A stretch of DNA of 27,187 nt from a virus. This document shows, one piece after another, positions 1 through 27,187 of this stretch (positions are counted from its first letter, which is position 1; each line of letters opens with the position of its first letter). The notes below the pieces were generated by a model. The model was not told the DNA's origin and made no database searches. It saw only the letters and a program-made list of their open reading frames with translations. The position numbers and the translations under genes are program-made. The DNA is taken from the IMG/VR virus record IMGVR_UViG_3300030012_003198, positions 1 through 27,187 of that record. One strand, written 5' to 3'.

Positions 1-1165
1 TAACTGCTGCACTTGTAGGAATCGTTGTATCATTATCATTATTTCCAATCCCATCTGCTTCATCAACAAATTTTGTTATTGTAATGTTTTCCCCTGTATC
101 TTTTAAGCTATCAAAAGCAACTGTACCAACAAAAGTTGAACCATCACTATTTGTAATTTGACTATTTACAAAGTTGCCACCTGAATCCTTTGTTTTTAAA
201 TATATATGACCACTATTGTTTTCATTTTCAATTAGCATATCCCCACTAACATCTCGTATTTGCCCACACGCTTGGAGGTTTAAATCACTTGAAACGCTTA
301 ATTGACCTGTTATATCAACTCCTGTGTTTGTTGTAATTAATTTATTGCTATTATCATAGTTTAGTTTAACAGCTTGGTCTGTAACTGTAAATAATTCATT
401 TGCTGCTCCTGCATTATTATAAACACCATAAACCCTGAAACCACCACTTGATCTATCATCAAAGAATGCTAAAATACCATCTCCACTATCAGCATCTTTT
501 ATATATGGTCCAAAGGTTGTATCTGCTCCACTTCCCAATAAGAGAGCTTGGTCAAATTTTACGTTTTGTGAAGAATCAATAGTAATTGCAGTTGAACTTG
601 CATTGTCATCAATACCTAAACTTGTAATATTACCACTAAAAGTTCCGACTAATGCTTCTAAATTCCCAATTACTAAATCTGCTTTTGCATATCCAGTACC
701 ACTTGTATTTACTGTTGTTAATGGTTCTTCTGTTAGATCTTTAAATAATTTATATTTACCATCTCCTGCATCTCTAAAAAATCCACTATAAAGTGTAGTA
801 CTTGATGGATGATATTTACCATAGAATCCTATATCAACTGCATCAGTAGAAGTATTGTTGTTAGCAAGAACAATTAATGGATCTTTTACAGTTAATGTAT
901 CAGTTCCTACTGTTGTTGTACTTCCTTCAACTACTAAATCACCTACAACTGTTAGATTACCACCAAATTTACCATTACCAGAAGCATGAAATTGTACAGT
1001 TGGAGTTACCCCTATTCCAATTTGTGTTGTTGAAATATAAAGAGGAGTAGTATTACCTAATCCATCTGTTATCTGTTTTGCAGTTCCACCTATTGCATCA
1101 TTGTCTATCGCTTTTAATAAAGCATCATAGGTATCTTTTATCTTTGTACTTGTTAATGTAGCCAA
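1..1165 (-). CDS. Phage fibre-like structural protein (N-terminal part, cut by window edge)
   Basis: The frame is open from a TTG codon at 1165 to the window edge, giving 388 residues of an unfinished protein. It begins MATLTSTKIKDTYDALLKAI and is rich in Thr, Ser, Asn, Gly and Asp. It has short beta-type stretches such as GGNLTVVGDLVVEGSTTTVG, as seen in trimeric tail fibre or appendage proteins of marine phages. No ATG lies in frame upstream, and the N-terminal residues fit the family start as I remember it, so TTG is my choice despite being rare. It is the last gene of the head/connector run, where a fibre gene would be expected. No receptor-binding or chaperone domain can be seen because the C-terminus is missing. 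The structural role is likely; the exact role is inferred. Confidence 0.7.
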   Translation of the reverse strand, partial: MATLTSTKIKDTYDALLKAIDNDAIGGTAKQITDGLGNTTPLYISTTQIGIGVTPTVQFHASGNGKFGGNLTVVGDLVVEGSTTTVGTDTLTVKDPLIVLANNNTSTDAVDIGFYGKYHPSSTTLYSGFFRDAGDGKYKLFKDLTEEPLTTVNTSGTGYAKADLVIGNLEALVGTFSGNITSLGIDDNASSTAITIDSSQNVKFDQALLLGSGADTTFGPYIKDADSGDGILAFFDDRSSGGFRVYGVYNNAGAANELFTVTDQAVKLNYDNSNKLITTNTGVDITGQLSVSSDLNLQACGQIRDVSGDMLIENENNSGHIYLKTKDSGGNFVNSQITNSDGSTFVGTVAFDSLKDTGENITITKFVDEADGIGNNDNDTTIPTSAAV

Positions 1166-1231
1166 TTTTATTACTTTTTAAATAAGTTAATAATTTTTTT
1201 ATATTTGCCATTTTAGGCTTATAAGATTTTT

Positions 1232-1735
1232 TTATAATACCCATCCTTCAAAACTAGCATCCTTGTCTGGATACACATCTGCGTTAGAATTTGTATAATA
1301 TTCACTAAATTTACTTGGAGCATTAAATTGCATATAACTAATAAATCTATCCGTATAATACTGGGCTAAATTTCTAGATTTTTCTATTAAAAAATCAATT
1401 TCATTCTTATCAACTGTATTAGCATTTTCACTAGATGGTTTAAAAACTCCTTTATTAGCAATACTATAACTTGCAAATGGTAAATATTCGACCATAGCCC
1501 AGTGAATAACCATAGGTTTTATATAATCATTAACTAAAGTTAAATAATCACCAGATAGTGTACTTGCAACTATATCAGCACTTATTTTGTTAAATAAATC
1601 AGAACCTAAATAATTTTGTATATGTATATCTTGTGCTATTTTAATAAATTGTATAAACCGATCTGTGTCAACGTTACCATTAACAGCTGTATACTTTACT
1701 AAATCGTTTCTAGTTATAAATAATGCTTGTGCCAT
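1232..1735 (-). CDS. Head-tail connector-like protein
   Basis: This 167-residue protein is mostly helical by appearance and starts MAQALFITRNDLVKYTAVNG. It follows the portal gene with a 2-base gap, the usual place of a gp6-type connector or head-completion protein. The phrases NVDTDRFIQFIKIAQDIHIQ and PDKDASFEGWVL recall a conserved family that sits next to the portal in Bacteroidetes phages (DUF6712-like, from memory). It would bind the portal ring and join head to tail. The connector role rests on position and remembered resemblance, not on a catalytic motif. It could instead be another neck protein. Confidence 0.55.
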   Translation of the reverse strand: MAQALFITRNDLVKYTAVNGNVDTDRFIQFIKIAQDIHIQNYLGSDLFNKISADIVASTLSGDYLTLVNDYIKPMVIHWAMVEYLPFASYSIANKGVFKPSSENANTVDKNEIDFLIEKSRNLAQYYTDRFISYMQFNAPSKFSEYYTNSNADVYPDKDASFEGWVL

Positions 1736-1737
1736 AG

Positions 1738-3522
1738 TTATTTTTTATAATTTGGATGATGACCATCATTGTCCATGTCTTTTGGTGGTTTCTTGGAATC
1801 TTTCCATCCTCTTGGTTTAGCCTCATATGTTTTAGGAATGCTTTCAACCTCAACAAAGTCCTTTATTTTATCTGATTTTTTTATGTATTTACCATTTGTT
1901 TTTTTCTTCAATCTATATAACTGCTCACTCCAATAATGTCCACAATTTACTCCTCCTTTAAATCTAAAAAGATCATATGGTTTTCCTTTATGTCCGAAAG
2001 ATTTATTTACTCCGCTTTTAGAGGCTGCATCAATATCCTCTATTCTATACACCATATTTCTTTGCATTAATGCTTTACAAAACTCTCTCGAGTTTCCGCT
2101 AGAATATTTTTCAGCATATTTATATCTAACTTTATAAAAACTTTTATCTAATACAGAAAAATCCCCTTTTCCAGTTTTTAAATTAGGAATAGACATTGCT
2201 ATTTTTTTTAAAAAACTTCTCTTTTCTTCTATTAATTGATTAGCCCAAGATTCAATATCTTTATTTTCATTAGAATATTCTCTTTCATCTACCAATTCCC
2301 ATTCATCATTTATTTCTTCACCATTTAAGTTTTCTAATATATCTAATGCGACATCATCAGAAAGCTCACTAGAAGTGTCTGAGGACATTTTTATACCTGT
2401 TTCTTGCTCTTTAGTTTCTTCATCTTCTATTTCTTCTACTTCAGTAAACTCTAAAGGTTGTAAAGTTTTAAAATATAAATTTAAAGAAATATCATTAACA
2501 GCTAATATTTCATAAAAAGAGTCTATTAATAATTCTTGGTAGTTTTTAATAACTATATTATCAAATAATAGAGATGCGGTTTTTATTTCGTCAGCATTAT
2601 TTCCTAAACCACTATTACCATCTTTTATACCTAATAATAAAGGTGAAGTAATTCTATGCGCTATAATTAATTTCTTTATACATTCATTTGATAAATATTC
2701 GTAATGATTTGGGGCATCATTTAAAGGTATATCGTCAATTGTTGTTTTACTTTCTGCATTATTATTAAAAGCTACAATTACTTTTTCACCTTGACTTCCT
2801 GTTAATTTGTTTAAAACATCAGATTTAACTTGTAATTGTTTCTCTCTATCAGGAACTCCGTTATTAAAGTTTACTACTTTAGTTCCGGAAAAACCACATT
2901 GAACTTCATTTATTAAATAATCAGCTACTTCTTCTTCTAGCTCTGCATACGCTAACCCACCTTGATAATCTACAGGAGCATAATAATCATAGCCAGATAC
3001 ATATCTTTTTATAATTATAACTTCTGATGTTTTTTTATTACCAAAACCAAACGCAGGAATTCTTTCAGGTTGTTCTGAGGGCTTTATTTTACTCCAGTTA
3101 TGATGATAATAATAAGCTTCAATTTCTCCCTTCTTGTTGCACTTTTCTGCTCTTAATGTTTGTCTTGGAAAATGTTCTGCTTTTATAACTTTCCCGTTTT
3201 TATAAATTATTTGCATACTTGCTTCACCTAATAACTTAAGATCTTGACAAGTTTTTCTAATATCTTTATTAGCAAATATAGAGCGCATTTGAGCATATTC
3301 ATCTGGTTTTTTATTTGAATCAGAAGCGTCTAATCCTTTTCCGTAAACCATATTAACAACACCATTTATAATAGCATTATTTGTGGCGCTACCATTATAT
3401 CTATCTATAATATATTGATAATAATTATTGTCATCACCATAATTTATCCAATCTTTATTTTTATTTTCAATTATTTTTGGTCTATTGTAGTTTGATAAAT
3501 TTAATATATGTAAATTGTCCAT
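1738..3522 (-). CDS. Portal protein with an added C-terminal Cys/His domain
   Basis: At 594 residues this is longer than a typical portal of 400-500. Residues 1-360 look like the portal core. The stretch around 285-335, with AHRITSPLLLGIKDG followed by GLGNNADEIKTASLLFDN, is the signature I know from flavobacterial phage portals. An acidic linker (about 361-415) leads to a basic C-terminal domain (420-594). That domain has Cys482 in SREFCKALM, a YRIEDIDAAS segment, and Cys527 and His529 in GGVNCGHYW. This pattern resembles the C-terminal half of Mu gpF-like minor head proteins, so portal and minor head functions may be fused. It forms the dodecameric DNA gate of the head. The start shares one base with the stop of the preceding gene (TAATG). 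Confidence 0.85.
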   Translation of the reverse strand: MDNLHILNLSNYNRPKIIENKNKDWINYGDDNNYYQYIIDRYNGSATNNAIINGVVNMVYGKGLDASDSNKKPDEYAQMRSIFANKDIRKTCQDLKLLGEASMQIIYKNGKVIKAEHFPRQTLRAEKCNKKGEIEAYYYHHNWSKIKPSEQPERIPAFGFGNKKTSEVIIIKRYVSGYDYYAPVDYQGGLAYAELEEEVADYLINEVQCGFSGTKVVNFNNGVPDREKQLQVKSDVLNKLTGSQGEKVIVAFNNNAESKTTIDDIPLNDAPNHYEYLSNECIKKLIIAHRITSPLLLGIKDGNSGLGNNADEIKTASLLFDNIVIKNYQELLIDSFYEILAVNDISLNLYFKTLQPLEFTEVEEIEDEETKEQETGIKMSSDTSSELSDDVALDILENLNGEEINDEWELVDEREYSNENKDIESWANQLIEEKRSFLKKIAMSIPNLKTGKGDFSVLDKSFYKVRYKYAEKYSSGNSREFCKALMQRNMVYRIEDIDAASKSGVNKSFGHKGKPYDLFRFKGGVNCGHYWSEQLYRLKKKTNGKYIKKSDKIKDFVEVESIPKTYEAKPRGWKDSKKPPKDMDNDGHHPNYKK

Positions 3523-3869
3523 TATATAATTATAAATTCGTTAGTACTACTATGTGTTGTGTATTCTCCACTATTAACAGTATAATCTAAAACCTGTTGA
3601 TTAGTACAGAATATCTTATCTTTAAAAATTAGACTCCCACTATTATCAGTTATTTCTAATATATAAAAATTATTTTCTTTTAAATCAAAATTTGAACCAA
3701 ATTGATAATAATATTTTACATTTTGAAATACACCAGAAACATTTTGAGAATGAACATTTTTATTTTCACTCTCTGAAATTATACTAACATTATATGTAGT
3801 AGTAGTCACATAATCACGTGGTATAAATTTTATAAACTGAGCAGCATTAGTCTCTTGTAGTATTATCAT
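3522..3869 (-). CDS. Small beta-rich virion-associated protein, function unknown
   Basis: This 115-residue protein appears all-beta, with many Thr, Ser, Tyr and Asn residues and the ending STNEFIII. I recognise the sequence style (LIFKDKIFCTNQQ, then the NEFIII end) from structural clusters of Bacteroidetes phages, but no function is known to me. It lies between the tail tube gene and the portal gene. It is separated from the tail tube by a terminator-like hairpin (3906-3926) and is joined to the portal by a TAATG junction. A minor head decoration or neck protein is possible. It needs either readthrough of that hairpin or its own promoter in the roughly 35 A/T-rich bases before its ATG. Confidence 0.6.
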   Translation of the reverse strand: MIILQETNAAQFIKFIPRDYVTTTTYNVSIISESENKNVHSQNVSGVFQNVKYYYQFGSNFDLKENNFYILEITDNSGSLIFKDKIFCTNQQVLDYTVNSGEYTTHSSTNEFIII

Positions 3870-3905
3870 ATATATACAATAAAAAAAACAACTATTTGTT
3901 ATAAT

Positions 3906-3926
3906 AAAAAAGGGGCTTTTGCCCCT
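3906..3926 (-). terminator. Rho-independent terminator after the tail tube gene
   Basis: Read on the minus strand, AGGGGC AAAA GCCCCT forms a 6-bp GC-rich stem with a 4-base loop, followed directly by a run of six T. It lies 28 bases after the stop codon of the tail tube gene. It is one of the very few GC-rich spots in the region, which makes a chance match unlikely. Confidence 0.85.
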
Positions 3927-3953
3927 CTTTTAAATAATATCTAGAAAAGTATT

Positions 3954-4505
3954 TTAGAAATCTGAACCAGCTGTTACTGTAACAGTAGCACTTCCCATAC
4001 CAGCGTATGGATCAGCAGATGTTGGTGAATCAACAAAATTAGCAGGTTTTACCTCTTGCCCGGTGAAGCTTAAAGTATATCCACTTAAATCCGCCATACC
4101 AGCACCAGTTACAATAGTACCACCACTAACTTCAGCGCCATGTTCTAATCCCATAACAAAAACATTACCATTATAATCCTCAACAGCGATGTGAGGTCTT
4201 CCGTAAGCTAATAATTTAATTTCTTTATTATCAGCTTTAGATAATTTATGTAAAGTTAAGTTTAGTGTTTGCTCAAAGAAAGTTGTACCATTTTCTCTAG
4301 ATGCTGTCACTGTTTGTTCAAACGATGAATTTCCTTTTAATTCATATTTATAAGCAGTAAATGTTCCAGTCATATCAGTAATCTGATCATCCGTATCCTG
4401 TGTAACAGTACCGAACGAACCGAAATCAGTAAAATAAACATTTTTTATTCCACCAACTACATCTTTACATGGTTCAATTCTACCTTTAGTTAACGTACAT
4501 GCCAT
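3954..4505 (-). CDS. Major tail (tube) protein
   Basis: The protein has 183 residues and starts MACTLTKGRIEPCKDVVGGI, a beginning I associate with tail tube proteins of flavobacterial siphoviruses. It is beta-rich, with repeated Gly/Thr/Val strands and a soft Thr/Val-rich C-terminus, and has no transmembrane segment. It would stack as hexameric rings to form the tail tube. Strong hairpin terminators lie both before it (4523-4557, after the capsid gene) and after it (3906-3926). That arrangement suits a highly expressed structural gene. A head decoration protein is the main alternative. Confidence 0.65.
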   Translation of the reverse strand: MACTLTKGRIEPCKDVVGGIKNVYFTDFGSFGTVTQDTDDQITDMTGTFTAYKYELKGNSSFEQTVTASRENGTTFFEQTLNLTLHKLSKADNKEIKLLAYGRPHIAVEDYNGNVFVMGLEHGAEVSGGTIVTGAGMADLSGYTLSFTGQEVKPANFVDSPTSADPYAGMGSATVTVTAGSDF

Positions 4506-4522
4506 AAGTTTTATTTTTAATT

Positions 4523-4557
4523 AAAAAAAGGTAGGTAGATTAATTTCCACCTACCTT
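4523..4557 (-). terminator. Rho-independent terminator after the capsid gene
   Basis: On the minus strand AAGGTAGGT pairs with ACCTACCTT, a 9-bp stem with a 12-base loop, followed by a run of seven T counted from the stem end. It begins 25 bases after the capsid stop. It ends only about 18 bases before the tail tube ATG, too close for a full promoter. It probably acts as a partial terminator or 3' end stabiliser. Confidence 0.85.
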
Positions 4558-4581
4558 ATTTTATTGTTATACAATTATTTA

Positions 4582-5529
4582 TTATGCAAGAGTTAATAAA
4601 ACACAATCAGAACCAATACCATATTGAATTCCACTTGTAAATCTCATTATAACTCTAACATTTTGAGATCCGTCAAGGTCTGCCATATCTAGCACCTTTA
4701 CTTCGTTATGGTCTGATAATAGACCCGTGCCAAAAAATAAATTAGATTTTTGGGCAGCAACAGCGTGATCACTTGGCATTCCAGGAGCAAGTATTACTCT
4801 TATACCTTCATAAGATAAAGCATTACCCATATTATACCATTGTGAACCTTTATTATCGTATCCTTGAGCTCCAACTCCGTTAGCTGCATAACCACCTAAA
4901 TGTCTAACATATGCTTGATAAGCAACTGGTGGTAAGTAAATCCCTAAATCTTCTTTACCATAAACAGCATTAGGAATAGAATCAACTATATTTCCTAATA
5001 AACTATTAATGTTAGAAGATGTAAAAGATGTTTCTGATCCATTAGAAGCGTCATTAACATCTCCATCAGCAGCCATTAAAACTGTGAATCCATCAAATTC
5101 TCCTGCATTTCCATTAACACCAGCCCATATATTTTGTTCTGTTTTTTCAGCAACTAAACCAGCAACGTGGCTAATTAAGAAATCACTAAACTTAGGAGGC
5201 ATATTATCAAATGCAGAATATCCCATTTGAATAGCTTCCCAATCTGATCTAAAATCTTTTTTACAAAGTTCTAAATTAACTTGAAACTCTTCAGGTTGTA
5301 ATATTCTTTCTGTTAATGTTACAGTTGCAGTATCAGTAAAATCACAAGAAGCATCTTTGATTACATTAGAATCAGTTGCAACTTTTTTAATTACCTCTTT
5401 AAACTTAACATTTGGTTTTATCTCAATATTCCCTCCATCAAGAGTAGAACCTGAGAGTAATGCAGCACTAATATACTTACCGGCAAATTCTCCAGCGTAT
5501 GTGCTCGTAATTGATGTAGTAGTAGCCAT
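4582..5529 (-). CDS. Major capsid protein (HK97-fold type)
   Basis: The 315-residue protein is the expected size for a compact HK97-fold capsid subunit. It is preceded by an acidic scaffold-like gene and a prohead protease, the classic head assembly order. The N-terminal part is Ser/Thr-rich, residues 80-130 contain the helix-rich stretch expected for the spine helix region, and the C-terminal half has the beta/Gly-rich pattern of the A and P domains. The wording LQPEEFQVNLELCKKDFRSDW is familiar from Bacteroidetes phage capsid proteins. It would assemble into the icosahedral shell. A strong hairpin terminator follows it. Confidence 0.85.
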   Translation of the reverse strand: MATTTSITSTYAGEFAGKYISAALLSGSTLDGGNIEIKPNVKFKEVIKKVATDSNVIKDASCDFTDTATVTLTERILQPEEFQVNLELCKKDFRSDWEAIQMGYSAFDNMPPKFSDFLISHVAGLVAEKTEQNIWAGVNGNAGEFDGFTVLMAADGDVNDASNGSETSFTSSNINSLLGNIVDSIPNAVYGKEDLGIYLPPVAYQAYVRHLGGYAANGVGAQGYDNKGSQWYNMGNALSYEGIRVILAPGMPSDHAVAAQKSNLFFGTGLLSDHNEVKVLDMADLDGSQNVRVIMRFTSGIQYGIGSDCVLLTLA

Positions 5530-5540
5530 TTTTATTTATT

Positions 5541-6158
5541 TTAATTTAGGTTTAATATTCTATTTAATACGCGATCTTTAACAGTATGTTGTCTTTTTTT
5601 AGCATACAAATTAAATTTCTTTTCTTCTTTACCTTCAGGATTATGTGATACTTTTTCACTTTCTTCTAATTCTACAGGTTTATTTTTACTTAACATTTCT
5701 GTTACAGCAAGACCAACTTCTTCAGCAACTTCTTCAGACATTTCTTCTTTTTCTTTTTTCATATCTTCAATCATTGCTTTTATTTCGTCTACAGCTGATT
5801 TCAATTCTTGTCTTGTAACATACTCAGCTTTAACTTCTTCTTCTTCTAGTTGTTCAGATGATTCTATTTCTTCGGATTCTTCAGATTCTTCAGATTCTTC
5901 CATTATATCAGAAATAATACCTTCTTCTTTTATAACTAAAATTTTACCATCCTCTAATTTATAATCACCAACGGGTAAAGCAACTTTATCTTCCTCGGTA
6001 ACTATAAAAATAGGTTGATCTTTTTCAAATGATTCTGCTTCTATAACAGTACCATTTTCTAACTTCATTTGTGCTAATTCTATTTTTTCTTCAACAGAAG
6101 ATTCATTTTCAACACCTAGAAGTTCTTTTACTTGATTTAACATTTCTAATGGTTTCAT
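5541..6158 (-). CDS. Acidic capsid scaffolding protein
   Basis: This 205-residue protein is very rich in Glu and Lys, with a run of EES repeats near residue 90 and a predicted coiled coil at about 115-150 (KSAVDEIKAMIEDMKKEKEE). Residues 30-75 hold a small module (ENGTVIEAESFEKDQ, then LPVGDYKLEDGKILV) that I have seen in scaffold-position proteins of Bacteroidetes phages. The C-terminus is basic (KKRQHTVKDRVLNRIL), as in scaffolds that bind the capsid through a basic tail. It sits immediately before the capsid gene with an 11-base gap. It should fill the prohead and be removed by the upstream protease. Confidence 0.7.
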   Translation of the reverse strand: MKPLEMLNQVKELLGVENESSVEEKIELAQMKLENGTVIEAESFEKDQPIFIVTEEDKVALPVGDYKLEDGKILVIKEEGIISDIMEESEESEESEEIESSEQLEEEEVKAEYVTRQELKSAVDEIKAMIEDMKKEKEEMSEEVAEEVGLAVTEMLSKNKPVELEESEKVSHNPEGKEEKKFNLYAKKRQHTVKDRVLNRILNLN

Positions 6159-6187
6159 AGTATTATAATAATTTATAAATTGTTTTG

Positions 6188-6328
6188 TTATATTTTCCCT
6201 ATACCCTGTGCTTGATAACTACCATCACAACATTTTCTTGAATAAGTTAATTGGTCTTTACATAAACAACCACGTTTATTTGTTTTAGGACTAGTATAAT
6301 ATCTATTGTCCTCATATTTTTTTTTCAT
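6188..6328 (-). CDS. 46-aa Cys-rich protein of unknown function
   Basis: The frame starts at an ATG that overlaps the protease stop by 4 bases (ATGA), a strong sign of a coupled real gene. The 46-residue product has four Cys in a CxC...CC pattern (RGCLCKDQLTYSRKCCDGSY) and ends QAQGIGKI. The phrase YSRKCCDG..QAQGIG is one I recall from small proteins and fibre segments of Bacteroidetes phages. A knot or zinc site is possible. No function can be assigned. Confidence 0.65.
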   Translation of the reverse strand: MKKKYEDNRYYTSPKTNKRGCLCKDQLTYSRKCCDGSYQAQGIGKI

Positions 6329-7260
6329 CCTAATTCTTTTAATTTAGATTCACTCCATCTTTTAGCTGCTAAACCTCCCCATAAATAAAACGATATTGTC
6401 CCGCAAGCCTCATTATTAGAAGGATCAAAATATTCCTCAGCTCTTGATAAATAAGAATACATACGTTTTATAGTTTCTTTGCTTATTGGTTTACCTTGTG
6501 ATAATTGTTTTGCTCTAATCTTACCAACTTGTGTTGCACATTTATTATTTACCTTTTCATTTAATTCGAGTCCTTTTTTAGCATTGTTTTTTACAGATGT
6601 AGGATAATCAGAGTAAGATTCCATTATCATTTTCTTACCACTCTTTGTTCTTTTATCTTTGCTTATAATACCTTTTACCTGTGATAAAATTTCTTTCGCT
6701 TCTTCTTCTTCTATTTCTGAAAAATCATTAATTGGTTCATTTGGTCTTTCTAATTTATCAGCAAAATAACCCTCTATAGAAAATCCTTTTACCTTACCAG
6801 TTTTAACGAAATCATCCCAAACCTCATCATTGTTTACTTTTACAGATACCATCCAAGTTCCTATAGGTGCACTCAAATCATACTTTTTTGTTTTATCAAA
6901 TTTCTCATCTTCTACTATCCAAGATTCAACCACGGATAAACCTTGTAATGGTAACTTGTGTTCTAGTGTGGATTTATTTTGATTACCTCTCATTAAAAAC
7001 AATTCACTAGCTTTTTTTACTGTTTTTTTAGAAAAATAAATATAATATTCCTTATCGTTATTTTTTCTATAAATAGGTTTGTTAGGAATTAAAGCTGCTC
7101 CCATAAGTATTTTCTTTTCTGAATCTACTTGGGCTAATTTTAATTCTTGATTTTTTAATGCAATAAAATCTTCTTCTATTGCTGGATTCTCAACAACTGA
7201 AATTGCTTGAATGCCAGAAAACTCGTCGTTTTCGTCTATAAAAAGTTCTATAATGTCCAT
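6325..7260 (-). CDS. XkdF-like prohead protease with C-terminal extension
   Basis: Residues 1-170 fit the XkdF-type phage serine protease (Peptidase_S78_2, HK97 protease superfamily). Features are ILMGAALIPNKPIYR at 51-65, the His of TLEHK at residue 101, VVESWIVED at 110-118, and the Ser in VKGFSIEGYF at residue 161. It would cleave scaffold and capsid N-termini during prohead maturation. Residues 212-311 form a second domain starting ESYSDYPTSVKNNAKKGLEL and ending SESKLKELG, which I associate with Bacteroidetes phage head proteins and whose role is unknown. The gene lies just before the scaffold and capsid genes and is coupled to the 46-aa gene by an ATGA overlap. Confidence 0.85.
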   Translation of the reverse strand: MDIIELFIDENDEFSGIQAISVVENPAIEEDFIALKNQELKLAQVDSEKKILMGAALIPNKPIYRKNNDKEYYIYFSKKTVKKASELFLMRGNQNKSTLEHKLPLQGLSVVESWIVEDEKFDKTKKYDLSAPIGTWMVSVKVNNDEVWDDFVKTGKVKGFSIEGYFADKLERPNEPINDFSEIEEEEAKEILSQVKGIISKDKRTKSGKKMIMESYSDYPTSVKNNAKKGLELNEKVNNKCATQVGKIRAKQLSQGKPISKETIKRMYSYLSRAEEYFDPSNNEACGTISFYLWGGLAAKRWSESKLKELG

Positions 7261-7294
7261 ATATTAATAATAATTTTATTTATTTTTTGTTATA

Positions 7295-8974
7295 TTATCC
7301 AATAGTTGCACCATCTACAATATTTCTATCTAACTCTTGTGCTGTTGTCACATCATTACTTACTACAAATGCTTTTACAGGTTGTTGTTGATTACCCGCG
7401 ATTGCATCAGCTAATTGATCAGCTCCTGAAGAACCGACTACGTTAAATTGAGGAGGTGTAGAAATTGTAGGTGTAGAAGGAGAACTTGACCCAACTGATG
7501 GTGCTGATTTACCAGCTAAAGTAGGTAACTTAGTTGATGTTATTGCTTTAACCTGAGCCATACCACTTTTAATAGCCGCAGCAGCAGCAATTGCACCTAA
7601 TGCTGGACCAACTATAGGTATACCTGCCATAGATTTATATGAGTCAGTTGCTGATTGAAAAGTACTTATTGTTGCTTGACCTATAGCCGCTGCTTTTCCA
7701 GCTGCTGATTCTTCACCTAAAATAGTTGCCATATTTCCTAAAGTAGAATTAGCTATATCTACTTTTTCTTTACTTGTCATTTCTGACCATTTTATCTCAT
7801 TATTAGCATTTTCTTTATTATACTTATCTAAAGCATTATTTTTAGCTTTTTCTAATTGTTCTGTTGCTAAACCTTGTTCTTTTGCTAACCTTATTAATTG
7901 GTCATAATGTTCAATTGTTTTTTGTATTTCTAATGCTCTACGTTCATCCTCTGTAACAGCTTCGGCATCTCTAATTTTTAATTTCAAATTAAAAAGATCT
8001 ATTTCTGCTTGTTTTTTCTTATCATCATCCTCTTTTTTCTTATCATCTATAATTCTTTGTGCTTCATCTTCATCAGCCTTTAACTTATCATCTATCGCTT
8101 TTTTAGCAGCCGCCTCCTCAGCTTTAAATGCAATAATCTGTGATGTTACTTCTTTTTGTTTAGTTAACTTAGCAGTTTCCAACTGTATCAATTCTGCTTC
8201 TAATCTCGCTTCATCTTCAAGATCTTCTTTAGTTGATTCTGATAATGAATTCTCTAATTTTCTTGCTTCTAACCTTAGTTTTGCAGCTTCAATTTCTTTA
8301 TTTGTTATATCCTCCTCTACTCTAGCAGCTTCCTGCAAAAAACCAATTCTCTCTTGTACTGTAAATTTTTCTTTATTTATAGATTGTTCTAATAACTCAG
8401 CTCTTCTTCTATCTGATTTTGCTCTTTCAACCTGTAATTCTCTCTCTGCTTTATCTGCTTTAGCTCTCATATCGGACAACTCTCCTGCTATAGCTATTTC
8501 TTTACGAGTCTCTTCTCCAAAGTTTTTAATACCTTCAGTTACTTTAGCTATAGAATCTGCAGCTTCATTAAAATTACCTGTAACAAATGACATTATTGCA
8601 TTACCAAAATTACCAAGTATATCAGTTACGTTTCCAATAATAACACTAGTTTGATTTAACCATTTAGTAAATCTGTTTTGACCAGCTTCAGAATTAGTTA
8701 ACGCTGTTTGTATTGCTCCTATAGCTAAAACAAAAGCACCAATACCTGTAGCTAATAATGCGCCTTTTAATGTGAATAAACTTTTAATTGCTCCTTTTAC
8801 ACCATTTACAACACTTTTAAATCCTGAAATTAATCCTCCAGTCATTTTATCACCGGCATCAGTAATATTATCTAAGTTTTCGTTAGTATTACTTAATTCC
8901 TTATTTAAATTATCAACCTGCTTCTCGGCATCTTTACTTTTTACGTCAATATCAATTACTACTTTTTCAGCCAT
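7295..8974 (-). CDS. Tail tape measure protein
   Basis: The protein has 559 residues with a long charged coiled coil over about 165-400 (repeated Glu/Lys/Arg/Ala). A hydrophobic segment lies near 70-95 (LLATGIGAFVLAIGAIQTAL) and a second Ala/Ile/Gly-rich hydrophobic region at about 430-475. This combination marks tape measure proteins, which set tail length and help DNA cross the inner membrane. The C-terminus (FVVSNDVTTAQELDRNIVDG) matches an ending I know from Bacteroidetes phage tape measures. By length it implies a short tail. It comes before the tail tube gene rather than after it, which is unusual. Confidence 0.85.
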   Translation of the reverse strand: MAEKVVIDIDVKSKDAEKQVDNLNKELSNTNENLDNITDAGDKMTGGLISGFKSVVNGVKGAIKSLFTLKGALLATGIGAFVLAIGAIQTALTNSEAGQNRFTKWLNQTSVIIGNVTDILGNFGNAIMSFVTGNFNEAADSIAKVTEGIKNFGEETRKEIAIAGELSDMRAKADKAERELQVERAKSDRRRAELLEQSINKEKFTVQERIGFLQEAARVEEDITNKEIEAAKLRLEARKLENSLSESTKEDLEDEARLEAELIQLETAKLTKQKEVTSQIIAFKAEEAAAKKAIDDKLKADEDEAQRIIDDKKKEDDDKKKQAEIDLFNLKLKIRDAEAVTEDERRALEIQKTIEHYDQLIRLAKEQGLATEQLEKAKNNALDKYNKENANNEIKWSEMTSKEKVDIANSTLGNMATILGEESAAGKAAAIGQATISTFQSATDSYKSMAGIPIVGPALGAIAAAAAIKSGMAQVKAITSTKLPTLAGKSAPSVGSSSPSTPTISTPPQFNVVGSSGADQLADAIAGNQQQPVKAFVVSNDVTTAQELDRNIVDGATIG

Positions 8975-9105
8975 TTTATTTCTTTTTTAATTTGATTATA
9001 TGCCTCGTTTAACGTCATAGGTAGTTTATATTTACCTTTTGCTATTTTAATATTTTCGGTTTTAGCTTCTGTAATAGCTAATAAATCTAAAATGTTTTGT
9101 ATCAT
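8959..9105 (-). CDS. 48-aa protein encoded just before the tape measure
   Basis: The ATG overlaps the stop of the preceding tail gene by 4 bases (ATGA), and the stop lies 16 bases inside the tape measure gene. Both junctions support a real coupled gene. The product begins MIQNILDLLAITEAKTEN, is Lys-rich and helical, and has no membrane segment. The slot before a tape measure often holds tail assembly chaperones, but this protein is too short to call as one. Confidence 0.6.
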   Translation of the reverse strand: MIQNILDLLAITEAKTENIKIAKGKYKLPMTLNEAYNQIKKEIKWLKK

Positions 9106-11168
9106 ACTTCGTTTAGTAATTCTACATTACTTTCACCTGTTTTTAGGTTAGTTGTAATGCTATTTATTTTATATTTTCTATTGTTTATAATAAATCTATC
9201 AGCAAGAGTATAGTTTCTTAAAATTTTAAGTGGTATAAATGCTTTATATTTTGATATTCTTCTTTTTATACTAAACACATCACTTATATATGTTTTATAA
9301 TAATCATCAAATAATGTATCTGTAAACAAACCATCTCCAGTATATTCGTTTAGTTCAGCATTGTAATGTATGTTTATTTTACTTGTACCTGATGCAAGTG
9401 CTAAACTATTAGAAGGAATATAGTAATCATCAATATCACTTAAACTTGAAACCTCATCATTTAAAAATCTAATTTGATCTTGATTAGTTTGTAGTATAGG
9501 ATAAAACAATAATGGTTCTCCAATATAAGGATCATCATTATCATCTACACTCCAACCAACCTGTATTGTTTTTTGTGTTGTAGTATTGCCATCGTGTAAC
9601 CTTTCAAACTTCATATGTTCAAAAGGAGCTTCAACTGTGTATATACCACCATCTAAATTTTCTCCTGCATCAGCATTGTACTTTAATGTTCCCCATCCTA
9701 AACCTGCATTGCTTAATTGTTCGTGTTGTAATGCTAATTTAGTCCCTAATCCTTTATACTTAAATTCTATTTCTCTATATGGTAAAGCAATGTTTACGTT
9801 ACTTGATGTAACATCAACAAATTCACTAATATCAAAGTTATTACCACCACTATAAAAAGTATCTAATGTTTGTACTTTGATCTTTCCATCATCTTGTACA
9901 AAAGCCGTAAGATTAAATAACTTAAATAACCCTGTAAGAAAATCTACTATTTTCATTGTAGGTATTTGTTTACTTGGTAAAAATTCAAATACTGCTGCTA
10001 CTGTAAATTGTGTTACATTAAAAGTATGTGATTCTGGAACTTGCAGATCTGACATATCCCAACTAACTGCGTTTTCTACTCCTGTTTCTCCAAATGTAAA
10101 TTCCTCTGTTACTTTTAATAATACTTTGTAAGTTCCATTAGGTAAATCCATATCTAACTGTAAATCACTATTTTCTGCACTGCCTGTTGCGAATGTAGAA
10201 CCATCTCTCGTAACCTCCACTTCATATCTGCTTGTTTCTGAGCTGTTTGGTCGTATAGTTAAAGAACTTGTGATTTTATTTGCACCTGTTAAACCTGATA
10301 CTGTTATTTCTTCTTCAACTGATAACACATTTGTCATTGTTGAATCTAATCCAAAATTCACATATTGCTCATATTCTAAAACTTGGTTGGGATCATTAAC
10401 ATCTCCTTTTTTTCTGTGTAGCCACATATACAAACCATAATAAGCACTATTAGAGGTGTTAAAGAAATCAGTTGTGAATTCAATACCACTATATTGTTGC
10501 TCTATTGCTTTTATAATTAAATGTACTCTTAAAGCATATTTTAAATCAGCATAGTAAACACCGTGAAAATGTATTCCACCTGTTCCAGAATGAGGATATA
10601 AATTACCATTTAGTGCAACCTCATTACCTGTACTATCATAAAACAATCTTTTAGTATGTGATATTAAAGGAACTAATAATGCTTTATTATAAGTGACTGA
10701 ATCAACTACAATATCATATCCTGTTGTTAATCCTGTTAATACACTTGCAGCACTATAAGGTTTTTTAAAATTATCTAACCAATTTAATGCCTGTAATGTA
10801 TCATCTCCAAATATGTCTTTTAGTTCTACTGCATTACCAAAAAAAGTAACTTTATAAGCATAAGGTTTATTATTCTTTAGATCAACACCTTCAAGTTTTA
10901 TCTTCCCATCCTCAAAAGGTAAATAATTGAGTTCTATAGTAGCACTTTTCTTAATTCTACCATCAAAACCATTTACAATATCATAATTATAATAATGTTT
11001 AAAAATCTTGTTATTGTCTTTTGAAGCTGGTAATGAAAATGTTTTAGTAAAGTTTGTAAATACTTTAGCTATATCTTTTATATTTTGGATTGTTTGTGTA
11101 AGTGAAACAGACTCATCTTTAAACATATCCACCCTATTACCTTCAATATATAATTGAATGTTTTGCAT
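9102..11168 (-). CDS. Large tail/baseplate protein
   Basis: This is a 688-residue protein. The N-terminal region (residues 1-70) reads VDMFKDESVSLTQTIQNIKD then TKTFSLPASKDNNKIFKHYY. That pattern is conserved in a tail protein family next to the tape measure in Bacteroidetes phages. The middle (about 270-380) looks like an immunoglobulin-type or beta-sandwich insertion with alternating Thr/Val. The end (RRISKYKAFIPLKILRNYTL and onward) is again beta-rich. A baseplate hub or distal tail role is likely from position and style, but the particular subunit is not resolved. It joins its upstream neighbour by a TAATG junction and the 48-aa gene by ATGA. Confidence 0.65.
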   Translation of the reverse strand: MQNIQLYIEGNRVDMFKDESVSLTQTIQNIKDIAKVFTNFTKTFSLPASKDNNKIFKHYYNYDIVNGFDGRIKKSATIELNYLPFEDGKIKLEGVDLKNNKPYAYKVTFFGNAVELKDIFGDDTLQALNWLDNFKKPYSAASVLTGLTTGYDIVVDSVTYNKALLVPLISHTKRLFYDSTGNEVALNGNLYPHSGTGGIHFHGVYYADLKYALRVHLIIKAIEQQYSGIEFTTDFFNTSNSAYYGLYMWLHRKKGDVNDPNQVLEYEQYVNFGLDSTMTNVLSVEEEITVSGLTGANKITSSLTIRPNSSETSRYEVEVTRDGSTFATGSAENSDLQLDMDLPNGTYKVLLKVTEEFTFGETGVENAVSWDMSDLQVPESHTFNVTQFTVAAVFEFLPSKQIPTMKIVDFLTGLFKLFNLTAFVQDDGKIKVQTLDTFYSGGNNFDISEFVDVTSSNVNIALPYREIEFKYKGLGTKLALQHEQLSNAGLGWGTLKYNADAGENLDGGIYTVEAPFEHMKFERLHDGNTTTQKTIQVGWSVDDNDDPYIGEPLLFYPILQTNQDQIRFLNDEVSSLSDIDDYYIPSNSLALASGTSKINIHYNAELNEYTGDGLFTDTLFDDYYKTYISDVFSIKRRISKYKAFIPLKILRNYTLADRFIINNRKYKINSITTNLKTGESNVELLNEV

Positions 11169-12538
11169 TATCTAATATCATTTATTTTATTAAAAGCATA
11201 TTCGAAGTCAATTGTGTAATTTATTAATCTATCATTTACTGACTTTTTATATTGTAAACTTTTAGTATTTAGAGTTATAGGATTTACAGTAGAACCATCA
11301 TATACCCATACCTGTTCACTAAATAATAGTTGTTTCATTATTTCATTGAAACTCTCATCTATATATCCTGTATTCATTGTTATAGATTCTTTTCCTGTAA
11401 CATGAAATTGTCTTATTTGATGCTTCTCATTACTATAAGTAGGATCGTTTACGAAGTCCATTAAGTTTCTTTTAAAAGAATCTGAATTAGTATTTACACT
11501 TGTTACAGATTTTTTGTGAAATGGCATAATTTGTAAAGCTCCATATTTGTTATAAAATATAACTTCTAAATAATCAAATTTAGGTTCGCATATCTCTTCA
11601 AGTGTTAATGTAACCGATTGCACAAAGTTAGTGGGACTTGTTTTAGTACTTGCAACAGTTATAACATCACCGGTTTGTAATGTTGTCGTTGGTGTAACTC
11701 TAATATATATTATTTTTTGTTTTGAATCTGTACTATCAGATATTGTTATGTCACTTAAAGTATTCCCCCAAGCTACATCATATAAATTCCAAAAATCCTC
11801 TACTTGATTCCAAAATACATTTGCACCTCCACCAGTTGTAAAGGATATAGTACCTTCTGGTTCTGCAAATACTGGAAATATAATATCTCTACCTTGTTTA
11901 AAATATATCTTAGTATTTGATTGTAAGTATTGAGGAGTAAAGTTTGGAGTACCTTTTAAATTATAATTCTCACTACTTGACATTATATCATTCTTTAGAG
12001 ATAATTGTGTGTTACTATCAATACCTGTAATTGTTGTGCTTGTACTATCAGTTGTATTTTCTATAGTATCTCCGATAGATGCTGTTTGTAGAAACAATTG
12101 CCCACTATCTATTAATTTATATGCAGAAGCACCAGTAGTTGTAGAACTAACAATAGTGTTTATTGGATTTGTTGATGTTCTTGGATTTACCCCATCTTCA
12201 AAATAACCATATCCATCAATTCCTAAATAATCAAGATTTTGTGTTTCACTTCCTGATGATTTTGTTAATGTAATATCAGCTTCTACCCATACAGTATCAG
12301 TAGCATATGATTCGTATTCAGTAACTATAAAATCTCTAATTAATTCAGTCACTTCATATATAACATAATTATTTGTTCCTATAATGTTTTTTGTTATTGT
12401 ATATTGAGCTGATGCAGGTTTGTCTGTTGTAAAAGTTCCACTATAAATATATAAACTCATTGATGCAGATACTAAAGTGCCTGATGTAGGTTTTACTTTT
12501 ATATAATATGGACTTCTTGTATTAATTATTGTGCTCAT
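11168..12538 (-). CDS. Tail protein, beta-rich
   Basis: The protein has 456 residues, is Thr/Ser-rich and appears all-beta. The N-terminus reads NTRSPYYIKVKPTSGTLVSA. Near residues 317-345 lies CEPKFDYLEVIFYNKYGALQ, a stretch I associate with a conserved tail protein that pairs with the gene downstream in flavobacterial phages. There is no signal peptide or membrane segment. The start overlaps the preceding stop as ATGA and the stop overlaps the next start as TAATG, so it is translated within the tail operon. It is probably part of the tail tip; the exact subunit is not known. Confidence 0.6.
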   Translation of the reverse strand: MSTIINTRSPYYIKVKPTSGTLVSASMSLYIYSGTFTTDKPASAQYTITKNIIGTNNYVIYEVTELIRDFIVTEYESYATDTVWVEADITLTKSSGSETQNLDYLGIDGYGYFEDGVNPRTSTNPINTIVSSTTTGASAYKLIDSGQLFLQTASIGDTIENTTDSTSTTITGIDSNTQLSLKNDIMSSSENYNLKGTPNFTPQYLQSNTKIYFKQGRDIIFPVFAEPEGTISFTTGGGANVFWNQVEDFWNLYDVAWGNTLSDITISDSTDSKQKIIYIRVTPTTTLQTGDVITVASTKTSPTNFVQSVTLTLEEICEPKFDYLEVIFYNKYGALQIMPFHKKSVTSVNTNSDSFKRNLMDFVNDPTYSNEKHQIRQFHVTGKESITMNTGYIDESFNEIMKQLLFSEQVWVYDGSTVNPITLNTKSLQYKKSVNDRLINYTIDFEYAFNKINDIR

Positions 12539-13074
12539 CTTAGTGGTTCAATTGTAATATTAATAAAATCTTTTGCAAATGCTTTTTCCATTTCTTTAGG
12601 TAATCTTTTAAATGCTTGCTCAAAAGGTTTAGTTAAAAAAAAGGTAGGTTTCATTCCCTGAGCAAATATAGATTTTTGCAAAATATATCCTATAGCTTCA
12701 TAATTCCCTTTTTTAAATCTTCCTTTTTCATCTCTTAATCTAAAATTCCTTTGTTTTGCCCATTGACGTATGAAATTAACAGGTGGTTTTTTATTAGTAT
12801 ATTTATAAGGACTATTTGGAGCTTTTTGTTCACCATCTTTTACTAAATTTGGATTTGCACCTTTAACACCTTGATCTACAAACTCACCATATTCATCCAT
12901 TAATATATCTAAATAAATACCTTCATTTGTTTTTTTTATTTTATAATCTAAAGAATCATACAGTCCTTTTGTGTTATTTATTTTCTTTTTTGTTAAATTG
13001 CTTCTTGATTGTTGTATTACATATTTAGCAAATTCTTTTAACGATTCTGTTGTTTGTTTTATATCCATTAGCAT
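12535..13074 (-). CDS. HK97 gp10-like neck/tail completion protein
   Basis: The 179-residue basic protein carries YGEFVDQGVKG at about residues 62-72, the typical phrase of the HK97 gp10-like family that links head and tail. Two start codons are possible: ATG at 13074 and ATG at 13068. The second gives a TAATG overlap with the preceding stop, a junction used repeatedly in this genome, so it may be the true start (177 residues). The following gene starts inside its stop codon (ATGA). Context with a tail terminator-like gene directly upstream supports the neck role. Confidence 0.65.
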   Translation of the reverse strand: MLMDIKQTTESLKEFAKYVIQQSRSNLTKKKINNTKGLYDSLDYKIKKTNEGIYLDILMDEYGEFVDQGVKGANPNLVKDGEQKAPNSPYKYTNKKPPVNFIRQWAKQRNFRLRDEKGRFKKGNYEAIGYILQKSIFAQGMKPTFFLTKPFEQAFKRLPKEMEKAFAKDFINITIEPLR

Positions 13075-13523
13075 CTTGTCATATCATTTTTAACTAATAT
13101 GTTAAATGTTGCTGTCCAACCAGCTAATTTATTTTCAAATCTATCAACAAATGGCTCGCATGATACATTGCCTTCTAATTGATATAAATCACTATATAAA
13201 TCTCCTCTTTTTAATAATGTCGTTAACCTAGTAGCTACAGCAAGTTGAGTATTCAAAACATCCTGCTCATTATCATTTCCTAAAAATTTACTAGTACGTA
13301 CTTTCTTACTTTCATCAACTATATCCATAAATAAAACACTAATACTAAAATTAATAACTTTATCATCTATGTTAGTATTATTAACAACGATGTGTGATAA
13401 AGGAAATATATTTTGTTTGTTTAAATCAACATCATCTATATTACCGTATGTTACAGTGTTAACGAATGGTTCGCTTTCTAATGTTTCCTTTATTTTGGTT
13501 GTTATATCGTAAAATCCTGTCAT
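13068..13523 (-). CDS. Tail terminator-like neck protein
   Basis: This is a 151-residue alpha/beta protein. FPLSHIVVNNTNIDDKVINF at about 40-59 and a C-terminal strand pair (AGWTATFNILVKND) suggest the small ferredoxin-like fold of tail terminators (gpU family). No sequence motif proves this. It lies between the frameshifted chaperone-like gene and the gp10-like gene, as expected for a neck protein. Its ATG shares one base with the TAA that ends the -1 frame of the upstream gene, which is an important clue that the -1 frame is translated. Confidence 0.55.
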   Translation of the reverse strand: MTGFYDITTKIKETLESEPFVNTVTYGNIDDVDLNKQNIFPLSHIVVNNTNIDDKVINFSISVLFMDIVDESKKVRTSKFLGNDNEQDVLNTQLAVATRLTTLLKRGDLYSDLYQLEGNVSCEPFVDRFENKLAGWTATFNILVKNDMTRC

Positions 13524-13777
13524 TATCTAAATTTTGATTTTATTTTTTTTTGTTCTAATTCAATTTTTTCTTTTTCAAATGATAAATACATTAAGCATTC
13601 GTGTATTGATAATTCGGTAACTTTATTAAATTGTCTAATGTCTCCTTTAGCAAGTCCATATATTGATTGATACCAACCCCACTTCGAATTAAATTGTGAT
13701 CCAATATCGTATGTATTTTCTGATTGTTCAACGAATAATTCAGAGTAGCTTTTAATAAGTCGTTGCCTAAATGATAA
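13523..13777 (-). CDS. -1 frame extension of the tail chaperone-like gene (84 codons)
   Basis: This frame has no plausible start of its own: a TAG lies just upstream of the slippery run, and the only ATG comes near its end. Entered by a -1 slip at 13777-13783, it adds 84 residues to the first 161 of the upstream gene, giving a 245-residue product. It reads like a real protein, for example SKWGWYQSIYGLAKGDIRQF and SIHECLMYLSFEKEKIELEQ, a pattern I remember as a separate or fused gene in Bacteroidetes phage tail clusters. Its TAA stop shares one base with the next ATG (TAATG), exactly like neighbouring gene joints. The alternative is a lost T in the nine-T run, which would merge both parts into one ordinary gene. 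Confidence 0.65.
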   Translation of the reverse strand, partial: LSFRQRLIKSYSELFVEQSENTYDIGSQFNSKWGWYQSIYGLAKGDIRQFNKVTELSIHECLMYLSFEKEKIELEQKKIKSKFR

Positions 13778-14259
13778 AAAAAAATTATGGAACTAAGAAC
13801 CGCATCCATTGGCATATTCTTCATAAAATGCGGATTATCAACATTATATTTTTCAATTGAATATTTATTATTAAATTTACTTATAATTGGTCTATATAAT
13901 ACATTCATTGCTTTATGTAAATCTTGCCAATTACTTAAATTAATATCTAAATCAATATATTCTCCAAAAGAAATTTCATCAAGATTATTAATAAAACCAT
14001 ACTCCTTACCATTCATATAAAATGTTTTTACCAAATTAGGCTCCCTATTGAACATCTTATTAAGTAAATTAGTTATTGTTTTTATATCATTTAGTTTCAT
14101 TAATAAAACATCTTTAATTTTAACTTTACAAAAGATCTCAATCATCTTCTGATTTATAAAATTACTTTTTTCGTTATTTTGATCTATTTTTAAAAACTTT
14201 TGATATTGGCCTAAAGTTATCTCATTAAGCTCTGTTGGTACGTTAACATTTAATCTCAT
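13591..14259 (-). CDS. Tail assembly chaperone-like protein, zero-frame product
   Basis: This is a 222-residue protein starting MRLNVNVPTELNEITLGQYQ. That pattern, with YGFINNLDEISFGEYIDLD at about 87-105, I recall from a conserved tail gene of Bacteroidetes phages. Codons 160-161 are TTT TTT inside a U_UUU_UUU heptamer. About one tenth of products could shift to -1 and end as a 245-residue form, as lambda G/GT does; that fraction is not measurable here. The zero frame goes on for another 61 codons without a stop, so 13591-13777 would be read in two frames. A chaperone that wraps the tape measure before tail assembly is the best guess. It lies four genes before the tape measure rather than next to it. 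Confidence 0.6.
   Translation of the reverse strand: MRLNVNVPTELNEITLGQYQKFLKIDQNNEKSNFINQKMIEIFCKVKIKDVLLMKLNDIKTITNLLNKMFNREPNLVKTFYMNGKEYGFINNLDEISFGEYIDLDINLSNWQDLHKAMNVLYRPIISKFNNKYSIEKYNVDNPHFMKNMPMDAVLSSIIFFYHLGNDLLKATLNYSLNNQKIHTILDHNLIRSGVGINQYMDLLKETLDNLIKLPNYQYTNA
13777..13783 (-). promoter_or_regulatory. -1 ribosomal frameshift slippery heptamer (T TTT TTT)
   Basis: On the minus strand the zero-frame codons read ATT TTT TTT TAT, which gives the canonical X XXY YYZ heptamer T TTT TTT. Eleven bases downstream the 6-base arms CAACGA (13765-13760) and TCGTTG (13734-13729) could pair as a stimulatory stem, though the 25-base loop makes it weak. The -1 frame that follows is open for 84 codons. 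Confidence 0.6.
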
Positions 14260-14263
14260 ATTA

Positions 14264-14291
14264 ATACAATAAAAATATAATAATATTGTAT
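14264..14291. repeat. 8-bp inverted repeat before the chaperone-like gene
   Basis: ATACAATA (14264-14271) and TATTGTAT (14284-14291) are perfect inverted copies with a 12-base spacer. They lie 5-32 bases before the ATG at 14259. This could be an operator or a leader hairpin, but in such AT-rich sequence it could also be chance. Confidence 0.35.
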
Positions 14292-14300
14292 AATACGTAT

Positions 14301-14579
14301 TTACATTAATTTATTACCAAATCTTCTAGCGTAGTAATGTGCGTATATTTCTTGTAATGCAGTAGTTAGTTCTTTCTCTTGTGTGTATTTTTTTTTTCCT
14401 ATTAAGATCTTACCATCACAGTTAATTTCTATTTTAACATATGGTTTTCTTCTTCCACTTGGAGATTTATAATTTTCTTTTAATGGTATTGGATAAGCTT
14501 TTATATTTTTTTCAAAACACCACCTCATTTCTTTAAAAGTTCCGTCATCAACCCATTTATCATTATTTCTAAATCTCAT
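14301..14579 (-). CDS. 92-aa conserved-looking protein of unknown function
   Basis: This is a basic protein with a beta-rich middle (RKPYVKIEINCDGKILIGKK) and a helical end with many aromatics (ALQEIYAHYYARRFGNK). No catalytic or metal-binding motif is visible. The start lies 11 bases inside the previous small gene. It is the last member of a run of five very small genes between the large terminase and the tail operon. I do not recognise it. Such genes in this slot are often accessory anti-host or regulatory proteins, but nothing here shows that. Confidence 0.6.
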   Translation of the reverse strand: MRFRNNDKWVDDGTFKEMRWCFEKNIKAYPIPLKENYKSPSGRRKPYVKIEINCDGKILIGKKKYTQEKELTTALQEIYAHYYARRFGNKLM

Positions 14580-14730
14580 TAACTTTTATTTCATTTGATA
14601 AAAGCTCAATTGTTGCAAATATAAAATTTTCTTTTTCTTTTTGACTTGAAAATTCTTTTTTTACTCTAATCCAAAAAGCTTTTTCCTTAGGTAAAAATAT
14701 ATATTTTAGTAGTTTTCCAAAGTTTTTCAT
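14569..14730 (-). CDS. 53-aa protein of unknown function
   Basis: I place the start at the ATG at 14730, giving a protein that begins MKNFGKLLKYIFLPKEKAFW. A longer reading of 78 residues from 14805 is possible, but it would overlap most of the 37-aa membrane protein gene upstream. The 14730 start follows that gene's stop by only 5 bases, which fits the tight packing here. The product is basic at the front and acidic at the end (ELLSNEIKVNEI). Function unknown. Confidence 0.5.
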   Translation of the reverse strand: MKNFGKLLKYIFLPKEKAFWIRVKKEFSSQKEKENFIFATIELLSNEIKVNEI

Positions 14731-14735
14731 TATTT

Positions 14736-14849
14736 TTATATTTTTATTGTTAAAATTAAAATTAATATAGTTGCCATAACATAAAAAGAAATTAACCATT
14801 TCCAATTGTTAGGGTCTTGTTTTATAAATTTATTAAATATATCTAACAT
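14736..14849 (-). CDS. 37-aa single-span membrane protein
   Basis: The product MLDIFNKFIKQDPNNWKWLI continues into about 20 hydrophobic residues (FYVMATILILILTI) and ends in KI. It is therefore a short cytoplasmic head followed by one membrane helix. The start lies 2 bases after the preceding small gene and the stop lies 5 bases before the next ATG. The clean hydrophobic segment and tight spacing make it credible despite its size. It could be a small toxin, a superinfection exclusion protein or a lysis accessory; nothing distinguishes these. Confidence 0.55.
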   Translation of the reverse strand: MLDIFNKFIKQDPNNWKWLISFYVMATILILILTIKI

Positions 14850-14851
14850 GT

Positions 14852-14992
14852 TTATATTTTTCTTCTATTAATTATCAATCTTCCTTCTTCATTATAAATA
14901 ATAATTTTTTCATCTCTCAAAAGATTAATAGCTTCTTTTATTTTTTTTTCATGAAATCTATGAGTGCCAAATATTTCGTTTGTTATTGCCAT
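14852..14992 (-). CDS. 46-aa winged-helix-like small protein
   Basis: The product starts MAITNEIFGTHRFHEKKIKE and ends EEGRLIINRRKI. A helix with AINLLRDEKIIIYNEEGRLI resembles the last helix and wing of a winged-helix DNA-binding domain. At 46 residues it would be only a fragment of that fold. The start is 4 bases after the previous stop and the stop is 2 bases before the next start. A small DNA-binding regulator is a guess. Confidence 0.5.
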   Translation of the reverse strand: MAITNEIFGTHRFHEKKIKEAINLLRDEKIIIYNEEGRLIINRRKI

Positions 14993-14996
14993 AATT

Positions 14997-15257
14997 TTAT
15001 ATTTTATTTATTTTAAGTTTTAATTTATATATTACTACTTCTAACCATAGTATCTCTTTTAATAAAGAAATCATTTCAGGTGGTGTAATATGTAATCTGT
15101 TTTTTATTTTATTGTCATAATTCTTTTTAGAGCTGTATGCTTTTGCATAACAACAATTAATAATTATAAATTGACATAGTTTGCTTTGATAATCTTTGTA
15201 ATAATCTATATCATCATAAATAGGTTTAAAAAAATCTATTTCAATGTTACTACTCAT
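14997..15257 (-). CDS. 86-aa protein of unknown function, first gene after repeat promoter A
   Basis: The protein begins MSSNIEIDFFKPIYDDIDYY, has three Cys near residues 28-36 (LCQFIIINCCYAKAYSS) and ends with a Lys/Ile-rich helix. No known domain is visible. It is the first gene downstream of the 31-bp repeat at 15284-15314 and therefore opens the transcript that leads through the small genes to the tail operon. The first genes of the other two repeat-driven operons (18801-19070 and 21362-21565) are also short unknown proteins with no obvious similarity to it. Confidence 0.6.
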   Translation of the reverse strand: MSSNIEIDFFKPIYDDIDYYKDYQSKLCQFIIINCCYAKAYSSKKNYDNKIKNRLHITPPEMISLLKEILWLEVVIYKLKLKINKI

Positions 15258-15283
15258 TTCTTGTTTGTTTTAGTTATATAGCT

Positions 15284-15314
15284 AATATAATAAACATTTT
15301 ATAAACAAAAAAAT
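15284..15314 (-). promoter_or_regulatory. 31-bp repeat promoter, copy A
   Basis: This is identical over 31 bases to 19092-19122 and 21590-21620. On the minus strand it holds TTTG, then 16 bases, then TATATT, extended by neighbouring bases to TATATTAG. That is close to the Bacteroidetes boxes TTTG and TAnnTTTG, though with a shorter spacer than the usual 19-21. It lies between the large terminase stop and the 86-aa gene, 27 bases before the ATG. Confidence 0.7.
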
Positions 15315-15330
15315 ATTTTTTAATTTTTTT

Positions 15331-16497
15331 TTACCAAATATGGTATTCTCCTTTATTTGGATCTTCTAGTTGAGAAGTTATAGCATAACGTAAAGCATCG
15401 ATAGAATGGTTATATGCATCAATAGGTTTATTTAATACATTACCTTGTTTATCACTCATCCATACATAGTTTCTTAATTCATTTATTAAGTTCTTGCTTC
15501 TAGATGTTATAAAGATCTTATTTTGATTTATAAGGTTTAAACCATAGTTAATACTATCTCTACCTTTTTTAACAGGATATACTATATGTCCGTAGTGATT
15601 TAATTCAGCTATTGATTTAGGTTCTGCACTATCTGCATAAATAATATCATTAACATCATAAGTTTTAAGTAAGTTACTTATATCTCTATTTAATAAACCT
15701 TTTTTATATATTATTTCATCAAATATAAAACTATCATTGTATTTATACATGGCAACTAATGATGTCGGATCATTACTATAACCAAAATCCATACCATAAC
15801 AAAGTATTCTAGCGTCGTTAGGTAATTGTATTTCTCTCCAATCAGGTATACAAACACCTTCTAAACTACCTAATTGACCTAATCCATATACTTTCCACCA
15901 ATTTTTCCAATAAGTACTTTTTTTAGCTTTTTCTTTTGCTGACTCTATTTCTTTAACAATTGTATCTGGTAACGCCTCGTTATCTTTATATGTTAATGTG
16001 ATAAAATCTACATCATTACTATTAATAACCTCCCTATCAACCCAAAATGAACTAGTGGGATTATAATCTAACCAAACATCATTACTTGTTCTAACCATTA
16101 ATTGTTGATAAGCATCAAATGGTATATTATTACACTCGTTTATATATAAATCGGTTCTTCTGGCACCACGTAATTTATCAGGCATATCAGTACTAAAAAA
16201 CTCTATATAACTACCATTGCTAAAATTATACTTTAATGTTGATTTATTAAATTGAAAATCTCTATACCTATTTAATATCATCATTATTTTTAAAAAATCT
16301 TTTAATGCTCCTCTTCTTAAATGAGGTACACTTTCTGAAACAATACTTATTTCTAAATTAGGATTTTTAATTGCTTTATCTATTAGTATTGGAATTATAC
16401 CAAATGTCTTTCCAGCTGATGTTCCTCCACAAACAACCTTTATTCTCTTATTTAATTTATAAAGTTTTTTAATTGCAGTTGTTACTACAAATTCCAT
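15331..16497 (-). CDS. terL: Terminase large subunit
   Basis: This 388-residue DNA packaging motor has both domains intact. The ATPase part shows Walker A GGTSAGKT (24-31) and Walker B DLYINE with Glu121 (116-121). The RNase H-like nuclease part has Asp237 in YGMDFGYSNDPTS, Asp289 in YADSAEP and Asp367 in NHSIDALRYA. It is shorter than the 430-500 common in the family but complete in motifs. It cuts concatemeric DNA and pumps it through the portal. The start shares one base with the small subunit stop (TAATG), and repeat promoter A lies right after its stop. Packaging type (cos or pac) cannot be read from the sequence. Confidence 0.95.
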   Translation of the reverse strand: MEFVVTTAIKKLYKLNKRIKVVCGGTSAGKTFGIIPILIDKAIKNPNLEISIVSESVPHLRRGALKDFLKIMMILNRYRDFQFNKSTLKYNFSNGSYIEFFSTDMPDKLRGARRTDLYINECNNIPFDAYQQLMVRTSNDVWLDYNPTSSFWVDREVINSNDVDFITLTYKDNEALPDTIVKEIESAKEKAKKSTYWKNWWKVYGLGQLGSLEGVCIPDWREIQLPNDARILCYGMDFGYSNDPTSLVAMYKYNDSFIFDEIIYKKGLLNRDISNLLKTYDVNDIIYADSAEPKSIAELNHYGHIVYPVKKGRDSINYGLNLINQNKIFITSRSKNLINELRNYVWMSDKQGNVLNKPIDAYNHSIDALRYAITSQLEDPNKGEYHIW

Positions 16498-16724
16498 TAA
16501 AGCTCAAATATTGGTTGCTCTGTATTTAGAGTAATATCCTTAGTTTCTCTTGGTTTTCCTGCATAATAATGATAAAACAATTGTACAAACTTAAAATCAC
16601 CTTTATTTAATCCTTCTTCTAAAGCTTTAAATGCTTTATCCTCTAAAGGACCTAATTTTTCTATAAGTTGTATTTCTTCTGCTTTAGATTTTCTGCCAGA
16701 ATTTTCTCTTTTACCACCTTTCAT
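16497..16724 (-). CDS. Terminase small subunit-like protein
   Basis: This 75-residue protein lies directly before the large terminase and is joined by a TAATG overlap. It starts MKGGKRENSGRKSKAEEIQL, a basic N-terminus typical of DNA-binding small terminases, followed by helices (DKAFKALEEGLNKGDFKFVQ and LFYHYYAGKPRETKD). The YYAGKP phrase recurs in small terminases of this size from memory. It would recognise the packaging site and recruit the large subunit. It is much shorter than most small terminases of 130-180, so part of the usual oligomerisation region may be missing. Confidence 0.7.
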   Translation of the reverse strand: MKGGKRENSGRKSKAEEIQLIEKLGPLEDKAFKALEEGLNKGDFKFVQLFYHYYAGKPRETKDITLNTEQPIFEL

Positions 16725-16736
16725 TCTTTGAAAAAA

Positions 16737-16750
16737 ATTGATTAATCAAT
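16737..16750. repeat. 14-bp perfect palindrome before the small terminase gene
   Basis: ATTGATTAATCAAT is a perfect palindrome, 13 bases before the small terminase ATG and 27 bases after the DnaA-like gene stop. On the minus strand it is followed by a T run, but the stem is only about 5 A/T-rich pairs, so a terminator is unlikely. A dimer-binding site such as an operator or a packaging-initiation site is more plausible. Confidence 0.4.
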
Positions 16751-16776
16751 ATAATAATAAAAAAAACATTATTTTG

Positions 16777-17274
16777 TTAATAGTACATTTTTAATAATCT
16801 TTCTAATCTATCTATTATTTTATCTTCTTTATTGATAGGTATTTTGTTAATTAATTTAACTAATTTATTTCTTTTGGAATTTACTTTTTCTGTATTATTG
16901 TTTATTTGTTTTTTTAATTCAAATATTTCAAAATTTAGTTTTATTAATTTATGTTTTAATTTAATAATATCATCTTCATCAGTAACTTCTTTTATATTAT
17001 TTATTTTTTGTTTAGCATTATCATAAGCAAAAGCTAACATTTTATTATGTTTTATCCACATAGGAAATTGGTTTAAAGAATAAACTACAGTTGAATGATC
17101 TTTATTTACTGTTTTAGCTATATGATGTAAACTTAAATTAGTTGTGTTTCTTAATAATGTATAATATAATCCTCTTGCCTCACAATATTCTCTTTTTCTA
17201 GTTGAATTATTTATATCTAAACCGAGTTCGTTATTTACTATATTCTTATATTTTTCCACTATTTGTTCTACCAT
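16777..17274 (-). CDS. DnaA domain IV-like DNA-binding protein
   Basis: Residues 25-75 look like the DNA-binding domain of the DnaA initiator: a helix-turn-helix with ARGLYYTLLR at 33-42, LSLHHIAKTV at 48-57 and KDHSTVVYSL at 58-67. The last matches the DnaA signature (DHTTV-like). There is no AAA+ ATPase domain, so it cannot act as a full initiator. Residues 95-165 form a Lys/Asn/Glu-rich coiled coil that may dimerise it. It precedes the terminase pair and overlaps the previous gene by 29 bases. It may bind DnaA-box-like sites to mark a phage origin or packaging region, or hijack the host system. Confidence 0.75.
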   Translation of the reverse strand: MVEQIVEKYKNIVNNELGLDINNSTRKREYCEARGLYYTLLRNTTNLSLHHIAKTVNKDHSTVVYSLNQFPMWIKHNKMLAFAYDNAKQKINNIKEVTDEDDIIKLKHKLIKLNFEIFELKKQINNNTEKVNSKRNKLVKLINKIPINKEDKIIDRLERLLKMYY

Positions 17275-17479
17275 TTATCTGTCTTATTAGTTTTGTTAAT
17301 TTAATTAATTCTATTATTTTTATTTCTTCTATTGCTTTATATATACCAGCACATTGATAATACATTTCTAACTTTTCATAAAATTTTAATATTTTTTCTA
17401 ATTGTAATAAATCTGTTCCTGTTTTATAATCATGAATTGTCATATAATAATATTGTTCTTTGATTTCTTTTTCATTCAC
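17246..17479 (-). CDS. 77-aa protein of unknown function
   Basis: The product starts MNEKEIKEQYYYMTIHDYKT and is helical and Tyr-rich, with Glu and Lys repeats toward the end (KAIEEIKIIELIKLTKLIRQ). It overlaps the exonuclease gene stop as ATGA and the DnaA-like gene by 29 bases, so it is clearly part of the operon. No motif is recognised. A coiled-coil adaptor is possible. Confidence 0.6.
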   Translation of the reverse strand: MNEKEIKEQYYYMTIHDYKTGTDLLQLEKILKFYEKLEMYYQCAGIYKAIEEIKIIELIKLTKLIRQINGRTNSGKI

Positions 17480-18501
17480 AAAGTACCTTTTATTACATAT
17501 TCATTTAATTCATATTTTTTTTTTATAAAATATTGTTCAAATACTTTTAAACCATATTCTACTTTTTTTCTACCAGATTCAAAAAACTCTTCACTAACGT
17601 TATAATGACCTAAATCACCAGTACTTTTATCTATTGCAAAAAAGAAAAAGTTACTATAATCAACTTTGAATAAATTACAATAAATATATACTTGAACATC
17701 ATAACCATATTTTTTAGCGGAATATGGAAATGCTTTCAAATCTGATGTTGTTTTTAAATCAGCAACATAATCTTTACCTAACACGTCAGCTTTTGCTCTA
17801 AAAGGATAACCATGTAATATGTCAAAACCGGGTTGTTCTAACTTTGCTCCTCTTGTTAATTGTTGCCAAACGTCATTTTGTAATAAAGCGTCAACAGTAT
17901 ACATTGCTTTATCATAATCCCTTCTTGTATATACAAATTGATCACTACCTACTTCTTTTACCTTGTCTTTATATTTTTTTGTAACAGCTGATTGAACTTC
18001 TACTATATGACATAATGTATCTAATTTTTCTGGTTCTAATGCAGCTAAGTGTATTAGTCTACCAGTTTTAAATACTTTACTATCTGATTTAAAATTTAAA
18101 GATCTTGCATAACTTTTAGGTGAATCTATCAAAGATTTTATTGCAGATGAACTTAAAGCATATTTACCTAATTCACCATAATAAAAAGAGTCATCATACA
18201 TTTTTTCTAATAACTTGTATTTATCATATACCTCACCATTCAACAATTGTATTTTTTCTTTTCTTTTGCTTTTATTAAATATACTTTTTAATTCGTCAAC
18301 ACTTATAAAACAAGTATCATCACCGTGAAAAGAACCATTTAAACTAATATGCAAAGCATGTAATTCGTCTTTGGTTTTAAATTTAAAAACCTCTTCATTA
18401 ACTCTAATTTCTAATCCATTTTTAGCCCAATCCATAAATGCTATCTTAGGTGTCATAAATGTTATATGCTTCCATGTTGATTTTTTGGTTACTATTCTCA
18501 T
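17476..18501 (-). CDS. PD-(D/E)XK exonuclease (RecE/DUF3799-like)
   Basis: The C-terminal part of this 341-residue protein carries the nuclease core. It has GRLIHLAALEP at 147-157, Glu222 in LEQPGF, Asp239 in FRAKADV, the DLK motif at 248-250 (YVADLKTTSD) and Gln270 in YDVQVYIY. These are the family's expected active-site positions, together with a conserved His151. It would chew double-stranded DNA 5' to 3' and feed the ERF annealing protein encoded at 24058-24477, forming a Red-like recombination pair. The first 100 residues look like a separate N-terminal region of unknown role. It lies after MazG and overlaps the next gene by 4 bases. Confidence 0.85.
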   Translation of the reverse strand: MRIVTKKSTWKHITFMTPKIAFMDWAKNGLEIRVNEEVFKFKTKDELHALHISLNGSFHGDDTCFISVDELKSIFNKSKRKEKIQLLNGEVYDKYKLLEKMYDDSFYYGELGKYALSSSAIKSLIDSPKSYARSLNFKSDSKVFKTGRLIHLAALEPEKLDTLCHIVEVQSAVTKKYKDKVKEVGSDQFVYTRRDYDKAMYTVDALLQNDVWQQLTRGAKLEQPGFDILHGYPFRAKADVLGKDYVADLKTTSDLKAFPYSAKKYGYDVQVYIYCNLFKVDYSNFFFFAIDKSTGDLGHYNVSEEFFESGRKKVEYGLKVFEQYFIKKKYELNEYVIKGTL

Positions 18502-18502
18502 T

Positions 18503-18796
18503 TTATTTATTTTTTATAAAAGTTCCATTTATCATTTTACCTTCCCTATTTTTTATTTCATCATATGCTGATTGTATACAATTTTCTATTTTAACGTTTC
18601 TTAACTCAGCTAAATTAGTTAATACTACAACAATATCTCCTATAGAATCTATTACTTCTTCTTGGTTATTATTCAATAAAGCTTTAGCTAATTCACCAGA
18701 TTCTTCTTGTAACTTAACATATTGTGTTTTAGCATCTCCTTTTTCTAAAATACCTTTTTTCTTTGCCCAAATTCTTATTAAATTAAATATTTCCAT
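18503..18796 (-). CDS. mazG: MazG-like nucleotide pyrophosphohydrolase
   Basis: The 97-residue protein shows the MazG metal-binding signature: EESGE at 31-35 (KLQEESGELAKAL) and D50-x3-D54 (EEVIDSIGDIVVVL), followed by the KNREGK motif at 82-87. It hydrolyses NTPs or dNTPs to monophosphates. In a phage with a putative hydroxymethylase it may cleave dCTP or other nucleotides, but phage MazG enzymes also act on ppGpp-related or general NTP pools, so the substrate is open. It is the second gene after repeat promoter B. Confidence 0.9.
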   Translation of the reverse strand: MEIFNLIRIWAKKKGILEKGDAKTQYVKLQEESGELAKALLNNNQEEVIDSIGDIVVVLTNLAELRNVKIENCIQSAYDEIKNREGKMINGTFIKNK

Positions 18797-18800
18797 ATTT

Positions 18801-19070
18801 TTATTTTTTTTCTAACGTATTACTTTCTACTTTATAATTAGATCTACCACACAGCGGATATAAATGTGTGTAATATTCTGTGCCTTTTTTAATTTTCTTT
18901 TTATTACTAAAAACAATATCATTAATAGCAACGTTGTATTTTCTACCACAATAACCTATTTTTTCTCTATCTGGTTTTTCTATATTAATAGATCCTATAT
19001 ATTTACCATTAACCATATATTCTAAAAAATAACCAAATGTTTCGTATCTTATCCCGTGATGTGCATTCAT
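18801..19070 (-). CDS. 89-aa protein of unknown function, first gene after repeat promoter B
   Basis: The protein starts MNAHHGIRYETFGYFLEYMV and is rich in Tyr and Lys. It has two Cys, YCGRKY at 40-45 and PLCGRSNY at 72-79, which share a CGR element and could bind a metal together. It has a beta-rich look with the end charged (ESNTLEKK). No family recognised. It opens the transcript behind repeat promoter B, 22 bases after it, and precedes MazG. Confidence 0.6.
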   Translation of the reverse strand: MNAHHGIRYETFGYFLEYMVNGKYIGSINIEKPDREKIGYCGRKYNVAINDIVFSNKKKIKKGTEYYTHLYPLCGRSNYKVESNTLEKK

Positions 19071-19091
19071 AGTTTTATATTTAACAATACC

Positions 19092-19122
19092 AATATAATA
19101 AACATTTTATAAACAAAAAAAT
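19092..19122 (-). promoter_or_regulatory. 31-bp repeat promoter, copy B
   Basis: This is identical over 31 bases to the copies at 15284-15314 and 21590-21620. It abuts the stop codon of the hydroxymethylase-like gene and lies 22 bases before the ATG at 19070. The boxes read TTTG, 16 bases, TATATT, here extended to TATATTGG. It likely starts the transcript carrying MazG, exonuclease, DnaA-like and terminase genes. Confidence 0.7.
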
Positions 19123-19769
19123 TATTTAATATTTTTTTTATAATGTCTTTCGTATATATGTAAGTTTTGCACAAAATGAACATAATAACCTTGCTGTGAT
19201 TTTAAACTATTAGCTACTAATTCGTGTAATTTTAAAAAACAATATGCATCATTACAAAACCCAAACCACAAATCATTACTCCTCATCACAACAGTCATGT
19301 GTAATTTTTCTGAATCTTGAGTATAATAAAATTGTATAGACAAAGTACAAGGTGTGTCTTTACTATAATCAGAATGCTCTTTACCATCATAAATACTTAT
19401 AACTGCCTTTCTTGAATATTTATCTTTTTTTAATTCTTTTATAACATATTGCAATTGATTATTTCTAGACCATTGCCAACCATAATTACTATTAACATAA
19501 CCTCTTTCGTCCATATGGTTATACCATATTTTAGCAACTTTAGCTATTTCCATAGCTGATCTATTTTTAGATAAATACCAATTCCATTCTAATTCAGCAT
19601 AATCTTGTTTAAATTTCCTATAAGAAGTTTTAACAATTTTCTCTTCAGTATCAACAATAGTAAATATTTGATTATATAGAGCTTTTGTTCCATTATCACC
19701 TGGTAATTGTGAATCTAATCTATCATAATAAAACTCAAAAGCGTCCGTTACTGTATTAAATTGCCACAT
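19122..19769 (-). CDS. dCMP hydroxymethylase-like enzyme (thymidylate synthase fold)
   Basis: The 215-residue protein has thymidylate synthase fold motifs: NSNYGWQW (93-100), catalytic Cys141 in DTPCTLSIQF, the phosphate-binding VMRSND (161-166) and NLHIYERHY (202-210). The key segment FGFCND (169-174) has Asp174 four residues after Gly170. Thymidylate synthases put Asn there for dUMP; T4 gp42 dCMP hydroxymethylase has Asp (FGFRND, Asp179, Cys148). The residues around it, and the RSND and YSRH-like ends, also match gp42 as I recall it. It would turn dCMP to 5-hydroxymethyl-dCMP using methylene-THF. The start overlaps the glycosyltransferase gene by 14 bases. A dUMP hydroxymethylase or unusual thymidylate synthase is the main alternative. 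Confidence 0.8.
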   Translation of the reverse strand: MWQFNTVTDAFEFYYDRLDSQLPGDNGTKALYNQIFTIVDTEEKIVKTSYRKFKQDYAELEWNWYLSKNRSAMEIAKVAKIWYNHMDERGYVNSNYGWQWSRNNQLQYVIKELKKDKYSRKAVISIYDGKEHSDYSKDTPCTLSIQFYYTQDSEKLHMTVVMRSNDLWFGFCNDAYCFLKLHELVANSLKSQQGYYVHFVQNLHIYERHYKKNIK

Positions 19770-20727
19770 GTCTTAAATATTCTTTATGTTGTTTTTCTAT
19801 TAATTCTTTACTATACATTTTAGATAACTTTAATACGTCTTCTTTTTTTTCTACATATAATATATCTTTTAATGTTTTATCTTGTATAAGATCTTTATTA
19901 GGATCATACTCAATTGGTATTGCCGCTAAACAATTAGATGCTAAAGTTTCATAAAACCTAAATGTAATTACATTATCCTCATGTTCTTTATCTGCTAATA
20001 TTAAACTAACCTTACATTCATTTAACTTATTCAATAACTCCTCGTGTTTTAATTTTTTAATAAAAGTACATTCTATTTTGTTTGTTTTATAACCAATAAG
20101 TAAATTATCTAAACTATTGAACATGTATTTTCTTAATTTATTTTCCCTATAACTACCTCTTTTATCGCCATAATAAACTATATTAAATTTTTTTTCTTGT
20201 TCTATATATTTAGGTTGTTGTATTTTATTTTTAAATATTTTTTTAAAATAATCAAAATAAACAAAACTATCATATTTATTATCATTATAAAATTTATTTA
20301 AATCTTTACCAGGAAATAAATAAGTAGCATTTTCTAATAAACTTTCAAAACCTTCTACGTGTTTTTTGGATAATACATTAAATCTTTCATATAAAACTAG
20401 TGCAGCATTAATAGGTTTTATCCTTGGGTCATTACATAATATTCCAAGCTTATTTTTATATAAAGATATTTTTTTAATTTTCTCGAAAGTATCATCACTT
20501 AATACTCCACCAAAAAAATTAGGTTGTGATAATTGCAAAAATATTTTATTAAAATTGTTTAAATCAACATTATTAATATCTATATATTTTTTTTCATTAT
20601 TATTATTTCTATTTTTTTTACCTATATATAATAAATTATATTTTTTAGATAAATAAGTAGCCTCTAACCCTGAATGATTATTCATATTAGCTTGTACATT
20701 ACTAAATAACCTAGTTATTCCTTTCAT
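19756..20727 (-). CDS. T4 Bgt-like DNA beta-glycosyltransferase
   Basis: This 323-residue GT-B protein resembles T4 beta-glucosyltransferase (351 aa) along its length, as I recall that sequence. NFFGG at 70-74 matches NFFGG in Bgt. CNDPRIKP puts Asp100 at the place of the Bgt catalytic base Asp100. NIVYYGDKRGSYRENK at 182-197 matches IYGGSFRSGQRESK, with Arg194 at the donor-phosphate Arg. EDNVITFRFYETLAS at 250-264 matches NDNFITLRVWETMAS, with Glu260 at the donor-binding Glu272. It should transfer a sugar to hydroxymethylated bases in finished DNA. It lies between the nucleotidyltransferase and hydroxymethylase genes, overlapping both. The donor sugar is not known. Confidence 0.8.
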   Translation of the reverse strand: MKGITRLFSNVQANMNNHSGLEATYLSKKYNLLYIGKKNRNNNNEKKYIDINNVDLNNFNKIFLQLSQPNFFGGVLSDDTFEKIKKISLYKNKLGILCNDPRIKPINAALVLYERFNVLSKKHVEGFESLLENATYLFPGKDLNKFYNDNKYDSFVYFDYFKKIFKNKIQQPKYIEQEKKFNIVYYGDKRGSYRENKLRKYMFNSLDNLLIGYKTNKIECTFIKKLKHEELLNKLNECKVSLILADKEHEDNVITFRFYETLASNCLAAIPIEYDPNKDLIQDKTLKDILYVEKKEDVLKLSKMYSKELIEKQHKEYLRHVAI

Positions 20728-21127
20728 TCAATATTTGTTTTCTAAGTTTTGTTGTCGAATAATTATGTTTTCTACAATTGTAATATATTTCTATATTATT
20801 TTTTTGGCAAAAATCTTTTCCTGTAAAATTTTTCTCTTTATATTCTTCACCTATTATTCTTATATTAATATTATTTGTTTTTAATATATCTAATAAATCT
20901 TTTTCAGTAACATACGGAAATATTTCATCTATAAATTTACATGCTTTTAATTGAATATATCTCTCAACTATTGTTTGTATTGGTTTATTTTTTTCTGCTC
21001 TATCGATAGAAGGATCTATTTGTAAACCAGCAATTAAGTAATCACATTTTGTCCTTGCCTCTTCTAACATTTTTATATGACCAGCGTGAAAAAGATCAAA
21101 ACAACTAAATGTAATACCTACTTTCAT
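20711..21127 (-). CDS. HxGH-type nucleotidyltransferase (TagD/HldE-C-like)
   Basis: The 138-residue single-domain protein has the HIGH-type motif HAGH (14-17, in FDLFHAGHIKML), ERYIQLKACKFIDE at 55-68, and the second motif YSTTKLRKQI (123-132) expected for binding the nucleotide. The family (PF01467-like) includes glycerol-3-phosphate cytidylyltransferase and ADP-heptose or other sugar-phosphate nucleotidyltransferases. It would join CTP or ATP to a phosphorylated sugar or polyol. Lying between a MazG-like gene and a DNA glycosyltransferase and overlapping both (4 and 17 bases), it is a candidate maker of the glycosyl donor. A surface polysaccharide role is the alternative. Confidence 0.85.
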   Translation of the reverse strand: MKVGITFSCFDLFHAGHIKMLEEARTKCDYLIAGLQIDPSIDRAEKNKPIQTIVERYIQLKACKFIDEIFPYVTEKDLLDILKTNNINIRIIGEEYKEKNFTGKDFCQKNNIEIYYNCRKHNYSTTKLRKQILNERNN

Positions 21128-21381
21128 TTATTAAATTTTTTATACATTGATTCTTCTATTTCATTTTGCAAACATCTTTTAGCTGCTTCAATATATAATA
21201 ATGAGTCCATTAATTCTTCTTGTACTTCTGCTAAAAATACACTTAAATCTTTTTTTTCTGTTTCTATTTCTTCCTGCATTGTAGATCCATATTTGCATTG
21301 GCCTATTAAACTTCTTTCATCCATTTTTTTTATCACTGATATAACCACATCATCTTTTGTTTTAATTTTCATAATTTTCAT
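21124..21381 (-). CDS. MazG-like/all-alpha NTP pyrophosphohydrolase family protein
   Basis: The 85-residue protein has QCKYGSTMQ at about 28-36 and EVQEELMDSLLYIEAAKRCL at 52-71. The second stretch (EELMDxLLYIE) matches the second half of the MazG metal site and a group of short phage proteins I know as MazG-like. The usual first EExxE helix is replaced by the KYG segment. If active it may hydrolyse dCTP, as T4 gp56 does, to supply dCMP and keep unmodified cytosine out of DNA; this is inference from the operon. The stop overlaps the nucleotidyltransferase start as ATGA. Confidence 0.6.
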   Translation of the reverse strand: MKIMKIKTKDDVVISVIKKMDERSLIGQCKYGSTMQEEIETEKKDLSVFLAEVQEELMDSLLYIEAAKRCLQNEIEESMYKKFNK

Positions 21382-21565
21382 ATATTAGTTTATAAATATC
21401 TTCTAATTGTTTTTCACCAATTAAATCATATATACTTTCTTCGTTTAAAAAAATATCATGTATTTCTATTTCAGCTGGATTTTCTGGATCAAAATGAGTA
21501 GCTGGTACTCTCTTATTATAAGTATGTTTTATAAATAAAAATAAATTGTTGTAAGATATAATCAT
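21362..21565 (-). CDS. 67-aa protein of unknown function, first gene of the modification operon
   Basis: The product starts MIISYNNLFLFIKHTYNKRV and continues with PATHFDPENPAEIEIHDIFL and a Glu/Asp/Tyr-rich end (KLIYENYEN). It is acidic toward the C-terminus, with no membrane segment or catalytic motif. It overlaps the MazG-like gene by 20 bases. It follows repeat promoter C by 24 bases and so opens the putative modification operon. Whether it takes part in the pathway is unknown. Confidence 0.6.
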   Translation of the reverse strand: MIISYNNLFLFIKHTYNKRVPATHFDPENPAEIEIHDIFLNEESIYDLIGEKQLEDIYKLIYENYEN

Positions 21566-21589
21566 GTTTTTCTAGTTTTTATATATGCT

Positions 21590-21620
21590 AATATAATAAA
21601 CATTTTATAAACAAAAAAAT
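21590..21620 (-). promoter_or_regulatory. 31-bp repeat promoter, copy C
   Basis: The third identical copy of the 31-base sequence at 15284-15314 and 19092-19122. It abuts the stop codon of the 89-aa coiled-coil gene and lies 24 bases before the ATG at 21565. TTTG and TATATTAG are separated by 16 bases. It likely starts transcription of the five-gene modification operon. Confidence 0.7.
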
Positions 21621-21889
21621 TATTTTTGTAATTCTTGTAATTTTTCTTCTGCTTTTCTTGCTCTTAACACTGCTCTATTTTTATCTAATCTCATTTTACT
21701 TAACTTTGCATTTGAAATAAGTAATTCATTATCAACACCATTTGTATACATATACATTTCATTTATATTCTTAATTAAACTTAGCACTGTTTTTCTTTTA
21801 TTACCTTTACTTTTTTCATATGAATCTTTTAAAAAATTACCGATTGCATTAAAATTAACTTCATAAATTTGTTTTCTTAATAAATCCAT
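21620..21889 (-). CDS. 89-aa coiled-coil protein of unknown function
   Basis: The protein starts MDLLRKQIYEVNFNAIGNFL and is helical throughout. Its end, DKNRAVLRARKAEEKLQELQ, is a clear heptad-like coiled coil. It is joined by a TAATG overlap to the 139-aa gene upstream and is the last gene of the replication transcript before repeat promoter C. No enzymatic motif. An oligomeric DNA-binding or adaptor role is possible because it is basic. Confidence 0.6.
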   Translation of the reverse strand: MDLLRKQIYEVNFNAIGNFLKDSYEKSKGNKRKTVLSLIKNINEMYMYTNGVDNELLISNAKLSKMRLDKNRAVLRARKAEEKLQELQK

Positions 21890-22308
21890 TATAAATATGT
21901 TTTAAATAATTTTTCTAAATCTGTAACAACCTCTTTTACACAAGAATTACATGTAGTTAGTTTTCTTTTGGTGTTAAAAACCCTATTATATATATCTAAT
22001 AACTTCTGTTGTTTTTCAGGTGTAATTGTTAATCTTCTATCTTGAAACCAGTTAGATAAAAAATTATATTCTTTTTCATTTAAACATTTAGCTCTGTGAT
22101 ATGGCAAAACTTTATTTAATTTTTTTTTACGCTCATCACAACCACAATCTTCACCAGCTATAAATTCTACCATTTTTTTAATACCAGTCATATGTGTAAA
22201 TTTTTCTATCGTATCGCCTACACCTTTTGATTTATTTTGATTTTCTAAATCAAATTTTTTTTTCCAATTTTTATATTCTTTTGTTCTTTTATCTTTTGGT
22301 TTTTTCAT
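21889..22308 (-). CDS. 139-aa Cys-containing protein, conserved-looking, function unknown
   Basis: The N-terminus is highly basic (MKKPKDKRTKEYKNWKKKFD). GVGDTIEKFTHMTGIKKMVE at 30-49 and AGEDCGCDERKKKLNKVLPY follow, then CNSC near residue 119. CxC plus CxxC could form a zinc site. I remember the GVGDTIEKFT...GEDCGCDERK phrase as recurring in Bacteroidetes phages close to the replication genes, without known function. It follows the sigma-like gene by 2 bases. A DNA- or RNA polymerase-binding protein is possible. Confidence 0.6.
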   Translation of the reverse strand: MKKPKDKRTKEYKNWKKKFDLENQNKSKGVGDTIEKFTHMTGIKKMVEFIAGEDCGCDERKKKLNKVLPYHRAKCLNEKEYNFLSNWFQDRRLTITPEKQQKLLDIYNRVFNTKRKLTTCNSCVKEVVTDLEKLFKTYL

Positions 22309-22310
22309 TA

Positions 22311-22823
22311 TTATATTTTTTTATATTCAATCCAATCTTTATTATACTTTTCTTTTATTTTACTTTTACAGTTTTTTAAAGTGTTAAATATACTAACCCA
22401 ACTTATTTGTGTTTCTTTAGCTATTTTTCTTATACTCATCCCACTATCTCTATATAACTTAAATAGTTTCTTATCATACCAATGCCAATCTTCAATTTCG
22501 TTATCAATTAATTCGCATATTTTATTATATGCTTTTTGCTCATCTAATGTATTTTTATATTCTATTTTATAATTTTCTAATTTAACTTTTTTAATTTTAT
22601 GCTTAGCATTATAATATTGATAATAAGTACTTCTAAGTGTAAAAAAAATGTAACCTCTATTAGCTTTACCATTAGTTATAATCTTATTTGGGTCAGCATA
22701 TTTATGTAATATTAAATACATTTCTTGTACTATATCTTCAGCATATTCATATTCACCAAAAGAATTTATTATATTAATCCATTCTTTATGATCTTTAGCA
22801 ATAATTTCTAACCATTGTGACAC
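22311..22823 (-). CDS. Sigma-70-family-like factor
   Basis: This 170-residue protein has the size and layout of an ECF-type sigma. Region 2 is represented by EYEYAEDIVQEMYLILHKYA at 24-43, close to the consensus DAEDLVQETFLRL. Residues 114-156 give a region-4-like helix-turn-helix (KLYRDSGMSIRKIAKETQIS followed by VSIFNTLKNCKSKIKEKY). It would direct RNA polymerase to phage promoters, and the three 31-bp repeats are obvious candidates. Region 4 of a sigma and a simple HTH are hard to tell apart by eye, so a phage transcription regulator that is not a true sigma remains possible. It follows the helicase gene by 12 bases. Confidence 0.7.
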   Translation of the reverse strand: MSQWLEIIAKDHKEWINIINSFGEYEYAEDIVQEMYLILHKYADPNKIITNGKANRGYIFFTLRSTYYQYYNAKHKIKKVKLENYKIEYKNTLDEQKAYNKICELIDNEIEDWHWYDKKLFKLYRDSGMSIRKIAKETQISWVSIFNTLKNCKSKIKEKYNKDWIEYKKI

Positions 22824-22835
22824 ATGTAAATATAA

Positions 22836-23753
22836 CTAAAATTTCAATATATCATTTATTTTAGTATTATTACAGTGTAATATATTAACACCTGCAAATT
22901 CAAAACCTATATTATTTTTAGTCATTCTTAATTTTATAGGTTGTTCAAGTGGTGTTGGTCTTCCTCCAGTTTCTACTTCTTTTATTTTTCTAACATGTAT
23001 TTCACTAATCATCCAATCTGTTGCGTGTTGTATATATCTATGAATAGTAAAAACATCATCAGCTCTATTACCCCATTTACCACCGCCTTCCACATCAGCT
23101 AAACTTGGTGGTATTGGTAAACCATTATATTGGTGTTCTTTTATATGTAATTTACGTAAAGCTTCAGTAACTGCGTGAGCATTTAACCAAATAGAAACAT
23201 TTTGATGTTTACAAAATAATCTAAACTCTGTTGCAACTTGATAATCATATTCATGAGTATTTATACCTCTTAAAATATTCCTATCTTTTATTAAACTATT
23301 ATATGGATCTATAAGAAAACCGTGGTAATCAAAACTTTCTTTTATTAATTTGGCCTCTATTAATAATTCGTTGTAATTATATAACTCATCAATTTCTATT
23401 ATTTGAAAAAAAGAATTAAACCAGTCTAATGTTTTTTGAATATTTTTATCAGTAATATTATTTACAGGTTTTCCAATTTTAAATTCTAATATTTTTCTAG
23501 CTATAGATTGTGATGTGTTTTCAGCAGAAAATACAAGCCATTTTATATTATGTTTAACTGTATATAATAGCATTAAATATAATATAACTGTAGTTTTACC
23601 TACATTCGCGTGTCCAAGAATTAAATTAAAATTGTTTTGTTTAAAACGTATATGTTCATCTATTTCAGGAATTCCTATTTTTAATCCTTGTTTTACCCTA
23701 CCATACTTAACATCTAATATTTGTTTTTCTAAATTATTTAAATTACTTAACAT
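22836..23753 (-). CDS. DnaB-type replicative helicase/RecA-fold ATPase
   Basis: The 305-residue protein is a RecA-fold ATPase with Walker A GHANVGKTT (47-55), FSAENTSQ at 75-82 (the DnaB SLEM-like loop), and Walker B FLIDPYN at 146-152. WLNAHAVTEALR at 189-200 holds the sensor His, and a loop with GGGKWGNRADDVF lies at 223-235. It lacks the DnaB N-terminal domain, so it is a minimal helicase or a helicase-like loader as found in small phages. It would unwind phage DNA ahead of the fork. It joins the SSB-like gene by a TAATG overlap. No primase or DNA polymerase is present in this window. Confidence 0.8.
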   Translation of the reverse strand: MLSNLNNLEKQILDVKYGRVKQGLKIGIPEIDEHIRFKQNNFNLILGHANVGKTTVILYLMLLYTVKHNIKWLVFSAENTSQSIARKILEFKIGKPVNNITDKNIQKTLDWFNSFFQIIEIDELYNYNELLIEAKLIKESFDYHGFLIDPYNSLIKDRNILRGINTHEYDYQVATEFRLFCKHQNVSIWLNAHAVTEALRKLHIKEHQYNGLPIPPSLADVEGGGKWGNRADDVFTIHRYIQHATDWMISEIHVRKIKEVETGGRPTPLEQPIKLRMTKNNIGFEFAGVNILHCNNTKINDILKF

Positions 23754-24052
23754 TAGAATATTAAATCATTGTCTTCTCTATCCTCGTTTTGTTCTGCATT
23801 ATTAACATTGTCAATTTTTTCTGCATTAACAATATTTCCATCATTCCACACTGTTCTGCCATTACCAATATAAATTTTAGGGGTCTTAAGATCTCTTTCT
23901 TCTTTTGTTTGACTATGTGTAACATTAACGTTTTGTCCGTATTTATTGGTTTCATCATTTAAAGTTACTACTATATTTAAATATTTTTCTTTTTCAATTT
24001 TTGATTTATCTATTTTAGTTAAATCTATGCTTATTGTATTTATTGATGCCAT
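23753..24052 (-). CDS. SSB-like phage protein
   Basis: The 99-residue protein has an OB-fold-like beta stretch (NTISIDLTKIDKSKIEKEKY, then LNIVVTLNDETNKYGQNVNV). It has a variable middle with KIYIGNGRTVW and an acidic tail ending EDNDLIF. An acidic C-terminus ending in an aromatic is the mark of single-strand binding proteins that dock partner enzymes. It lies between ERF and the helicase, where phages often encode SSB. The name rests on fold style and tail, not on a proven OB motif. A second reading frame of 65 codons inside the gene is rejected as a shadow. Confidence 0.55.
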   Translation of the reverse strand: MASINTISIDLTKIDKSKIEKEKYLNIVVTLNDETNKYGQNVNVTHSQTKEERDLKTPKIYIGNGRTVWNDGNIVNAEKIDNVNNAEQNEDREDNDLIF

Positions 24053-24057
24053 AATTA

Positions 24058-24477
24058 TTATTTTAAAATTTGATTTAATGGGTTTGAGTTAAAACTTTGT
24101 TTTTTTGGTTGATATTTATAACCAACGGTAGAGTTAGCGTCATCATCTTCAGCTTGTAAACCAAGTAATGAAACCAATGTATATCTTCTATAATAAGTGA
24201 TTGCCGAACCTATTTTTTGCGGATCTTGTATATCTGGTAATTTCATACTCGATTCTACACTTCCGCCATTTAAATCAACTATAACACTTCTTACTTGATT
24301 ATCAGTTATTGGTTGTATTAATACTAATTTATGTTTTTTTAACAAAGGATGTAACTGACCAATAAGGGAGTTTATATCAAAATATTTGCTTTTATAAAAT
24401 GGATTTTTGACATCTTTACTTATTGTTCCTATTTCTGATTGTAGCATATAAAGCTTATTGTATATGTTTGTTTCCAT
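24058..24477 (-). CDS. ERF-family single-strand annealing protein
   Basis: This 139-residue protein fits the ERF family: YKSKYFDINSLIGQLHPLLK at 28-47, then LVLIQPITDN, and DPQKIGSAITYYRRYTLVSL at 85-104 followed by LLGLQAEDDDAN. The GSAITYYRRYTL...GLQAEDDDAN motif is nearly diagnostic. It anneals complementary single strands during phage recombination and genome repair or circularisation. It is on the short side (ERF proteins are often 180-210) and the C-terminal region looks trimmed. It pairs functionally with the exonuclease at 17476-18501 and the SSB-like protein next to it. Confidence 0.9.
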   Translation of the reverse strand: METNIYNKLYMLQSEIGTISKDVKNPFYKSKYFDINSLIGQLHPLLKKHKLVLIQPITDNQVRSVIVDLNGGSVESSMKLPDIQDPQKIGSAITYYRRYTLVSLLGLQAEDDDANSTVGYKYQPKKQSFNSNPLNQILK

Positions 24478-24480
24478 GTT

Positions 24481-24603
24481 TTAATTGTTTATTAAATTAT
24501 CTTGTTTTTCTTTTTCAAGTTTTATTGTTAATTCTTCAACTTGATTCTCTAATTGTTCTACTCTTTTACGTAGTGCTATGATTGAAGCTAAATGATATTC
24601 CAT
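24481..24603 (-). CDS. 40-aa coiled-coil protein
   Basis: The product starts MEYHLASIIALRKRVEQLEN and goes on in clean heptads (QVEELTIKLEKEKQD), so it should form a short coiled coil. The ATG lies 26 bases after the promoter-like boxes at 24629-24655, and the stop lies 3 bases before the ERF start. It is the first gene of the replication transcript. It may be a small regulatory or partner peptide; no function is known. Confidence 0.6.
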   Translation of the reverse strand: MEYHLASIIALRKRVEQLENQVEELTIKLEKEKQDNLINN

Positions 24604-24628
24604 ATTTAAAGTTTTTAATTGTTTAATA

Positions 24629-24655
24629 CAAATATATAAAAAAAAATTAAACAAA
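24629..24655 (-). promoter_or_regulatory. Bacteroidetes-type promoter before the replication genes
   Basis: On the minus strand TTTG (24655-24652) is followed after 15 bases by TATATTTG (24636-24629), an exact match to the -7 box TAnnTTTG. The spacer equals that of the 31-bp repeats within one base. It lies 26 bases before the 40-aa gene and directly after a terminator, as needed for a new transcript. Confidence 0.65.
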
Positions 24656-24686
24656 AAAAAGGGATAAAAATTAATTTACCCCTTTT
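24653..24686 (-). terminator. Rho-independent terminator after the NinG-like gene
   Basis: On the minus strand AAAAGGGGTAAA pairs with TTTATCCCTTTT through 12 pairs including one G-U, with a 6-base loop, followed by further T. It lies 46 bases after the NinG stop and directly before the promoter boxes at 24629-24655, separating two transcripts. Confidence 0.8.
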
Positions 24687-24705
24687 CAAACAAGAAAAAA
24701 CTAGG

Positions 24706-24728
24706 AAAACAAATTGCCAAGTGGCAAT
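24706..24728 (-). terminator. First of two tandem terminator hairpins after the NinG-like gene
   Basis: On the minus strand ATTGCC and GGCAAT form a 6-bp stem with the loop ACTT, followed by TTGTTTT. It starts 4 bases after the NinG stop. It is weaker than the hairpin at 24653-24686 and may serve as backup. Confidence 0.55.
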
Positions 24729-24731
24729 CTT

Positions 24732-25139
24732 CTACAAATATAATTCTTTTTTTATATTTTCTACCAACTGTTTATATCTATCTATCATTATTAACAAATC
24801 ATCATTACTAAATTTTACAATTTTTTTAGATTGTATTAATAATTTTTCAGGTAATTCTTTACCATATTCCTCTTGTAATTTCAAACCGTATTTATACTGT
24901 TCTCCATATCTCATAACATTGCAAGAATAACACTGTACTTGTGAATTTAATTCTTCCCATCTCGTTGAGTAATGTTTTCTAGATTGAAAATGACCACATT
25001 GCATTTTTTTAAAATGATCTTTTTTGCCACAAGTATAACATTCTACAAAACCAAGTTTATTTGCTTTTCTTAATCTAATATATAATGAAAATATACTATC
25101 TAATTTTTTTATAATACCTTTTCTAGAAATTTTTCTCAT
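24732..25139 (-). CDS. NinG-like recombination protein
   Basis: The 135-residue protein is rich in metal-binding residues: CYTC (Cys34, Cys37), CGHF (Cys48, His50) and CYSC (Cys70, Cys73). It contains CGHFQSRKHYSTRWEELNSQ, a pattern shared with lambda NinG/Rap and HNH-like proteins. NinG is linked to recombination and cleavage of branched DNA. A generic HNH nuclease is the alternative, but the HFQSR...TRW...N stretch argues for NinG. It precedes the ERF/SSB/helicase transcript and is closed by two hairpin terminators. Its leader (25140-25310) carries a promoter-like box. Confidence 0.8.
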   Translation of the reverse strand: MRKISRKGIIKKLDSIFSLYIRLRKANKLGFVECYTCGKKDHFKKMQCGHFQSRKHYSTRWEELNSQVQCYSCNVMRYGEQYKYGLKLQEEYGKELPEKLLIQSKKIVKFSNDDLLIMIDRYKQLVENIKKELYL

Positions 25140-25310
25140 TATATACTAATATATTAATTTAATATAAATAAAAGAAAAGAAAAAAGAAAAAGAGTAAAAA
25201 GAAAAAAGAAAAGAAAAAGCCAGCAAAAAGAAAATAAATTAATTACCTGATCCAAGCAATGTCCAACTTTTTTAGGTTTTGCAAGTTTTTTTTAACAAAT
25301 ATATAAAAAA
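25140..25310 (-). promoter_or_regulatory. 171-base gene-free leader with -7 box and pyrimidine tract
   Basis: This is the longest gene-free stretch in the window. On the minus strand TATATTTG (25303-25296) matches the Bacteroidetes -7 box, although I see no good TTTG at the right distance upstream. Between it and the NinG ATG lies a nearly pure pyrimidine run on the minus strand (plus-strand purine tract 25170-25219 with one T). I found no ATG-started frame of note in it. A long 5' leader or part of an origin is possible. Confidence 0.4.
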
Positions 25311-25436
25311 TTACTTTCCTTGTCCTTTATATTTCTTTTTATATTTATTTTGTGTGCGAGATGCATTCTTAGAGTGCACTCCTGGTCTTTTCTTTTTTGG
25401 TTTATAGTGATACTTAGATATATTACTTTTAGCCAT
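25311..25436 (-). CDS. 41-aa basic protein, conserved-looking
   Basis: The product starts MAKSNISKYHYKPKKKRPGV and continues HSKNASRTQNKYKKKYKGQG. It is extremely basic (Lys, Arg, His). I recall the phrase KKKRPGVHSKN followed by KKYKGQG from marine and flavobacterial phages, always as a tiny gene near lysis or terminal genes. It is joined to the holin by a TAATG overlap. Nucleic acid binding is likely from charge; the function is unknown. Confidence 0.7.
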   Translation of the reverse strand: MAKSNISKYHYKPKKKRPGVHSKNASRTQNKYKKKYKGQGK

Positions 25437-25834
25437 TAAAGCTTTTTTATTTTTTCAACACTTCGACCACCAAAATAAGCTCCAATAACTGTTATTAATA
25501 CCAACTGTAGTAAGTCAGTCCATTTTTCCTCTACTTGAAAACTTATACTACCTGAATCAATAAATACCAAAAGCACAGTAGATACTATTAAAAAAATAAG
25601 AACAAGTGGTCTAACTGATCTTGTCAAAGTGTTACCATGTTCTAAATCAGCTTTCCATCTTTCAGTAACATTTTTTTGCATATCTGCTTCCGCATTAATA
25701 AACACTTCTGTCATTTCCTTTTCAAACCTTGCTTTTTCTTCTTTACTAAAGGTGTGTTTATCTATTATTCCACTTATTGATTTAGCTATTCCACCACCTG
25801 CTCCTCCAAATATTTTTGCCAGTATATTTTTCAT
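25436..25834 (-). CDS. Holin (3-TM superfamily type)
   Basis: This 132-residue protein has an N-terminal Gly/Ala-rich helix (IFGGAGGGIAKSISGIID), a charged middle (KEEKARFEKEMTEVFINAEA), then two hydrophobic spans at about 76-92 (LVLIFLIVSTVLLVFID) and 108-122 (LLQLVLITVIGAYFGG), and a short charged end (RSVEKIKKL). RSVRPLVLIFLIVS with the later GAYFGGRSVEK matches the 3-TM holin family (GTA_holin_3TM). It lies two genes after the endolysin region and would form lysis holes in the inner membrane. Overlaps with neighbours are tight on both sides. Confidence 0.8.
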   Translation of the reverse strand: MKNILAKIFGGAGGGIAKSISGIIDKHTFSKEEKARFEKEMTEVFINAEADMQKNVTERWKADLEHGNTLTRSVRPLVLIFLIVSTVLLVFIDSGSISFQVEEKWTDLLQLVLITVIGAYFGGRSVEKIKKL

Positions 25835-25928
25835 ATATTAATTTTATAATTATTGTAAATAAAGTAAATGAGATAAAGTTTAAATGACTTTCTCCACAAA
25901 AACCGAGTAAATGTTCTATTAAGTTCAT
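25782..25928 (-). CDS. 48-aa small membrane protein overlapping the holin start
   Basis: The product starts MNLIEHLLGFCGESHLNFIS and has one hydrophobic segment (FTLFTIIIKLIY) and a basic, Trp-rich end (WRSRWWNS). Its last 53 bases overlap the holin gene in another frame. The phrase FCGESHLN is familiar from small lysis-region proteins of marine phages. The start follows the 29-aa gene by 2 bases. It may be an antiholin or accessory holin. The overlap lowers confidence. Confidence 0.5.
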   Translation of the reverse strand: MNLIEHLLGFCGESHLNFISFTLFTIIIKLIYEKYTGKNIWRSRWWNS

Positions 25929-25930
25929 AT

Positions 25931-26020
25931 TTAGTAGTTAAAAATTAAAGGTATTATAGTAACAGAAAGAGCAACCATTACAATTAAAAAACAAAGTAAT
26001 ATGTCTAATAAATCTTTCAC
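25931..26020 (-). CDS. 29-aa membrane peptide with GTG start
   Basis: The frame begins at a GTG that overlaps the preceding stop as GTGA, and ends 2 bases before the next ATG. The product MKDLLDILLCFLIVMVALSV continues TIIPLIFNY and is almost entirely one membrane helix. The exact coupling and hydrophobicity support it, although its size makes proof hard. It could be a holin partner or antiholin. Confidence 0.5.
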   Translation of the reverse strand: MKDLLDILLCFLIVMVALSVTIIPLIFNY

Positions 26021-26301
26021 TTAAATACTTTTTTTTCTATGTTATCTAATCTTCTGCTTTGCTGTTTTTCTATATTTTCTATTTTGTTTTCTAAAAATTC
26101 TATTTTTTGCTCAACTTTAGATATATCTTGAGCAGGAGGTAGAAGTTTTGCAGATTCTATTTCAGTTTGCAGAGTTGTATATGTAAATATTAAAGATGAA
26201 ATCCCACCTATTAATAATATCAATGTTTTCAAATCTAAATTTAAATCTGGTTTTCCATCTGAATCTATATCAATTCCTACTTTTTTATCTTCTATACTCA
26301 T
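26017..26301 (-). CDS. Membrane-anchored coiled-coil protein in the lysis cassette
   Basis: The 94-residue protein has an acidic N-terminus (MSIEDKKVGIDIDSDGKPDL), one transmembrane helix at about 26-41 (TLILLIGGISSLIFTY) and a C-terminal coiled coil (KVEQKIEFLENKIENIEKQQ). A membrane anchor with a periplasmic coiled coil is the layout of an inner-membrane spanin, and the lipoprotein encoded at 26772-27107 could be its outer-membrane partner. It sits between the endolysin (TAATG overlap) and the tiny membrane proteins. A holin-associated or tail-related protein is the alternative. Confidence 0.55.
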   Translation of the reverse strand: MSIEDKKVGIDIDSDGKPDLNLDLKTLILLIGGISSLIFTYTTLQTEIESAKLLPPAQDISKVEQKIEFLENKIENIEKQQSRRLDNIEKKVFK

Positions 26302-26765
26302 TAGCTATTTGTTATATCTATATATTTTGTTTTACCATCATCTCTGACAGCTTTTAGTATTCTGTTTCTGTTTTTTTCTTCACTTACATAAGATACGTGA
26401 ACCCAGTCAGGATTTTCTTCGTTTCCAAATTCCCATATCATTTGATCAAAATTAAGTTCATCTTTTATAAATTTGAACATTTCTGCATTTGTTTTATGTC
26501 CATATATATCGTCTATATCCATAGCCTTGCCCTGACAATGTTGACTTCTACTGCTTCCTCCAATTGCTTCGTTCAAAGCTGTTGACCTATAAAAGCTATT
26601 TATCTTTATTGCACCACCTACCCACGCTCTAAGAGGTTCAAACACCTTTTCTGCTAATTCTTTCATATTACTAAGTGCATCTCCATTAGGAGTATTATTA
26701 ATGCCTAAACGTAAAGCTGTAATACTTTTAGTTGCTTCTTTTTCTGAAATATGTTGACTAATCAT
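26301..26765 (-). CDS. Endolysin, peptidase M15 family
   Basis: The 154-residue protein matches M15A-type zinc peptidases. It has SFYRSTALNEAIGGSSRSQH at 57-76 with His76, Asp83 in GKAMDIDD, and His123 in WVHVSY. These are the three metal ligands, and a Glu near residue 112 (WEFGNE) may be catalytic. Such enzymes cut cross-links in peptidoglycan (D-Ala or L-Ala-D-Glu bonds). It has no signal peptide, so it needs the holin to cross the membrane. It precedes the coiled-coil membrane protein by a TAATG overlap. Confidence 0.9.
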   Translation of the reverse strand: MISQHISEKEATKSITALRLGINNTPNGDALSNMKELAEKVFEPLRAWVGGAIKINSFYRSTALNEAIGGSSRSQHCQGKAMDIDDIYGHKTNAEMFKFIKDELNFDQMIWEFGNEENPDWVHVSYVSEEKNRNRILKAVRDDGKTKYIDITNS

Positions 26766-26771
26766 AATTTA

Positions 26772-27107
26772 TTATTTACTATTTCTTTTCTCTTTAATTA
26801 AATCCATATCCTTTCTCGAAATATCTTTTGATTCAAATTTTGAATTATTATTTGAATTATTATTTGATTCGTAAGTTTTATGATTTGAATAAATATTAGT
26901 GTTATACTTCCATCCATTATAATAATAGGAATCATACATATTACTATACATAGGATAGATTGTTTGGTATATATTAGGTCTTATTCTGTTTATAGGTATT
27001 AGTATCGTATCTCCCTCTGTTGTTACTGCTAAAACGTGCTTAATAACAGGTTTGGGTGTATATGTTCCACAACTGATTATAAATAATAAAATAAATAATA
27101 CTCTCAT
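26772..27107 (-). CDS. Small lipoprotein, possible outer-membrane spanin
   Basis: The 111-residue protein starts MRVLFILLFIISCGTYTPKP, a short type II signal peptide with the lipobox IISC and Cys13 as the lipidation site. A Tyr/Asn/Ser-rich mature part follows, with low-complexity Asn-Ser repeats near residues 81-90 and a charged Lys/Asp end. Lipoproteins next to an endolysin are often Rz1-like spanins that fuse the inner and outer membranes. The coiled-coil membrane protein at 26017-26301 is the candidate partner. The role is inferred; it could also be a superinfection exclusion lipoprotein. Confidence 0.65.
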   Translation of the reverse strand: MRVLFILLFIISCGTYTPKPVIKHVLAVTTEGDTILIPINRIRPNIYQTIYPMYSNMYDSYYYNGWKYNTNIYSNHKTYESNNNSNNNSKFESKDISRKDMDLIKEKRNSK

Positions 27108-27112
27108 TTTAA

Positions 27113-27187
27113 TTAATTTGTTGACCTACGCCTTGATTGTGTGTTTTCTAACATAATTACATTAATACGATTTTGTATTTCTTCTTG
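27113..27187 (-). CDS. C-terminal fragment of a gene cut by the window edge
   Basis: The frame is open from the window edge to a TAA at 27113 and encodes the last 24 residues, QEEIQNRINVIMLENTQSRR followed by RSTN. It appears helical and charged. Its stop lies 5 bases before the lipoprotein ATG, as tight as elsewhere. Too little is visible to assign a function; a fibre-associated or lysis-adjacent gene is expected from position. Confidence 0.5.
   Translation of the reverse strand, partial: QEEIQNRINVIMLENTQSRRRSTN

Follow-up and report, generated by a model that had tools for sequence, protein, structure and literature searches.

A nine-T site for a probable programmed -1 frame switch in a candidate tail assembly chaperone gene of Bacteroidetes phages

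Background

The tape measure protein is the expected client of the tail assembly chaperone, and in lambda, G/GT frameshifting sets the protein ratio that the tail needs. In chaperone pairs of the G/GT type, the two products occur in a fixed ratio, bind the tape measure protein and are absent from virions. Transcriptional slippage, for its part, leaves mRNAs with mixed run lengths. G/GT frameshifting is well known in long-tailed phages; the G/GT cases covered in the available review are all ribosomal, and sequence similarity within this group of chaperones is low (PMC5009743). For transcriptional slippage, the threshold is an A/T homopolymer of about 8-9 or more (PMC1088944, PMC3711429). Nine is also the length at which many bacterial genomes start to avoid A/T runs in coding sequence, an avoidance that has been read as selection against transcriptional slippage (PMC1088944).

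Here we describe a gene with the two-frame layout of this kind in a window of 27,187 nucleotides (positions 1 to 27,187 of the IMG/VR virus record IMGVR_UViG_3300030012_003198; "the window" denotes this entire stretch), together with its relatives in a large family of phages.

Results

The gene and the neighbors that matter for its interpretation are arranged in the window as follows.

13591..14259, minus strand: zero-frame ORF, the "G-like" product, 222 aa including a 61-codon tail past the slip site
13776..13784, minus strand: slip site, nine T (nine U in the mRNA), zero-frame codons ATT TTT TTT TAT
13777-13783, minus strand: in-phase heptamer T TTT TTT inside the T9 run
13523..13777, minus strand: -1 frame extension, the "T-like" part of a 245-aa fusion, 84 codons plus TAA
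13591..13776, minus strand: stretch that apparently encodes the zero-frame tail and the -1 domain at once
13068..13523, minus strand: next gene, 151 aa, phrog_30964, its start overlapping the -1 stop (TAATG)
7295..8974, minus strand: tail length tape measure protein, by PHROG tape measure families (best E 6.9e-14)

The first-pass annotation, which was made from the letters of the window alone, had placed the heptamer at 13783-13777 within the codons ATT TTT TTT TAT, with a -1 frame that has a stop just before the site and no start, is open for 84 codons and ends in a TAATG junction, and with a zero frame that stays open for 61 codons past the site; all of these coordinates and counts were confirmed. 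The stop in question is a TAG located five codons ahead of the slip site, and the ATG of the next gene, which shares TAATG with the end of the -1 frame, is at 13523. The 222-aa zero-frame product and the 245-aa fused product would have 161 residues in common and different C-termini. A small neighboring ORF, 14579-14301, carries ten A's in its mRNA (14388-14397 of the window), another possible slippage site.

A search of IMG/VR with the zero-frame protein retrieved 80 first-round loci with a homologous head, all 80 of which combine nine or ten T, placed in the same register, with a -1 ORF; this ORF is of similar length in these relatives and encodes a motif resembling [KRN]W[GS]W[YF], which is KWGWY in the window. 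The -1 domain is 81-94 aa long across the relatives, and in one locus (L056), the -1 ORF, at 64 codons, is shorter than those of the other relatives. Further scans from both parts of the gene, with HMM matches to the head and to the -1 domain, expanded the set to 444 loci: the frame difference is exactly -1 in every one of these, and in none are the two parts found within one ORF. The relatives that belong to genome assemblies (n=5) are all in Bacteroidetes metagenome-assembled genomes (Winogradskyella, Flavobacteriaceae), and an isolated phage, Nonlabens phage P12024S, encodes a -1 domain with 27% identity and has a T9 run at the same place; the hosts of this phage family are marine and freshwater Bacteroidetes. 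These comparative data show that selection has preserved the two-frame layout, the T run and each of the alternative C-termini throughout a large family of phages of Bacteroidetes.

These observations bear on three explanations that require no frame switch during expression. An independent -1 gene, initiated at a start codon of its own, is suggested by the annotation of P12024S, in which gene 39 begins at an internal ATG, but that start would remove conserved residues of the domain; moreover, the -1 open stretch of the window contains no ATG, GTG or TTG up to the WGWY motif, and 49 of the 80 relatives have no start between the slip site and the motif. Internal initiation, for which the -1 frame offers no usable start, was accordingly rejected, and we assign it a negligible probability. 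An equally slight chance attaches to the reading that the gene is in truth one 245-aa ORF, either broken here or misrepresented through errors of sequencing or assembly. Homopolymers are error-prone, and several database proteins (A0A516L611, A0A516L5A8, A0A6J5SVK3 and others) match the models of both the head and the -1 domain; against this stand the frame difference in all 444 loci from many samples, the presence of the layout in an isolated phage and the zero-frame tail that is kept open. The first-pass annotation had named a run of ten T instead of nine as the outcome of resequencing that would restore a single gene, an alternative that fails because an independent contig (L001), which differs from the window at 5 of 2737 bases, has T9 as well. 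Thus, sequencing error and pseudogene formation were rejected by the comparative data. The third explanation, phase variation at the DNA level, in which replication slippage at T9 would yield phage populations with mixed T9 and T10 genomes, is hardly more plausible: T9 runs are mutable in general, but no fused-frame copy was detected among the 444 loci, the T10 and T12 sites all retain the -1 layout, and a chaperone pair would presumably need both forms in every infection; this explanation was likewise rejected. We consider it nearly certain that a programmed -1 frame switch makes two versions of the protein, as the first-pass annotation had proposed.

The suggestion that both frames code past the slip site was likewise borne out. 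When random synonymous codons were placed under each -1 protein (34 representatives), a zero frame open for as long as that observed had a mean p of 0.016 per sequence, the highest p being 0.209. In close pairs, synonymous-codon conservation of the -1 frame is 0.81-0.90 in the overlap, compared to 0.75 after the overlap and 0.64-0.70 in the zero-only head; in distant pairs, conservation in the overlap (0.60) exceeds that in the head (0.50) but not that in the part after the overlap. Because the zero-frame tail, too, looks to be under selection, coding of the overlap in both frames is strongly supported. Some of the resemblance between tails is a by-product of the -1 domain encoded in the same stretch. 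Among the relatives, the tail past the slip site is usually about 53-90 codons long; it is reduced to about 25 codons in P12024S and to about 16 in another relative (L209) that retains the -1 domain. Given these short tails next to a -1 domain that stays, the -1 domain is the constant part of the gene, and the long zero-frame tail is a property of most lineages.

The length of the T run, which the first-pass annotation had singled out for comparison in related phages, is at least nine in 354 of the 355 distinct sites (T9 in 300, T10 in 51, T12 in three and T8 in one), these counts being uncorrected for relatedness except via the tree described below. The stronger statement that all runs have at least nine T was rejected on account of the single T8 lineage, GGT TTT TTT TAC (L340, L342), which retains the heptamer; a run of at least eight with an in-phase T TTT TTT is found at all 355 sites. 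The layout alone cannot separate the ribosome from the polymerase because any T9 contains this heptamer. One reading is a classical programmed -1 ribosomal frameshift, in which the Phe-tRNAs in the P and A sites would slip together on U_UUU_UUU and the run would be kept by the encoded residues. The universal in-phase heptamer, which has the X XXY YYZ form and is present at the T8 site as well, is compatible with this reading, as are the precedents of lambda (GGGAAAG) and P2 (TTTTTTG) and the hydrophobic residues that flank the slip site in both frames; the requirement for hydrophobic residues in both frames accounts for part of the run length.

Three features of the sites weigh against the ribosomal reading. 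First, at 159 of the 207 dereplicated sites, the second Phe codon could end in C with both proteins unchanged, leaving the heptamer U UUU UUC. C is permitted at that position of the heptamer (PMC10885494), but all 159 sites have T and none has C, with TTC comprising 22% of the Phe codons in the same ORFs. Second, a change of register is accompanied by restoration of the run length: where the middle T is lost from the codon preceding the two Phe codons, the codon that follows starts with TT at 22 of 23 sites (most of these 23 came from a pattern scan that leaves the following codon free), compared to only 41 of the 328 sites at which the middle T is intact. Third, the 80 nt downstream of the run show no RNA structure over that of shuffled sequences (mean z of +0.2 for 90 sites); a stimulatory structure there is common at -1 ribosomal frameshift sites but is not a requirement. 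A weaker slip from UUC could cover the missing UUC but not the restored run length; overall, part of the run pattern may reflect such weaker slippage or residue preferences. Given the lack of silent C, the compensation at the ends of the run and the unstructured downstream region, we lean toward the run length being a selected feature. Against the polymerase, it can be argued that every run of nine holds the in-phase heptamer, that the T8 lineage keeps it, that the G/GT cases in the review (PMC5009743) are ribosomal throughout and that register switches are few, about six parsimony changes, one of them the T8 exception, on a single fast tree in which some branches are poorly supported.

Elsewhere in these loci, runs of at least nine T in other ORFs of the same strand are scarce, with two observed against 17.4 expected; together with the avoidance of such runs in bacterial genomes, this counts on the side of the polymerase. 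Two long ORFs carry TTT TTT TTT on the coding strand, namely, in L463 near position 752 (possibly in reverse-complement coordinates) and in L418 near position 3120.

The zero-frame protein matches the PHROG family phrog_32199 (E 3e-21), and in an HMM-HMM comparison with hhalign, its head is a remote homolog of gp10 of Flavobacterium phage 6H (E 8.2e-5). Neither the lambda proteins G and T nor P2 E gave a match, and Pfam, at its cut-off, has no family for either part. The family phrog_166, "tail protein", is a weak match for 9 of the 34 heads; a link to T4 through this family was dropped because T4 gp26 and gp51 belong to phrog_150. In the structural model of the zero-frame protein, confidence is good up to about residue 180 and poor thereafter. 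The slip site falls inside the last confident helix (151-180), so that the two products would continue this helix differently. The AlphaFold model of the -1 domain is all-helical and of modest confidence (mean pLDDT 73.5, pTM 0.43). The best viral fold matches are uncharacterized phage proteins, including the gene 38 product of P12024S (E 2.5e-16), and a weak Foldseek match (E 0.016, prob 0.99) carries the annotation "tail assembly chaperone". Searches of the PDB produced nothing useful, with a best E of 1.7 by Foldseek and best Z scores by VIA-align of 3.3 (zero-frame model) and 2.7 (-1 domain). Six BFVD entries (A0A516L611, A0A516L5A8, A0A6J5SVK3, A0A6J7WDG4, A0A6J7XA66 and A0A6J5MY57) are each hit by the head model as well as by the -1 domain model, which raises the possibility of phages in which the fusion is a single-frame product.

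The gene belongs to the tail module and is on the same strand as the tape measure gene, with four genes in between; it is not directly upstream of the tape measure gene, a position that is usual but not strictly defining in the G/GT group. The order of genes in the region 6325-12538 of the window is unusual in that the tape measure gene comes after two large genes of unknown function and before a prohead protease-like gene (Pfam Peptidase_S78_2, E 5e-14). By eye, thymidylate synthase-like and cytidylyltransferase-like ORFs, possible metabolic genes, are seen at 19122-19769 and 20711-21127.

Discussion

From the remote similarity to 6H gp10, the weak fold match and the setting among tail genes, and with no match to lambda or P2, we infer that the gene product is probably a tail assembly chaperone; the chaperone-like label of the first-pass annotation is likely to be correct on these grounds. 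The same annotation invoked the mechanism of the lambda-like siphoviruses. The resemblance in layout stands, but ribosomal slippage is one of two candidate mechanisms: transcriptional slippage would account no less well for the uninterrupted run of at least nine, the compensation at its ends and the unstructured sequence downstream.

We marginally favor RNA polymerase, over the ribosome, as the main agent of the slip. The polymerase would stutter on T9 and add one U in a fraction of the transcripts, such that the 245-aa product results from the switch to -1 at T9 and the 222-aa product from the zero frame; tandem tRNA slippage of the ribosome at U_UUU_UUU may contribute alongside. Ribosomal frameshifting as the primary mechanism is a substantial possibility, to which we nevertheless give less than an even chance. 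By analogy with lambda G/GT, the shared part of the two products would hold the tape measure protein, and the helical domain of the -1 frame would engage another tail component at low copy number. The full proposition, that this phage family makes its chaperone pair via T9 transcriptional slippage, not ribosomal frameshifting, with a dual-coded stretch of about 53-90 codons, is tentative, and we put it at slightly short of even.

If the polymerase is indeed the slipper, the ratio of the two proteins can be set at transcription, and this would be the case in a widespread group of phages from the environment in which these genes carry no functional annotation. In addition, the gene provides an extended dual-coded stretch, and gene calls in many contigs could be corrected by the rule of a run of at least nine T and a WGWY domain in the -1 frame.

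Comparison with known systems

Like the window gene, lambda G/GT has a long common part, a -1 switch near the 3' end, a second domain without its own start and a fusion that is the minority product, as it presumably is here. Unlike the window gene, lambda slips at GGGAAAG and its zero frame ends six codons on, as opposed to T9 and usually about 53-90 codons; lambda T adjoins the tape measure gene, whereas here four genes intervene, and the lambda proteins have no sequence match to the window gene (hhalign prob 0.5%). P2 E/E+E' also switches to -1 at a T-rich site (TTTTTTG), but this is a six-T run followed by a zero-frame tail of seven codons, and there is, again, no sequence match.

The closest counterpart from an isolated phage consists of genes 38 and 39 of P12024S, with a homologous head (E 4e-18), the -1 domain and the same T9 site; this system differs in its short zero-frame tail and in being annotated as two hypothetical genes, with no recoding noted. 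The two genes (L081 9001-9792) look like one frame-switched gene split by annotation; the end of gene 39 is overlapped by gene 40, which is encoded on the other strand and could be spurious. Gp10 of Flavobacterium phage 6H resembles the window gene in being a remote head homolog upstream of an annotated tape measure gene and in the open but unannotated stretch that comes after it in a different frame, but it lacks T9. This stretch (L270, NC_021867, 10047-10352), about 305 nt after gp10, is protein-like in two other frames, which suggests either recoding or a sequence error where this chaperone-like tail gene ends.

In the literature searched, we found no phage tail case of transcriptional slippage and no description of the frame switch of this phage family, which is not proof of absence. 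Against the G/GT background, the apparent novelty lies in three features together: the sequence is unrelated, the T9 site seems to be under selection for its run length, and the dual-coded overlap usually extends over 53-90 codons. With respect to the run itself, the nearest parallels are the Thermus dnaX gene and certain IS elements, in which a homopolymer of nine A/T likewise leads to two products by a change of frame (PMC1088944), but these are cellular or IS genes, whereas the gene described here lies in the tail module of a phage.
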